From NCBI GenBank assembly GCA_017454625.1, contig JAFTCP010000022.1, positions 1 through 56,621 on the forward strand: a DNA stretch of 56,621 nucleotides, given 5' to 3'. Both the position numbers and the translations under genes were made by a program. This stretch comes from Synergistaceae bacterium (lineage in GTDB: Bacteria > Synergistota > Synergistia > Synergistales > Aminobacteriaceae). Of this stretch, positions 1 through 56,621 are shown in pieces. The notes below the pieces were generated by a model. That model made no database searches. It was not told where the DNA came from and saw only the letters and a list, made by a program, of their open reading frames with translations. The first letter of the stretch is position 1. Every line of letters begins with the position of its first letter.

Positions 1-1116
1 ATGATTTCTTCGTTGTCGTTGCGTAAGAGCATGGCCGGAGGAAATCCATATTTGCCGCCGTTGAGACAGTTTCAGTTTATCGGCTTGGGAGTTACGATCA
101 TGATTATCTGCATGAAATTAGCTCCCGAATTTTTCAGGAAGCATAGCGGAAAACTTTTTGCGTTGTCGTGGTTCCTGTTGCTGATAACGTTAATTCCTGG
201 CGTTGGTGTTGAAGTTAATGGTGCTAGACGCTGGCTTAACCTTCCCGGATTTCGTTTTCAGCCGCTCGAATTATTATTATTCACTCTTCCGATTTTCGTC
301 GCTGACAGGTTGAACGATGAAGACAGAGTTGCATTGCGCGGGGATTTTCACTCGTTTATTCGACCGACATTAACCGTGATAATTTTGTGCGGAGCTTTGC
401 TTTTGCTTCAACCGAACTTAGGCGGGACAATCTTAGTTACGGCGATATGTTTCGTGATGCATATTGAGCGTCGGGGCTGGAAATTTCCGATTATGGGGGT
501 TGCGCTCGGAATTTTGGCGGTAATCGTGTTAATTTTGATTGCTCCTTATCGACTGCGAAGGTTTAATGCTTTCTGGGATCCGTGGTCAGATCCGAGCAAT
601 AACGGCTTCCAGATTATACAGGGATTAATCGCGTTCGCCAATGGAAATGTTACAGGCGTGGGAATTGGACGAGGCTTGCAGGACGAACGATTTTTGCCTG
701 AGACTTCGACGGATTATATTTTCCCGGCAATCGGTGAGGAGTTTGGACTTGTCGGAACGCTTTTTCTCGTGATGCTTTATGCAATATGGACTTGGAGCGC
801 ATATCGTGTTTACGTCAACGCTAAGGATAATTTCTCAAAGTCTCTTGCTCTGGGATTGGCGGCTTCGGTTGTTTTTCCTATGTTCGTGAACGTCGCAGGA
901 GTTACAAAGTTGATGCCATTAACGGGAATTCCTATGCCATTTCTCAGCGCGGGAGGCAGCTCAATGGTCTTTATGTGGGCAAAAGTCGGATTATTAATGT
1001 CAATCAAGCTCAGTACTAAGCAGACAAACGAGAAAAAATTAGCGAAAGTAAAATTAGATAAGAAAGACGAGAAAAAGGAATTAATATTAAGTGATGGGAG
1101 CAAAAATCATGAATGA
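1..1116 (+). CDS. ftsW: FtsW/RodA-family (SEDS) cell-division protein, 5' end outside window
   Basis: SEDS-family peptidoglycan glycosyltransferase of the inner membrane that polymerises lipid II at the septum. The frame is open from base 1. The first visible residues (MISSLSL) align with the inside of the first membrane helix of FtsW, so this Met is probably not the start and the gene begins upstream of the window. Family signatures visible: RRWL at 76-79, FQPLE at 86-90, QPNLGG at 137-142, a WDPWSDP stretch near 192-198, STDYIFPAIGEEFG near 236-249 and a late AGGSS. The C-terminus is Lys-rich and cytoplasmic. It overlaps murG by 8 bases, the usual ftsW-murG order of division and cell-wall operons, which favours FtsW over RodA. 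Confidence 0.92.
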   Translation: MISSLSLRKSMAGGNPYLPPLRQFQFIGLGVTIMIICMKLAPEFFRKHSGKLFALSWFLLLITLIPGVGVEVNGARRWLNLPGFRFQPLELLLFTLPIFVADRLNDEDRVALRGDFHSFIRPTLTVIILCGALLLLQPNLGGTILVTAICFVMHIERRGWKFPIMGVALGILAVIVLILIAPYRLRRFNAFWDPWSDPSNNGFQIIQGLIAFANGNVTGVGIGRGLQDERFLPETSTDYIFPAIGEEFGLVGTLFLVMLYAIWTWSAYRVYVNAKDNFSKSLALGLAASVVFPMFVNVAGVTKLMPLTGIPMPFLSAGGSSMVFMWAKVGLLMSIKLSTKQTNEKKLAKVKLDKKDEKKELILSDGSKNHE

Positions 1117-2071
1117 ACGAAAAGTTTTAATCGCTTCAGGAGGAACGGGCGGCCATATTTTCCCGTCTATAGTGTTCGGCCAAAATCTTCAAGCTGAAGG
1201 CGCAAATGTTAAATGGCTATGCGGCTCTCGTGAACTTGAACGTGAGATTTATGCTTCATTGGGAATTGAGCCGGTGATTTTGCCTCTTGAAGGCTCACCA
1301 TTGGGAACAAGGTCAATCACTAAAATATTCGGGCGAATTATTGACGTGTTCAGAGCAATTTTCATGACGAGAAAGTTTATTAACAGTTTCAAGCCTGACG
1401 AGATATTTTTGTTCGGTGGTTATGTCTCTTTTGCGCCGTTAATTATTGCCAAGTTAAAGAAAATTCCTGTAACTCTTCATGAGCAAAATGCGGTTGCCGG
1501 AAAAGTTACGCGTCTTGCGTCAAAATGGGGAGTGAAGATTATTACGGGTTGGCCTGAATGCGAGGGAATAAAAGATTTTGATTATTTCGGAATTCCTGTG
1601 AGGGAACCCGTGAGACTTGCGAGAGACGAGGCATTAAAAACTTTGGGCGTGAATGTTCCGGCTGGCGCGAAGATAGTCGGGATTGCCGGAGGTTCACTAG
1701 GAAGCGGGCCGTTAAGTGAAATTTTGAAGAAGACTGCGGATTTATGCGGGGAATATGAGTTTGTGTTCTTGTCGTCGAAGGAAAAGAAAGATGACGGGAA
1801 TAAACATTTTATTCTGCCTCAATGGGACATGAACCCGTTTTATTCAGTTTGTGATTTACTCGTGTGTCGTGCTGGAGGCTCAACTTTGGCTGAGGTCTTG
1901 AAATGGGGAATTCCTGCGGTCGTGATTGCGTGGCCTGGAGCGGCAGATAATCACCAGATGAAAAATGCAAATGAATTTGTGAAACTCTCGAAAAATTCAC
2001 GGACATTTGATGAAAATGATAAACCTGAAAACTTAGCAGAGATAATCAGGAAAATTATACCCTCCTCATGA
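1109..2071 (+). CDS. murG: MurG, UDP-GlcNAc:lipid I N-acetylglucosaminyltransferase
   Basis: Transfers GlcNAc from UDP-GlcNAc to lipid I to make lipid II on the cytoplasmic face of the inner membrane. It is a GT-B fold glycosyltransferase. Visible motifs are the N-terminal glycine loop GGTGGH at residues 11-16, FGGYVSF, LHEQNAVAG, the second glycine loop GGSLGS and the UDP-sugar site RAGGSTLAEV followed by a late HQ. I place the start at ATG 1109, preceded by GGGAG; an in-frame GTG-ATG at 1091 would add six residues. The resulting 320 residues is slightly shorter than the usual 350-360. It is the last gene of its operon, and its final codons form the 5' arm of a terminator. Confidence 0.95.
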   Translation: MNERKVLIASGGTGGHIFPSIVFGQNLQAEGANVKWLCGSRELEREIYASLGIEPVILPLEGSPLGTRSITKIFGRIIDVFRAIFMTRKFINSFKPDEIFLFGGYVSFAPLIIAKLKKIPVTLHEQNAVAGKVTRLASKWGVKIITGWPECEGIKDFDYFGIPVREPVRLARDEALKTLGVNVPAGAKIVGIAGGSLGSGPLSEILKKTADLCGEYEFVFLSSKEKKDDGNKHFILPQWDMNPFYSVCDLLVCRAGGSTLAEVLKWGIPAVVIAWPGAADNHQMKNANEFVKLSKNSRTFDENDKPENLAEIIRKIIPSS

Positions 2072-2094
2072 TTTCCCACAAGGAGGGTTTTTTT
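2060..2094 (+). terminator. Rho-independent terminator after murG
   Basis: A perfect 7-bp stem (CCCTCCT at 2060-2066 with AGGAGGG at 2081-2087) encloses a 14-base loop and is followed by seven T. The 5' arm lies in the last codons of murG and the T run reaches the ftsH stop codon. It separates the two convergent units. On the minus strand the hairpin is followed by a weaker T-rich stretch, so some bidirectional action is possible. Confidence 0.85.
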
Positions 2095-4009
2095 ATTCTA
2101 TGCTGACGTTATCGCTTTCTTGACTGCTGACATTATCATTTCCCGTTTGAGATTTTTCCTTGTCGACGAATGCTTGAATTTCCTCGTGATTGATTACTTC
2201 CTTCTGCATCAAAGTATCAGCAACTTCATGCAAAATTTTTTCATGCTCACGAAGAATATTTAACGCGCTGTCCTGAGCCTCATTAACGAGCCGGCGGATT
2301 TCACGGTCAATGACTTCCGCCGTTCCCTCGCCGATGTCATTACGGACTTCACTAGCATTTCCCAAATACATCATCGACGGTGAAGCATATCTTACAGGGC
2401 CTAATTTCTCGGACATTCCGAATTCTATTACCATTTTTCTAGCTGTCTCTGTTGCACGTTCAAGATCATTAGACGCTCCAGTTGATGCCTCGTTGAACAC
2501 AAGCAATTCTGCCGCACGTCCTCCAAGCATCACGGTCATTCTCGTCTTCAATTCCTGCTCCGTGATAATATAATTATCTTCAGTGGGCATCTGCATTGTG
2601 TAACCAAGTGCGCCTTTTGTGGTCGGAATAATGCTGACTTTATGAACTGGGTCTGAGCCTGGAAGATAACACGCGACTAAAGCATGACCGGTTTCATGAT
2701 AAGCTACTTTTTTGCGAACCTCAGGAGTTAACGGGGTTTTTCTCTGCAAGCCTGCAACAACACGTTCAATCGCTAAATCAAAATCATTCATCGAAACTTT
2801 ATCAGCTTTACGACGAGCGGCCAGCAACGAAGCCTCATTAGCAATATTCGCCAAGTCAGCTCCCGAAAATCCCGGCGTAACTTTCGCTATCGAACGTAAA
2901 TCAATCTCACTCGCAAGCGGAAGTTTCTTCGTGTGAATGCGCAAAATTTCCTCGCGTCCTTCTTCTGTCGGCAATACAACCTGAATTTGCCTATCAAATC
3001 TTCCCGGACGCAACAAAGCCTGATCTAAAATTTCCGGCCTGTTCGTAGCTCCCATGATTACAACGCCGTTATTGTCTTCAAAGCCGTCCATCTCGGCTAA
3101 AAGTTGATTTAACGTTGCTTCCTGTTCAGAGTTGCTGTTGAAGTTCCGCATTCGGGATTGGCCGATCGCGTCAATTTCATCAACAAAAATTATACATGGA
3201 GCTTTCTTTTTGGCTTGGTCGAATAAATCACGAACTCTAGCCGCTCCAACTCCTACGAACATCTCAACGAAACTTGAGCCGGTAATAAAGAAAAACGGAA
3301 CTCCAGCTTCTCCTGCACAAGCCTTAGCCAATAAAGTTTTTCCAGTTCCAGGAGGCCCAACAAGCAAAACTCCACGCGGCAATTTAGCCCCGAACTTGTC
3401 AAATCTCTGCGGATCCTTCAAGAAGTCTATAATCTCCCGCAGTTCAACCTCAGCTTCTCCAGCTCCTCCGATATCGCTGAAAAGCGTCTTGGTCATCTCG
3501 CCTTGAAGCTCTTTAGCACGACTTTTGCCAAATGAAAATATTCCGCCTGAGCCTCCGCGCATGTTTCGGAAAATCAAATACCAGATTATTATCAACGGAA
3601 GCATAGGTAAAAGAATTCCCATGAATAAATCCATGATGCTGTCGCGCTGAGCAATTCCTCCAAATTTCACATCAGCACTTGAAAGCCTGATAATCAAAAA
3701 CGGGTCCGGCAGTCTCACAACACTTTTAATATTTCCGGGCTGCTGGCGTGATTTCTTGTTCGTAAAAATTACCCCGCCGACAATCGGACGCTTATCCGGG
3801 CTCGTATTGTCCTTGAGAGCGTAAATTATTCTTGAATCCGAAATATCAACGTTCTCAATCGTTCGGCTTTCAAGGTCTGCAAGAAACTCGCTGTAAGGGA
3901 CTTCGCTTTTGCTCTCGGTGTACGGCTTGTAAACGTATTCAGCGAAGAGCCAGGCAGCTATTATTGCGATAAGAAAATACCATGCTGAAAATTTTTGTCC
4001 TTTGTCCAT
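2093..4009 (-). CDS. ftsH: FtsH ATP-dependent zinc metalloprotease
   Basis: Membrane-bound AAA+ protease that extracts and degrades membrane and short-lived cytosolic proteins. The 638 residues show a first membrane helix (about 9-24), a periplasmic domain, a second helix (about 127-147), Walker A GPPGTGKT at 218-225, Walker B IIFVDEID at 273-280, the second region of homology ending RPGRFDR, and the zinc site HETGH at 438-442. In the Lpx-containing diderm suggested by this window it could control LpxC, as in E. coli; that is inference. The last codons contain a tandem repeat (DNVSS then DNVSI), also visible at DNA level at 2098-2145. It is the last gene of the leftward housekeeping run. Confidence 0.97.
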
Positions 4010-4035
4010 AATATTCCTTTCGTGGCATGAAAATT

Positions 4036-4488
4036 TTATAGTCTCGCGCTTCTCATTATTGCACGTCCGCCCTCGTTGCGTCTTGTTCGATTGCGTAATT
4101 TCTCGAACTCATCAGCAATTTCATCACGTTCTTCTTGATTTAGCGGCATAACGTCAAGAAATTTATTCAATTTTTCCTCCAAATCCTGAATTTCCTTCGT
4201 TCCAGGCGGGACAGTCCGGCCAATGTTGCGCAAACTTGAAATTGAGAGTTCTGCGATTAACGCCGCCATGTCGTGAAGGTCATTATCTGTATCAGCGCTA
4301 TTATTATTTCCTGATGGTTCAGGTCGTTCCTGCTTAATTCTCGTCGCAAAGCATAATAACCCAACAGAAACAGCAAGCCAGGCAGCCCCTGCGTCAATGC
4401 GATTTAGATTGAACATGTAACCGGCGAAAATTATCGTGATTATTCCCGCGCAAAATAAAATCCAGCGTATTAATCTGTCAAAAGTCAT
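4036..4488 (-). CDS. Small membrane protein of unknown function
   Basis: 150 residues that I do not recognise as a known family. Two hydrophobic segments lie at about 8-24 and 33-47, followed by a polar cytoplasmic-looking tail. The tail has an acidic, Asn-rich stretch near 60-70 and two probable helices; the second is highly charged, with many Glu and Arg residues. Its start overlaps the gmk stop by 4 bases (ATGA), and ftsH follows after about 26 bases, so it is co-expressed with both. A structural or regulatory partner of FtsH is conceivable from position alone. No catalytic motif is visible. Confidence 0.6.
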   Translation of the reverse strand: MTFDRLIRWILFCAGIITIIFAGYMFNLNRIDAGAAWLAVSVGLLCFATRIKQERPEPSGNNNSADTDNDLHDMAALIAELSISSLRNIGRTVPPGTKEIQDLEEKLNKFLDVMPLNQEERDEIADEFEKLRNRTRRNEGGRAIMRSARL

Positions 4489-5036
4489 AATATTATCTTC
4501 TTCAATTCCTCACATGCCGAGTTCAAATCATCGTTCACAATCACATAATCATATTTATCTTTAAGTTTCAACTCATTAATTGCTGTCTCAAGCCTTCTTT
4601 TAACAACATCCGGCGTTTCTGTCTTTCGTCCTGTTAATCTTTTCTCGAGTTCATCAACTGACGGAGGAGCGACGAAAATTAAAATTGCTTCGGGCATCTT
4701 CTCCTTAACCTGCAATGCTCCTTGAACATCAATCTCAAGCAAAACGTCATGACCGGCTTCAAGCTCATTTATAACGTCATCTTTCAAAGTTCCGTAAAAG
4801 TCGCGATTGAAGACGTGAGCATACTCAAGAAATAAATTTTTGCTGATATATTCTTCAAATTTCTCACGCGTCAAAAATCTATATTGAACTCCGTCAACCT
4901 CGCCGGCTCTTGGGCTTCTTGTCGTGCATGAGATTGAATATGTCAAATTTGGTAAATTGTTCAATGCGTTTTCTCGAAGCGTTCCTTTTCCCACTCCGCT
5001 CGGTCCTGATAAGACGTATAATTTTCCCTTTTTCAT
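4485..5036 (-). CDS. gmk: Guanylate kinase
   Basis: Phosphorylates GMP to GDP with ATP. The P-loop GPSGVGKG is at residues 11-18 and the GMP-binding region contains SCTTRSPRAGEVDGVQYRF. It also shows EYAHVFNRDFYGT, LLEIDVQGA and IFVAPPS, all typical of the family. At 183 residues it is about 20 shorter than usual at the C-terminus, but all active-site segments are present. It lies 6 bases downstream of yicC. The small remA/DUF370 and rpoZ genes that often sit next to gmk are not here. Confidence 0.95.
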   Translation of the reverse strand: MKKGKLYVLSGPSGVGKGTLRENALNNLPNLTYSISCTTRSPRAGEVDGVQYRFLTREKFEEYISKNLFLEYAHVFNRDFYGTLKDDVINELEAGHDVLLEIDVQGALQVKEKMPEAILIFVAPPSVDELEKRLTGRKTETPDVVKRRLETAINELKLKDKYDYVIVNDDLNSACEELKKIIL

Positions 5037-5042
5037 GATTTA

Positions 5043-5930
5043 TCACTCTATATTCTGCAATTGTTCGCGTATTCTTTCAATGCAGGTTTTAGCCTCGACA
5101 ACTCCCCAGCGAAACGAAGCATCAGCAACCTTTGAACCCATCGTGTTTACTTCCCTGTTCATCTCCTGAATCAAGAAATCTAATTTTTTCCCCGAAGAAT
5201 TTTCCGCGTTCATGACCTGTTTGAATTTCTCAACATGAGCATCAAGCCGCGTAATTTCCTCCGAAACATCCCATTTATCGGACATTAAAGCGACTTCCTG
5301 AGCAATTCTGTTCTCGTCAATCTCAAGATTATAATGTTCCATGACGTTTTGAATGCGAGTTCGTAGACTTTCGAGGGCTTCAGAGTTTGCGACTTCCCAG
5401 CGTTTTTTTAGGGTATCAAGAATTTTCACGAGAGCGCTTAAATCCTCATCAACTTTTGCGTGTAACTTTTCGCCTTCGGACTTCTTCATTTCCATTAGTG
5501 AAGCGATTGCGGCGGAGATAATTTCATCCCAAATTTCAGGCTCTTCGTGGGCGGCTTGTTCTGCGGCGTTATTTTCTGTGTCGAAAATATCAGGAACAAC
5601 AAGGAAACGCGTTAAATCAGGAGGACAATCAAGATTATTTTTCTTGGATATCCGCCGAACTTGATTAAACATGTTCATTAATCCTTCTTCGTCAAGAACG
5701 GGTATTCTCGCGCCGGAATTCCAGGCAATCTCCGCAGTAATTCTGACTTTTCCGCGTCCGATTGAATTTCTCATGAGCGAGATTATCCGATTTTCCAGAG
5801 ATGACAACTCACGCGGCAATCTTGCAGAGAACTCTTGAAACTTGTGATTTACTGATGTAATTTCAAATGAAACTTTTCCCCATGAAAATTCATGAGAATT
5901 GCTTCCGAAACCTGTCATGCTTAAGAACAT
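5043..5930 (-). CDS. yicC: YicC/YloC-family endoribonuclease
   Basis: 295 residues that begin with the family signature FLSMTGFG and end with a conserved block (FLIQEMNREVNTMGSK) followed by the C-terminal helix with WGVVEAKTCIERIREQLQN. YicC-type proteins have been described as endoribonucleases acting on small or messenger RNAs, and the gene is very commonly found beside gmk, as here. It lies between plsC (2-base gap) and gmk (6-base gap), so the three are probably one message. No extra domains are visible. Confidence 0.9.
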   Translation of the reverse strand: MFLSMTGFGSNSHEFSWGKVSFEITSVNHKFQEFSARLPRELSSLENRIISLMRNSIGRGKVRITAEIAWNSGARIPVLDEEGLMNMFNQVRRISKKNNLDCPPDLTRFLVVPDIFDTENNAAEQAAHEEPEIWDEIISAAIASLMEMKKSEGEKLHAKVDEDLSALVKILDTLKKRWEVANSEALESLRTRIQNVMEHYNLEIDENRIAQEVALMSDKWDVSEEITRLDAHVEKFKQVMNAENSSGKKLDFLIQEMNREVNTMGSKVADASFRWGVVEAKTCIERIREQLQNIE

Positions 5931-5932
5931 AA

Positions 5933-6559
5933 TTATTTATCCGCCTCAAGTTCCTTTATTGAGTTTGTCAAAGCTGTCATGATTATATTTCGTCCTTCTT
6001 TGCTCTTGTAGACTTCCTCAGAAAATCTTAAGGGCTTTCCGAACGTAACTTTAATTTTCGTCGGCTTGATTAATGCTGAACCTGGAGGCATCGCCTTAAA
6101 TGAGCCGTGAATGAAAACGGGTAAAATCGGCGCGCGGGTATGTGAAGCGATTACGGCAACTCCTCCTTCAAGAGGCTGTAAATTTCCGTCTAAAGTCCTT
6201 CCGCCCTCAGGAAAAATTAATACATCGTTTCCCTCCTGATAAAGTTTCATGAAACCTCGCAAAGCTCCGGCAGCTGAAGCGTTATCGCTCCTTGAAACTG
6301 GAACGGCTCCCAAAGCTCTGATGCATGTTCCAAGAAACCAGTTCACGAATAATTCTTCCTTCGCAAAATAACGTAATCTTCGCGGGAAAAATGCGCCGAT
6401 TATTACGGGATCCATATTGCTGGCATGATTGCAGGCAACTATATATTTCTCGTTCGGGTCTAATTTTTCAAGCCATTTTGACGTACAGCGATTATAAATA
6501 AATAAGATAATCTTGAAGAAGTTTTTGACGATTGCATAAAAAATTTTGTTTTGTTTCAT
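5933..6559 (-). CDS. plsC: 1-acyl-sn-glycerol-3-phosphate acyltransferase (PlsC family)
   Basis: Acylates lysophosphatidic acid to phosphatidic acid at the inner membrane. The catalytic block NHASNMD holds His45 and Asp50 (HX4D), and the substrate block FPEGGRT is at 116-122. A hydrophobic N-terminal helix around residues 14-22 should anchor it. 208 residues is a normal compact length. It is followed closely by yicC. The 203-base gap on its upstream side holds a decayed copy of the cmk 3' end rather than a gene. The Shine-Dalgarno sequence before the ATG at 6559 is weak. Confidence 0.92.
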   Translation of the reverse strand: MKQNKIFYAIVKNFFKIILFIYNRCTSKWLEKLDPNEKYIVACNHASNMDPVIIGAFFPRRLRYFAKEELFVNWFLGTCIRALGAVPVSRSDNASAAGALRGFMKLYQEGNDVLIFPEGGRTLDGNLQPLEGGVAVIASHTRAPILPVFIHGSFKAMPPGSALIKPTKIKVTFGKPLRFSEEVYKSKEGRNIIMTALTNSIKELEADK

Positions 6560-6674
6560 GATAACAAAGCCCCACTCACATGGTTAATTGTAAATATTAA
6601 TGCACCTTTCGCATGACTTACTAGGATTTTTACGTCTTCCCCTTCTGTCATACATAAATAGATTTGCTCACTCT

Positions 6675-6740
6675 TCACTTTGTTAATGCCTCTTTTACTC
6701 GGTCAACTATGAATTTAGGCTTTCTGTTGGGTCATATGCT
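6675..6740 (-). repeat. Decayed tandem copy of the cmk 3' end
   Basis: Read on the minus strand this 66-base stretch resembles the last codons of cmk (6763-6826). Both have a block reading KFIVDRVKEALTK-stop in the copy and NFVVDKVNEALK-stop in cmk, with both ending AAGTGA, although the copy has shifted frame upstream of that. It fills much of the 6560-6762 gap between cmk and plsC, in which I see no other gene, tRNA or clear terminator. Confidence 0.65.
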
Positions 6741-6762
6741 GCTGAATTGCCGCGTAACACGT

Positions 6763-7419
6763 TCACTTTAACGCCTCATTCACTTTATCAACTACAAAGT
6801 TTACGGCTTCCTGCTCGCTCATATCCGAAGTGTCAAGATAAATTGCTCCGTCAGGGACGCTCAAAGGTGAAATCTCACGGCCTGAATCGTTTTTGTCGCG
6901 CTGAATTATTGCCGCTAAAATCTCGTTGAAGTCCGCATTTTCTCCCTTCTTGACGCGTTCATCATATCTTCGTTTTGCTCGTGCTTCGGGGGTTGCTGTG
7001 AGGAAAAATTTTACTTTTGCGTTGGGAAATACGACACTTCCGACATCACGGCCTTCTGCGATGATTGAACCGTAATTTACCTGCTCTTGTTGAAGTCCAA
7101 GCAAAGCCGAACGCACAACGGGCAACGCTGAATAAATCGAAGCAAGCGCGTCAACTTCGGGCGTTCTAATCTCGCTCGTAACGTCAAAGTCATTCACAAG
7201 CACGCCGTTTTCTCGAAGCTCAATCCTAATTTCACTCAGGGCCTCGCGCAAAAATTCCTCGTTGTCAGGCATAATTTCGGACTTTGCCAGTATTAAAGCT
7301 ATCGCCCTGTAAATTGCTCCGGTGTCGAGATATTTTATTCCGAGTATTTCAGCGGCTTTCTTAGCAACTGAACTTTTTCCAGCACCGGCAGGTCCGTCAA
7401 TTGTGATTACGTAAGACAA
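6763..7419 (-). CDS. cmk: Cytidylate kinase
   Basis: Phosphorylates CMP and dCMP. The P-loop GPAGAGKS lies at residues 9-16, followed by LGIKYLDTGAIYRA, which contacts the nucleotide. The CMP-specific insert and IIAEGRDVGSVVFPNA are present, as is RRYDERVKKGE from the lid. 218 residues is the normal length for the short bacterial form. It follows the HDOD gene by 3 bases. A degenerate copy of its last codons lies just downstream of the stop. Confidence 0.96.
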   Translation of the reverse strand: MSYVITIDGPAGAGKSSVAKKAAEILGIKYLDTGAIYRAIALILAKSEIMPDNEEFLREALSEIRIELRENGVLVNDFDVTSEIRTPEVDALASIYSALPVVRSALLGLQQEQVNYGSIIAEGRDVGSVVFPNAKVKFFLTATPEARAKRRYDERVKKGENADFNEILAAIIQRDKNDSGREISPLSVPDGAIYLDTSDMSEQEAVNFVVDKVNEALK

Positions 7420-7422
7420 TTT

Positions 7423-8313
7423 TTACAGCCCCGCCATATCGCCCATATCGTTTGAAACGTTGCTGACAAAATCAATCATCTCTGAGAATAACCCGTCGAA
7501 GTTCTTAATGCCTAATCTCTCAATAGGTTCCGGGAACATATAAGCCTGCAATCCGTCAGCTCCTAAACCAATTCCAAGCATTAAGCATATTGTGTTTGCG
7601 AGCGTAACAACGTCAAGTAAAGGTTGATATTGTTTCTTGTCTTCGGGTAATTCATTCGGTTTATGGTGATAAGCTACGGAAATTCTATAACCTTCCGGCA
7701 TTTCCCAGCGTTCAACAAGAATTTCGCCGATCATAGCGTGATCAAAGCCTAAAACTTGACTTTCTGCCTCTGTGAACGGGATATGTTTTTCCTCGACCAT
7801 TTTAACGATTATTCCATAGCCGAAACGAACATAATCATTCAGAATTACTTTGCCGATGTCGTGCAATAATCCCCCGACGTAAGCGTCTTCGGTGCTGACT
7901 TTTTCCGTTAATTTCGCCAAATGCCTCGAAGTGTAAGCGACCATCAGAGAATGCCGCCAAAGTTCGCCTCGATCCAAAGCATAACCCGTTAATCCCTTGT
8001 CCATAGCTGAATAAACGGTTGCGGCGAGAATGATATTGCTCACGCTCTTATAGCCTAACAGCGCGATTGCTTCGGAAATGTTGGAGATGTTCCGGCTCAT
8101 TCCATATGCGGCTGAATTGGCCAATTTCAATATTCTCAGCACAAGCCCTTCATCACGTGAAAGACTTTTAGCGACATCTGCGGCATTACTCTCAGGATCA
8201 TTGAGCTTTTTCATGGTCTCGATGACGAATTGCGGGAATGATTTTATATCTTTGAGCTTGCTGATTATTCGCGTCTTGATTAATTCTCTGGATTTCTCGT
8301 CTATCTCACTCAC
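7423..8313 (-). CDS. HDOD-domain signalling protein
   Basis: 296 residues dominated by an HDOD domain, a regulatory relative of HD phosphohydrolases often linked to cyclic-nucleotide or stress signalling. Recognisable parts are SFPQFVIETMKKLNDP near 25-40, the ANSAAYG block at 65-71, the helix ISEAIALLGYKSVSNIIL and GLLHDIGK with His151-Asp152, followed by YHHKP. The GTG start at 8313 is chosen because a strong AAAAGGAGGC lies eight bases upstream. Its partners and ligand cannot be told from the sequence. It sits between rluB and cmk in a tightly packed run. Confidence 0.85.
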   Translation of the reverse strand: MSEIDEKSRELIKTRIISKLKDIKSFPQFVIETMKKLNDPESNAADVAKSLSRDEGLVLRILKLANSAAYGMSRNISNISEAIALLGYKSVSNIILAATVYSAMDKGLTGYALDRGELWRHSLMVAYTSRHLAKLTEKVSTEDAYVGGLLHDIGKVILNDYVRFGYGIIVKMVEEKHIPFTEAESQVLGFDHAMIGEILVERWEMPEGYRISVAYHHKPNELPEDKKQYQPLLDVVTLANTICLMLGIGLGADGLQAYMFPEPIERLGIKNFDGLFSEMIDFVSNVSNDMGDMAGL

Positions 8314-8337
8314 GGACTTAGCCTCCTTTTGTGAAAA

Positions 8338-9054
8338 TTAAACTATACCGCCATTAAATATTTTAGTGTACAGCTCTGAAAAAGACAAACTGACAAACTC
8401 ACCCGAACTTAAATTTTCGAGTTTCATTTTTCCAATTTTCCGCCTAATCAACTTTTGAACGTTGAAGCCTGCCTGTTTTGCCATGAGTCTTATCTCACGC
8501 TTCAAGCCTTCGATGATCACGACAGAAACCCATTGATTAAACGGTTCTTTATCCATAACTTTTATAGTTATCGGCGCGGAAATTCGTCCTTCTGAAAGCT
8601 CAAAACCTTTTTTCCATCTTGCTAATTGCTTCTCATTAATCGGAATGTTTAACAAGGCTTCATATTCCTTGCGAATTTGCTTTGACGGATGAAGAATGCT
8701 CTGCGTAAAATTTCCATCGTTCGTGAGAATTAATAAACCTTCGCTCTCACGGTCAAGCCTTCCGACGGGATAAATTCGTTTTTCTCTCTCAGGGATTAAG
8801 TCAATCACGACGGGATCATATTTATCGCTGGCGGCACAAACGTAACCAGTCGGCTTGTTAATGACGTAATAGACATGCTCAGAGAGAGTTAAAATTTTTC
8901 GGTCAAGAGTAACTTTGTCATTGGCCGGGTCAACGTCAAAAAAAGGTGCAAGAACGATTTTCCCGTTTACCTGCACCCTGCCGCTTAAGATTATATTTTC
9001 AGATTTACGGCGTGAAGCAGCTCCGCACGACGACAAAAAAGCGTTCAGCCTCAA
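8338..9054 (-). CDS. rluB: rRNA pseudouridine synthase, RsuA/RluB/E/F family
   Basis: Converts uridine to pseudouridine in ribosomal RNA. An N-terminal S4 RNA-binding domain (about 1-60, with RLNAFLSSCGAASRR) precedes the catalytic domain with GRLDRESEG at 98-106; Asp101 is the expected nucleophile. The C-terminus carries REIRLMAKQAGFNVQKLIR, typical of the family. The start is TTG at 9054, with GGATGGTGATT upstream as a modest ribosome site. RluB is the likeliest member given the common scpA-scpB-rluB order, but the exact rRNA target cannot be fixed from sequence alone. Confidence 0.9.
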   Translation of the reverse strand: MRLNAFLSSCGAASRRKSENIILSGRVQVNGKIVLAPFFDVDPANDKVTLDRKILTLSEHVYYVINKPTGYVCAASDKYDPVVIDLIPEREKRIYPVGRLDRESEGLLILTNDGNFTQSILHPSKQIRKEYEALLNIPINEKQLARWKKGFELSEGRISAPITIKVMDKEPFNQWVSVVIIEGLKREIRLMAKQAGFNVQKLIRRKIGKMKLENLSSGEFVSLSFSELYTKIFNGGIV

Positions 9055-9153
9055 ATTGTAATCACCATCCTTAACTAGAATTAGAGTGTCAAATTCATTA
9101 TCATTAGCCTAATCTCAAAATTTACAGCTCATTTCCCGTAATAACGCATAAAG

Positions 9154-9741
9154 CTAATCTGAACTTGTCTCATCATCATTAATTTCATGAACATCATGAA
9201 CATCATCGTTGACTTCATTAACTTCGTCGACATCATCAATCTCATCAATTGCCGGCAAATTATCGAGCGAGTTAATCCCGAATATCTCAAGAAATTTTTT
9301 TGTCGTAGAGTAAATAGCCGCACGATTTTTAATTCGTCCTGAAATTTTGATTAGCCCAAGCCATAAAAGCCTATTTATTGGACTGGAAGAGTCAACTCCG
9401 CGTATTTCTTCGACTTCTCGGCGTGAGATAGGCTGTTTGTAGGCTATAATCGTCAAAACTTCCATGACGGCCCTGCTGAGAGAAAATCGCTTTATCTTTG
9501 AAGTGTTTCGGAAATTCCCGACTAAATCCCCAAGTTCAGGCTTAGTTTCAAGCGTCCAGTTTCCGGCCAATTGCTTTAAAAATATCCCGTGAGCTTCATC
9601 TTCAAGCAATATTCTCAACTCTTCAAGCGCGTCTTTAATCTCAGCTGTCGAGACGTTCAAGGCTGATTTAAGCTCTTTTTCAGAGACCGGCGACGAAGCA
9701 CTAAACAAGAGGGCTTCAATTTTTCCTGCTAATCTTAACAT
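9154..9741 (-). CDS. scpB: Segregation and condensation protein B
   Basis: Winged-helix partner of ScpA in the SMC-ScpAB condensin. The match runs from LAGKIEALLFSASSPVSEKEL through the second winged helix ISRREVEEIRGVDSSSPINRLLWLGLI. I choose ATG 9741, inside the scpA end (26-base overlap), because upstream residues do not match the family. The C-terminal 35 or so residues are an acidic, low-complexity run built from short Asp-Asp-Val, Glu-Val-Asn and His-Asp-Val units, which looks like recent expansion of a short DNA repeat and is not part of the folded domain. Confidence 0.92.
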   Translation of the reverse strand: MLRLAGKIEALLFSASSPVSEKELKSALNVSTAEIKDALEELRILLEDEAHGIFLKQLAGNWTLETKPELGDLVGNFRNTSKIKRFSLSRAVMEVLTIIAYKQPISRREVEEIRGVDSSSPINRLLWLGLIKISGRIKNRAAIYSTTKKFLEIFGINSLDNLPAIDEIDDVDEVNEVNDDVHDVHEINDDETSSD

Positions 9742-10468
9742 CTGAAAATAACTCTTTCTGTGAAAATTCAGCCCGGCCCATCCTGCAAAGTTCAAGCAAG
9801 GCTAAAAGTGTTACGATGCAATTACTTTTTGATGTGCAAATTTCGTTGAAGCTAAGTGAAGAATTTTTCTGCAATAACTCTTCAAGCTCGTAAATTCTCT
9901 CATCAATCTGTTCTTGGTCAGTCTCAGCGAAACCGTCCCAATCGGCATTTTCCATAGCTTCGGCAAATTCTATTCTCTGCTGAATTTCCCGTGAGAGCTT
10001 TTCATTCAGGTCCTTCCAGATTTTTGCCAGAGCATAAGCCCCGTCGCTGTCGATAACAAATTCCTTCTCGCCAGTTTGAATAGTTTGGGGAACTTCACGC
10101 CTGAAACATTTTGATTGAGTTTCGAGCATTGCCGTTAATTTTGAAATTGCTTCACGATAGGGCTTGTAACGATTAATTGACTTTATAAATTCCTCTTGTC
10201 CGGGCAAATCTTCAGGCTCGTAGACTTCAGCACCAGGCAAAAGCGAACGAGTTTTAGCGAGCAAAAGCCCCGCACTCATGTAGAAAAAATCCGCGAGAGT
10301 ATCAGGAGGAGCCTGTTTAGTCTTGATGAGATAATCGCCGTAAATTTTTATCAGCTCCGAAATTTTTATCTCAGAGACGCGAAATTTCTTATCCTCAACA
10401 AGTGAGCATAGCAAATCAAACGGCCCGGAATAGCCTTTAATGTCAATCTCAAGGTCGGCTAGTTTCAT
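9716..10468 (-). CDS. scpA: Segregation and condensation protein A
   Basis: Kleisin subunit of the SMC-ScpAB complex that compacts and helps segregate chromosomes. The N-terminal signature YSGPFDLLCSLVEDKKFRVSEIKI is clear. The middle contains DFFYMSAGLLLAKTRSLLP, and the C-terminal winged helix that binds the SMC head contains IVTLLALLELCRMGRAEFSQKELFSDV. The start is ATG 10468 or the adjacent GTG 10471. It overlaps the end of trpS by about 20 bases and scpB by 26 bases, so translation of the three is probably coupled. Length (about 250 residues) is normal. Confidence 0.94.
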   Translation of the reverse strand: MKLADLEIDIKGYSGPFDLLCSLVEDKKFRVSEIKISELIKIYGDYLIKTKQAPPDTLADFFYMSAGLLLAKTRSLLPGAEVYEPEDLPGQEEFIKSINRYKPYREAISKLTAMLETQSKCFRREVPQTIQTGEKEFVIDSDGAYALAKIWKDLNEKLSREIQQRIEFAEAMENADWDGFAETDQEQIDERIYELEELLQKNSSLSFNEICTSKSNCIVTLLALLELCRMGRAEFSQKELFSDVKISRKN

Positions 10469-11480
10469 CACAACGTTTAGGATTAATCAACAGGCCCATA
10501 GCCGGATAAATCGTGTTCATAGTTTCGCGGGCGACTTTTCCGGCACGTTCTGCACCGTCAGCGAGAATTTCATCGAGCAAAGATTTTTTTCCCTCATATT
10601 TTGCGCGTCTTTCACGTACTGGAGCCATCATAGCTTGAATATGAGCGTTCAACTTTTTCTTGCAGTCGATGCAACCAATTCCGGCAGTTTTACATCCTTC
10701 GCAAATTTCAGCTTTTTCGGCTTCGTCATGGTTAAAGACTTTGTGCAAATCCCAGACGGGACATTTTTCGGGGTCGCCCGGATCTGTTCGTCGCATTCTC
10801 GCGGGGTCAGTCTTCATTGTGCGTAATTTATTCCACATGGAGGCTTCGGGTTCGGAGATTTCTAATGCGTTGCCGTAAGACTTGCTCATTTTCCTTCCGT
10901 CAATTCCCGGAACTTTCGGCGTGGTCGTGAATAAAGGCTGAGGTTCAACAAGTAAATTTTCACCGAAAAAGTTATTGAAGCGTCTGACGAGTTCACGGCT
11001 GATTTCAAGATGCGCGCTCTGATCCTCTCCGACTGGAACAAGCGAAGCACGATAAAGCAAAATATCAGCGGCCATTAAAACGGGATAGCCGAGAAAGCCG
11101 TATGTTCCTAAATCTTTATTGGTGATATTCTCGAGCTGTTCTTTGTACGTCGGGTTACGGTAGAGCCAGCCGAGCGGTGTAATCATTCCCAAAGCAAGAG
11201 CTAACTCCGCGTGCTGTGGAACGTGAGACTGAATGAACAGCGGCGATTTTTCGGGGTCAAGTCCAACTGAAAGCCAGTCAAGCAAAGCCGTATAACAATA
11301 TTCTCCGGTGTTTGCGCTCTCAGCATAATTTGAGGTCAAGGCGTGCCAGTCAGCAATTGCGTAAAAGCATTCATACTTTTCATCGTTCTGCAACTTCACA
11401 AAATTGCTCAAAGCTCCGGCCATGTGTCCCAAATGAAGCGGGCCGGTTGGTCTCATTGCGCTTAAAACTCTTTGTTTCAT
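10449..11480 (-). CDS. trpS: Tryptophanyl-tRNA synthetase with a probable Fe-S cluster motif
   Basis: Class I synthetase that charges tRNA-Trp. The HIGH-type motif is HLGH at 16-19 and the second signature is KMSKS at 197-201. The 343 residues include four cysteines, Cys240, Cys263, Cys270 and Cys273, in the spacing C-x22-C-x6-C-x2-C, which to my knowledge is the [4Fe-4S] signature of Thermotoga maritima TrpRS; an extra Cys lies at 260. The cluster is therefore inferred, not seen. It follows the Nif3-like gene after 12 bases and overlaps scpA. Confidence 0.96.
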   Translation of the reverse strand: MKQRVLSAMRPTGPLHLGHMAGALSNFVKLQNDEKYECFYAIADWHALTSNYAESANTGEYCYTALLDWLSVGLDPEKSPLFIQSHVPQHAELALALGMITPLGWLYRNPTYKEQLENITNKDLGTYGFLGYPVLMAADILLYRASLVPVGEDQSAHLEISRELVRRFNNFFGENLLVEPQPLFTTTPKVPGIDGRKMSKSYGNALEISEPEASMWNKLRTMKTDPARMRRTDPGDPEKCPVWDLHKVFNHDEAEKAEICEGCKTAGIGCIDCKKKLNAHIQAMMAPVRERRAKYEGKKSLLDEILADGAERAGKVARETMNTIYPAMGLLINPKRCDETSRP

Positions 11481-11492
11481 GTTAATTTGCTC

Positions 11493-12266
11493 CTATAATC
11501 TTAGTGGTGAGGGAAGTGCTTTCACGTCAATTAATTTCGTCTGAACTCCGCAGAGTGAAACTTTTTCGGCCAATTTTGGGAGTGAAGCGCGTTCCATTTC
11601 GCCGTGATTGACAAGTCCAATTGTCAACCCTGCTTTTGTCGCGTCGATTAATTCGTGATATTTCATGTCAGCCGTGAGATAAATATCTGCTCCGGAATTT
11701 TTTGCATCCCGCCAGAACTCAGCGCCTGAACCTCCACATAATGCGACGCGTGAGACAAAAAATATAACACGTTCTATTTTTGTGTCAGCGTAAATATCCA
11801 GACGTGAAAGCCCCCATGAAGATTTTATATGTTCAGCAAAATTTTTCAGGCTCATTTTCGCTTCAAGCTCTCCAACAAGCCCGAAATCGCCGAGCGGTTC
11901 AAGACGTGAAAGTTTCAGAAGTTCAGCGAGAGTTGCATTAACTCCTTCGTCGGCTTTGTCCCAGTTAGTATGAGCCGCAATGATATTCACGCCGCGTTTC
12001 AATGCCTCGTAAATCGTCCGGCCAATCTCGCAGTCAATATCAATATTTTTCAGCGGACGGAAAATTAACGGATGATGACAAAGCAAGACATTACAGCCAT
12101 TTTCAGCCGCATCAATCACAGCTTCACTGACAGCGTCTAAACAAATTCCCACGCGCGAAACTTCAGCGTCATAACTTCCAGCCATTAAGCCGGGATTGTC
12201 CCAGTCTTCAGCGAGTGAGAACGGCGCAAAAGTGTCAATATGTGATAATAAATCTCTAACTTTCAT
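11493..12266 (-). CDS. Nif3-like dinuclear metal centre protein
   Basis: 257 residues of the Nif3/YbgI family (often annotated GTP cyclohydrolase I type 2-like), which forms hexamers holding a two-metal site. Metal ligands are visible as LLCHHP with His64-His65 and HTNWD with His99 and Asp103, plus a late NHGEME. The N-terminal DWDNPGLMAG block is also typical. No biochemical function is established for most members. It lies between the deoxynucleoside kinase gene (60-base gap) and trpS. Confidence 0.9.
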   Translation of the reverse strand: MKVRDLLSHIDTFAPFSLAEDWDNPGLMAGSYDAEVSRVGICLDAVSEAVIDAAENGCNVLLCHHPLIFRPLKNIDIDCEIGRTIYEALKRGVNIIAAHTNWDKADEGVNATLAELLKLSRLEPLGDFGLVGELEAKMSLKNFAEHIKSSWGLSRLDIYADTKIERVIFFVSRVALCGGSGAEFWRDAKNSGADIYLTADMKYHELIDATKAGLTIGLVNHGEMERASLPKLAEKVSLCGVQTKLIDVKALPSPLRL

Positions 12267-12326
12267 AATAATTCATTCACATTTTTCAGCGAGTAAAGAA
12301 TATTATGTGCTGATAAATTTTTACTT

Positions 12327-12962
12327 TCATGCTCGTTCTGGGAAAAACTTTTTGACCTCATCGATGAACGCGTCAACCATTGCCGGAGTGTGAATGAATT
12401 CCGGATTGGACAAGTCAAGTTCGAGATAGTTAAACTCCCCCTGAAGCTCATTCTTCATGAAATCCAGAAACGGCATGTAAGCGTCATAAAGTGCCCGCCA
12501 ATATTCAACGCCAGCGTCAATTTCATCCGGACGACCGCGAGAATGAATGCGTCTCATAATCTCGTCGAACTCACAGCGTACAAGAATTAACAGTTTCGGA
12601 GGCTTGACGTAACGCAAAAGTGAATCATACAGCGTTAAATAACATCCGAGCTGGCTGTCCTTGAAAAATTTATCACGGTAATACATCAACGCATAAACTT
12701 TGTCGCCGAAAACGCTTCTGTCAAGAATGTAATTATCCTCTTCGCTTGCACATAAATATTGAGCAAAACGCGTAACGAGAAAGTTTAACTGCATAGGGAA
12801 AGCCCATTTCTCTTTTTCATGATGAAAACGGTTCAGAAGGTCTAAAGGGTCTCTGAACTCTTCGGGCATAATCTTAAAACCTAAACGTTCGGATAATAAA
12901 TTAACGATCGTGGATTTTCCGCTCGCTGTCATTCCTTCAACGATGATTTGAATTTGTCCCAA
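12327..12962 (-). CDS. Deoxynucleoside kinase family protein
   Basis: 211 residues of the deoxynucleoside kinase/thymidylate-kinase-like P-loop family, which phosphorylates salvaged deoxynucleosides. The P-loop GMTASGKS is at 10-17. DRSVFGDKVYALMYY matches the region around the catalytic Glu/Arg pair (here DRS) and the lid contains RIHSRGRPDE. Substrate preference cannot be read from sequence. The start is TTG at 12962 with AAAGGAG about eight bases upstream. It is the first gene of the leftward run and has its own extended -10 promoter. Confidence 0.85.
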   Translation of the reverse strand: MGQIQIIVEGMTASGKSTIVNLLSERLGFKIMPEEFRDPLDLLNRFHHEKEKWAFPMQLNFLVTRFAQYLCASEEDNYILDRSVFGDKVYALMYYRDKFFKDSQLGCYLTLYDSLLRYVKPPKLLILVRCEFDEIMRRIHSRGRPDEIDAGVEYWRALYDAYMPFLDFMKNELQGEFNYLELDLSNPEFIHTPAMVDAFIDEVKKFFPERA

Positions 12963-12995
12963 TGTTAATTGCTCCTTTATTAGGGTATGAATGGG

Positions 12996-13030
12996 ATTAT
13001 AGCAGATTGCAGAAGAACAGATAAATTCTT
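12996..13030 (-). promoter_or_regulatory. Extended -10 promoter for the leftward housekeeping run
   Basis: Read leftward, TGCTATAAT (13004 down to 12996) is a perfect extended -10 element. The -35 region, about 17 bases upstream, is poor, which extended -10 promoters tolerate. It sits about 33 bases before the TTG start of the deoxynucleoside kinase gene. The remainder of the 12963-13206 gap holds no gene that I can support. Confidence 0.5.
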
Positions 13031-13206
13031 GTGATAATATAAGGCTTCGAAGTTTTTATGCTGTCGTATTTCACATAGGCTTAGAGATTATCTCAAAAGC
13101 TCCAGCGTTCTCACAAAATCAAGATATTTGCTAATTTTTATGATGTCTGAGAAAATATTTATGGTATTTTTTCGTGTTGTCAAGGAAGGTGGGAAGAAAG
13201 TTCACG

Positions 13207-13635
13207 ATGTCAGAGATAAGGAGATTTGCGAAAGAATATTTATTCCTGAGTAATTATTATGAAGCTCCTGTAAATTATCACGGCTTTACTTACGGAAGCA
13301 GTGAGGCGGCATATCAGGCTCAGAAGTCTGGAGAATATGAGTTATTCGCGGAGTTACGTCCTCACCAATCGAAGACGGCAGCGCGAGAATTACCGGTTCG
13401 CGAGGACTGGGACGACGTGAAAGTTTCTATCATGGAAGAAATTGTGCGGGCAAAATTCACTCAGAACCCGGAACTTGCTGAACTCTTAATCTCAACAGGA
13501 GACGCATTATTGCTTGAAGGAAACGGCTGGCACGATACATTTTGGGGAATTGACGACAAAACCGGCGAAGGTGAAAACAATCTCGGCAAAATCTTAATGA
13601 AGATACGCGATGAATTAAAATCTCCCGCCCTGTAA
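13207..13635 (+). CDS. NADAR-domain protein (YbiA-like N-glycosidase)
   Basis: 142 residues of the NADAR/YbiA family. Known members hydrolyse N-glycosidic bonds in early riboflavin intermediates or ADP-ribose conjugates. Visible signatures are FLSNYYEAPV, the YGSSEAAYQAQKS block with the conserved Glu, and GNGWHDTFWGID near the C-terminus. The start is ATG 13207 because AAGGAAGGTGGGAAG lies just upstream; an in-frame GTG at 13174 lies before that ribosome site. It is a single-gene unit on the plus strand between two minus-strand blocks. Confidence 0.9.
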   Translation: MSEIRRFAKEYLFLSNYYEAPVNYHGFTYGSSEAAYQAQKSGEYELFAELRPHQSKTAARELPVREDWDDVKVSIMEEIVRAKFTQNPELAELLISTGDALLLEGNGWHDTFWGIDDKTGEGENNLGKILMKIRDELKSPAL

Positions 13636-13663
13636 AATTTTCAAGACGGGAGCAACTCTTTTT
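13622..13663. terminator. Probable bidirectional terminator between the NADAR gene and gspH
   Basis: CTCCCG (13622-13627) pairs with CGGGAG (13647-13652) around a 19-base loop. Rightward it is followed by CAACTCTTTTT. Leftward it is followed by ATTTTAATT. It sits where the two genes converge, overlapping the last codons of the NADAR gene. Confidence 0.55.
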
Positions 13664-13664
13664 C

Positions 13665-14165
13665 TCATTCCTTCTCGACCATCACGCAATATCCCGTAAC
13701 AGTCAAGATATATTCATCTGCATCACGTTCGGTTGTGTTGCGCGAGGCCCAAGTAATTCTTGCTGGAGTACATGAACCGTCTGTGAAGAAGTTTATGATT
13801 TCCGGCTCAAACTTCCAGCCCTCATTTTCCGGCAAATTCTTAAGTTTCACGTTCTGCCATTCAAGCACAGTCGGACGAGTTAAATTTGTCCCCAGAAATA
13901 CGCTCAAACTGTCTTCGGGCTCTTCCTTCTTCATGAGGGCTTCAGCAACAATAAATCCTCGTTGTGAAATTTCCTCCGTATCAATCTTAAGTCTCACGGG
14001 AACTCCCGATAATGCCGTGTCCGTAGCTTCTTCGATTGCTCGCTGTAAAGTCGCTGAAGGAGGCTCAAAGAAAAATGATAGTCTCGGCAGAAAAACTCCC
14101 GCTAATGTCCCGGTAATCATCAGGACCATCATAATCTCAATTAACGTGAAACCTGAACGCTTCAA
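13665..14165 (-). CDS. gspH: Type II secretion pseudopilin GspH
   Basis: Minor pseudopilin of the type II secretion system. The prepilin motif is SG-FTLIEIMMVLMITG, cut after Gly by the prepilin peptidase to expose a methylated Phe and a hydrophobic helix. The rest (LPRLSFFFEPPSATLQRAIEEA) is a globular periplasmic domain. I place the start at TTG 14165, giving a five-residue leader MKRSG with GAGG nine bases upstream; a longer in-frame start at 14231 would run through repeat-derived sequence. GspH rather than another minor pseudopilin is inferred from its place after gspG. It is the last gene of the secretion cluster. Confidence 0.78.
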   Translation of the reverse strand: MKRSGFTLIEIMMVLMITGTLAGVFLPRLSFFFEPPSATLQRAIEEATDTALSGVPVRLKIDTEEISQRGFIVAEALMKKEEPEDSLSVFLGTNLTRPTVLEWQNVKLKNLPENEGWKFEPEIINFFTDGSCTPARITWASRNTTERDADEYILTVTGYCVMVEKE

Positions 14166-14212
14166 ATTTTTAATCCTCGTGTTAATATTTGTTCGTAATA
14201 TCAACGTTGATT
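14164..14212 (-). repeat. Tandem echo of the gspG 3' end
   Basis: On the plus strand TAATCCTCGT followed by GTAAT, TCA and CGTT matches, block by block, the stretch at 14249-14277 covering the gspG stop codon and last codons. The copy has gained about ten bases in the middle. It lies between gspG and gspH and supplies the GAGG ribosome site used for gspH. Confidence 0.65.
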
Positions 14213-14248
14213 TTGCCGCTGCCTCTGTCAAACCCGAAACTAAGAATA

Positions 14249-14668
14249 TTAATCCTCGTTGGTAATGTCAGCGTTAATCCCTTCGCCGCCCTCTTCGCCG
14301 TCAGGCCCGTAACTCATAATCTGGATATGTCCGTTCTGATTGCGATAGACATATGGATTGCCCCAAGGGTCATCGGGAACTTTCTTCAAGTATCCGCCTT
14401 CTGCGTAACGTCTCGGAACCGGTGAAGTCGTCGGTGCTGTAACAAGAGCATCAAGCCCCTGTGAAGTCGACGGGTAAAATCCGTTGTGCATTCTGTACAT
14501 TTCGAGAGCGTCTTCAAGTGAGCGAATTTGTGTTGCGGCTGTCGTGCGCTGAGCTTCGGCGACTTGCGGGCCAATTCGAGGAACTACGAGCGCGGCCAAT
14601 AAGCCCAGAATTACGACGACAACCATAATTTCAATCAAGGTAAAACCTTTGCGTTTGTTCTTCTTCAT
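14249..14668 (-). CDS. gspG: Type II secretion major pseudopilin GspG
   Basis: Major pseudopilin that builds the periplasmic pseudopilus. ATG 14668 gives the leader MKKNKRKG before FTLIEIMVVVVILG, a textbook prepilin peptidase site with Glu at mature position 5. The C-terminal half carries the GspG signature: a YRMHNGFYPSTSQGLDAL segment, DPWGNPYVYRN and YGPDGEEGGEG, the region that binds calcium in characterised members. 139 residues is the usual size. A longer in-frame start at 14719 is rejected because AAAGGAG directly precedes 14668. Confidence 0.95.
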   Translation of the reverse strand: MKKNKRKGFTLIEIMVVVVILGLLAALVVPRIGPQVAEAQRTTAATQIRSLEDALEMYRMHNGFYPSTSQGLDALVTAPTTSPVPRRYAEGGYLKKVPDDPWGNPYVYRNQNGHIQIMSYGPDGEEGGEGINADITNED

Positions 14669-14722
14669 GAATGAATTATCTCCTTTGAATAAATTTCTAT
14701 AATCATAACATACTATCATTCT

Positions 14723-15880
14723 TTATCTCACAATACCCGCTAAGTCGAATACGGGCGTTAAGATTGCCAGAACTATAAATCCAACGCTGAAGCCAAGCGA
14801 CAAGACCATAATAGGCTCCATCAACGTAGAAAGCCTCTCCATTCTCGTCTGTGCAATTTCCCGGCACTGGTCAGATACATTCGTCAAGGCCCCGGATAAA
14901 TCCCCTCCCATTTCGCCAACACGAACAACAGCAACAGTTTCTTCCGGCATTCCGATTTTTTCGAGGGCTTTATCGAAACGATGACCGGCTTTAACCATTT
15001 CGGCGGCATCAAGCCATCTTTGTTTATACGTGTCCATTGATGAAGCCATTCGCAAGGCTTGCACTAAAGGTATTCCGGATTTTAGAAGGGTGCTGATGTG
15101 GGACATGACAAGAGCAAGGCCGAGCTGGTCTCTAATTCCTCGCATGAACGGCATGTTAATTTTCTTCCCCGTCCGTTTCATCACAAGCCAGGCTACAAGT
15201 CCAGCTAACAATATCCATAATCCGTAATTTCCGAGAAAGTCAGACATTCCGATTAAAATTCTTGTGGGCAACGGCAAAGTTTGATGCATATCTTCAAATA
15301 ACTCTGAGATTTTCGGCACAACATAAGTCAACATGAACGAGACTACGCCAACTCCGACGACGGCCATAACAATTGGATAGGTCATAGCGCCGCGAATTTT
15401 CCGCCGTAAATCGTCTTCAAGTTTGAACTCATCAGCCGCCTCATTCAAAACGGATATTAAAGTTCCCGACTGCTCTCCGGATTCAGCTACTCGCCACAAA
15501 CTCTCGCGAAATGCTCCGGACTCAGCTAACGCCGTGTGAAATTTCCGACCCCCTTCAACCTCAGCTAACAATTTCTCCATGACGGGTTTCATTGTTCGGT
15601 CGTGCGTCTGCCTTGACATGATGCGTAACGAGTCAGCCAGTGGCAACCCGGATTTGAGATATGACGACAAACTCCGGCAGAAAAATATGTGCTGTTCAAG
15701 AGGAAGTAATTTTATCCGTGAGCCTCTCCCTCCTTTTTTCTCCTCAGCAAGTTTTACGTCAACAACAACAATTCCGCGCTCGGTCAAACGGTCAACAGCC
15801 TGCATTGATGAACCGGCCTCAATCGTCCCTTTCGTGTTCTTGCCTTTTGCGTCGTAACCTGAATAATTGAAATATGGCAT
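14723..15880 (-). CDS. gspF: Type II secretion inner-membrane platform protein GspF
   Basis: Polytopic inner-membrane platform that couples the GspE ATPase to pseudopilus assembly. 385 residues with two repeated GspF domains (about 60-185 and 260-380), membrane helices near 165-190, 215-235 and 355-375, and conserved pieces such as FCRSLSSYLKSGLPL and HISTLLKSGIPLVQAL, the repeat halves. The start ATG 15880 follows GGGAGAAAG. A 21-codon mini-ORF bridges gspE and this gene. Confidence 0.94.
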   Translation of the reverse strand: MPYFNYSGYDAKGKNTKGTIEAGSSMQAVDRLTERGIVVVDVKLAEEKKGGRGSRIKLLPLEQHIFFCRSLSSYLKSGLPLADSLRIMSRQTHDRTMKPVMEKLLAEVEGGRKFHTALAESGAFRESLWRVAESGEQSGTLISVLNEAADEFKLEDDLRRKIRGAMTYPIVMAVVGVGVVSFMLTYVVPKISELFEDMHQTLPLPTRILIGMSDFLGNYGLWILLAGLVAWLVMKRTGKKINMPFMRGIRDQLGLALVMSHISTLLKSGIPLVQALRMASSMDTYKQRWLDAAEMVKAGHRFDKALEKIGMPEETVAVVRVGEMGGDLSGALTNVSDQCREIAQTRMERLSTLMEPIMVLSLGFSVGFIVLAILTPVFDLAGIVR

Positions 15881-15882
15881 AT

Positions 15883-15948
15883 TTAACTTTCTCCCATAAG
15901 CGGCGAAATTAACTCAAAAATTTTCACTTTTGCACACGAATAATTCAT
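15883..15948 (-). CDS. Possible 21-residue leader ORF between gspE and gspF
   Basis: ATG 15948 lies one base after the gspE stop, with GGGGAGG inside the last gspE codons as its ribosome site. The frame runs 21 codons and stops two bases before the gspF start. Its first bases look like a shortened copy of the gspF start (AATTATTC and the CATGTTAA/CATATTTAA context match). The peptide resembles nothing I know. A role in translational coupling is inference; it may simply be a decayed duplication. Confidence 0.3.
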   Translation of the reverse strand: MNYSCAKVKIFELISPLMGES

Positions 15949-15949
15949 G

Positions 15950-17449
15950 TTAATCCTCCCCAGCAACTCGCGTAAGTTCATCAGGTGAGGTTAAGCCCGA
16001 CTGAACAGCCGACAATCCAATCTCCCACAAAGTTTTGAAGCCGCTTCGTCTCGCAATCTCCCTCAATTTCGATGCCGCCGCTCCCGACACAAACGCTTCT
16101 TGAATTTCCTCATTAACAACAAACTGTTCATAAAGTCCGACGCGTCCGCGATAGCCCGTGTTATGGCATTCTGAGCATCCAACCGGAGCAAACGCACGAG
16201 TTAAGCCCTGTTTTGCCATCATCGCCGGAGGGTTAATCTCACGTCTGCAATGCGGGCATAATCTCCGGGCCAATCTCTGCGCAACCGTCCCAATCATACA
16301 GCTTGCGGCTAAATACGGTTCAATTCCCATGTCAACAAGTCGGATTATCGCGCTGATTGAGTCGTTCGTGTGAAGTGTCGACAAAACCAAATGTCCCGTC
16401 AATGATGCCTGAACTCCGATATGTGCTGTCTCAAAGTCTCGCATTTCTCCGATCATTACAATATCCGGGTCCTGACGCAAGATTGAACGCAACGCCGCCG
16501 CAAAAGTTACTCCGGCTTTCTCGTTGACCTGAATTTGCGAAACTCCGGGCAACGCGTATTCTACGGGGTCTTCAACGGTGATTATGTTGACTTCCGGACG
16601 CGCGAGAGCTTGAAGAATTGCGTAAAGGCTCGTTGATTTTCCTGATCCCGTCGGGCCGGTGAACAAAATCATTCCGTGAGGCCTGTGAATTAAATCATCC
16701 ATGATTGAACGTTCGCGGGCTTCCATTCCTAAATCTTCAAGCGTTAATAATCCGTGTCCTTTATCAAGAAGTCGCATAGCTATTCTCTCGCCGTATTGCG
16801 TCGGAACCAAGCCAACACGAACATCAACGGCCCTGTCGCCTAAAGTTATTCCAATTCTGCCGTCCTGAGGTGCCATGTGTTCAGCAATATCCATTCGAGA
16901 CATAACTTTTATTCGGCTGGTCAAAGGCGCTTGATGCGAACGCGGAAGCCTCAATCTGTCCTGCAAAACTCCGTCAATCCGAAACCGTATCAATACTTCA
17001 TCTTCGTACGGCTCAACGTGAATATCCGTCGCCCTCTGTCTCAGCGCATCAACGAATAATCCATTAACGAGCCTTATAACAGGAACATCAACGGAATCAC
17101 TCAAAACATCTTCACGCGTCAAGTCGTCAATGTCATCAATTCCCTCGATATTTTTAGCGGCCTCGTCAGCGGCAACACTCCTTAAGTCGTAGAGAGTGTG
17201 AATTAAATCGCCGAGTTCCTTTTCGTCTCGAAGCTCAATATCAATCGGAAAGCCCAGAGCCACACCGAGCATCTGAGCTTTGGGCCAAGCGTCGAAATCC
17301 ACAGCACCAACGATTAAAACGCCGTCTTCAATTCTTAACGGGACAATTCGCGCCTGTCTGAGAATATCTAAGCCCATCCCGTCGGGTAAAAGACTTGAGA
17401 CCTCTTTAGCGTCCGGCAACGGTTTTAATGCTTGTTCTGTTTCAGGCAT
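15950..17449 (-). CDS. gspE: Type II secretion ATPase GspE
   Basis: Cytoplasmic hexameric ATPase that powers pseudopilus assembly. 499 residues: N-terminal GspE/PilB N1E-type domain (about 1-95), Walker A GPTGSGKST at 265-273, Asp-rich and Walker B region DPDIVMIGEMRD at 327-338, the His box GHLVLSTLHTN, and a zinc knuckle with Cys398, Cys401, Cys425 and Cys428. Complete with no missing key residue. It follows gspD by three bases and precedes gspF. Confidence 0.96.
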   Translation of the reverse strand: MPETEQALKPLPDAKEVSSLLPDGMGLDILRQARIVPLRIEDGVLIVGAVDFDAWPKAQMLGVALGFPIDIELRDEKELGDLIHTLYDLRSVAADEAAKNIEGIDDIDDLTREDVLSDSVDVPVIRLVNGLFVDALRQRATDIHVEPYEDEVLIRFRIDGVLQDRLRLPRSHQAPLTSRIKVMSRMDIAEHMAPQDGRIGITLGDRAVDVRVGLVPTQYGERIAMRLLDKGHGLLTLEDLGMEARERSIMDDLIHRPHGMILFTGPTGSGKSTSLYAILQALARPEVNIITVEDPVEYALPGVSQIQVNEKAGVTFAAALRSILRQDPDIVMIGEMRDFETAHIGVQASLTGHLVLSTLHTNDSISAIIRLVDMGIEPYLAASCMIGTVAQRLARRLCPHCRREINPPAMMAKQGLTRAFAPVGCSECHNTGYRGRVGLYEQFVVNEEIQEAFVSGAAASKLREIARRSGFKTLWEIGLSAVQSGLTSPDELTRVAGED

Positions 17450-17452
17450 AAA

Positions 17453-19579
17453 TTATCTCCTCTTCAAGCTCTTTTGATACATCTCACGGAACCTAATATC
17501 AATCTCGGATTCAACAGGGCTTACGTCAATACTGGCAAGTTCTCGTCGCATTGGCCGCGAGATAATATTACCCTTGATGATATTTCCGTCGTCTCTTTCG
17601 TCATAACCGCTGACATCAGGCATACTAACATCAGGTGAAGAAAACGGCTGAGTAAATCCTGCCGCCCTCATCGTTGCTCCTCTCATCTGCTCAGGGTTCG
17701 TTATAATCGTGGGCGTTAAGAAAATCACAAAGTCAACTTTCTCTTTCTCCTTCGATAACTTCTGGAACAATCCGCCAATCAACGGAATATATGAAATTCC
17801 GGGAACTCGACGCTTAACAGAACGCTCAGTTTCTTTTATCAAGCCGCCCAAAATTATTGTCTCGCCGTCAGCAACGATAACCGAAGTATTGACTTCACGC
17901 TTTGACGTTATCGGTGTTGGAACTCCTGAAGGTGTCATTACGTCCTCCGTCGTCTGCTTAATGTCCATCGCTACGAGATTTCCGCTCCGGATATGAGGCG
18001 TTACGGTTAATGTCAAGCCGGTATCCTTGTAGTCATAATTGCTCTGAACCGCGCTCGTGTTCGATAAGTCAGATGTTGAGCCCTTCATGACCGGAATAAC
18101 CTGGCCGACTTGGAAGGAGCTTTCTTTGTTGTCGAGGCACATTAAACGCGGGACTGATAAGACGTTGACGGCGTTATACTTCTTGAGTAATTCAATCGTA
18201 GCGTACATGAAGGGAACAGGCGAGAACTCCGTAGTCGTGTATAAATTTCCCGCGCGGTCGTAATAATGTTCCTCACGCCTCAAAGAATCGTTGTAAATCG
18301 TCATGAATGTAGAGGGCACTGAACCTTCGCCGAGCGTTCCTGTTCCGCCCAAGAGAAAATCATCCCAGAGTTTTCCACCGATAACTGTCCAGTCTATGCC
18401 GTTGTTCTCAAGATTGCTTACGTTGATTTCCGCGATAAAGCCCCGCAATAAAATTTGTTTAGGTTGAACATCGATTGCATCAAGAATAGGCACGAGCGAG
18501 TCAAACTGTCTCTGTGTTGCCGCGAATATTAAACTGTTAGTCGCGACATCAGGAACAACCGTAGCAGGAAATTTCGCCGCATCAGCACCGAGCATCGTCG
18601 TAGTTGACGCTAAAACTCTTCCGACCTGTTCAGCCGCCGCAGTCGCATCAATATTCTTCAGCCTGTAAATGTGAAAGTCGCCAATCTTCGAGTCAACATC
18701 AAGTTCACGAATTATGCTAGTTGCACGGTCAATCGCACTTCTTGAGCCTACAACGATAACTTTTTTGCTTGGAGCGTCGGCGATCGCGTTCAAGCCTTGA
18801 AGAGGCCCGTTTGACTGAGCTATTGCGTTGAGTTGTGCGGCAACCGTCGTAGGATCAGAATATCGTAAATCGTATGTCCTCGTCATTCTCGCGCTCTGGG
18901 GAGTGTCCATCTTGCGGATTAAATCGACAGCCTTATTTACATCCGTAGAACGTCCTTGAAGCAAAACATCCCGGCCATTTCCAACAGGAAGAACCATTAA
19001 TGCAGGCCCGAAGGATTGTTGTAACGCAGGAACTACGCTCTCAAGAGTAATATAATCAATCGGGACAATGTAAGTTACAGTCTCTTCACCGAAGCCGGGC
19101 CCGGATTTACCGCGCTGAACGTTAGGCGAAGGGCTTGTTCCTCCTTGACGAACGATTGAATAGCTCCCCATATTCTGAAGCGAAAAATTATTCATTTGAA
19201 GCGTCGAAAGCATTATTTCACGAGCTTCGGGAACTGTAACAGGATGAGGCGATATTATCGTAATCTTTGAGTTCACGTTCGGAGGCACAATTATATTTTC
19301 CTGCAAAAGTTCCGACATGAAACGCATATATCTTACGAGGTCTAAATCCTTAAAGTTGAACTGAACAAGCCCAGATCTCCTCATAGTCTGTGCGGCTTCG
19401 ATTAAATTACGTTCTTCCTCTTCGGTCATATCTCCGCCGGTTGTCGGTGTTGATGATGTCTGCGTGCGATTATTATTTTGAGGCTGATTTTGTGCTGCTG
19501 TCCTTCGCACCGCTCCTTCAACACTGGAATTAGCTGCTAATGTAAAAATTAATATCCATGAAATTTTTTTCAGGTTCAA
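17453..19579 (-). CDS. gspD: Type II secretion secretin GspD
   Basis: Outer-membrane secretin that forms the exit channel. 708 residues: an N-terminal signal-like segment, N0 domain around 70-150 (ENIIVPPNVNSKITI), N1-N3 repeats (the TVVPDVATNSLIFAAT block is typical), and the secretin core with VPRLMCLDNKESSFQVGQVIPV and VDFVIFLTPTIITNPEQM. The start is TTG 19579 with a GGGGGATG-type ribosome site. No pilotin gene is visible. The C-terminal tail beyond the secretin domain is about 85 residues and could carry a pilotin-binding segment. Confidence 0.95.
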   Translation of the reverse strand: MNLKKISWILIFTLAANSSVEGAVRRTAAQNQPQNNNRTQTSSTPTTGGDMTEEEERNLIEAAQTMRRSGLVQFNFKDLDLVRYMRFMSELLQENIIVPPNVNSKITIISPHPVTVPEAREIMLSTLQMNNFSLQNMGSYSIVRQGGTSPSPNVQRGKSGPGFGEETVTYIVPIDYITLESVVPALQQSFGPALMVLPVGNGRDVLLQGRSTDVNKAVDLIRKMDTPQSARMTRTYDLRYSDPTTVAAQLNAIAQSNGPLQGLNAIADAPSKKVIVVGSRSAIDRATSIIRELDVDSKIGDFHIYRLKNIDATAAAEQVGRVLASTTTMLGADAAKFPATVVPDVATNSLIFAATQRQFDSLVPILDAIDVQPKQILLRGFIAEINVSNLENNGIDWTVIGGKLWDDFLLGGTGTLGEGSVPSTFMTIYNDSLRREEHYYDRAGNLYTTTEFSPVPFMYATIELLKKYNAVNVLSVPRLMCLDNKESSFQVGQVIPVMKGSTSDLSNTSAVQSNYDYKDTGLTLTVTPHIRSGNLVAMDIKQTTEDVMTPSGVPTPITSKREVNTSVIVADGETIILGGLIKETERSVKRRVPGISYIPLIGGLFQKLSKEKEKVDFVIFLTPTIITNPEQMRGATMRAAGFTQPFSSPDVSMPDVSGYDERDDGNIIKGNIISRPMRRELASIDVSPVESEIDIRFREMYQKSLKRR

Positions 19580-19612
19580 ATTGTCGACATCCCCCGTCCG
19601 TAAAAATGAGTA

Positions 19613-19643
19613 ATTATAATTAGAGATATATACTTAGTGTAAA
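19613..19643 (-). promoter_or_regulatory. Candidate promoter for gspD
   Basis: Read leftward, TTTACA (19643-19638) and a perfect TATAAT (19618-19613) are separated by 19 bases, slightly long. They lie about 34 bases before the gspD start in the only sizeable gap inside this part of the secretion cluster (19580-19661). Confidence 0.4.
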
Positions 19644-19661
19644 TAATACTACAAACGAGAA

Positions 19662-20009
19662 TTATTCAGCAACATAAATTACTGTCGAGCGTCCGCTAGC
19701 TATCGTAATCGTTACCCGTTTGAACTTTAATTCATAATCCTCAACAGTAATTGAACGTTTCTCAGCACGCCATGTAATATTATTTTCGTCGTCAGTTCCA
19801 TTGTCGGACATGTTTTCTTCAACCCGAAAACGAAGCCAGATATTTTGTGCCGCAGATGATAATTCACGTTCAGCCTGAAGTTCGCCAAGAAGTTTATATG
19901 ACATAGCAATTAACTTGAAGCCTGCGGAGATTACAAGCCCGGCAATTGCGACGGACACAAGAACTTCCATTAGTGTAAAACCTTTTCGCTTAATCTTAAC
20001 GCACAACAT
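19662..20009 (-). CDS. gspI: Type II secretion minor pseudopilin GspI
   Basis: Minor pseudopilin of the pseudopilus tip. ATG 20009 gives the leader MLCVKIKRKG before FTLMEVLVSVAIAGLV, with Glu at mature position 5. 115 residues with a small C-terminal globular domain. It overlaps the end of gspC by 14 bases. The assignment as GspI rests on the motif FTLMEVLVS, the size and the remaining pseudopilins being accounted for; GspI versus another minor pseudopilin is not certain. Confidence 0.75.
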   Translation of the reverse strand: MLCVKIKRKGFTLMEVLVSVAIAGLVISAGFKLIAMSYKLLGELQAERELSSAAQNIWLRFRVEENMSDNGTDDENNITWRAEKRSITVEDYELKFKRVTITIASGRSTVIYVAE

Positions 20010-20988
20010 AACGCAACGCCGTATTATTTCCTCCGCGAGTAACTTCAACGTCAAATCTCTCGCTGTTCATGAGTGAGTTAATCGAGTTCGCAATATCTCC
20101 CATGTTCGTAAATGGAATTCCGTTCACTGATTTAATTACATCGCCGCGCTGAACTCCAAGACGCTTTAATATGCTGTCATTCTGTATCCATTGAACTTCG
20201 AGGCCGCCGGCTTTATCATTCGGGCGCATACGTATACGCTTTAACTCGTCAAAGGGATTTTGAACGAGCTGATTAACAATTTCGCTTGGAACTTCGCCTT
20301 CTTGTTCTCCGGGCATTGCGGCTACGATATTTCCAGTTTGTTTAGGTTGTTCGGCTTCTTTCTTGGGTGCTGGCACAGGTTTGGGAGCTTCCTCAACTTT
20401 TTTTGCGACAATTGGCCCGTATGTAATATATTTCTTAATTCGAATTTTCCCGCGTCTAAATTCAGCTTCGTAACTGTTTACGCTGGCAAGTCTGAAACGG
20501 TCTACGTTCTTGCCGATAAGCAAAAGTTTCAATCCGTCCTTATTCTCTATCCATGCTCCAACTCCCGGCAATGTCCCGCGCAAAACTAAATCTTCAAGTT
20601 GAGGTTCAGGCTCCTTAGGCTTTACCTCTTCAACCGGCTTGGGAGCTTCTTCAACAACAGGAGGTTTTTGAGGCGAAATTCTGAACGGGTTAGCTTGTGC
20701 AAAATCTCCAAGCCCGCGATTTACGCCGTTAGTCTCAACATTACCGCGCTGCCCGGAAGTTATCGAGTTCGTAATTCCTCCTGTGCCTGAAAATTTTTCG
20801 AAAGCATAACCAATCCCGACGCTCGCTAAACGTCCAATAACGAGGCCGCATAACAACGGCAGAACTAACAGCCATAACGCATAAATTTTTCCGTTAGCTT
20901 CTTCTTTGTCATGAGTTTTGTTCTTCTCTGTCGTATTTCCCCGTGTAAATTTTATTCTCGTTAAAATATCTCTAAATCTATCAAACAT
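19996..20988 (-). CDS. gspC: Type II secretion protein GspC with PDZ domain
   Basis: Bitopic inner-membrane protein that links the platform to the secretin. 330 residues: cytoplasmic N-terminus, membrane helix around 36-60, a Pro/Glu/Lys linker, a homology region around 130-190 (LRGTLPGVGAWIENKDGLKLLLIG) and a C-terminal PDZ domain around 250-325 with LGVQRGDVIKSVNGIPF. The linkers before and after the homology region contain the same VEEAPKPV element, another internal duplication. GspC of this form replaces an ArgR-like or coiled-coil variant. AAGGGGTGA lies before the start. Confidence 0.88.
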   Translation of the reverse strand: MFDRFRDILTRIKFTRGNTTEKNKTHDKEEANGKIYALWLLVLPLLCGLVIGRLASVGIGYAFEKFSGTGGITNSITSGQRGNVETNGVNRGLGDFAQANPFRISPQKPPVVEEAPKPVEEVKPKEPEPQLEDLVLRGTLPGVGAWIENKDGLKLLLIGKNVDRFRLASVNSYEAEFRRGKIRIKKYITYGPIVAKKVEEAPKPVPAPKKEAEQPKQTGNIVAAMPGEQEGEVPSEIVNQLVQNPFDELKRIRMRPNDKAGGLEVQWIQNDSILKRLGVQRGDVIKSVNGIPFTNMGDIANSINSLMNSERFDVEVTRGGNNTALRYVVR

Positions 20989-21021
20989 AACACAATCACC
21001 CCTTGAAACTTTTTCTCATTT

Positions 21022-21061
21022 ATTCTCACGTATAATTTTGCAGTCTGGTTATTGTGAGAAT
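21022..21061. promoter_or_regulatory. Inverted repeat upstream of gspC
   Basis: ATTCTCAC (21022-21029) and GTGAGAAT (21054-21061) form a perfect 8-bp inverted repeat with a 24-base spacer that contains AT-rich promoter-like sequence. It lies in the gap between gspN and gspC. It could be an operator or a weak hairpin; there is no T run to support a terminator. Confidence 0.3.
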
Positions 21062-21095
21062 ATTTTACCCGCATTAAATGAAGATTAATTGTGTA

Positions 21096-21671
21096 TTAAC
21101 GCTGCAAATACCATGTATCACCGGCACGCATCAAAGGCAGAAAGTTCATCATCATTTCCATATTCGGCAAAAATTCTTCAGGGACATTCAACCTTGCATT
21201 AGCACGGCCAATTTTCATGCTAGCCGTATTAATTGACATGTAACCGTTGATGCCAAATTCCCCGTTTGTTCTGAGCTGGTCAAGCATAATCTCGCTCGGT
21301 CGTGCTATCAACGTAAAACCTCCATCGCCGAAATTTATTACCTGGCCAATTTGAACACTTCCGCCCTTAAAGCTAATCTCAGCGGTCGGCGCTAAATTCA
21401 TGACTGATGCGAGAAATCTCGGTCTTATCGTTACAGAATTGAACGAGATGTTAACCATCCCGCTTAAAGTCAAGTTATGAACTGTGAAGCCGTCCGAAAC
21501 TCCTGAAACATCAGAATAATTTACACGCATTCCCTGACGAGCTAAATATGAATGCGCCGTTGACATCGCGAATTTTCCGACTTCCTGCCACTCCATGAAA
21601 GCATAAAGTGCATAAAGAAAGCCGATTATGAACAACAAAATTTTGAATATATTTATTAATGAACGTTTCAT
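21096..21671 (-). CDS. gspN: GspN-like type II secretion protein
   Basis: 191 residues with one N-terminal membrane helix (about 8-27) and a periplasmic domain rich in beta segments (FTVHNLTLSGMVNISFNSVTIRP, ISFKGGSVQIGQVIN), resembling the AsmA-like fold of GspN. Four bases after gspM and just upstream of gspC, exactly where an N component would be expected. The direct sequence match is weak, so the name rests on size, topology and position. GspN is not essential in all systems. Confidence 0.6.
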   Translation of the reverse strand: MKRSLINIFKILLFIIGFLYALYAFMEWQEVGKFAMSTAHSYLARQGMRVNYSDVSGVSDGFTVHNLTLSGMVNISFNSVTIRPRFLASVMNLAPTAEISFKGGSVQIGQVINFGDGGFTLIARPSEIMLDQLRTNGEFGINGYMSINTASMKIGRANARLNVPEEFLPNMEMMMNFLPLMRAGDTWYLQR

Positions 21672-21675
21672 GATT

Positions 21676-22170
21676 TTAATTCATTGGCCCAATTATCGCC
21701 GATATTGTCAATAATCTTTCACTTCCGGCGGGCAAAGCTCGAAGCTCAACAGCGATAAATCTAACTCCCCGTGAAGCTAATTCCCTCTGCAACTCTTCAA
21801 ACTCCTCAATGTAAAGCCTGTTAATCTCGACTGCCTGATTTCTTCCGTCCGGCGAAATTCTGTTTACTCGACTTCCTAATTGCATTCTCTCTGAGACTTG
21901 AGCAAAGACCGTAGGAACGTCAACATTTCTATTCACATTTGCTGAATTGTTCGCAGGAGCTAAAGTTTTATATTCTTCGGCTAACATTAATAGATTTCGC
22001 CATCTGGTCTGTTGAGAAGTCAAAGTGTTATTGCTCTGAGTTACCCAGTTATTTACGATTGAGACACCTGACCAGACAGCTAAAGTTATTATTACAGCCG
22101 CAAGAAATTTCACGGACCCCGAAGCCTCTCCGCGCAAAACGCTTCTTGCTGAATCAAGACTTATTGCCAT
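21676..22170 (-). CDS. gspM: GspM-like type II secretion protein
   Basis: 164 residues with a single membrane helix near 20-38, then a coiled-coil-like segment (LTSQQTRWRNLLMLAEEYKTL) and a small ferredoxin-like domain. This is the layout of GspM, the partner of GspL in the inner-membrane platform. It starts three bases after the gspL stop and precedes gspN. Primary sequence is poorly conserved in this family, so topology and context carry the assignment. Confidence 0.7.
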   Translation of the reverse strand: MAISLDSARSVLRGEASGSVKFLAAVIITLAVWSGVSIVNNWVTQSNNTLTSQQTRWRNLLMLAEEYKTLAPANNSANVNRNVDVPTVFAQVSERMQLGSRVNRISPDGRNQAVEINRLYIEEFEELQRELASRGVRFIAVELRALPAGSERLLTISAIIGPMN

Positions 22171-22173
22171 AAC

Positions 22174-23448
22174 TTACCACCTCACACGCAAATCAAATCT
22201 ATAGCCAATTCCAGAGACAAATTGAGTATTATCAACTTGGGCTAATCTCGCACGAGTTTCCCAAGCATTACGAAAATTTAATACCGTCGTCATGTCCGGC
22301 GCTACTCCGGTGCAGTCAATTCCTTCTGAATTATAACGGATAACGTCGAGTGTAACGTCAAGGCTTTGGCCGTCCGTGAAAATATCGCCCAAATCAGCAA
22401 GAACATTCTCTAACGGCTTGCCTTCTTGGGTATTGCCGGTTAATGAGGCTATTTTGTCGCGAGCTAATGAAACTGGATTTGCTATTCGGCCCGTATGTTG
22501 AGGATCAAAAACTTGGCGATAATAATTTTCTGAACGCGTTCGGACTTCCTGAATTTGATTTTGCAATTGATACCAGCGTAATAATCCTGCCGTGAGCATA
22601 ATTATCCCGAAGACAAGAAGCCAGCTTGACGCGCGAGTTAATAATTTTACAATACGCTCTAAATCCTTTGCTCCTTCCAAAACTGAGCGGGACAAATTCA
22701 CGTCGTTAATCCAGGAACAAATTTTTACGCTCTCGCTGATAACCTCGTTAAATTCCTCGTCAACTTCATCATCGCCAGAAGCATAAACTACGAAATTTCC
22801 TCCGCGTTCGAGTTCACGGCTTTTGCAATAATTATCATACCAGGCCAATTCTTTTTGTTCGGTCGTGTCGTCAATCAATTTTCTCCAGCGATATAAAACC
22901 GGTTTATTATTCTGCCACAAAAGCGAGCAAACATTTTCTTCGTCAATCCACATTGTTACGCCGGATCCGTCATAATCTTCAAGCTGTGAGATAAACGGTA
23001 ACGGAGCAGGCCAGATTTTCCCGGAATTAGCTTTATCGTAATGACTTGAAGGGATTGCGAGTTCTTCAGGCGAGACATACCAGACTAAACCGTTTGCACC
23101 TCGTCCAGTTTTTGCGAGAGTTACGGGGAAAATTTCAAGCTCACCGGCAGCGGAAAACGGCATAACTTGAAGCCTCAAAGCATCGCGTATCTTCGTGTTG
23201 TTCGAGAATGGGAACGAGAACTCTTCAAGCGATAATGACTTCATAGGAACTAATGTAATTCTTCCGCTTGAACCCTCAGTGAGAATTTTTACGGCTTTGC
23301 GAGTAACTTCCTCTTCGTCGCCGGTGTCCTCGTTCTTGATAACTTGCTTAATCTCTATAATTCTGCGAAATTCAGTATCATCAAAATTGTCTTGCCTTGA
23401 TCTTCCTGGTAAATTAATCTTCAGTGATAATAAATCTTTAAGGCTCAT
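22174..23448 (-). CDS. gspL: GspL-like type II secretion protein
   Basis: 424 residues with a large actin-like cytoplasmic domain (about 1-270), one membrane helix near 278-296 and a short periplasmic domain. This is the GspL layout; GspL docks the GspE ATPase to the membrane. ATG 23448 is preferred because GGGAGG is five bases upstream and the start then overlaps the gspK stop by four bases (ATGA); an in-frame ATG at 23460 would use part of that site as codons. Confidence 0.75.
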   Translation of the reverse strand: MSLKDLLSLKINLPGRSRQDNFDDTEFRRIIEIKQVIKNEDTGDEEEVTRKAVKILTEGSSGRITLVPMKSLSLEEFSFPFSNNTKIRDALRLQVMPFSAAGELEIFPVTLAKTGRGANGLVWYVSPEELAIPSSHYDKANSGKIWPAPLPFISQLEDYDGSGVTMWIDEENVCSLLWQNNKPVLYRWRKLIDDTTEQKELAWYDNYCKSRELERGGNFVVYASGDDEVDEEFNEVISESVKICSWINDVNLSRSVLEGAKDLERIVKLLTRASSWLLVFGIIMLTAGLLRWYQLQNQIQEVRTRSENYYRQVFDPQHTGRIANPVSLARDKIASLTGNTQEGKPLENVLADLGDIFTDGQSLDVTLDVIRYNSEGIDCTGVAPDMTTVLNFRNAWETRARLAQVDNTQFVSGIGYRFDLRVRW

Positions 23449-24677
23449 GCTTCCTCCCATTTAACTATTTGTCTCGTAGTCTTGTCGAATATTATAGTGA
23501 AGGATGTTCCTCCTTCGCCGTCCTCATTGAGGCATTCTATCTTCATCATGCAATAACGGCTCTTGAATGCCGCTATGTTCGTTAATTGCGTCGATGTTTT
23601 TGCGCTCGCGCCGGGTAATTTCGTTAAATCACTCAGTTTCTCGATCGGCTCTTCTATTCTGGCTCTGGCTATTCTGTCGGCTAATCCGTTTTCAAGTCCA
23701 GGCAGTAACTCCATGACATGAACGGGCGCAACATTCAAATTTATTCTTCCCTCGCTGTAAATCGTGCAATAATCGCTTAACCCTAATTTTCCGCCTGAAC
23801 CGTAAAGCAAACTCGGCGTAATATCATTGCTCAGGATTAATAATTCAGAGATGTCATAAGGCCCGCGATTGATAAAATATTCTTCCTCAACGCTTCCAAC
23901 ACGTGCGCGGTTGTTTCTGTCGAGAAAGTCAAGAATGAGATTTTCAAGCCCTCGTTTGTCAAGTTTTTCCCACATATTTTCCCAAGCCTCATTAAGCTCA
24001 CGCCTCAGAGTTGTCCCGTCCGGCAAAAATAAATTTCTCAACGGAATTTTGTCATCAAGCGGCGTAATTTGAATAACCCAAATCCCTAAATCCTCAATCG
24101 GAATAACAAACGGCTTGTACCATCTTTGAAGAGGGCTGTCATAAGAATAATGATTTGAGACTTCGGATAAAATATTCATGACCGAGTTAGTCAGGACATG
24201 AGCCATGCTGCGATTTGTGATATTTATGCTCTCACGCCCCGCGCTCCGAACCTGTGAACGAACAAACCATGAAAAAGCCGTTGCACATGAAATCAACATT
24301 ACACCGAGCATTAATACGCTCACAAGCACAAAGCCTTTATGTCTATTACGAGAAAATGCTCCTGACCTGTGAACAAGAAAGCTGGAGCAAAAACGCCGCA
24401 TCAAGACACGAACGAGCATAAATCCCTTGTGGTCATTATGTGAAAATGAATTAATGCCCGATACTCCTGACCTGCGAACAGAGAAGCCGGAGCAAAAACG
24501 CCGCATTAAGACACAAACGAGCATAAATCCCTTGTGGTCATTATGTGAAAATGAATTAATGCCCGATACTCCTGACTTGCGAACAAAAAAGCCTGAGAAA
24601 AAACGCCGTATATTTACACTAACAAGAAAAAAAGCTCTGCGCTTATTATGGGAAAACAATAAATCTCTCAAGCTCAT
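23445..24677 (-). CDS. gspK: Type II secretion minor pseudopilin GspK with an expanded N-terminus
   Basis: Large minor pseudopilin capping the pseudopilus. The true pseudopilin segment begins at about residue 114 with KG-FVLVSVLMLGVMLISCATAF; downstream are the K-type domains ending with a helix-hairpin region (IARARIEEPIEKLSDLTKLPG). Ahead of it lie three tandem in-frame units of 35, 35 and 30 residues, each of form FxLVxV..RRF...SG..HKG. Mature processing could occur at G50, G85 or G115. If translation starts at ATG 24677 the leader is 115 residues, far longer than usual. No convincing start lies closer to the last site. It overlaps gspJ by 32 bases. Confidence 0.82.
   Translation of the reverse strand: MSLRDLLFSHNKRRAFFLVSVNIRRFFSGFFVRKSGVSGINSFSHNDHKGFMLVCVLMRRFCSGFSVRRSGVSGINSFSHNDHKGFMLVRVLMRRFCSSFLVHRSGAFSRNRHKGFVLVSVLMLGVMLISCATAFSWFVRSQVRSAGRESINITNRSMAHVLTNSVMNILSEVSNHYSYDSPLQRWYKPFVIPIEDLGIWVIQITPLDDKIPLRNLFLPDGTTLRRELNEAWENMWEKLDKRGLENLILDFLDRNNRARVGSVEEEYFINRGPYDISELLILSNDITPSLLYGSGGKLGLSDYCTIYSEGRINLNVAPVHVMELLPGLENGLADRIARARIEEPIEKLSDLTKLPGASAKTSTQLTNIAAFKSRYCMMKIECLNEDGEGGTSFTIIFDKTTRQIVKWEEA
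24327..24626 (-). repeat. Tandem array of gspK 5'-end copies (90 + 105 + 105 bp)
   Basis: Three head-to-tail units at 24327-24416, 24417-24521 and 24522-24626, with a degenerate partial unit from 24627 to about 24677. The two 105-bp units share their first 55 bases exactly and then diverge; the 90-bp unit has lost 15 bases. All lengths are multiples of three, so the gspK frame survives. The high identity of the two long units suggests a recent event. Confidence 0.92.
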
Positions 24678-25299
24678 TTAGTCCCCTTTCATTTTCATTT
24701 TGATTGTAAAAGCTGTTTTCTTCCTTGTTCAACCGGCCAATTTTGATATATATTCCCGCAGGCATCTGACCTCTGTATTCTTTTCGTCTGTCGTCTTTGA
24801 TTGAGCTTGCAGGAATTTCAACGCAGAACTCATTCACTCCCGGCAAAACTAACTGGCCTTCTTCAGGATTAAGACGCTCAACGTTTATTCCATTTGGCAT
24901 TTGTCCGGGAAACATCCAGCGATATAAACCAGGAATAATATTATTATGCATCATTCCTCCCTCTTGAATTTTGTAAACCAGAGTTCCAGACGGCAGATTT
25001 TGAGCGGTCGGCGCGGTACTCATAATCAATAATGCGTCGTCATCATAGCCGCCTAATGCTTCGTGATCTATTACTGTTATAACATTTGATGATAATCTCA
25101 TGGCAGAAGATAAATCCCGAGCTATGAAGTTCATAGTTCGAGATAATGCCGAAATGTCCGCGTATTCAGTCTGTGTTTCAACGACGCGTCTCACAGTAAC
25201 AACTACAGGAGCAAGGGCTAAAGTCGTGAGCATTCCCGTGAGCATCATAGCTACGAGAATTTCTACGAGAGTGAAGCCCCTGCGAAAATTACTTGTCAT
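24646..25299 (-). CDS. gspJ: Type II secretion minor pseudopilin GspJ
   Basis: Minor pseudopilin, 217 residues. The leader is MTSNFRRG before FTLVEILVAMMLTGML, with Glu at mature position 5, followed by ALAPVVVTVRRVVETQ and a globular periplasmic domain. GspJ is chosen because of its size and because gspK follows directly, the usual J-K order. Its start overlaps the end of the upstream O-antigen ligase-like gene by 11 bases, so that gene and the secretion cluster are translated from one message. Confidence 0.82.
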   Translation of the reverse strand: MTSNFRRGFTLVEILVAMMLTGMLTTLALAPVVVTVRRVVETQTEYADISALSRTMNFIARDLSSAMRLSSNVITVIDHEALGGYDDDALLIMSTAPTAQNLPSGTLVYKIQEGGMMHNNIIPGLYRWMFPGQMPNGINVERLNPEEGQLVLPGVNEFCVEIPASSIKDDRRKEYRGQMPAGIYIKIGRLNKEENSFYNQNENERGLNELERFIVFP

Positions 25300-27349
25300 C
25301 GCTTCCGGGTCCGTTCACAAGCAAAAGCGCATTGATTATACTTCCGTCCTCGTTCCGTTGAGGTCTTCTCACAAGATGATACATGCCCGGCTTGAAATAA
25401 CTTTTTATCTCTCGCAAAACTTCTTCAACTTGATATCTCTGTGCTACGTTTAATAACTTGCTGATGTCCTCCGAATGAGGTTCACGATTGAAATGCTGCC
25501 ACAAAATATTTAAGCCTCGCGCCGTAGCTTCCATATCGTCGAGCTGTTCTCCTACCTGCAAATAATGATAGCCCAAATTCCTCTGGGTTTCTTCGCGAAC
25601 AATCGGATGTTTATTAGCTTCTTCGAGATAATAAAGCTGTAATCTCGCGTCCTGAGTTGAGAGAGCTTCACGCAAAATATAATTCCCGTAAATTCCGCTC
25701 CCGATGTAGATACATCCTGCTATTGATGCGGCTGCAAATGAAAATCCGACGAGCTTACGTAAAAATTTAGACTTGAAAATTTCGTAACTGAGATTAAATC
25801 TAAACACCGGGAAAAGCTCACGATTACACATAGCAAAAGCTAAAGTTATCCACACGATATTTTCGATACGATGAAAAGGACGCGTGAAAATTCCCGCAAA
25901 AGTTATCAGCGAGACCAGAGCAAATCCCCAAACGGCATTAATATTCACAGTCCCGCGCTTTTTCTTGAATAATCCGTAAAGAGCAGGAATTAACCAGGAC
26001 AGCCACATTAAAATAAATAAAGTTCCGCCGATATATCCTCCTTCACAGAAGAACTGCAAGAACTCATTATGCGCCCAGTGAGTATATTGCCAAGTATACC
26101 AGTCCTCATTAATCGTTTGGAAGCCGTAACGCTGAGCCTCCAGGTAATGCCATTTATATTGTCCGATGCCTACACCTTCAGGATGCTCACGGAACATTGC
26201 AAATGAAGTTGTCCAGATGCCGCGACGATTGCCGATATTTTCAGCATGCTGGATTATGTCAGCCGTCTTATTAACAAAATCTCCGGCCCTGCTGTCCATT
26301 GAGATTGTGAAGACTGTTGCAAGAACAAGCATAACTGCCAAAAAACGCAAAACATAATTTCTGTCAAATTTCCATGCCGCGAAAATAAAAAATAATATTA
26401 ATCCTCCGAAGAGCGCAAGAATTCCGGATCTGCTCGTTGAGTTCAATAATCCCCAGAAATTTATTGCAGCAAGAATTAATAACACGACCGAGAAATACGT
26501 ACGCTTATCATTACCAAGTTTCCAAGCAAGAATAAAGCTCCAAATTATTAATAATCCTCCGAGAACTGCAAAAATTACGCTGGACTGAGTTATTGCGAAC
26601 CTTACACAGATTACAGCAAAAGAGATGCTCAGAGCAGGAAGCCAAATTTTTTTTGAACGTCCTTGCTCGTCATCCTTCCAAACGTCAAACGCGAATAAAT
26701 ACACAACTCCTAAACACGCTACAGCTTCCCATAAACCAAACATATTTTGCTGGGCCGTGTTGCCGATGTAATTTCCAGGAGTCGGGAGAATTATTGTGCT
26801 ATATTTAATCATCCATTCTAAAATTGTTCCCTGAAGAAAATTAAGATTATTCATGTCCCTAATTTGAAGCTCAGCGAACAAGACATTTAATGCCGCATTC
26901 AAACTTGCAAGGATTAAAACAGGACGAAGCCCCCAATCAGGAAACGAAGCTACGCTGATAACGTAAAATGCCCACATCGTAACGAAACAGACCATCTCAA
27001 GGGCAAACGCTGTAGGCGAGAATAAATCAACCCAGAAAGGCTGTAATACGCAATAAGTCAGGATTAACGCCCAGATTGCTCCGAATAAATCAATCTTGAA
27101 TTTAATTCTCTCACGTCCGTAATAAAATAATCTTAAGCCTGCGACGAACACGGCGATTGCTACAGGAACTCCGGTTACTGCCCACTTTAAAATATGCAAG
27201 GTGTCAGCAAATCTTATTCCTGAATATACCAAGTTCGGCAACGCAAGCGATATGAACCATAAAGGAAGTAACAGCCCGGCAGGCACTAACGGAAGAGTTA
27301 AGTCTTTAACGGGTAAATTTTTTTTCTCAAGTAAATTTTTCTTCTTCAT
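25289..27349 (-). CDS. O-antigen ligase / PglL-like oligosaccharyltransferase
   Basis: 686 residues with about 12-14 membrane helices and a C-terminal helical, TPR-like region (NLGYHYLQVGEQL). The Wzy_C-type motif HNEFLQFFCEGGYIGG in a large periplasmic loop, and a GNYIGNTAQQNMFGLW segment resembling the conserved GN..Q block of PglL enzymes, place it in the O-antigen ligase/polymerase superfamily. Such enzymes move a lipid-linked glycan to lipid A or to a protein. Because it is translationally coupled to gspJ, glycosylation of a pseudopilin or secreted protein is an attractive inference, but lipid A ligation or polymer synthesis is equally possible. Confidence 0.75.
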   Translation of the reverse strand: MKKKNLLEKKNLPVKDLTLPLVPAGLLLPLWFISLALPNLVYSGIRFADTLHILKWAVTGVPVAIAVFVAGLRLFYYGRERIKFKIDLFGAIWALILTYCVLQPFWVDLFSPTAFALEMVCFVTMWAFYVISVASFPDWGLRPVLILASLNAALNVLFAELQIRDMNNLNFLQGTILEWMIKYSTIILPTPGNYIGNTAQQNMFGLWEAVACLGVVYLFAFDVWKDDEQGRSKKIWLPALSISFAVICVRFAITQSSVIFAVLGGLLIIWSFILAWKLGNDKRTYFSVVLLILAAINFWGLLNSTSRSGILALFGGLILFFIFAAWKFDRNYVLRFLAVMLVLATVFTISMDSRAGDFVNKTADIIQHAENIGNRRGIWTTSFAMFREHPEGVGIGQYKWHYLEAQRYGFQTINEDWYTWQYTHWAHNEFLQFFCEGGYIGGTLFILMWLSWLIPALYGLFKKKRGTVNINAVWGFALVSLITFAGIFTRPFHRIENIVWITLAFAMCNRELFPVFRFNLSYEIFKSKFLRKLVGFSFAAASIAGCIYIGSGIYGNYILREALSTQDARLQLYYLEEANKHPIVREETQRNLGYHYLQVGEQLDDMEATARGLNILWQHFNREPHSEDISKLLNVAQRYQVEEVLREIKSYFKPGMYHLVRRPQRNEDGSIINALLLVNGPGSDDK

Positions 27350-27408
27350 GTAAATTTCTCCTTAATATTACAATATCTTTCAACAGGAGCGAAAGCATCA
27401 GGCAATAC
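27350..27408 (-). repeat. Echo of the junction between the spermidine-synthase-like gene and the ligase gene
   Basis: This stretch repeats the region at 27440-27502, which contains the last codons of the upstream gene (GACAGGAGCAAAAGCATC against CAACAGGAGCGAAAGCATC on the plus strand) and its following AAGGAGAA ribosome site. A duplicated gene-to-gene junction, still carrying two Shine-Dalgarno sequences, fills the gap. Confidence 0.65.
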
Positions 27409-27439
27409 AACTTTTCATGTAATCGCGCAAATTTTTCAC
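27398..27439 (-). CDS. Possible 13-residue leader ORF before the ligase gene
   Basis: GTG 27439 is preceded by AAGGAGAATTTGAC and opens a 13-codon frame starting Met-Lys-Asn-Leu, similar to the ligase start (Met-Lys-Lys-Lys-Asn-Leu). It looks like the first copy of the duplicated junction. Whether it is translated is unknown. Confidence 0.25.
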   Translation of the reverse strand: MKNLRDYMKSCIA

Positions 27440-27451
27440 GTCAAATTCTCC

Positions 27452-28990
27452 TTATTGCATTAACGCGTATTTCTCGACAGGAGCAAAAGCATCTGAAAAC
27501 GCCGGAACTTTTTCATCAGGAACAAAAGGTTCAAGCCACTGATGAGATAATAAATCTGCAAACTTCGGCGCATAAGTCGGAGCTACGCTTGAAGATGTCC
27601 CTACGAGAATTAAATTTTGCAGGGCATAAGCATATTTCGAGTCAGGCGCGTTCGCAAGAAATATCATCATTGTCTCAAATGAACTCGAAAACGCCTTATA
27701 AATCCCGTGAAAAACTCCAGATTTAGGCCCATAAACCGAAGCAATAATATTCACAATTAATGCTCCGTCAGGTTTTAAAATCTCACGAAGTCTCGCGGCT
27801 GTCTCGGTTGTCGTCATCTGGAAGGGAATAGAAATCCATGAATTGAACGTGTCCATGAAGATCGCATCATATTCATCTAAGCCGTCGCGTTTTGCACGAT
27901 TTAAGAAAGTCCGAGCGTCCTCGTGAAAAATTCTCATTCTGGGATTATCTTTCAAGTCAAAATATTTTCTCGCCGTCTCAGTAACTCCCGGATCTAATTC
28001 AACGACATCAATCATAACGTCATCAGAATAATTCGCAAGGATGTAACGGGGAACGCAATATCCTCCTCCGCCGAGCATCAAAATTTTCTTAGCATTCGGC
28101 TTGTAATAAAACGCTAAGTCGTAAAATTTCGTGTATGAACTCACAAGCTCCGAAGTGTTATCAAGATACATCATTGATTGCGCGCTGTCGGGGTCCGTTA
28201 CTAATACTCGCAAGGGTCGGCCTGTTCTCGTTCTCTGTTCATCGTAAGTCTTTACTAATAAGTGATTATAAGATGTATCAACGTGTGTTCCTTCAAGCTG
28301 AAAAGGAATTCCCTCTTTTAAAGCCTCATATCCTCCGGCTGAAAGCGCACAGAAAACTAGAACGCCGATAATTTTTCGCCAAGCTCCTGTATAAACCAGA
28401 ACAGAAAGCAAAGCTACGAGGCTCGCGAGGAACATCAAGATTACTCCGGACGGAAATAACGAGATTAACACGAAGCCGCCCATGAACGTCCCGAAGATAC
28501 TTCCTGCCGAGTTCAACGCCGACAATCTTCCGACGACTGAGCCCGAAGAGTTTACGTCCTGCATAGCTAATCTTGCTGTGAAAGGTGAGACCATCCCCAA
28601 TAAAATGCTAGCTGGCGAAAATATTAACAATGCCGCGAAAACTGAGGACATGTAAAGATTTAAATGTAATTCCTGAAGTTTCACGAGAATAAAATTGCTC
28701 GCAAACGCCGTGATAGCTATGATTACCGCCGCTATGAATAATATTCTCCCTAATAATTTTCCCTCCGGCCTCTTGTCAGCCCATGAACCTCCGAGCCAGT
28801 TGCCTATGCATAAACTCGTCATGATAATTCCGATTAAGGCTGTCCATACTATAAGGGAGGTCCCGAAGAATGGAGCAACTAAACGCGAACCCGTTAGCTC
28901 AAGTATCATCGTCGCCGCTCCGCTGAAAAATGATGTGATTTGAAGACGAGGCTGAATTTTTCCCGTCTGATTTTCGTTTTCGTGTGTCAA
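27452..28990 (-). CDS. Membrane-fused spermidine synthase-like protein
   Basis: 512 residues: about six to seven N-terminal membrane helices (MILELTGSRLVAPFFGTSLIVW is the conserved first block of fused-MFS/spermidine synthase proteins) followed by a SpeE-like Rossmann methyltransferase-fold domain. In the latter, ILMLGGGGYCVPRYIL is the nucleotide loop, DVVELDPGV the acidic end of strand 2, and FMDTFNSW the aminopropyltransferase-type catalytic region. The substrate is not certain; many family members have unproven activity. It lies between trkH and the ligase-like gene with an echo on either side. Confidence 0.82.
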   Translation of the reverse strand: MTHENENQTGKIQPRLQITSFFSGAATMILELTGSRLVAPFFGTSLIVWTALIGIIMTSLCIGNWLGGSWADKRPEGKLLGRILFIAAVIIAITAFASNFILVKLQELHLNLYMSSVFAALLIFSPASILLGMVSPFTARLAMQDVNSSGSVVGRLSALNSAGSIFGTFMGGFVLISLFPSGVILMFLASLVALLSVLVYTGAWRKIIGVLVFCALSAGGYEALKEGIPFQLEGTHVDTSYNHLLVKTYDEQRTRTGRPLRVLVTDPDSAQSMMYLDNTSELVSSYTKFYDLAFYYKPNAKKILMLGGGGYCVPRYILANYSDDVMIDVVELDPGVTETARKYFDLKDNPRMRIFHEDARTFLNRAKRDGLDEYDAIFMDTFNSWISIPFQMTTTETAARLREILKPDGALIVNIIASVYGPKSGVFHGIYKAFSSSFETMMIFLANAPDSKYAYALQNLILVGTSSSVAPTYAPKFADLLSHQWLEPFVPDEKVPAFSDAFAPVEKYALMQ

Positions 28991-29119
28991 ATTTTATTCA
29001 GCTCCTTTTACGTTTCATTTTAGGCCATTCGTTAATAATTTCGTATCAGTAAAATTTATTTCCCGTGTTTTCCTGACAGCAAGACCGCGAAAACAAAGCG
29101 AATTATGAGTGTCAATCTT

Positions 29120-29170
29120 ATCATTTCTCATACGTTCCCGGCACAAACACCGCGAATAATTCAAATATAT
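29120..29170 (-). repeat. Tandem echo of the trkH 3' end
   Basis: On the plus strand TTCCCGGCACAAA...CACCGCGAATAATTCAA repeats the trkH end at 29173-29225 (TTCCCGGCACAAAAAGAAGAAACACCGCGAACAATTCAA in two blocks), with nine bases missing. A fainter possible third copy lies near 29068-29095. The rest of the 28991-29172 gap is empty of recognisable genes. Confidence 0.7.
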
Positions 29171-29172
29171 AT

Positions 29173-30624
29173 TCATTTCCTGTATGTTCCCGGCACAAAA
29201 AGAAGAAACACCGCGAACAATTCAAGTCTTCCTGCAAGCATACAGAACGAGAATAACCACTTTATTAATGATGGAAGCCACGCGAAATTTTCAACCGGTC
29301 CAAGAAGATTTAAGCCAGGTCCGACGTTGCTTAAGCATGTTAAAACTCCGGTGAAGGCTGAGAGTAAATCTATTCCGAACGCCGTAGTGATTAATGTTCC
29401 GACCGAGAGCATGAGCATGTAAAGCACGAAGAATGCCGCCGAGCTGTCCATTGTTCCTTTGGGGATGGGCTTACCGTTCATTCTTGCTGTGATTACTGCG
29501 CGGGGATGAAGAAGCCTTGACGTTTCAGTTTTAAGCTGACGGCCAATTATCAGGAAACGCGAGACTTTACAGCCGCCTCCGGTTGATCCGCCTGATGCTC
29601 CGATGAACATTAATATCACGAATAGAAATTTCGTAAACTCCGGCCATAAATTATAATCTTCGATAACAAAGCCCGTAGTCGTCATCACACTTACAACGTT
29701 AAAGAAAGTTCGCCGCAAAGTATGCTCAACGCTCACGAAAAATCCAGAGAGATATAGAGCAGCCGACATTGCCAGAGCCGAAAATACGGTGATGTAAAAA
29801 TAGCTTCGTAACTCCTCATCAGCGAGAAAATCACGAAACTTTTTCATTGGCAGAAGGAAATACAACGAGAAATTTATTCCCGAAGCGAACATGAATATAA
29901 TTATTACCCATTGGATATATGGACTTGTGAAGTAAGCGATTGAAGCGTTTTTCGTTGAGAAACCGCCGGTTGCTATAGTCGAGCATGAATGACAGAAAGC
30001 ATCAAATAAGCTCATTCCTCCCAGAAGCAAAAATAACGTTTCAAGCAATGTCAAGAACACATAAACTCCCCATAATCGCATTGCTGTCTGATGAAGTCTC
30101 GGCGTAACTTTTTCAGCCGTAACTCCGGGAACTTCGGCTTTGTACATTTCCATCCCTGAAACTCCCAAGAAGGGAAGGACAGCGAGGCTCAAAACTATAA
30201 TTCCCATTCCTCCCATCCAGTGAGTTAGTGAACGCCATAATAATATCCCTCGCGGCAGAATTTCTATCTCGGTCATAATCGTAGCTCCTGTTGTAGTGAA
30301 GCCCGACATTGTCTCGAAAAATGCATCTGTGTAACTCGAAACCGAACCGGAAATCCAATACGGCAATGCTCCAACCACCGAAGCCGTAAGCCACGAAAAA
30401 CCCGTAATCCCGACACCTTCACGAATGCCGATATGCGTACTCTTCTCGTTGGTGGAATAAACGTAAAATATAAAGCTCACGAAAAATCCGAAGAACATCG
30501 ACAAGGCGAATGCGCTTTTATCTGGGGCGTGGTCATAAAGGGAAATTGCGAACGGAAATAACATTGCGCAGGAGACTACGAGGCTGATTAACGATAAAAC
30601 TTTGAAGACTACTCTAAATTTCAT
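29173..30624 (-). CDS. trkH: TrkH potassium uptake channel subunit
   Basis: 483-residue inner-membrane K+ channel subunit with four repeated M1-P-M2 units. Selectivity-filter-type loops are visible as ETMSGFTTTGAT, a SCSTIATGGFST block, VVSVMTTTGFVIEDY and the last one, TCLSNVGPGLN. It works with the cytosolic ring protein TrkA, encoded immediately upstream with a four-base overlap (ATGA). Length and loops are normal. Confidence 0.94.
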   Translation of the reverse strand: MKFRVVFKVLSLISLVVSCAMLFPFAISLYDHAPDKSAFALSMFFGFFVSFIFYVYSTNEKSTHIGIREGVGITGFSWLTASVVGALPYWISGSVSSYTDAFFETMSGFTTTGATIMTEIEILPRGILLWRSLTHWMGGMGIIVLSLAVLPFLGVSGMEMYKAEVPGVTAEKVTPRLHQTAMRLWGVYVFLTLLETLFLLLGGMSLFDAFCHSCSTIATGGFSTKNASIAYFTSPYIQWVIIIFMFASGINFSLYFLLPMKKFRDFLADEELRSYFYITVFSALAMSAALYLSGFFVSVEHTLRRTFFNVVSVMTTTGFVIEDYNLWPEFTKFLFVILMFIGASGGSTGGGCKVSRFLIIGRQLKTETSRLLHPRAVITARMNGKPIPKGTMDSSAAFFVLYMLMLSVGTLITTAFGIDLLSAFTGVLTCLSNVGPGLNLLGPVENFAWLPSLIKWLFSFCMLAGRLELFAVFLLFVPGTYRK

Positions 30625-32006
30625 GACTGTTCTCCGAGTTCAGCTCCAAATAATTTTGCGGCTTCCGGCATCATCTCAGTCAAGGCGAATAAAATTACTC
30701 TGTCTCCGGCCAATAATTGAGTTGAACCAAACGGGACGAAGACATTATCACCGCGCTTTAATAATGCGACAACGACACCTTTTTTGAGTTTTATCTGGGC
30801 TAAAGTTTTTCCGATTAAGTCAATATTTTCCGGCAATACGACCTCTAACATCTCAGCATTAATTTTCTCAATCATCGAGAAAGCCCGCGTGTGTTTCGGA
30901 TAATGGACGAACCTTAATATCAAGTTAGCGAGTGCTTCGTTCGGGTCAACTATTGCGTCAACGGGCATGCATTGCGTCATTTCCTGATAATCTTTACGCT
31001 TCACGATTGCAATTGTCTTCTTGGCTCCCATTCTCTTAGCAATCGCACAGTAAATCAGGTTCAGCTCGTCTAAGTCCGTAGCGCAGATATAACCGTCGGC
31101 CTCGTCAATTCCTTCTTCGCTGAGAACTCGTTTATCGGCTCCGTCCGAGTTTATCACGAGTGCTTCTCCTAATTCCTCAGCTAACCGCGCGCATCGTTTA
31201 GGGTCTATATCGATTAAACGCAAGCTGACATTTCCGAAATCACGTTTAACGGCTTGAGCAATCTGCGTTCCTAATTTTCCTCCGCCGACGATAAATAATT
31301 TTCTGAGCGTTAAAGTCTCGGCTTCCGGCTGAAAAACTTTCTGCAACAAATCCGCGCTGTCCTTATACGTAACAACATAGCAGACATCACCAGCTTTTAA
31401 TTCCGTAAAACCGTTCGGAACTCCTGAAACTCCGTCTTCATGCTCAACGTGAACGAACACGGCCATTAAGTCAGGAAATTTCGGGCGAATATCTTTCAGG
31501 GCCATATTGACGAGCGGGGAATTTTCGGAAATTTTGAGAGTGTAAAGCGCGGCTTTTCCGTCTAATAATTCTGCGGCGTGTGTAGCAGAGCTTACCTCTA
31601 ATAATCCTATAATCTCTCGTGCAATCGAACGTTCAGGCGAGATCATCATGTCAATCCCTAATTTATTTCCCCAGTCGGCGCTGTCAGTGAACTCTAAATT
31701 TCTCGCTCGTGAAATGACATAAGGAACTCCCGCGCTGTGAGCAATCCAACATGAGAGCATATTAACTTCATCGCGGTTTGTGCACGCAATCAACAAGTCA
31801 ACGTCGCCGCTCGGTGTAACTCCTGCTTGAGCTAAAATTTGAGGCCTAGCACCATTGCCGCGAATTACTTGCACGTCGAGTTCATCATCGGCATTCTTAG
31901 CTTGGGCTTCGTCCTTCTCAACGAGATAAATATTATGTCCCTCACTCGAAAGAGTTTTTGCGACGCTTCGACCGACTTCTCCGGCACCAACAATTACTAT
32001 ATTCAT
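30621..32006 (-). CDS. trkA: TrkA potassium channel regulatory subunit
   Basis: 461-residue peripheral protein that gates TrkH in response to nucleotides. It has two tandem RCK units: the first NAD-binding loop is IVGAGEVG at 4-11, then a TrkA-C domain, then a second loop IVGGGKLGTQ and a second TrkA-C domain ending PFGSTQLLAGDRVILFA. The start ATG 32006 follows AAAGGAGCG. A chain of three short echo ORFs lies directly upstream. Confidence 0.96.
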   Translation of the reverse strand: MNIVIVGAGEVGRSVAKTLSSEGHNIYLVEKDEAQAKNADDELDVQVIRGNGARPQILAQAGVTPSGDVDLLIACTNRDEVNMLSCWIAHSAGVPYVISRARNLEFTDSADWGNKLGIDMMISPERSIAREIIGLLEVSSATHAAELLDGKAALYTLKISENSPLVNMALKDIRPKFPDLMAVFVHVEHEDGVSGVPNGFTELKAGDVCYVVTYKDSADLLQKVFQPEAETLTLRKLFIVGGGKLGTQIAQAVKRDFGNVSLRLIDIDPKRCARLAEELGEALVINSDGADKRVLSEEGIDEADGYICATDLDELNLIYCAIAKRMGAKKTIAIVKRKDYQEMTQCMPVDAIVDPNEALANLILRFVHYPKHTRAFSMIEKINAEMLEVVLPENIDLIGKTLAQIKLKKGVVVALLKRGDNVFVPFGSTQLLAGDRVILFALTEMMPEAAKLFGAELGEQS

Positions 32007-32053
32007 GATTTATCACGCTCCTTTAATTCGGTTTTAATGATTATGATGTTCAT
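32003..32053 (-). CDS. Short leader ORF C before trkA
   Basis: 16 codons from ATG 32053, beginning Met-Asn-Ile-Ile like trkA. Its TGA stop overlaps the trkA ATG (ATGA) and it contains the trkA ribosome site. Its own site is AAAGGAAAG at 32062-32070. Probably derived from the trkA start by tandem duplication and then frame decay; translation is plausible but unproven. Confidence 0.35.
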   Translation of the reverse strand: MNIIIIKTELKERDKS

Positions 32054-32059
32054 GATTTA

Positions 32060-32131
32060 TTACTTTCCTTTGAGAAGAGTTTTTACGATGCTGTGTACAA
32101 CTTCCCCAGTTACAAAAATTACGATATTCAT
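32060..32131 (-). CDS. Short leader ORF B, a copy of the TrkA N-terminus
   Basis: 23 codons from ATG 32131: MNIVIFVTGEVVHSIVKTL then LKGK. Compare TrkA MNIVIVGAGEVGRSVAKTL. Twelve of the first 19 positions are identical and no frame shift is needed, so the frame has survived. AAGGGAGC lies ten bases upstream. It ends six bases before ORF C. Confidence 0.4.
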   Translation of the reverse strand: MNIVIFVTGEVVHSIVKTLLKGK

Positions 32132-32133
32132 GA

Positions 32134-32190
32134 TTAATCATGCTCCCTTAACGAAGAGTTTTTGTGAGCTTCAATCATCATGATATTCAT
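32134..32190 (-). CDS. Short leader ORF A before trkA
   Basis: 18 codons from ATG 32190, starting Met-Asn-Ile-Met and ending two bases before ORF B, whose ribosome site it contains. Its own start lacks a clear ribosome site. It is the most diverged of the three copies. Confidence 0.25.
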   Translation of the reverse strand: MNIMMIEAHKNSSLREHD

Positions 32191-32225
32191 TATGTATCGC
32201 AATTTCTCAGGTCCATATGACATGA

Positions 32226-32960
32226 TTATTTTTGCTGCCATAACAACGAGAACTCAGCAGAAGGTTTTTTCAGGTCCGGGCGAATAATTCTGCACACGTA
32301 AAAATTACTCTCTCTTGCTTCAAACTGGAGCTTGATTACCTCGCCTAATTTTGCTCCGCTTCGGAATGACGCGCATAATTTTTTCAGCTCATGACTTCCA
32401 AAATCAACCGGGCATTCATCGTGAACCCATGCGAAATAGTTAGCGTTGTTGACGTGAGCGTTGTAGTCTAAATCGTGAAACCTCACGGGAAAATCCACGC
32501 TTCGAGTTATATTTTCCTCGTCAAGTTCCGGAATTTCCTCAAAGTCCGGGCTTATCGGCTCAACGTTTCCTTTGTCAATTCCCTCAATGTGGGCAGCAGC
32601 TTTAACCGGCCTTCCTGTTTTTACGTCAACAAGAAACCATGAAGTTTTTGCGTCGATTATTTTTTTCCCGTCGTGTGAATTAACGTAAAATTTCCTGAGC
32701 GTGTTATAGCCGTGTGATGGGTCATGAAAAGTTGAGATTACAAATTTTTCGTCGAGCATGGGAAGTTTTCCGAGAAAATTAATCTCATAGCGCGTCAATA
32801 CCCAAGCATAACCCCGCGCAAATAATTCCGTCGCCGTTCCTTCGATGTCCTCAACCGCAAGTCCGGCTGTATCCTGAAAATAATCAAGAAGGCTCCGGAG
32901 TTTGATTGTCCCGTCAGATGAGGCATTCGACGGCTGAACTCTAAATTCTTGTATGAACAT
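32226..32960 (-). CDS. Acyl-ACP thioesterase
   Basis: 244-residue double hot-dog thioesterase of the FatA/FatB-like bacterial family, which releases fatty acids from acyl carrier protein. The N-terminal half has LLDYFQDTAGLAVEDI and the substrate-side YAWVLTRYEINF. The C-terminal hot-dog carries the catalytic-type motif DYNAHVN with Asp165, Asn167 and His169. It follows hisD by one base, so it shares a message with the his genes. The chain-length preference cannot be read. Confidence 0.85.
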   Translation of the reverse strand: MFIQEFRVQPSNASSDGTIKLRSLLDYFQDTAGLAVEDIEGTATELFARGYAWVLTRYEINFLGKLPMLDEKFVISTFHDPSHGYNTLRKFYVNSHDGKKIIDAKTSWFLVDVKTGRPVKAAAHIEGIDKGNVEPISPDFEEIPELDEENITRSVDFPVRFHDLDYNAHVNNANYFAWVHDECPVDFGSHELKKLCASFRSGAKLGEVIKLQFEARESNFYVCRIIRPDLKKPSAEFSLLWQQK

Positions 32961-32961
32961 T

Positions 32962-34215
32962 TTAATTTTCCCTTCGGATTGTTACGCTGTTTGCGTGTCC
33001 TGTTAAGCCTTCGGAGTTCGCAAAGTTTTCTATGTCAAATGAGGCTTCATTTAAGGCTTCGTGAGTGTAATAAATATATTGCGATTTCTTGATGAAGTCG
33101 TCGACTGAAAGCGGGCTTGAAAATCTTGCTGTTCCCATCGTAGGCAATGTGTGATTGGGGCCGGCGTAATAATCTCCTAATGCTTCAGGTGAGTATGAGC
33201 CTAAAAATATGCTTCCGGCGTTGCGAATTTTCGTGAGCATCAAAAACGGATTGGCCGTGCAAATTTCGAGATGTTCCGGAGCAATCTCATTCGCGATTTT
33301 CACAGCTTCATCAAGCTCATCAACGAGAATTATTCTTCCCTGATTGTCAATTGAAACCCTCGCTATGTCATGACGAATGAGCTTTACAATTTGCGCTTCA
33401 ATTTCATCACTGACTTTTTGAGCTAATTCCTGTGAGTTCGTGAGCAAAATTGCGCTGGCGAGTTTATCGTGTTCGGACTGGGCTAACATGTCGGCGGCTA
33501 AGTAAGCTGGGTTATTATTCTCGTCGGCAATAATCAAAATTTCGCTCGGCCCGGCTATCATGTCAATTGCGACGCGTCCGAAAACCTGACGTTTTGCCTC
33601 GGCCACGTAAATATTTCCCGGCCCCACGATTTTATCAACTTTCCTGACGCTCTCAGTCCCGTAAGCCAAAGCCGCAATCGCCTGCGCTCCTCCCATCTTG
33701 AAGATTTTGTTTACGCCAGCAACGTGAGCCGCCGCAATAATCTCATCTTTAATCTTGGGAGGTGTAGCAATGAAAATTTCATCACAGCCCGCAAGTTTTG
33801 CCGGTATCGCGTTCATTAACACGCTCGAAGGATAAGAAGCCGTCCCGCCGGGAACATACAAGCCTACGCGTTCAAGAGGAGTTATACGCTGACCGAGAAT
33901 TGCTCCGTTTGAACGTGAAAATGCGAACCCGTTACGAACTTGCTTAGAGTGAAACTCACGAATATTTTCTGCCGCACGTTCCAGCATCGAAACGTAATCA
34001 CTTCCGACAATCCTTAACGCCTCGTCAATTTCCTCCTCGCTGACTTCCAAACTTGAGAGTTTTACGCCGTCAAATCTCGCCTCATAATCAATAACCGCTT
34101 TATCCCCGTTAAGTCTCACATTGTCAATAATTCCCCGCACAGTTTCTGAGACGTTAGGAGCCTTTATGCTTATCTCCTCTCGCGAAAAATCTTTTGCTTC
34201 AACAATTTTTATCAT
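32962..34215 (-). CDS. hisD: Histidinol dehydrogenase
   Basis: Zinc- and NAD-dependent enzyme that oxidises L-histidinol to L-histidine. 417 residues. Characteristic blocks are YVPGGTASYPSSVLMNAIPAKLAGC, FKMGGAQAIAALAYGTESV, VDKIVGPGNIYVAEAK, IDMIAGPSEILIIAD and EHLEI with YAGPNHTLPT, which bears active-site His. All are intact. The start has AGGAGG upstream. It comes after hisG with a repeat-filled gap of 128 bases. Confidence 0.97.
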   Translation of the reverse strand: MIKIVEAKDFSREEISIKAPNVSETVRGIIDNVRLNGDKAVIDYEARFDGVKLSSLEVSEEEIDEALRIVGSDYVSMLERAAENIREFHSKQVRNGFAFSRSNGAILGQRITPLERVGLYVPGGTASYPSSVLMNAIPAKLAGCDEIFIATPPKIKDEIIAAAHVAGVNKIFKMGGAQAIAALAYGTESVRKVDKIVGPGNIYVAEAKRQVFGRVAIDMIAGPSEILIIADENNNPAYLAADMLAQSEHDKLASAILLTNSQELAQKVSDEIEAQIVKLIRHDIARVSIDNQGRIILVDELDEAVKIANEIAPEHLEICTANPFLMLTKIRNAGSIFLGSYSPEALGDYYAGPNHTLPTMGTARFSSPLSVDDFIKKSQYIYYTHEALNEASFDIENFANSEGLTGHANSVTIRREN

Positions 34216-34251
34216 AAAACATTCCTCCTAATTGCATAATAAACGTGAAAA

Positions 34252-34340
34252 TTTTTATTGCGCCGACTTCTTTATAATTTCGTTTAAGCCTATGAAATTT
34301 TTACGTCGCCAGTTTCATAATCTCGTTTAAACCTGTGAAA
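34252..34340 (-). repeat. Two tandem echoes of the hisG 3' end
   Basis: Units 34252-34297 and 34298-34340 repeat the hisG end at 34341-34380. On the minus strand the last hisG codons read Asn-Glu-Ile-Ile-Lys-Lys-Leu-Ala-Gln-stop. The copies still read NEIMKLAT-stop and NEIIKKSAQ-stop. They fill the gap to hisD, which otherwise holds only the hisD ribosome site. Confidence 0.85.
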
Positions 34341-34343
34341 TTT

Positions 34344-34955
34344 TTATTGCGCCAGCTTCTTTATTATCTCGTTTATCGTGTCGCCTTTGAATTTATACGC
34401 TGACTTATTCGCGATTAAACGTGCGCTTAAATCAGCGATGAAATTTATCACCGACAAATTATTTTCCCGTAAAGTCGTTCCTGTTTCGACAATATCAACG
34501 ATTACATCAGACAATCCCAAAACGGGAGCGAGTTCGAGTGAGCCTCGCAAAGTTATAATGTCAATTTCCCGGCCAATTCCTGAGTAATAATTCTGCGCGA
34601 TATTCGGAAACTCCGTAGCTACACGCAAAATTCGTTCCGGATCGTCAACAAAATCACTCCTCGCGGCAACAGCCATTCTGCAAAATCCAGCTTTCAAGTC
34701 AGCGAGTTCGTAAACGTCCGGGCTTCTTTCGAGCAAAATATCTTTCCCAGCCGCTCCGATGTCCGCAGTCCCTCGCTCAACGTAAACAGGAACGTCAAAA
34801 GGTTTTACCCAGAAACACCGCATTCCTAACTCCTCATTCTCGAAGATTAACTTTCTCCCCTTGTCAAGAATGCCCGGAAATTCATAGCCCGCTTCGGAAA
34901 ATAATTTGTAAACTTTTTCGCCTAATCTCCCTTTTGGAAGAGCAATATTTATCAT
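34344..34955 (-). CDS. hisG: ATP phosphoribosyltransferase, short (HisZ-dependent) form
   Basis: Catalyses the first step of histidine synthesis, joining ATP and PRPP. 203 residues, the short form that lacks the regulatory C-terminal domain and needs HisZ. Signatures: IALPKGRLGEKVYKLF at the N-terminus, GTADIGAAGKDILLE and the PRPP loop VDIVETGTTLRENNL. hisZ lies three bases upstream, as expected for the hetero-octameric enzyme. Confidence 0.96.
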   Translation of the reverse strand: MINIALPKGRLGEKVYKLFSEAGYEFPGILDKGRKLIFENEELGMRCFWVKPFDVPVYVERGTADIGAAGKDILLERSPDVYELADLKAGFCRMAVAARSDFVDDPERILRVATEFPNIAQNYYSGIGREIDIITLRGSLELAPVLGLSDVIVDIVETGTTLRENNLSVINFIADLSARLIANKSAYKFKGDTINEIIKKLAQ

Positions 34956-34958
34956 CTC

Positions 34959-35804
34959 TCACAATCTCCCTATCTCGTCAAGATACACAGCAAATCCAAT
35001 AGCTTTAGCGTCCTTACGTCCCATTAAACGCATCATCGTGTCATATTGGCCCCCTGATAAAACGCTCTCAGGAATTCCCTCGATGAAGCCGCGAAAGACA
35101 ATCCCATTATAATAATTCAGGTTATTAACGACGGAATAATCAACGCGAATTACATCATGATACTTTTTCAAGCCTTCAAGAATTTCATCAAGAAAATAGA
35201 ACGTGTTATATTTTGTCGATGAGATTTTTTCTTCGCCTTCTGCCAGTGAGATAATTTCTTCCGGCGCATTCATATTTTGAAGTTCGTGAATATTTTTCTC
35301 AGCAAGACACTTCAAGATTTCCTGTTTGTTCTCGCTGCCTCTCAGAATTTCAGCGATTATCCCAGCATCAGCAATGTCAAGAATATATTTGTGTTCTCCG
35401 GCTATAGTCTTCAGGCTCAAGATTGCAAGTTCAACGACCTCACGCAAATTTTCAAGTGTGAGATTTCCTATGCATTCAATTCCTGACTGTGAAATTTCCT
35501 GAAAGTTATTCGCATTCTTGGGAACTCTGTAAACTTTCTCGTCATAATAAAATTTTTGTATCCCGTCAAATACTCGCGAATGTTTAATTATCGATAAAGT
35601 TACATCGGGACGCAATGCCATTAAACGCCCGTTTGTGTCCGTGAAAGTTAAGATGCGCTTTGATGTGAGAAAATCTTTCTTGTCCGCGTAAAAATCATAT
35701 TCCTCAAATCTGCTCATCCTGTAATATTTATAGTGATAATCTTCATAGAGGGCGCGTAAATTCAAAGCAGCTTTTTCTTCCGGCCTCAGTCGTAAATTTA
35801 ACAT
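34959..35804 (-). CDS. hisZ: HisZ, ATP phosphoribosyltransferase regulatory subunit
   Basis: Paralogue of histidyl-tRNA synthetase that has lost aminoacylation and regulates HisG. 281 residues from ATG 35804, chosen because AAAAGGAGCC lies at 35811-35820; an upstream in-frame start at 35855 reads through the promoter. Class II synthetase motif 2-like elements are visible (TDTNGRLMALRPDVTLSI and FYYDEKVYR) and a late GGQYDTMMRLMG. It lacks the anticodon-binding domain of true HisRS. Confidence 0.88.
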   Translation of the reverse strand: MLNLRLRPEEKAALNLRALYEDYHYKYYRMSRFEEYDFYADKKDFLTSKRILTFTDTNGRLMALRPDVTLSIIKHSRVFDGIQKFYYDEKVYRVPKNANNFQEISQSGIECIGNLTLENLREVVELAILSLKTIAGEHKYILDIADAGIIAEILRGSENKQEILKCLAEKNIHELQNMNAPEEIISLAEGEEKISSTKYNTFYFLDEILEGLKKYHDVIRVDYSVVNNLNYYNGIVFRGFIEGIPESVLSGGQYDTMMRLMGRKDAKAIGFAVYLDEIGRL

Positions 35805-35820
35805 CTTGCAGGCTCCTTTT

Positions 35821-35870
35821 TTGCTGTAATGATAGCACACGCTTAAAATGTACATGCTATAATTACGTAA
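35821..35870 (+). promoter_or_regulatory. Divergent promoter region between hisZ and the phosphatase gene
   Basis: Rightward, a perfect extended -10, TGCTATAAT, is at 35855-35863. An alternative pair is TTGCTG (35821-35826) and TAAAAT (35844-35849) with 17 bases between. Leftward, toward hisZ, TTAACG and TATAGC are spaced by 17 bases. The same TGCTATAAT occurs before the deoxynucleoside kinase gene. Confidence 0.45.
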
Positions 35871-35910
35871 AAATAAATCGTTAATTTACAAACATGAACA
35901 GGAGGCAGAA

Positions 35911-36591
35911 ATGATCCTGACAGAACCCAGAAAAATAATTTTAGCGAGGCACGGCCAAACAGAATGGAACAAACAAGCCCGCTTTCAAGGCAGAACGAAT
36001 ATTCAGCTTACGGAGACGGGAAAAAGTCAGGCTCATTCATTGGCCGAGAGATTATCATCATGGCCGATAGAAATAATTTACACAAGTCCTCTTGACCGCG
36101 CGAGATTTACAGCTTCGGCGATTGGAGAACGTCATGATTTAAAGCCGATAGATTTGCCCGAACTTGAAGAAATTAATTTCGGTCAATGGGAAGGACAATC
36201 TATTAATGCTCTGGAGCGTGAACAACACGAAACTTTTTCACGCTGGCGGGCGGATCCGTTTTTTAATCCTCCGGCTGGAGCTGAAACTTGGGAAAAACTT
36301 TACGCGAGATTGTCGAGGGCTGTAAAAATTTTTCTTGACGGGCCTTATAAGCGAATTGTTGTCGTCTCACACGGCGGGATTATGCGTGCGCTTTACGCTG
36401 TTTTCGTCGGGCTTAATCCTCATAAAGTCTGGAACATGGAAGTTTCTAACTGTGCGATGAGCGGCATTGAGATAAAATTCGGACGGGCATGTTTAATTTT
36501 TGCGAACGATGACTTGCATATACGAGCCGGAAAAATAGGCGAAAAATTACCTGTATGGGGTGAAAGTTATGAGCTTGGATCCAGAGTATGA
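35911..36591 (+). CDS. Histidine phosphatase family protein (phosphoglycerate mutase / CobC-like)
   Basis: 226 residues of the histidine phosphatase superfamily. The phospho-acceptor motif ARHGQTEWN and the second His block VVSHGGIMRAL are present, with ELEEINFGQWEGQSI between them, typical of CobC/alpha-ribazole phosphatase and GpmB-like enzymes. No cobalamin gene is nearby, so the substrate is open. AGGAGG lies just upstream of ATG 35911. It is the first gene of a unit ending with envelope-biogenesis genes and overlaps the sigma factor gene by 23 bases. Confidence 0.85.
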   Translation: MILTEPRKIILARHGQTEWNKQARFQGRTNIQLTETGKSQAHSLAERLSSWPIEIIYTSPLDRARFTASAIGERHDLKPIDLPELEEINFGQWEGQSINALEREQHETFSRWRADPFFNPPAGAETWEKLYARLSRAVKIFLDGPYKRIVVVSHGGIMRALYAVFVGLNPHKVWNMEVSNCAMSGIEIKFGRACLIFANDDLHIRAGKIGEKLPVWGESYELGSRV

Positions 36592-37132
36592 GAAAAATTT
36601 ATGGCAGCTATGCTCACAAGGAGATATTGACGCACGCGAAGAGTTAATTGTAGCTTACAGGCCCTTAGTCTTCTGGATTGCCGGGAAAATTCACGTTGCT
36701 GACCCTGAGCTTAAACAGGATATTATTCAAGAGGGAATGTTAGCTTTAATCCGCGCTGTCGATAAATTTGAGCCGCAGAGAAACTTCAAGTTTTCAACGT
36801 ATGCTTATCACAAAATTCACGGACAAATTATAAATATGCTTGAACGTTCGGAGAAAAAAGCTCCTGTTCCTGTGCCTGATGAATGGTTTCAAGTCTCGGA
36901 TTTCTGCGAAGTTTACGAAAGCTCAGATGATAATGATGATTGGCTTGACGCTTCGGCGGCGATTTCCAAACTCAGAGGGCGAGAAGCTGAAGTTGTGAGT
37001 GCTTTATTCTTCGAGGGCAAAGAGCCTAAGGATGTTGCTAGCGAGAAAAAATTAGACGTAAGCCATGTATACCGTCTTCGGAGATCAGCGATCGCGAAAA
37101 TTCGAGGATGGTTAGGGCTTGAAGGAGTGTAA
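36569..37132 (+). CDS. Sigma-70 family RNA polymerase sigma factor
   Basis: 187 residues containing sigma region 2 (LVFWIAGKIHV through DIIQEGMLALIRAVDKFEP then FKFSTYAYHKIHGQII) and region 4 (LRGREAEVVSALFFEGKEPKDVA with a helix-turn-helix near the end). Region 1.1 is absent and region 3 is reduced, resembling the FliA/WhiG or group 3-4 types. ATG 36569 has GGGGTG upstream; GTG 36560 is a possible alternative. A single-pass membrane protein follows after two bases, which is a common place for an anti-sigma factor, but no known anti-sigma domain is visible there. Confidence 0.85.
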   Translation: MSLDPEYEKNLWQLCSQGDIDAREELIVAYRPLVFWIAGKIHVADPELKQDIIQEGMLALIRAVDKFEPQRNFKFSTYAYHKIHGQIINMLERSEKKAPVPVPDEWFQVSDFCEVYESSDDNDDWLDASAAISKLRGREAEVVSALFFEGKEPKDVASEKKLDVSHVYRLRRSAIAKIRGWLGLEGV

Positions 37133-37134
37133 AA

Positions 37135-37824
37135 ATGTTAGTTGAAAAAAGAGTTGCCGGAATAATCCGCTGGCTTGAAAGGTTAAAGAAATCTTACAGT
37201 TCGGGAGCGTTGGAAAGTGCTTTAATGGACGCTGAATGTGCCCGTGCTGATTTGGAAAATTTGCGTTTAGCCGTGTGGGAAAAAGTTAAGCCCGTAAAAA
37301 AATCTCGTCCAAAATTTACATGGAAAATCGCGAGCATACTTAAGCCCGTAATTCTTGCCGCCGTAATTATACTTGCCGCTGTTGCTCCAATTTCGAGGGA
37401 TGTAAATAATCTCGCTGAACCTGTCTTGACGGTGAAAGATTTCATAAACGTTGAAGCAAAAAGAGATTATGAGACGGAGAAAGACGAGAGAATTGCTGAG
37501 GCTGTAAGCATGACGGGAAAACCTGAAGGACAAATCCGAGCCGCAAGTAAACAAAAAACTTCAGCCAAGACACAACAGGCTGCAATGAAACAAGAAATTC
37601 AAGCATCACATAAAACTCAAGAGGTTTCAGAAGCTCAAGCCTCACAAAGAAAATCAGCCGTCAAGAAATCTCAAGCCCAGCCCAAGAAAACAGTCGCAAA
37701 GCAAACGAAAGAGACAGTTTCAAGCGCATCAGAGAAAACAGTAGCATATGACAAAGTTTTTTCGTTGATGCAAACGGGCCAGAAAGCATTGAAGAATAAT
37801 AATTCAGTAGTAAAAGTTAAATAG
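37135..37824 (+). CDS. Single-pass membrane protein of unknown function
   Basis: 229 residues that I do not recognise. A helical cytoplasmic N-terminus (about 1-58, with RWLERLKKSYSSGALESAL), a membrane helix around 66-85, then a periplasmic-looking tail that is low complexity and rich in Gln, Lys, Ala and Ser (about 140-210). It lies between the sigma factor gene (2-base gap) and bamA (11-base gap). A role as an anti-sigma or envelope-stress sensor is guessed from context only. There is no zinc motif. Confidence 0.55.
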   Translation: MLVEKRVAGIIRWLERLKKSYSSGALESALMDAECARADLENLRLAVWEKVKPVKKSRPKFTWKIASILKPVILAAVIILAAVAPISRDVNNLAEPVLTVKDFINVEAKRDYETEKDERIAEAVSMTGKPEGQIRAASKQKTSAKTQQAAMKQEIQASHKTQEVSEAQASQRKSAVKKSQAQPKKTVAKQTKETVSSASEKTVAYDKVFSLMQTGQKALKNNNSVVKVK

Positions 37825-37835
37825 CGAGGTCAATC

Positions 37836-39566
37836 ATGAGAAAATTTCTAGCATTGATATTTATTTTAGCGTTAATAATTATCCCATCGGCTTCATTTTC
37901 AGCATCAATGCCGCAAATTACTTCAGTCGGAGTAATCGGGAACGAGCATATTTCATCCGAATATATTTTGCACGTTGCAGAGATACGGGCCGGAGATATT
38001 GTGAGCCGCGACAAAATCCAGGCAGATATTTCGGCAATTTATAATCAGGGCTATTTTTCGTACGTTGATGTTGATCTGAGACCTGAAGGCGGAGGAGTTT
38101 CCGTTATGTTCTCAGTGCAGGAAAATCCGATTATAGACAGCATAAATTTTTCAGGGAACACGCTTTACTCAACTGAAAGCCTCATGAAAGAAGTATTTTC
38201 ATCAGTAGGGAGCGTCTTTAACAGAAACTTTTTCCGCAATGACTTAGATAGAATACAAACAAAATATCATTCAGACGGCTATGTTATGGTCAGAATTTCT
38301 GACGTTCAAATTGAGGGCGGGAATATCTACGTAACAATTCTTGAGCCTCATGTGCGGGATATAATAATTCAGGGAAATACTAAGACTAAAACATACGTTA
38401 TACGCCGCGAGATAAAAATCAAAGACGGGGATATATTCAACGTTGTGCATTTCCGGCATGATTTAGGGAAATTACAGGGCTTAGGCTATTTTGAGGATGT
38501 CAACGTCGGCTTTGATGTTCCCGAAGAAGATGACGGAATTGTAGATTTGATATTAACTGTCAAGGAGAAGAAAACGGCCTCAATCGGAATAAACTTAGCG
38601 TACGGAACAGAAAGCGGAATGTCAGGCGGCTTAACTTATAGTGATACGAACTTAGGCGGTCGAGGAATAAATTTCGAGATAGGCTTCAACGAGGGCGACG
38701 AGGCTTCATACTGGACTACGCTATCAAGCCCCTACATGGATGCTAAAACTTTCGGCTGGAGAGTTGGAGCGCGCTATTTAAAATATGATGACAGGTATTA
38801 TTATCACGGCGGGCGACGACAATTTGAGTTTGACGAGAAAAGTTTAACGATATTTGCGGGCTTCGGCAAGAAATTTTCAAATGAAGATTGGAGCTGGTTC
38901 TTAACTCTCAAGCGTGAAGATGTTAAATACGATGACATCAAGAATGCAATTCCCGGCTACACTGATGAATTAACCCCTTGGGACGGAGTAAACCAGACTG
39001 TAGAGTTAGCATTTACATGGGACAAGCGCAATCCTTATTCTTCGTACACAGAAGGCTTTGTTTGGGACACGACATTTGAGCAGGCTGTAAAGGCTTTAGG
39101 CGGAGAATACAGCTATCTTAAATATTGGACGCAAGCAAGATTTTACGCATCGTTGAACAAAATTCTTGAGGGCTTTGCTGATACCGAAGGCCCTTGGACA
39201 GATGATAACCCGTTATTATTTGCGGCAAGGTTAAGAATAGGTTCATCAACTGAGGATGAGTTGCCTGCGTTTGCAAGATATTCACTCGGAGGAATGAACA
39301 CGCTTAGAGGCTATAATTCGCGTTCATTTGAGGGAAGCAATATGTATCTGGGAAATTTTGAGCTTCGTGTTCCTGTCGCTGATGCAGTCTCCCTTGTTGG
39401 ATTTTATGACATTGGCAACGCTGACGATAAATTTGACTGGAGCAATTATCACGATGATTACGGAATGGGAGTTCGAGTAAAAACGCCGTTTGGAAATCTC
39501 AGAATAGATTATGCGCACGGTGAAGACGAGAACAGGACATATTTCGGATTTGGCGAGATGTTTTAG
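37836..39566 (+). CDS. bamA: BamA, outer-membrane assembly factor
   Basis: Inserts beta-barrel proteins into the outer membrane. 576 residues: a cleavable signal peptide (ends near ASFSA), three visible POTRA repeats (about 26-95, 95-170, 170-245; the blocks SINFSGNTLYSTE and DIIIQGNTKTKTYVIRREI are typical) and a 16-strand barrel domain with the TNLGGRGIN and LRGYNSRSF loop. The three POTRA domains are fewer than the five of E. coli but usual in some phyla. The last 56 bases overlap the earliest start of the next gene. Confidence 0.93.
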   Translation: MRKFLALIFILALIIIPSASFSASMPQITSVGVIGNEHISSEYILHVAEIRAGDIVSRDKIQADISAIYNQGYFSYVDVDLRPEGGGVSVMFSVQENPIIDSINFSGNTLYSTESLMKEVFSSVGSVFNRNFFRNDLDRIQTKYHSDGYVMVRISDVQIEGGNIYVTILEPHVRDIIIQGNTKTKTYVIRREIKIKDGDIFNVVHFRHDLGKLQGLGYFEDVNVGFDVPEEDDGIVDLILTVKEKKTASIGINLAYGTESGMSGGLTYSDTNLGGRGINFEIGFNEGDEASYWTTLSSPYMDAKTFGWRVGARYLKYDDRYYYHGGRRQFEFDEKSLTIFAGFGKKFSNEDWSWFLTLKREDVKYDDIKNAIPGYTDELTPWDGVNQTVELAFTWDKRNPYSSYTEGFVWDTTFEQAVKALGGEYSYLKYWTQARFYASLNKILEGFADTEGPWTDDNPLLFAARLRIGSSTEDELPAFARYSLGGMNTLRGYNSRSFEGSNMYLGNFELRVPVADAVSLVGFYDIGNADDKFDWSNYHDDYGMGVRVKTPFGNLRIDYAHGEDENRTYFGFGEMF

Positions 39567-40767
39567 CGTAATTCTTCTCGCGCTGATTTTTGCCGCACCG
39601 AGTTACGCTTTAAGCGCCGCCGGAGTTCCTGAATGGTTAGAACCTGCTGTAATTCGGAGCTTGAATGCCGTATGGTCAGAAATTCCGAATGAGCCTGAGA
39701 TTGACCGTGAAGGAACTTTAGCGCTCGTTGCACAGAGATTATTTGCAGGCTATGACGTGCAGGTTAAACCCAATCGTGATGAGCCTGCTGTTATTTTTAC
39801 GGCCAATGACGAGAAAAAAATTTCTACTGACGTGAAAATTATTAAGCCCGAGTTGCGAGGAATTGCTCAAGAATGGTTTGACGCTGATGTTTCCGGGCTT
39901 CCTGATGAAATTTTGCGGTTGATTAATAATCTGCCTCAGAGCGCGTTAACTTGGTCGGATGAGGCTTTGCGTGAAAGAATAAATTTGTTCGTGAAGGAAA
40001 TTCTGCCGGGCTGGGAGTTCTCGATGCAAATTTTTCTTGCTCCGGCTTCGACGCTGATAAATTTATCGTTCAGGCCCGGAAATCCCATGATATTAGCCGT
40101 AAAGCCCGCGTTGTATTCTCGGACAATTCCCGCGATTTTCAGGTCAGACATTGAGGCCCGATTAATCCCCGAACTTTCGCCGTTAATCGGAGTTCCCGTA
40201 AAATGGGCAGAAGCTCATAAACTCGACGTTGAGAATTTTGCGCGAGTGTATATTAAGGAGCGTCATTCTGTCGAGAATTTGCGTGCTAAGTTAAACGTAA
40301 AATTTTTGCCCGGAACTGTTTCAAATCTTGAAGCCGGAGTTGACAGCGAAGATTTTGTGTTTAATTTATGGGTCGCTGCTTATGCCGGAATTGAGGGGCG
40401 TTATCCTGAGATTGGAGCTTTCTTTGCGTTCAGGCCGTCGATGAAGTTTAACCCTGAGTTTTATTTTGAGGCTGTATTTTCACTTTCGGATTTTGACGAA
40501 GTTCACAGGCTCGGCGGAAGATTTGAACTGTTTAATAATGTCTGGCTTGGTGCAGAAGTTCAATGGCCGGAAAATAAATATTTCATCAGATTTCTGTATA
40601 ATCCTGTGCGAGTTCATAAGCCTTATTTCTGGTGGCGTTGGAGTCCTGAACTTGAAGTGCATGAAATGGCTTTAGGCTACCGGCTTGATGAACATGTTTC
40701 GATTGAATTATATTATGACACAGAGGGCGAGGATAAATTTGGCCTTCGTGGACTTTGGCATTTATAA
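39550..40767 (+). CDS. Exported envelope protein of unknown function between bamA and lpxD
   Basis: About 405 residues from TTG 39550, which gives a neat signal peptide ([20 protein letters not shown]) overlapping the bamA end; in-frame ATG 39511 would add 13 polar residues. The first half is mixed alpha/beta. The second half (about 270-405) alternates hydrophobic and polar residues and is rich in aromatic residues, like outer-membrane strands, and ends in a Trp-His-Leu. I see no known catalytic motif. The position between bamA and lpxD suggests a role in outer-membrane assembly; that is inference. Confidence 0.72.
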
Positions 40768-40783
40768 GGGGGAATTTTTGAGA

Positions 40784-41740
40784 ATGAAATTAGAATTATT
40801 ATCAGATAAATTGCAATTAGAAATACACGGAGAAAAAACTCATGAGGTCAACAAAATATCTTCACCAGAGAACGCAAAACCTGAAACTTTATGTGTAATT
40901 TGGGACAAGAATATTATTGACAAATTGCCGTTGGAAATTCCGGTTTGTGCTCCTGAAGAGTTTTTTGTGTCGGGCCGAGACGGAATAATTTGCGATAATC
41001 CGAGAGCGTTATTGCCGAGATTGTTAGAGATATTTTCAGGTCATGAGCAGAGATTAACGGGCATTCATCCCAGCGCAATAATTTCGTCAACCGCGAAAGT
41101 CTCACCGGATGCTTATATCAGCGCGCTTGCTTATGTAGGCGATAACTGCGTCGTTGAAGCCGGAAGTGTTATAGAGCCTCATGTTGTCCTGCTTAAAAAC
41201 GTTTACGTCGGGAAAAACTGTTTAATCCATTCAGGAGCTGTAATCGGCTGTGATGGTTTCGGTTTCGAGCGAACGCCTGAAGGTCTCGTGAAAATTCCTC
41301 AGACTGGCGGAGTTTTTATCGGCGATGATGTCGAGATTGGAGCATGCACGACGATTGACAGGGGAACGATGGACGACACGGAGATTAAATCCGGGACGAA
41401 AATTGATAATCATGTTCAGATTGGGCATAACGTTAAAATTGGCCGGAACTGCATAATCTGTTCGATGTCGGGAATTGCCGGAAGCTCAGTAATCGAAGAC
41501 AACGTTACAGTCTCAGTCCAAGCAGGAATAACGGATCACGTCAGGATTGGAGCGGGGGCAATCTTAGCAGCACGAACCGGAGTTACTAATGATATTCCAG
41601 CCGGAGCGTTGATGTCAGGATTTCCCGCACGTCCTCATAACGAAGCAAAACGCGCGCTTGTCCTGTCAGCTGATTTGCCGAGTTTGTATAAACGAGTGAG
41701 AACGCTTGAGAAAAAGTTAGGAGACACTCAGAAATCATGA
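40784..41740 (+). CDS. lpxD: LpxD, UDP-3-O-acylglucosamine N-acyltransferase
   Basis: Adds the N-linked acyl chain in lipid A synthesis. 318 residues: an N-terminal substrate domain, a left-handed beta helix of hexapeptide repeats (from about 90: [27 protein letters not shown]) and a C-terminal helix. The catalytic region is QIGHNVKIG, where His is the expected base, and [20 protein letters not shown] is the conserved LpxD loop. ATG 40784 has AAGGGGGA upstream; TTG 40778 is equally close. The next gene overlaps its stop by 4 bases. Confidence 0.92.
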
Positions 41741-42525
41741 AGCTCAACGGGAAAATTTTATTGACAGGTCAGGGGCTTCATTCGGGTAAAGAATGTTCGT
41801 TGACGATTGAGCCGTGTAATTCCCCCGAAGTCTTAATGAACGGCTTACCTCTGAAAGATTTTGCGTTGAATGGGACTAATCGCGGTTCGGATTACATTTT
41901 TCCAGACGGCACGAGAATTAGAACTTGTGAACACGTCTTATCGGCTTTGACTGGGCTTGAGATTTTCTCAGGCGTTAAGCTCACTGTTGAAGGCGGGGAA
42001 ATGCCGGCATTGGATGGATGCTCAAGAAGAGTTTGTGATGAAATTCTTGCTCACTCGGAAAAAAACGAAACGGAAGCATTAACGATAACTGAACCTGTGA
42101 TAATTTCTACGGAGGACAAGAAGAGATTTATTGCGGCGTTTCCCAGTGATGATTTGCATATCTCTTACGTCGTCGAATATAAATTTGTCGGAACTCAAGT
42201 TATCGATTACACGCATTCACCTGAAAATTATTATCACGAGATTTCACAGGCTCGGACATTCGCGATGCAAGCTGACATAGATTATTTACGTTCTCACGGA
42301 ATGGCACTCGGCGGAAGTCTTGATAATGCGATTGTAATCGGCGAGGAGATAAAAGCGTCCGGAGGTTTGCGCTGGCCTGATGAGTTCGTGAGGCATAAAG
42401 TTTTGGACTTAATCGGTGATTTGGCATCGCTCGGAAAAAAATTAAACGCCCACATTATAGCCTTAAGGGCCGGGCATGAATTACATTTGAAACTTGCTGA
42501 AAAATTAAAATCGAAGGGAGCATAA
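41737..42525 (+). CDS. lpxC: LpxC, UDP-3-O-acyl-N-acetylglucosamine deacetylase
   Basis: Zinc deacetylase at the committed step of lipid A synthesis. 262 residues, somewhat short but with both domains. The zinc and catalytic motifs are [14 protein letters not shown], and [15 protein letters not shown] carrying the His and Asp ligands. A late [11 protein letters not shown] ends the protein. The ATG overlaps the lpxD stop (ATGA), so translation is coupled. Confidence 0.95.
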
Positions 42526-42532
42526 AATTTTT

Positions 42533-43000
42533 ATGGCTGAAATGGATATACTCGAAGTAATGAAAATTTTGAAGCAGCGTTACCCGTTTTTGATGGTCGA
42601 CAGAATTACGGACTATGACGAAAATCACGTAACCGGCTATAAAAATGTAACGATTGATGAGCCGTTTTTCGTCGGACATTTTCCAGGTGAACCGACAATG
42701 CCCGGCGTTATGATACTTGAGAGCATGGGACAGGTCGCGAGCGTTTTACTGGGCTTAAGGCTTGGCAAGGACGGCGAGGACAAAATTGCTTTTCTCGCAG
42801 GAATTGACGGAGCACGTTTCAGAAAGCCTGTACGTCCCGGCGATAAACTCGTAACTAAGGCAGAATTAACGAAAGTCCGGAGCGTCTCGGCAAAAGTTAA
42901 GACAGTCGCGTATGTTGATGATGAAATTGCGGCAGAAGCTGAATTCATGTGCATAATCGCTAAGACTTTAACGAAGAAAGAGGAGGAGGCGGAAAATTGA
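42533..43000 (+). CDS. fabZ: FabZ, 3-hydroxyacyl-ACP dehydratase
   Basis: Dehydrates beta-hydroxyacyl-ACP in fatty-acid elongation and competes with LpxA for the same substrate. 155 residues of a hot-dog fold with RYPFLMVDRI, the catalytic His in GHFPGEPTMPGVM and a LESMGQ helix holding the catalytic Glu. Placed between lpxC and lpxA as in many diderms; the TTG of lpxA overlaps its stop by four bases. Confidence 0.97.
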   Translation: MAEMDILEVMKILKQRYPFLMVDRITDYDENHVTGYKNVTIDEPFFVGHFPGEPTMPGVMILESMGQVASVLLGLRLGKDGEDKIAFLAGIDGARFRKPVRPGDKLVTKAELTKVRSVSAKVKTVAYVDDEIAAEAEFMCIIAKTLTKKEEEAEN

Positions 43001-43785
43001 GCGTTAAAATTCATCCCAGCGCAGTAGTCTCACCAAAAGCAGAAATTTCTGACGGCGTAGAAATTGGCCCGTTCTGCGTAATCGAAGATAAAGTTTCAAT
43101 CGGAGCGGGAACGAAATTAAAAGCCTTCGTCAGCGTTCATAATTACGTCTCAATCGGGAAAAATTGCGACATTTTCGAGTATACAGCCATCGGCGGAGAC
43201 CCTCAGGATCACGGCTACAAGGGCGAAATTTCCTACGTCAGAATCGGCGATAACAATTTAATCCGCGAGAATGTTACAATCAGCCGCGCAACCGGAGAAG
43301 GCAACGAGACAGTTATCGGCAACGACTGCTTCATAATGGAAGGCGTTCACTTTGCTCACAACGTGAAAGTTGGAGATTTCGTAACACTCGCTAACAAAGT
43401 CGGCTTATCGGGCTTCGTCGAGGTTGGAAGTCATACGGTCTTCGGCGGAATGTGCGGAGTTCATCAGTTCGTGAGGATTGGGGAGTATTGCATGATTGGC
43501 GGCTTATACCGAGTTGTTAAGGACGTTCCTCATTACACGCTGGCTTCCGGTGAACCTTTGAGATTGACGGGCTTAAATAGGGTCGGACTTGAACGCGGAG
43601 GATTTACGAGCGAAAAACGCCGTGAGATATACCATTTTTATCAGGAGTTATACAGGAAAGATAAAAGATTTACGGAGGCATTAGCTGAAGTTCAGGTCAA
43701 TAAAGCAAATTACATTCCAGAGATACAGAGAATTATAGAATTTTACGAAGGGACAAAACGCGGAGTAACATTTTGGGGTATTTAA
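42997..43785 (+). CDS. lpxA: LpxA, UDP-N-acetylglucosamine acyltransferase
   Basis: First enzyme of lipid A synthesis; 262 residues of hexapeptide left-handed beta helix (IHPSAVVSPKAEISDGVEIG and onward) and a helical C-terminus. GGDPQDHGYKGE is a typical LpxA block and the FAHNVKVGD region contains the expected catalytic His. The start is TTG 42997 with AGGAGGAGG upstream. lpxB, lpxI and kdsA are not seen within this window. Confidence 0.96.
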   Translation: MSVKIHPSAVVSPKAEISDGVEIGPFCVIEDKVSIGAGTKLKAFVSVHNYVSIGKNCDIFEYTAIGGDPQDHGYKGEISYVRIGDNNLIRENVTISRATGEGNETVIGNDCFIMEGVHFAHNVKVGDFVTLANKVGLSGFVEVGSHTVFGGMCGVHQFVRIGEYCMIGGLYRVVKDVPHYTLASGEPLRLTGLNRVGLERGGFTSEKRREIYHFYQELYRKDKRFTEALAEVQVNKANYIPEIQRIIEFYEGTKRGVTFWGI

Positions 43786-43793
43786 TGTATAAT
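43765..43793 (+). promoter_or_regulatory. Candidate promoter for pgm
   Basis: GTAACA (43765-43770) and a perfect TATAAT (43788-43793) are 17 bases apart. They lie at the lpxA end, about 48 bases before the pgm ATG, which has CGGAGG upstream. Confidence 0.45.
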
Positions 43794-43841
43794 TTTCTCA
43801 TCCCAAATAAAAAATATTCAACATGAACGGAGGCTTCTTTT

Positions 43842-45440
43842 ATGCAGGAAAAGAAAATCGTAAATATCCCTTCACTCATCAGCGATTATTACACGCTTGC
43901 TCCCAATCCTGACGACAAGACCCAGCAGGTTGCGTTCGGAACTTCAGGACATCGCGGCTCTTCTGCGCTTCACAGCTTCAATGAGGCTCATATTCTCGCG
44001 ATTGCTCAGGCCGTCTATGAACACCGTACAGCGGAGAAAATTCCCGGCCCGTTATACATCGGAGCAGACACTCACTCGCTTTCTGAACCGTCAATGAGAA
44101 CTTGCGTTGAAGTTTTAGCGGCTAACGGCGTTGAGATAATTTTGCAGGAAAAATTTGCGCCGACACCGACACCCGTAGTTTCACGAGCAATTCTTGAGCA
44201 CAACAGAACGCCCGGCAACAAGACGGCTGACGGAATGGTCATCACTCCTTCGCATAACCCGCCGACTGACGGAGGAATTAAATACGATCCGCCTTCGGGA
44301 GGCCCTGCAAGTCCGGAGATTACGAGCAAAATTCAGAACCGAGCCAATGAGTTAATTCGTCAAGGTGTCGACAAAATTAAACGTGTTCCGTTTGAGAAGG
44401 CAATAAAAATGGACAACGTTCACTTTGAAGATTACGTTCTGCCGTATGTCAAAGCTCTTGCTACGGTTGTTGACATGGAAGCAATTGCTAAGTCAGGCTT
44501 GAAAATCGGCGCGGATCCTCTCGGCGGTTCAGGAATTTATTACTGGGCACCAATCGCAGAAGTCTACGGAATTAAAAATCTCGAAGTCGTTAATCCCAAT
44601 CTTGACCCGACATTTTCATTCATGCCTCCTGACCACGACGGAAAAATCCGCATGGACTGTTCATCGCCCTGGGCTATGGCCAATTTAATCAAGCTGAAGG
44701 ACGATTACGATATTGCATTCGGCAACGACACGGATTATGACCGACATGGAATAGTAACTCCGCAGGGATTAATGAACCCGAACGCGTATTTGTCAGTCGC
44801 AGTTCAGCATTTATTCACATCAAGAAAAGGCTGGAGAGCGGACGCGGCAGTTGGCAAAACTGTAGTATCAAGCTCAATCATTGACCGTGTAACCGCAGGA
44901 ATTGGCCGTAAACTTTGCGAAGTTCCTGTAGGCTTCAAGTGGTTTGTTGACGGACTTCTTGACGGCTCAATGGGCTTCGGCGGAGAAGAGAGCGCAGGAG
45001 CTTCATTCTTGTGCAAGGACGGTTCAGTTTGGACGACCGACAAAGACGGCATAATCATGGACTTGCTTGCTGTTGAGATTACGGCGACGACGGGTAAAAA
45101 TCCTGCTCAGCATTACGACGAAATCAAAGCGAAATACGGCACGAGCTATTACGCGCGAATTGACACTCCGGCGACACCTGAACAGAAAGCCGCGCTCGGA
45201 AAATTATCACCTGAGGACATCAAAGCTGACACACTCGCGGGCGACAAGATTACGGCGAAGTTCACGAAGGCTCCGGGAAATAACGCATCAATCGGCGGCC
45301 TTAAGGTTACGACAGAAAACGGATGGTTTGCGGCTCGTCCGTCTGGAACTGAGAATATCTGCAAGCTCTACGCTGAAAGTTTCGTAAGCCCTGAGCATCT
45401 GAAGAAAATTCAGGAAGAAGCCCAGAAGATTATTGCATAA
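43842..45440 (+). CDS. pgm: Phosphoglucomutase (alpha-D-glucose phosphate specific)
   Basis: Interconverts glucose 1-phosphate and glucose 6-phosphate. 532 residues with the four domains of the alpha-D-phosphohexomutases: [10 protein letters not shown] near the N-terminus, the phosphoserine loop [17 protein letters not shown], the metal loop [10 protein letters not shown], the sugar-binding loop GGEESAGAS and the phosphate loop [11 protein letters not shown]. This is the E. coli Pgm type rather than the shorter PgcA type. It has its own promoter and a terminator after it. Confidence 0.96.
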
Positions 45441-45455
45441 GTGAGAAATTTTCTG

Positions 45456-45485
45456 CCCTCTGGATTTTCCCTCCGGAGGGTTTTA
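45456..45485 (+). terminator. Rho-independent terminator after pgm
   Basis: CCCTCTGG (45456-45463) pairs with CCGGAGGG (45473-45480), one G-U pair, nine-base loop, followed by TTTTA. dprA starts 17 bases beyond its stem, so dprA may rely on readthrough or on an overlooked promoter. Confidence 0.8.
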
Positions 45486-45497
45486 TTATGTTAAAGC

Positions 45498-46601
45498 ATG
45501 AACGACACAACACGAGCAGGATTATTATTAAACGCCGCGAATATTCCCTGTGAATTTTTCCTGAAACTCTGCAATGATTATCAGCCCTCAGAATTATTCG
45601 CAGGTCCTACGTTTTGGAGAGAACTCGGCTTAAGTGAAGAACAAATTTCCAGACTATCAAGTTTGCTCGCTAAAGACGGCTGGGCTGAACGTGAGCTTGA
45701 ACAGGTCGAAGCATTAAACGCGAGATTTATTACGGCGAAAGATATTGATTATCCCGCAAAACTCTTTGACATCATCAGGCCGCCCGTCGGATTATACGTT
45801 CAAGGCAAAGTTAATCTCTCGCTTCCGTCCGTCTCAATCGTCGGAACCCGAAAATGCAGCTCATACGGACAACTCACAGCATCAGGACTTGCGCGCGCTT
45901 TAGCCCAGAACAACATAATCACAATCAGCGGAGGCGCACGAGGAATTGACAGCCACGCTCACAGAGGAGCACTCAGCGCTGACGGAATTACAATAGCCGT
46001 GTTCGGAACTTCGATAGACAAAATTTATCCGACTGAGAACAGAGATTTATTCTCACGCATTCTTGAACGAGGAGCAATAATCTCCGAATATCCGCTTAAC
46101 TCCGGAGGCGATAAATGGCATTTCCCCGAACGTAATAAAATTATCGCGGGGCTTGCGTCTCGTGTTGTCGTCGTTGAAGCTGGCGAGAAGAGCGGAGCAT
46201 TAATCACAGCAACATTAGCGCGTAAAATTGGCCGGGAATTATGGGCTGTTCCAGGAAGAATTAATGAGGAAATCTGCAAGGGAACGAATAAATTAATCTC
46301 CGACGGCGCAAAATGTTTGTACGACATTAACGCTTTCATTGAGACCTTCACGGGAAAAAGTTTACAGCTTGACTTGTTCACCGACGAGAAAGAGAACGTG
46401 AAACCGACTAACTCACCTCCTGAATTGTCAGACGACGAAAAAGTGATATATTCTTTGCTTCAGAGACAGGGAGGAAGATTAATCGATGAGCTTATTTCTG
46501 AGAGTAAACTTGATGCTTCGAGCGTGCAATTTGCATTGATGAGCTTAGAGGCTGAAGGCTTAATCATCGAGAAATCCGGGAGATATTCAGCTTCTGTGTG
46601 A
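45498..46601 (+). CDS. dprA: DprA, DNA-processing protein A
   Basis: Loads RecA on incoming single-stranded DNA during natural transformation. 367 residues: an N-terminal helical domain, a Rossmann core around 105-300 with SIVGTRKCSSYGQ, ISGGARGIDSHAHRGAL and FGTSIDKIYPTENRDLF then FPERNKIIAGLA and EAGEKSGALITATLA, and a C-terminal winged helix around 310-367. Complete. No other competence gene lies nearby. Confidence 0.95.
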   Translation: MNDTTRAGLLLNAANIPCEFFLKLCNDYQPSELFAGPTFWRELGLSEEQISRLSSLLAKDGWAERELEQVEALNARFITAKDIDYPAKLFDIIRPPVGLYVQGKVNLSLPSVSIVGTRKCSSYGQLTASGLARALAQNNIITISGGARGIDSHAHRGALSADGITIAVFGTSIDKIYPTENRDLFSRILERGAIISEYPLNSGGDKWHFPERNKIIAGLASRVVVVEAGEKSGALITATLARKIGRELWAVPGRINEEICKGTNKLISDGAKCLYDINAFIETFTGKSLQLDLFTDEKENVKPTNSPPELSDDEKVIYSLLQRQGGRLIDELISESKLDASSVQFALMSLEAEGLIIEKSGRYSASV

Positions 46602-46670
46602 AAAGATTGTGAGATGCGATAATTTTCTCAAACTAGCAAAATCATAATTCGTCAAGAAAAATGTAATCAC

Positions 46671-46827
46671 GCCTAAAGACAGGGAGGGTAAAACTATCAC
46701 AATTTATAATTCGCTCAATGGATAATAAGACTGGAAAACAAGGGAAAAAATCATGAGATTAAAACTCGCAAGACTAATAACGCATCACGCAAAAAATAAT
46801 TACACTTGAAGACAGGGAGGAGAAATT
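46671..46827 (+). repeat. Echoes of the rqcP 5' region
   Basis: CTAAAGACAGGGAGGGTAAA at 46674-46693 repeats the rqcP leader CTTGAAGACAGGGAGGAGAAA at 46805-46825. A second partial copy, 46740-46800, repeats the first rqcP codons (ATGAGATTAAAACT against ATGAGACTTGATAA). These copies account for most of the 46602-46827 gap; a TATAAT at 46705-46710 lacks a convincing -35. Confidence 0.65.
46753..46809 (+). CDS. Possible 18-residue leader ORF before rqcP
   Basis: ATG 46753, preceded by AAGGGA, opens an 18-codon frame MRLKLARLITHHAK and a four-residue end, close to the RqcP start MRLDKFLKLARLVKRR with three residues missing. It stops just before the rqcP ribosome site. It looks like a duplicated gene start with the frame kept; translation is not shown. 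Confidence 0.35.
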   Translation: MRLKLARLITHHAKNNYT

Positions 46828-47103
46828 ATGAGACTTGATAAATTCTTAAAACTAGCTAGACTTGTAAAACGTCGGACAGTCGCACAAGAAATGATCGAAC
46901 TCGGAGCGGTCAGACTTGAAGGCCGGGAATGCAAGCCCTCAAGCGAAGTTCGGGAAGGAAATATTATAGAGATTGCTTACATTAACAGAGTTTTGAAGGT
47001 GAAAGTGTTGTGTGCTGACGAGGCAGTTTTGAAACGTCCTAAAGTAATTTCATGGGAACAATTAGAAGAACGCCCCGTTAAGCCCGACGAAAAACCATTT
47101 TAA
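46828..47103 (+). CDS. rqcP: RqcP-like S4-domain ribosome rescue protein
   Basis: 91 residues, mostly an S4 RNA-binding domain (MRLDKFLKLARLVKRRTVA, then GAVRLEGRECKPSSEV). This is the size and pattern of RqcP (YabO/Hsp15-like), which binds stalled 50S subunits with RqcH and supports addition of alanine tails. No rqcH gene is in the window. The start has GGGAGGAG. It is followed by eno. Confidence 0.85.
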   Translation: MRLDKFLKLARLVKRRTVAQEMIELGAVRLEGRECKPSSEVREGNIIEIAYINRVLKVKVLCADEAVLKRPKVISWEQLEERPVKPDEKPF

Positions 47104-47125
47104 TTTTTCCGCTTGCCATTTATAA

Positions 47126-48460
<1,335 letters not shown>

Positions 48461-48466
48461 TTTATC

Positions 48467-48883
48467 ATGGCATTCGTAGAACCCGAATTCATTCTTGATG
48501 ATGTAAAGCGCATAATCTCAACCGACAAAGCTCCTGCGGCAATCGGCCCTTACTCTCAGGCAATCCAGGCTGGCGAATTTCTTTACGTGTCCGGTCAAAT
48601 TCCTGTGAACCCGGCAAACGGGACTTTCTCGGAAGACATAACCGAACAGGCTAAACAGTCGCTCGAAAATCTCAAGGCAATTATTGAGGCAGCAGGTTAT
48701 TCCTTAAGCGACGTTGTGAAAACTACGGTATTTGCTTCGGACATAGCGAATTTCGCGAAGATTAACGAGGTCTACGCAAAATATTTTCCAAGCGATGCTC
48801 CGGCACGTTCATTTGTCGCAGTGAAAGACTTACCGAAGGCTGTAGGCGTTGAGATTGAGGCAGTAGCCTGGAGAAAGAAATAA
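48467..48883 (+). CDS. ridA: RidA family enamine/imine deaminase
   Basis: Hydrolyses reactive 2-aminoacrylate and similar enamines. 138 residues, with about 14 extra N-terminal residues compared with the common RidA start; the family match begins at KRIISTDKAPAAIGPYSQA. VSGQIPVNP, the later FAKINEVYAKYF and DAPARSFVAVKDLP (with the substrate-binding Arg) are typical. No in-frame start lies closer to the family match. It starts six bases after eno. Confidence 0.93.
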   Translation: MAFVEPEFILDDVKRIISTDKAPAAIGPYSQAIQAGEFLYVSGQIPVNPANGTFSEDITEQAKQSLENLKAIIEAAGYSLSDVVKTTVFASDIANFAKINEVYAKYFPSDAPARSFVAVKDLPKAVGVEIEAVAWRKK

Positions 48884-48948
48884 CTTTAACGCAATTTTAT
48901 GAGCTTGAGGCTTGAAATATCAGCTTCAGGCTTCATTGTGATTTTGAC

Positions 48949-48990
48949 GTAAAATATTTCACAGGTATTTACATTATAGAAATATTTTAC
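48949..48990. promoter_or_regulatory. Perfect 12-bp inverted repeat upstream of yajC
   Basis: GTAAAATATTTC (48949-48960) and GAAATATTTTAC (48979-48990) with an 18-base spacer. It has no T run, so a terminator is unlikely. A TTGACG at 48944-48949 overlaps its left arm and a TATTTA at 48966-48971 is in the spacer (16-base gap), so it may be an operator over a promoter for the yajC-secD-secF unit. A weaker hairpin with two G-U pairs precedes it (48907-48934). Confidence 0.4.
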
Positions 48991-49023
48991 ACGCTGAAGT
49001 TTTAGGCTTTGAAGAGTAAGACC

Positions 49024-49068
49024 ATGAATTTTAGCGCAAGAAATAATTTTTTGGAGGTAATTTTTTAG
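49024..49068 (+). CDS. Possible 14-residue leader ORF before yajC
   Basis: ATG 49024 opens a 14-codon frame (MNFSARNNFLEVIF) whose TAG stop lies one base before the yajC ATG and which contains the yajC ribosome site GGAGG. Its own site is only AAGAG. It may couple translation or be chance. Confidence 0.2.
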   Translation: MNFSARNNFLEVIF

Positions 49069-49069
49069 T

Positions 49070-49450
49070 ATGGCAGAAACAACAACAGCAGTATCGCCGT
49101 GCGGCGGAAGTGCCCCATCAGGTTCCGGCGGAGGAGCTGGAGCTGAAGGAGCGGCAGGAGCTCAGGGCGGAATTATGGGGATGCTTTTTCCTCTTGCAAT
49201 ATTCGTATTAATATTTTATTTCTTCATCATTCGTCCCCAGAGAAAACGTGATAAGCAGCAGAAAAATATGATTGACAGCATAACGCGAGGAGATCAGATT
49301 ATCACGATTGGCGGATTTTACGGTACAGTCCGTGAAGTTCGTGATGATTCGTTCCAGATTGAGATTGCCGAAGGAGTTCGCGTTACAATTCTGAAGTCAG
49401 CAGTTCAGGGCAAACGTGCAGTCAAACAGCAGCAGGAGGCAGCGTCTTAA
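49070..49450 (+). CDS. yajC: YajC, Sec translocase accessory subunit
   Basis: 126-residue inner-membrane protein that joins SecDF. After a Gly/Ala-rich N-terminal stretch (about 10-34) comes one membrane helix (about 40-56) followed by FIIRPQRKRDKQQKNM and the conserved RGDQIITIGGFYGTV block. The Gly/Ala-rich lead is longer than usual. secD overlaps its stop by one base. Confidence 0.95.
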   Translation: MAETTTAVSPCGGSAPSGSGGGAGAEGAAGAQGGIMGMLFPLAIFVLIFYFFIIRPQRKRDKQQKNMIDSITRGDQIITIGGFYGTVREVRDDSFQIEIAEGVRVTILKSAVQGKRAVKQQQEAAS

Positions 49451-50832
49451 TGAATCGTGCGGATAAATTTCGCTTCTGGCTCGTTTTAATCGTAATTGTC
49501 GGAGCGTTATGCTATGCGTATTTCGAGAGGAACGGGCTTAATCTCGGTCTTGACCTCAAAGGAGGAGCGCATATAGTTCTTCAGGCAAAAGACACTCCCG
49601 AAAATCCTTTGCGTGATGACAGCATTGACAGGTTATTAGCAGTCTTAAGAAATCGTATTGACCAGTATGGAGTTGCTGAGCCGATTATTCAGAAGTCGGG
49701 TTCAGACAGAATTATTGTAGATTTGCCCGGCATTCAGGACCCGGCGGCCGCGCTTGAACTCATCGGCAGAACGGCACAGATGGACTTTCGCGAGGTCTTA
49801 GCGTCAACAGGAAGCAATTTACCGGTTGAGCCTCAGCGGAGAAATTACGACAGCGATATTCAGTTCGTGAATGCTCAGGAGAGATGGCGGCAGGAAGTCG
49901 CGAGATTGAGCAATGCCAGCGCAGATTTGGTTGCTCGCTCAAAGACTGTCGAAGGCTCAATCGTCGCTCCTGCTGAAGAAGCCGGAATGTTTTACCTGCT
50001 TGGGCCTGTGCTTCTCTCCGGAAAAGATTTAGACAACGCCGAAGTCAACCCTGACAGTCTCGGAAGAATGGGCGTATCTTTAGAGTTCAACTCAAACGGA
50101 GCAAGATTATTCGAGGACGCAACAGCACGTTTAATCGGCAAACAGTTAGCAATTGTGCTTGATAACGTCGTAATTTCTGCCCCTGTCGTTCAGGATAGAA
50201 TAGGCGGAGGACGCGCGCAAATAACAGGAAGATTTACAGCTGATGAGGCCGGACGCTTAGCGATAATGTTAAAAGCCGGTGCATTGCCTGTAGCCGTCGA
50301 GATTGCAGAGAACCGTTCAGTTGGTCCGAGCTTGGGAGCTGACAGCGTTAAACAGGGACTTGAAGCCGGATTGTTCGGTGCTGGAATGGTTTTAGTCTTC
50401 ATGCTGCTTTATTACCAGTTTAGAGGATTAGCCGCAGACTTAGCACTCGCCGTTACGATTTTATTGATTTTCGCGGGACTAATCGCCTTCAACGCAACTT
50501 TGACACTTCCCGGCATCGCAGGAATTATCTTGACGCTTGGAATGGCCGTTGATGGAAACGTTTTAATCTACGAGCGCATCCGTGAGGAACAGAACGCGGG
50601 AAAAACTCCTATGGCCGCTCTTGATTCAGGCTTCAGAAAAGCTCTCGTTACAATTCTTGACAGCAACATCACAACTTTGATTGCGGCGTTAGTCCTGTTC
50701 TATTTCGGTTCGGGATCAGTCAGAGGCTTCGGAGTAACTTTGTCGGTTGGTCTTGTCGCGAGCGTTTTCGCTAATATTGTCGTAACACGTGCGATATTGC
50801 AGTTGTTCGTAAAGCGTGGAGGGAGGAATTAA
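49450..50832 (+). CDS. secD: SecD, protein translocase subunit
   Basis: Inner-membrane subunit that uses proton motive force to pull proteins through the Sec channel. 460 residues, six membrane helices. The N-terminal motif GLNLGLDLKGGAHIVL, P1 periplasmic domain with the DLPGIQDPAAALELIGRTA block, and the membrane motif GIAGIILTLGMAVDGNVLIYERIREE are family features. It overlaps yajC and secF by one base each. Confidence 0.97.
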   Translation: MNRADKFRFWLVLIVIVGALCYAYFERNGLNLGLDLKGGAHIVLQAKDTPENPLRDDSIDRLLAVLRNRIDQYGVAEPIIQKSGSDRIIVDLPGIQDPAAALELIGRTAQMDFREVLASTGSNLPVEPQRRNYDSDIQFVNAQERWRQEVARLSNASADLVARSKTVEGSIVAPAEEAGMFYLLGPVLLSGKDLDNAEVNPDSLGRMGVSLEFNSNGARLFEDATARLIGKQLAIVLDNVVISAPVVQDRIGGGRAQITGRFTADEAGRLAIMLKAGALPVAVEIAENRSVGPSLGADSVKQGLEAGLFGAGMVLVFMLLYYQFRGLAADLALAVTILLIFAGLIAFNATLTLPGIAGIILTLGMAVDGNVLIYERIREEQNAGKTPMAALDSGFRKALVTILDSNITTLIAALVLFYFGSGSVRGFGVTLSVGLVASVFANIVVTRAILQLFVKRGGRN

Positions 50833-51698
50833 TGATGAGCAGATTAAATCTCAATTTTGACTTCATGAGCCATCGTAAATTAGCCCTCACTATAAGCCTT
50901 GTGCTCGTAATCGCCAGTATAGCTTTATTATTAACTCGCGGCTTAAACTTAGGAATTGACTTTACCGGCGGTAATGTAATTCAGGTTGAGTTCGATAACA
51001 GGCCGGAGATTAACGGGGTACGCACTGTAATATCCGGAGTTGTTGCGCGTGAAGCGATGATACAGAATTTCGGCGAGAAGGGAATAATTATCCGAACCAA
51101 CGAGGACACCGAAGAGAGCCGTGAAGCTGTCGTTAAGGCTTTGCAGAATAATTATGCTGATATGAGAGTTACGGGCTTTGAGAAGGTCGGGCCTGTTGTC
51201 GGCGGAGAATTACGAAGACAGGCTATAATCGGCGTATCAATCGCGCTTGTTGCCATTCTGATTTATATTACGCTTCGTTTCCAGTTCAGATTTGCTGTAG
51301 TGAGCGTTGTTCCTCTTGTTCATGACGTAATTATCGCGCTGGGCTTCTTCAGTCTCACTCAAATGGAAATAGGCTCATCTTTCATCGCGGCAATTCTCAC
51401 AATCGTAGGCTACTCGCTGAACAACACGATTATCATTCTTGACCGTGTACGTGAGAACTGGGGCGGTCTCTCTCGTGAAGGAATTGTTAATCTCGTCAAT
51501 AAATCGTTGAACCAGACATTAGCACGAACGATTAATACGACATTGACGACTTTATTCCCGGTAATCGCGCTTTGCGTATGGGGCGGGCCTGTGTTAATGG
51601 CTTTCAGTTACGCAATGTTAGTAGGCATGATAGCCGGAACTTGGAGTTCAATGTTTGTAGCTACGGGCTTGCTTTGTGAGTGGCAGGGCAAGAAGTAA
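50832..51698 (+). CDS. secF: SecF, protein translocase subunit
   Basis: Partner of SecD. 288 residues with six membrane helices; TRGLNLGIDFTGGNVIQV near the N-terminus, a short periplasmic domain and the late motif IVGYSLNNTIIILDRVRENW with TLTTLFPVIALCVWGG. The gene ends the yajC-secD-secF unit before a terminator. A shortened tandem copy of its last codons and terminator follows. Confidence 0.97.
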   Translation: MMSRLNLNFDFMSHRKLALTISLVLVIASIALLLTRGLNLGIDFTGGNVIQVEFDNRPEINGVRTVISGVVAREAMIQNFGEKGIIIRTNEDTEESREAVVKALQNNYADMRVTGFEKVGPVVGGELRRQAIIGVSIALVAILIYITLRFQFRFAVVSVVPLVHDVIIALGFFSLTQMEIGSSFIAAILTIVGYSLNNTIIILDRVRENWGGLSREGIVNLVNKSLNQTLARTINTTLTTLFPVIALCVWGGPVLMAFSYAMLVGMIAGTWSSMFVATGLLCEWQGKK

Positions 51699-51752
51699 TT
51701 ATTAATAATTGGCCGGAGTGATTTGCTTTCGGTCTTTATGAGAAAAATTTAT

Positions 51753-51787
51753 CCGGAGGCTCTTTGTTCAGGGCTTCCGGTTTTTTT
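51753..51787 (+). terminator. Rho-independent terminator after secF
   Basis: CCGGAGGC (51753-51760) pairs with GCTTCCGG (51773-51780), with one G-U pair, and is followed by seven T. A diverged copy of the same hairpin region occurs at 51852-51882 inside the secF echo. Confidence 0.85.
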
Positions 51788-51800
51788 GCAATAAATTATC

Positions 51801-51882
51801 GATGTTCATAGTTACGGGCTTGCGCAGGACAAGAAGTAATATTGACAATTTGCCGGGAGCTTCACGCTTCAGTTTTTTTTGC
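51801..51882 (+). repeat. Tandem echo of the secF 3' end and terminator
   Basis: GATGTTCATAGTTACGGGCT, then GCAGGACAAGAAGTAAT, repeats AATGTTTGTAGCTACGGGCT and GCAGGGCAAGAAGTAAT at 51650-51698, with about ten bases removed. It continues through a reduced hairpin and a run of eight T. It occupies much of the gap before ddl, which otherwise shows only a TATAAT at 51920-51925 without a good -35. Confidence 0.8.
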
Positions 51883-51960
51883 GGCTGTAGTGTAAGCATA
51901 AAATTTGTCAATTTGCGATTATAATTATGCGTCGAAATTTATTATGAGGTGATAGATTTT

Positions 51961-52869
51961 ATGATTGCAGTATTATGCGGAGGCGACGGAAAAGAACGCG
52001 AAGTTTCACTCAGAAGCGGAAAAGCCGTATGTGATGCCCTCAATGAAACCGGAGAATTTGAGGCGGAACTGCTTGACTTGAAGGCTCTTTCTGATGTCGC
52101 AAAAGTTAAAGGTTACGACGGAGCTTTTATCGCGATGCATGGCGACTGGGGAGAAGGCGGATTACTTCAAGCTAAATTGGCCGAGATGAAAATTCCCTAC
52201 ACAGGTTCAGGCCCTGAAGCCAGCGCGCTCGCTATGAATAAATGGAAGGCTCAGGAAGTTTTCAAGAAAGAGGGCATAAGAACTCCCAACGCTTTACTAT
52301 GGCCGCAAAGTTTCGCTGACGTAAAAGCTAAGTTCGGGCTTGATGTCGTCGTCAAACCGTGTTCAGGCGGAAGCACGGTCGGGCTATCGATTATTCGCGG
52401 ACTTACGGAATTAGCATTGACGAAAGCGGCTTATTTAGCTCGTGAAAGTTACAACGGTGATGTTATCGTTGAAGAATACATTGACGGACGCGAATTAACC
52501 TGCGCAGTCTGGGACAATCACGGCAAAACCGAAGCACTCCCGATTATCGAGATTAAACCTCATGAGGGCTTCTACGATTACGCCAACAAATACACAGCCG
52601 GAGCAACTGAATATATCGTTCCTGCAAAGTTGACTGATGAAGAAATTTCGCAGGTCTCAGAGATGGCCGTAAAAGCTCATAAAGTTTTGGGCTGCTCAGG
52701 ATACAGCCGCTCGGATTTCAGGTTATCGAATGACGGGAAGGCTTATATCCTCGAAGTTAATACGGCTCCTGGAATGACAGCGACAAGTTTAGTTCCGAAA
52801 GCCGCCAAAGCTAAAGGAATAAGCATGTCTGAGTTCGTAAAAGCTGTTATGAAGATGGCCCATTTGTAG
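51961..52869 (+). CDS. ddl: D-alanine--D-alanine ligase
   Basis: ATP-grasp ligase that makes the D-Ala-D-Ala dipeptide for peptidoglycan. 302 residues from ATG 51961 (GAGGTG upstream; the in-frame GTG at 51949 lies within that site). Blocks: GGDGKEREVSLRSGKAV near the start, HGDWGEGG, VVKPCSGGSTVGLS, EYIDGRELTC, SRSDFRL and EVNTAPGMT. A terminator-like hairpin follows. Confidence 0.96.
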   Translation: MIAVLCGGDGKEREVSLRSGKAVCDALNETGEFEAELLDLKALSDVAKVKGYDGAFIAMHGDWGEGGLLQAKLAEMKIPYTGSGPEASALAMNKWKAQEVFKKEGIRTPNALLWPQSFADVKAKFGLDVVVKPCSGGSTVGLSIIRGLTELALTKAAYLARESYNGDVIVEEYIDGRELTCAVWDNHGKTEALPIIEIKPHEGFYDYANKYTAGATEYIVPAKLTDEEISQVSEMAVKAHKVLGCSGYSRSDFRLSNDGKAYILEVNTAPGMTATSLVPKAAKAKGISMSEFVKAVMKMAHL

Positions 52870-52881
52870 AGAAATGATAAC

Positions 52882-52919
52882 GCCGGAAGCTCGTTAAAGA
52901 GTTTTCGGCCAATTTTTAT
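52882..52919 (+). terminator. Hairpin terminator between ddl and the nuclease gene
   Basis: GCCGGAAGCTC (52882-52892) pairs with GAGTTTTCGGC (52899-52909) over 11 positions with two G-U pairs, six-base loop, followed by CAATTTTTATT. It sits only four bases before the GAGGAGGA ribosome site region, so it could also act as an attenuator. Confidence 0.65.
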
Positions 52920-52938
52920 TACGAGGAGGAAGATTAAC

Positions 52939-55845
52939 TTGTTCGGTCAAGCCTTGCATTATCACCTGTTCAAATACCCGCTGTATATCAATCAGGACGC
53001 TGGAGAGTGTATTAATATTTTGATTGTCGGCTTCGGAGTTTACGCGCAAAAATTTCTTGACTTATCCCTTCAGATTGGCCAAATGCACGGAAAAACTTTA
53101 AACGTCGAGATTGTCTCACAGGATGAACCCGCTGTTGAAAAATATAAACAGGACAGGCCGGAACTTGGAAACTTCTTCAGGATAAACGGACATTTTGACG
53201 GCGAAAAGGAAATCTACGGGACTATTAATTTCTCACGCACGCTGAACGAAGATTATAATTCATATTATGTTTTCGTTGATGACGCTAGTAACTTTGAGCT
53301 TGCTGAAAAATTCGCCTCCAAAAATTTCTGTTGTTTCGTCCATGAAGGGGAAAATCTCCTCCAGAATTTGCCGGATAATATTGTGCCCATCAATGTAAAT
53401 CTTGACATTACAAATCTTCCTGAGTGGCGCGAAATCTTACGAATGGCCTTTAACGTTCACCGCGTGTGGTACAAGAACTTAAACGTTGACTTCAAATCCG
53501 TGCTCAGCAGCTTCAATAACCCTTACAATCAATCCTCGTCAATCTCTAATGTCCTGTCGCTGAAATACAAACTCCATAGCGTAAGTATTGACATAGACAG
53601 CCTTGATTATGCTTCACTTGAGGCCGCCGCTGAACTCTTCACAGAGCTGAATAATCCTGAGCTATTTAATGAGTTAATGTATCTAGAACATCGAAGGTGG
53701 GTAACAGAAAAAATCTGCGAGGGCTGGACATCTTTCACAAATCTTCATGACGCTTTGACTGACGGCGCAAAAGATGACAAGCACAAACGCCACGTATGCA
53801 TATGCAGAAGTAAGCCGAGTGATAAACTTGATAAAATTTCTCATGAACAATGGGATAATATCAATGCTTCTCTTGATGAACTCGATGAACTCGAAACAAT
53901 GTCCGTAAAACTTCATCGTTTATATTTGGATGACGCGGAGAAGACCAGACAAACGGATTTATTGAACGGCCCGGAAATTTCAGGTATCCGCTCAATCTTG
54001 GATAACAACCCCGCCGCACTTTCCGCATTTAATGAGTGGTATTCATGTATACAAGCTATTTGGAACGGCGACACTCAGAAAGTTTACTTGCACGAAGGAC
54101 GACTTGATGCGCTCAAAAATTCATTTGGAAATCTCAGCAGTGCGAGAGCCTCAGAAGCATGGAAAAATTTAAACAGATTTACGGCCAAATTTACGAATAT
54201 TCTTCTTGCATATGAATACAGGAATTACAAGAAAGATGACACCGCTTTAATCGAGAAAATCCCGTTTATTCTGACCTACTCGGATGATATTTGCCTCGCT
54301 GTTCCTTATGATGACGGAGAAAGCGTTACGAGTTTACTCGGAAATTGTGCGGCTTCGGTCGTAATTAATCCCGCAAAAATAATTTATCTCTGTTTACTGG
54401 AAAGTTCAAATCAGGCCGAAAGTCTCAAAAAAACTTTTAAGCTCGTCATGAGATTTTTTAAGCGTAAGAATGTCAGGGCAGAAATAAATTTTCTCATTGG
54501 ATATTCCGAGAGAGTTAATATTTCCGGGCTTAGGCAGGAACTCAAAGGCGGGAAAATCAGGCGGGCAGAATTTATCAAGATTAGGAATGAGGATTACACG
54601 AGGCTTTGCGAGATTATACGTGAACGTTCAGAAAACTTTGTGCTTGAGAAGAATAATACGAAATTGGCCGGATTGCTTGAGAGTTATGATATTTCACGGC
54701 ATTACAGATTTGACATGCTAACGATGAACTTTAGCGAGATTAAAGGCTGTGAGATATTTACGTATATTCCCCGCCGAATTTCGATTAGTGCCGCTGATAT
54801 GCTCACGCTTTGTCAGGCTTTCAGTCTTGAGAATACGGCATCAAGTTTTTCCGGAGATTATGTAGCTTTATGGAAAAAATATACTGAGGCCAATTTTAAT
54901 GACACTTGGAAGCGTCTCTGTAAATCCCTTGAGAGTTATCCTGCCCGTATAAACTTGAAATTTGTTCCCTTATCCTACGTGAAACCTGAGGAATTAACGT
55001 ATTATCTTCCTGTGATTTGCCGACCTGCAGCTGAGAGAATAATAACATTTTTGCTAAACACCGGCTTTGCTTATTCCGGAAGCTCAATCAGCGGTCATAA
55101 CATGAACTTATGCAAGGTCGTAATAAAATCTCATCCGGAGTACGTCAGCATATATCATAAAATCTTCGCAGACCCTTACGCTCTCATGTTCTCTGACTTT
55201 GAGGCTGTCGAATGCTGGATTGATAAATCAGGCCAAGCAAACATAAAGATTAATAATTTAGTCGTGAAGGACGCGCAAATTCCCGAAACTCCACAAGCAC
55301 AAGACCTTCTGATATTTTTTGCGTCGATGGGATATATTAATAATCTCGTTATTAGCCCGCAAAATTTCACAGCAAGTTTTTCGTATTCTTCACACTCGAT
55401 CAGGGGATTAATGACTTCTGCCGGAAGAATGTTAGAGCTTTATGTTTACAATAAGGCGCAAGAGTCAGGATTATTTGATGACGCTGTAATCGGCTTCAAA
55501 GTTGGCTGGAATGAGGGCGGAGATAATGAGTTTGACTGCATAATAATCAAGGGCTTCAAGGTTCTGTGTATCGAGTGTAAGGCTCAGAAGAATATTTTTG
55601 ATGAGGAGCAAATTCTTAGTGGTTATTATGATAAACTCTATAAAATTACTGACAGGCTCGGAGTGAACGCACAGGCTGTAATGATTACGGATTTGCGGGG
55701 AATTGATAATAAACGTTTTGAGCAGAGTAACTCTAAACTTCGTGAAAGATGGAGCGATAAAGTCATCACGATTTACAAGCCGGACGAGATTGACAATATA
55801 GCCGAGACTTTGCGTAAAATTTTGGAGGGAAATTATGACGGGTAA
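52939..55845 (+). CDS. Multidomain putative defence protein: TrkA-N-like/RyR domains and Card1-like PD-(D/E)XK nuclease
   Basis: 968 residues from TTG 52939 with GAGGAGGA nine bases upstream. N-terminus: a Rossmann start INILIVGFGVYA (25-36), TrkA-N-like. Next, a RyR-repeat signature: EHRRWVTEKICEGW at 250-263, then a conserved-looking HVCICRSKPSDKL. The middle (about 340-830) is unassigned; around 440-520, KIIYLCLLES-type strands alternate with helices and could be CARF-like. C-terminus: a Card1/Can2 (DUF1887)-type nuclease, with RMLELYVY and the catalytic set Asp866, Glu879 and Lys881 (NEFD then ECK). RyR domains bind ligands in conflict systems; the nuclease may be ligand-activated. Expression with the TIR gene is likely: 11-base overlap. 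No CRISPR genes nearby. Confidence 0.75.
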   Translation: MFGQALHYHLFKYPLYINQDAGECINILIVGFGVYAQKFLDLSLQIGQMHGKTLNVEIVSQDEPAVEKYKQDRPELGNFFRINGHFDGEKEIYGTINFSRTLNEDYNSYYVFVDDASNFELAEKFASKNFCCFVHEGENLLQNLPDNIVPINVNLDITNLPEWREILRMAFNVHRVWYKNLNVDFKSVLSSFNNPYNQSSSISNVLSLKYKLHSVSIDIDSLDYASLEAAAELFTELNNPELFNELMYLEHRRWVTEKICEGWTSFTNLHDALTDGAKDDKHKRHVCICRSKPSDKLDKISHEQWDNINASLDELDELETMSVKLHRLYLDDAEKTRQTDLLNGPEISGIRSILDNNPAALSAFNEWYSCIQAIWNGDTQKVYLHEGRLDALKNSFGNLSSARASEAWKNLNRFTAKFTNILLAYEYRNYKKDDTALIEKIPFILTYSDDICLAVPYDDGESVTSLLGNCAASVVINPAKIIYLCLLESSNQAESLKKTFKLVMRFFKRKNVRAEINFLIGYSERVNISGLRQELKGGKIRRAEFIKIRNEDYTRLCEIIRERSENFVLEKNNTKLAGLLESYDISRHYRFDMLTMNFSEIKGCEIFTYIPRRISISAADMLTLCQAFSLENTASSFSGDYVALWKKYTEANFNDTWKRLCKSLESYPARINLKFVPLSYVKPEELTYYLPVICRPAAERIITFLLNTGFAYSGSSISGHNMNLCKVVIKSHPEYVSIYHKIFADPYALMFSDFEAVECWIDKSGQANIKINNLVVKDAQIPETPQAQDLLIFFASMGYINNLVISPQNFTASFSYSSHSIRGLMTSAGRMLELYVYNKAQESGLFDDAVIGFKVGWNEGGDNEFDCIIIKGFKVLCIECKAQKNIFDEEQILSGYYDKLYKITDRLGVNAQAVMITDLRGIDNKRFEQSNSKLRERWSDKVITIYKPDEIDNIAETLRKILEGNYDG

Positions 55846-56621
55846 AATATTCATCAGCCACGCTTCACAAGAACATGATTTAGCTGAACATATCGCTAAT
55901 TATCTTGAGAGCCGCAAAGAATACGACTTCAAAGCCTGGTATGCTCCCCGCGACATAAGAGCCGGTTATGACTATGACCAGGAAATTCTTAACGGGATTG
56001 AACAGTGCCGGGTGTTTGTGCTTTTATTAAGCGCTCATTCAGACGCAAGCGTACACGTAAAGAGGGAATTATACGACGCTGTCGAAAACGGAAAACGTGT
56101 AATCTGCCTTGAAGTTGAGAGAATAAATCCCCAGAATTTAAGATACCTTCTCGGCATGAAACACAGATTGAATTGGCTTGAACGTCGCGATGAAACTTTA
56201 GATGAGCTTATCCGCAATATTCTTGACGAAATAGACCAGGACAAAAATTTTTATGATGATACGGAAGACGTAAAGAGTTCTGAAATATCACAAGTTCCGG
56301 AAGTTTCACAAACTCACTATGAAGTAAAAGTTAATGTATCGGACAAAAATTTTCATGAAGTCTCTGAAATTCAAGAAACCTCACAAGCTCATGAGAAAGC
56401 AGAAGGCAACGCATCAGGAAAAATCTTTCTGAGTTACACAAATTCCAGACGTAAATCGGCCGTGAAAATTGCAGAATATCTTGAACGTTCAGGGCTTGAA
56501 ACTTGGTATCCTTCGCGTGATATTTCTGCTGGAGTAAATCATGCTGAAGCCGTAACTTCAGCGTTGAGAGAATGCCGGGCCGTTGTCCTTTTACTCTCTA
56601 AGGAAGCCGATAATAATACGA
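55835..56621 (+). CDS. Double TIR-domain protein, 3' end outside window
   Basis: 262 codons are visible from ATG 55835, with GGAGGG just upstream inside the previous gene's end. TIR domain 1 (about 3-130) opens KIFISHASQ and has WYAPRDIRAGYDY at 35-47 and RVFVLLLS at 59-66. TIR domain 2 starts near 195 (KIFLSYTNS, WYPSRDISAG, AVVLLLS). Bacterial TIR domains can degrade NAD+ or make cyclic ADP-ribose-like signals; whether these two keep the catalytic Glu cannot be settled here. The linker (about 136-194) is a tandem duplication, DKNFYDD... and DKNFHEV.... The frame is still open at the window edge. Confidence 0.88.
   Translation, partial: MTGKIFISHASQEHDLAEHIANYLESRKEYDFKAWYAPRDIRAGYDYDQEILNGIEQCRVFVLLLSAHSDASVHVKRELYDAVENGKRVICLEVERINPQNLRYLLGMKHRLNWLERRDETLDELIRNILDEIDQDKNFYDDTEDVKSSEISQVPEVSQTHYEVKVNVSDKNFHEVSEIQETSQAHEKAEGNASGKIFLSYTNSRRKSAVKIAEYLERSGLETWYPSRDISAGVNHAEAVTSALRECRAVVLLLSKEADNNT
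56240..56416 (+). repeat. In-frame tandem duplication in the TIR-TIR linker
   Basis: Unit 1 (56240-56341, 34 codons) and unit 2 (56342-56416, 25 codons) both begin GACAAAAATTTT and share Ser-Glu-Ile, Glu-(Val/Thr)-Ser-Gln and a similar His-Glu/Tyr-Glu context. The frame is kept. It parallels the duplications at other gene borders. Confidence 0.6.

What the first reader, a model, noticed from the sequence alone, without database searches (positions are those of the whole stretch)
52939..56621. Candidate TIR/RyR/Card1-like nuclease immune module
A 968-residue protein combines a TrkA-N-like Rossmann start, a RyR repeat and a C-terminal PD-(D/E)XK nuclease whose NEFD...ECK motif (Asp866, Glu879, Lys881) resembles the Card1/Can2 family. 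It overlaps by 11 bases a gene for a protein with two TIR domains. Established knowledge: TIR proteins of Thoeris make cyclic ADP-ribose-type signals that switch on an effector; Card1/Can2 are nucleases switched on by cyclic oligoadenylate through a CARF domain; the mammalian ryanodine receptor is linked to cyclic ADP-ribose. Inference: TIR proteins make a nucleotide signal that the RyR or Rossmann domain senses to unleash the nuclease. I do not know of a described system with this exact pair, and there is no CD-NTase, ThsA, cas10 or Card1-CARF gene nearby.
Basis: partly seen in the sequence, partly recalled or inferred. Interest (0 to 1): 0.92.

Follow-up and report, generated by a model that had tools for sequence, protein, structure and literature searches.

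The report
TIR-linked RyR–CARF nuclease defence module
A bacterial gene fuses a relative of the nucleotide-binding domain of animal ryanodine receptors to a complete CRISPR-type (Can2/Card1) signal-activated nuclease and sits next to an immune TIR gene; relatives in about 45 gut-bacterium genomes share the same design, which points to an undescribed anti-phage alarm system.

Summary
The 968-aa gene (52939-55845) overlaps by 11 bp a two-TIR gene that is cut by the contig end. The nuclease is real (PF09002, E 1e-8). The RyR region matches no Pfam model, but a 43-sequence profile finds RyR R12 domains as its top ten hits among all PDB sequences. The ligand residues of the 2026 RyDEP study (His, Trp, His) are invariant in 49 relatives, as is a candidate for its catalytic Asp.

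First, residues ~430-968 form a complete Can2/Card1, CARF sensor included (Foldseek to Can2-cA4 E 2e-10, TMt 0.70). Second, the window locus is a cut-down version of an operon in 48 further loci: unknown ~570-aa protein, PP2C phosphatase, kinase-Rossmann-RyR-CARF-nuclease, standalone RyR. TIR genes flank 17 of 43 such loci against 0.6 expected. Cas10 and CD-NTase are not enriched.

Best reading: an infection-triggered nuclease gated by a TIR-made ADP-ribose-type signal through RyR, with CARF as second input or dimerising switch. Ligand, activity and phage protection are inferred. No PADLOC or NCBIfam model, and no paper found here, describes the operon. New variant of a known kind; interest 0.78.

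The parts
52939..55845 (+). 968-aa Rossmann-RyR-CARF-nuclease protein (kinase-less member of the family)
52963..53388 (+). N-terminal Rossmann-like domain, residues 9-150; family consensus GxGxxG
   Evidence: G31 49/49, G33 40/49, G/S/A at 36; D62 in 34/49; profile hit in PDB only a weak dehydrogenase Rossmann
53431..53958 (+). RyR-like region, residues 165-340: a degenerate first repeat (N172, H174, W177, Y196, N197) and a second repeat (H251xxW254 x8 W263, H285-V-C287, D316)
   Evidence: profile search; hhalign; conservation; AlphaFold pLDDT 88.8; Foldseek top hits RyR but weak, E 0.76
53959..54222 (+). helical connector, residues about 341-428
   Evidence: secondary structure of model
54223..54738 (+). 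CARF-like domain, residues about 429-600 (boundaries approximate)
   Evidence: Foldseek of residues 336-968: whole-chain match to Can2 (7bdv_A E 2.1e-10, TMt 0.70), Cdn1, Can1; PADLOC CARF4 profile positions 59-338 matched in relative L007, E 3e-17
55396..55842 (+). PD-(D/E)XK nuclease, residues 820-968; motif E833, E864-x-D866, E879-C-K881
   Evidence: PF09002; PADLOC CARF-PDDEXK; conservation
55835..56621 (+). TIR gene, 262 aa present, truncated by the contig end; overlaps the nuclease gene by 11 bp
55847..56194 (+). first TIR domain, with candidate catalytic Glu78 (VKRE78)
   Evidence: PF13676 residues 5-120; residue numbering
56417..56620 (+). second TIR domain, cut before its catalytic Glu position

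Best explanation
This is an infection-triggered nuclease module. A TIR protein, activated during infection, converts NAD+ into an ADP-ribose-type signal. The Rossmann-RyR half of the 968-aa protein binds that signal with RyR residues that are invariant in the family (H251, W254, H285, D316). Binding releases the C-terminal Can2/Card1-type unit (CARF dimerisation domain plus PD-(D/E)XK nuclease), which degrades nucleic acid and stops phage growth. In the full operon a fused Ser/Thr kinase and a PP2C phosphatase set the threshold, and a separate RyR protein buffers or removes the signal. In the window the kinase, phosphatase and ~570-aa protein are absent and a TIR gene is coupled directly. Shown: domain anatomy, conservation, operon and TIR association. 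Inferred: ligand, direction of control, nuclease activity and phage defence.
For: Card1 nuclease, with D866 invariant and E864/E879/K881 at about 90%. Complete CARF+nuclease fold. RyR profile hits and alignment to the operon's own RyR proteins. Invariant residues matching the cADPR-binding residues of RyDEP H75, W78, H100 (D117 less certainly) (PMC13232231). TIR next to 17 of 43 loci, 0.56 expected, 0 of 200,000 simulations, plus 3 of 5 carriers in the window's genus. A TIR-NACHT-TPR-RyR fusion protein beside one operon. Conserved operon. Homologues of the operon RyR in 158 phage records, the class that sequesters TIR signals. Cas10 not enriched: 9 of 48 carriers against 8 of 43 genus genomes, strong hits; CD-NTase in 2 of 48.
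Against: TIR is near only about 40% of loci, and the constant partners are PP2C, the ~570-aa protein and RyR, so the TIR may be one of several sensors or just an island neighbour. The CARF domain implies a cyclic oligonucleotide could be the real ligand, and the window's genome has a Cas10. The fold match of the RyR-like region is weak (Foldseek E 0.76, TM 0.2-0.3) with no viral hit. The operon's standalone RyR has Thr in place of the phosphate-binding His in all 19 aligned. No biochemical data.
Confidence: 0.42

Rival explanations
1. The CARF domain is the main sensor, fed by cyclic oligoadenylate (Cas10) or another cyclase in trans, as in Can2/Card1. Rossmann-RyR and kinase only modulate it, for example by sensing NAD+ or ADP-ribose status.
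For: Whole-chain match to Can2 in complex with cA4; Thr at the position four before the Pro of the NP motif, lined up here with Can2 Thr42, is the commonest residue in the family (26/46; Can2 residues from PMC7969007; my alignment); Cas10 in the window's own genome.
Against: Cas10 is no more frequent in carriers than in the genus as a whole; CD-NTase in 2 of 48; the window protein has Val at that position; CARF is less conserved than RyR (mean column identity 33% against 40%).
Confidence: 0.2
2. The TIR proteins are independent members of the same defence islands or parallel effectors. The operon is controlled by the kinase, phosphatase and unknown protein alone, and the window locus is a degraded remnant with a chance TIR neighbour.
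For: More than half of loci show no TIR in the flanks; the constant order is ~570-aa protein, PP2C, kinase fusion, RyR; defence genes cluster in general (established knowledge).
Against: About 30-fold TIR excess over the density in the same genomes; translational overlap in the window (11 bp) and near-zero spacing in L041 (1 base); a TIR-like DUF4062-TPR gene overlaps the kinase-less L031 protein by 4 bp; TIR-RyR fusion in L057; the kinase was lost repeatedly (7 changes on the tree) while RyR and nuclease were kept.
Confidence: 0.22
3. The RyR domain is an off-switch: like phage RyDEP it cleaves the TIR signal, so the protein resembles ring-nuclease effectors that destroy their own activator.
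For: H251 and D316 (candidate His/Asp dyad) are both invariant, 49/49; RyDEP catalysis needs H75 and D117 (PMC13232231).
Against: Assignment of D316 to D117 is by position at the start of the last helix only; six of the eight tested RyDEP relatives bound the signals but none of the tested relatives cleaved them.
Confidence: 0.12

Closest known systems
Can2/Card1 (type III CRISPR CARF-PD-D/ExK nucleases)
   Same: CARF plus PD-(D/E)XK in one chain, catalytic ExD...ExK residues, Foldseek E 2e-10
   Different: About 430 extra N-terminal residues (Rossmann, RyR; kinase in most relatives), large insertions (545 alignment columns for a 355-aa chain), not tied to Cas10
Thoeris (TIR ThsB plus ThsA effector)
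   Same: TIR gene next to a presumed signal-activated effector with a nucleotide-binding Rossmann domain
   Different: Effector is a CARF nuclease with RyR, not SIR2-SLOG, macro-TM or protease; no ThsA; TIR matches ThsB_TIR only weakly (E 1e-5)
RyDEP / phage RyR sponges (PMC13232231)
   Same: PF02026-type domain with the same His-x2-Trp and downstream His; the operon's standalone RyR has homologues in 158 phage records
   Different: Those are viral counter-defence proteins; here the domain lies inside a bacterial nuclease and its operon
PglW / PD-T4-6 / Mokosh kinases
   Same: The kinase half of relatives matches these models best in PADLOC and NCBIfam
   Different: Only the kinase domain is shared; the window protein has none

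Membership tests
Can2/Card1 (DUF1887) | PD-(D/E)XK domain of the Card1 family with catalytic residues | tested here: met
   PF09002 above cut-off; D866 100%, E864/E879/K881 89-91%
Can2/Card1 (DUF1887) | CARF domain in the same chain | tested here: met
   whole-chain Foldseek match, TMt 0.70 to 7bdv_A; sequence-level support only in relative L007, none from the profile search in PDB
Can2/Card1 (DUF1887) | cA4-binding residues (Ser19, Thr42, Lys99, Tyr118 of Can2) and activation by cA4 | not testable with these tools
   no residue-level structural alignment available; Thr42 position is Val in the window, Thr in 26/46 relatives (my alignment)
Can2/Card1 (DUF1887) | association with type III CRISPR | tested here: not met
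   strong Cas10 hits in 9/48 carriers against 8/43 genomes of the genus
Thoeris | TIR protein with catalytic Glu | tested here: met
   TIR_2 E 4e-31, Glu78 in the expected motif (by inspection)
Thoeris | ThsA-type effector (SIR2-SLOG, TM-macro, or other described Thoeris effector) | tested here: not met
   effector is RyR-CARF-nuclease; no NCBIfam or PADLOC Thoeris effector match
RyR/R12 domain (PF02026) | Pfam RyR model match | tested here: not met
   no hit at E up to 10 for the window protein; the standalone RyR of the operon matches at E 1e-32 to 1e-30
RyR/R12 domain (PF02026) | ligand residues His-x2-Trp...His with R12 spacing | tested here: met
   H251, W254, H285 49/49; position 263 Trp in 38/49; aligned to RyR by profile; the stretch between Trp and the second His is 9 residues longer than in R12
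RyR/R12 domain (PF02026) | R12 fold | tested here: inconclusive
   RyR structures are the top Foldseek hits but E 0.76, TM 0.2-0.3

The most novel reading that the evidence does not exclude
A bacterial RyR domain is the cellular receptor for TIR-made cyclic ADP-ribose signals and, with an in-chain CARF domain, forms a two-input switch on a CRISPR-type nuclease. This would be a class of TIR immunity with phospho-control (kinase/PP2C), and the host counterpart of phage RyR sponges.
Probability: 0.3. Interest if true: 0.93.

Novelty: new variant of a known kind. Interest (0 to 1): 0.78.

Why it matters
If true, ryanodine-receptor domains act in bacteria as receptors of TIR signals. That would join three known signalling worlds (TIR/cADPR, RyR, CARF/cOA) in one protein, explain why many phages carry RyR proteins, and make the old question whether cADPR acts directly on RyR R12 domains testable in a simple bacterial nuclease assay. 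It would also be a CARF nuclease freed from CRISPR.

Tried and rejected
Pfam alone for RyR: no hit, so a family profile was built. Single-sequence scan of genome contigs: nothing; the four-member alignment gave 48 loci. No homologue of the 968-aa protein in plasmids, phages or IMG/VR. Rossmann profile in PDB: only a weak homoserine dehydrogenase; it is not CARF-like by hhalign. CARF profile in PDB: spurious Rab12 hits only. The ~570-aa operon protein: no Pfam, PADLOC, NCBIfam or PDB match. RyR model against viral structures: nothing. Linking the window's end to another contig: no overlap; C102 starts with a standalone RyR but cannot be joined. The idea that the family is a CRISPR accessory was rejected for lack of Cas10 enrichment.

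Full report
What is there. The window is a complete contig (G000:C124) and its last base cuts the second gene of the finding. The first gene, 52939-55845, encodes 968 residues from a TTG behind a good ribosome-binding site. The second starts at 55835, so they overlap by 11 bases. Upstream genes are housekeeping by inspection (ddl, secDF, yajC, enolase). ddl relatives occur in 38 of 43 genomes of the genus, the nuclease gene in 5, so this is accessory DNA. In another species of the genus a TIR gene also follows ddl directly (G034:C196).

Nuclease. Pfam Card1_endonuc matches residues 827-960 at E 1.2e-8, above the curated cut-off, and PADLOC's CARF-PDDEXK and Csx1 models agree. In 43-44 alignable relatives D866 is invariant, E864 91%, E879 and K881 89%. 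E864/D866 sit in the N-E-x-D motif, where Can2 has its catalytic Glu276/Asp278 (PMC7969007; correspondence by motif).

CARF. The AlphaFold model of residues 336-968 (pLDDT 87, 40 sequences) matches whole Can2 chains: Foldseek ranks 1-15 are Can2 or Cdn1, best 7bdv_A (Can2 with cA4) E 2.1e-10, probability 1.00, TM 0.70 by target length; Can1 is rank 16. Can2 is CARF 3-151 plus nuclease 166-366, so a TM of 0.70 cannot come from the nuclease alone. At sequence level only the relative L007 shows it (PADLOC CARF4 profile 59-338, E 3e-17); a PDB profile search of the CARF part alone found nothing real. Whether the cA4 pocket survives was not testable.

RyR. Pfam gives no RyR hit in the window protein. 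A profile of 43 relatives (residues 150-345) against all PDB sequences returns RyR R12 domains as its ten best hits, E 0.007 to 0.6. Profile-profile comparison with the operon's own bona fide RyR proteins (PF02026, E 1e-32 to 1e-30) aligns His-x2-Trp-x8-Trp and the following Lys-x-His/Thr, E 8e-5, probability 61%. E250, H251, R253, W254, E257, G262, H285, C287, W305, D316 and S322 are 49/49. In phage RyDEP, H75, W78 and H100 hold 3'cADPR, and H75/D117 cleave it (PMC13232231). H251, W254 and H285 correspond; D316 is my candidate for D117 (the residue before the last helix), not proven. A first, degenerate copy (N172, H174, W177, Y196, N197) precedes it, as in tandem R12; this is my reading of the motifs. 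The fold comparison is weak: RyR structures top the list but with E 0.76 and TM 0.2-0.3.

Rossmann. Family consensus GFGxYG, with G31 invariant, fits a dinucleotide-binding loop; no specific family could be named.

Family and operon. A four-member alignment found 48 loci in gut and rumen Lachnospiraceae, Oscillospiraceae, Ruminococcus, Selenomonadales and Synergistaceae MAGs, and a few isolates such as [Clostridium] spiroforme An567 and Fusibacter paucivorans. The usual protein is ~1390 aa: Ser/Thr kinase, Rossmann, RyR, CARF, nuclease. The usual operon is an unknown ~570-aa protein (35 hits), PP2C (30), this protein, and a RyR protein of 91-101 aa (26 RyR hits in all). Nine members, the window among them, lack the kinase, with 7 state changes on a tree of the Rossmann-RyR part (few branches well supported). 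The operon has no PADLOC or NCBIfam model, and I found no paper describing it.

TIR link. TIR genes occur in the held flanks of 20 of 49 loci. On the 43 loci outside the window's genus, one per genome, 17 have one against 0.56 expected from the TIR density of the same genomes (131 hits in 113 Mb), and no simulation reached it even at four-fold density. Caveat: observed counts used my own TIR profiles, the density Pfam's. L041 has a TIR-TPR gene starting one base after the nuclease gene, L036 three TIR genes upstream, L057 a TIR-NACHT-TPR-RyR fusion, and L031 an overlapping DUF4062-TPR gene.

Who makes the signal? Strong Cas10 hits occur in 9 of 48 carriers and 8 of 43 genomes of the genus, CD-NTases in 2 of 48. 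Many of these are incomplete MAGs, so absences are soft. The window's own genome has a Cas10 on another contig, so a cOA input is possible there. Of the signal makers tested, only TIR proteins are enriched.

Mechanism. I favour TIR signal to RyR, then CARF-nuclease, with kinase/phosphatase tuning and a RyR buffer. The steps from signal to effect are inferred. Phage records with homologues of the operon RyR (158) fit an arms race over the same ligand.

Verdict. Observation confirmed; interpretation partly right and worth testing; the system is a new variant built from known parts.

Noticed in passing
L036:5726-7288, L035:5449-7140 and about 30 other loci: A conserved ~570-aa protein of unknown family opens the operon; no match in Pfam, PADLOC, NCBIfam or PDB.
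   Followed up: partly
L057:1822-5262: 1146-aa TIR-NACHT-TPR-RyR fusion protein beside the operon.
   Followed up: yes
G000:C102:88-369 (L065): The only PF02026 RyR gene of the host genome lies at the very edge of another contig, followed by aconitase; it may be the missing continuation of the window locus.
   Followed up: partly
G034:C196:2845-3042: A TIR gene follows ddl in another species of the genus, the same site as in the window.
   Followed up: no
A4 (19 standalone RyR proteins): The phosphate-binding His of RyDEP and animal RyR is Thr in all 19 operon RyR proteins (KxTPLLVPY), while HxxW and the YDR Asp are kept.
   Followed up: no
158 phage records: Phages of Salmonella, Pseudomonas, Arthrobacter, Erwinia and others encode homologues of the operon's RyR protein, one annotated under 'minor head protein'.
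   Followed up: no
L016, L021, L027, L057: Operons next to genes that look like VirD4-type coupling and ClpP-like genes of a conjugative element.
   Followed up: no
L042:7879-12071: The fused protein is split in two overlapping ORFs (845 and 565 aa), a frameshift or assembly error.
   Followed up: no
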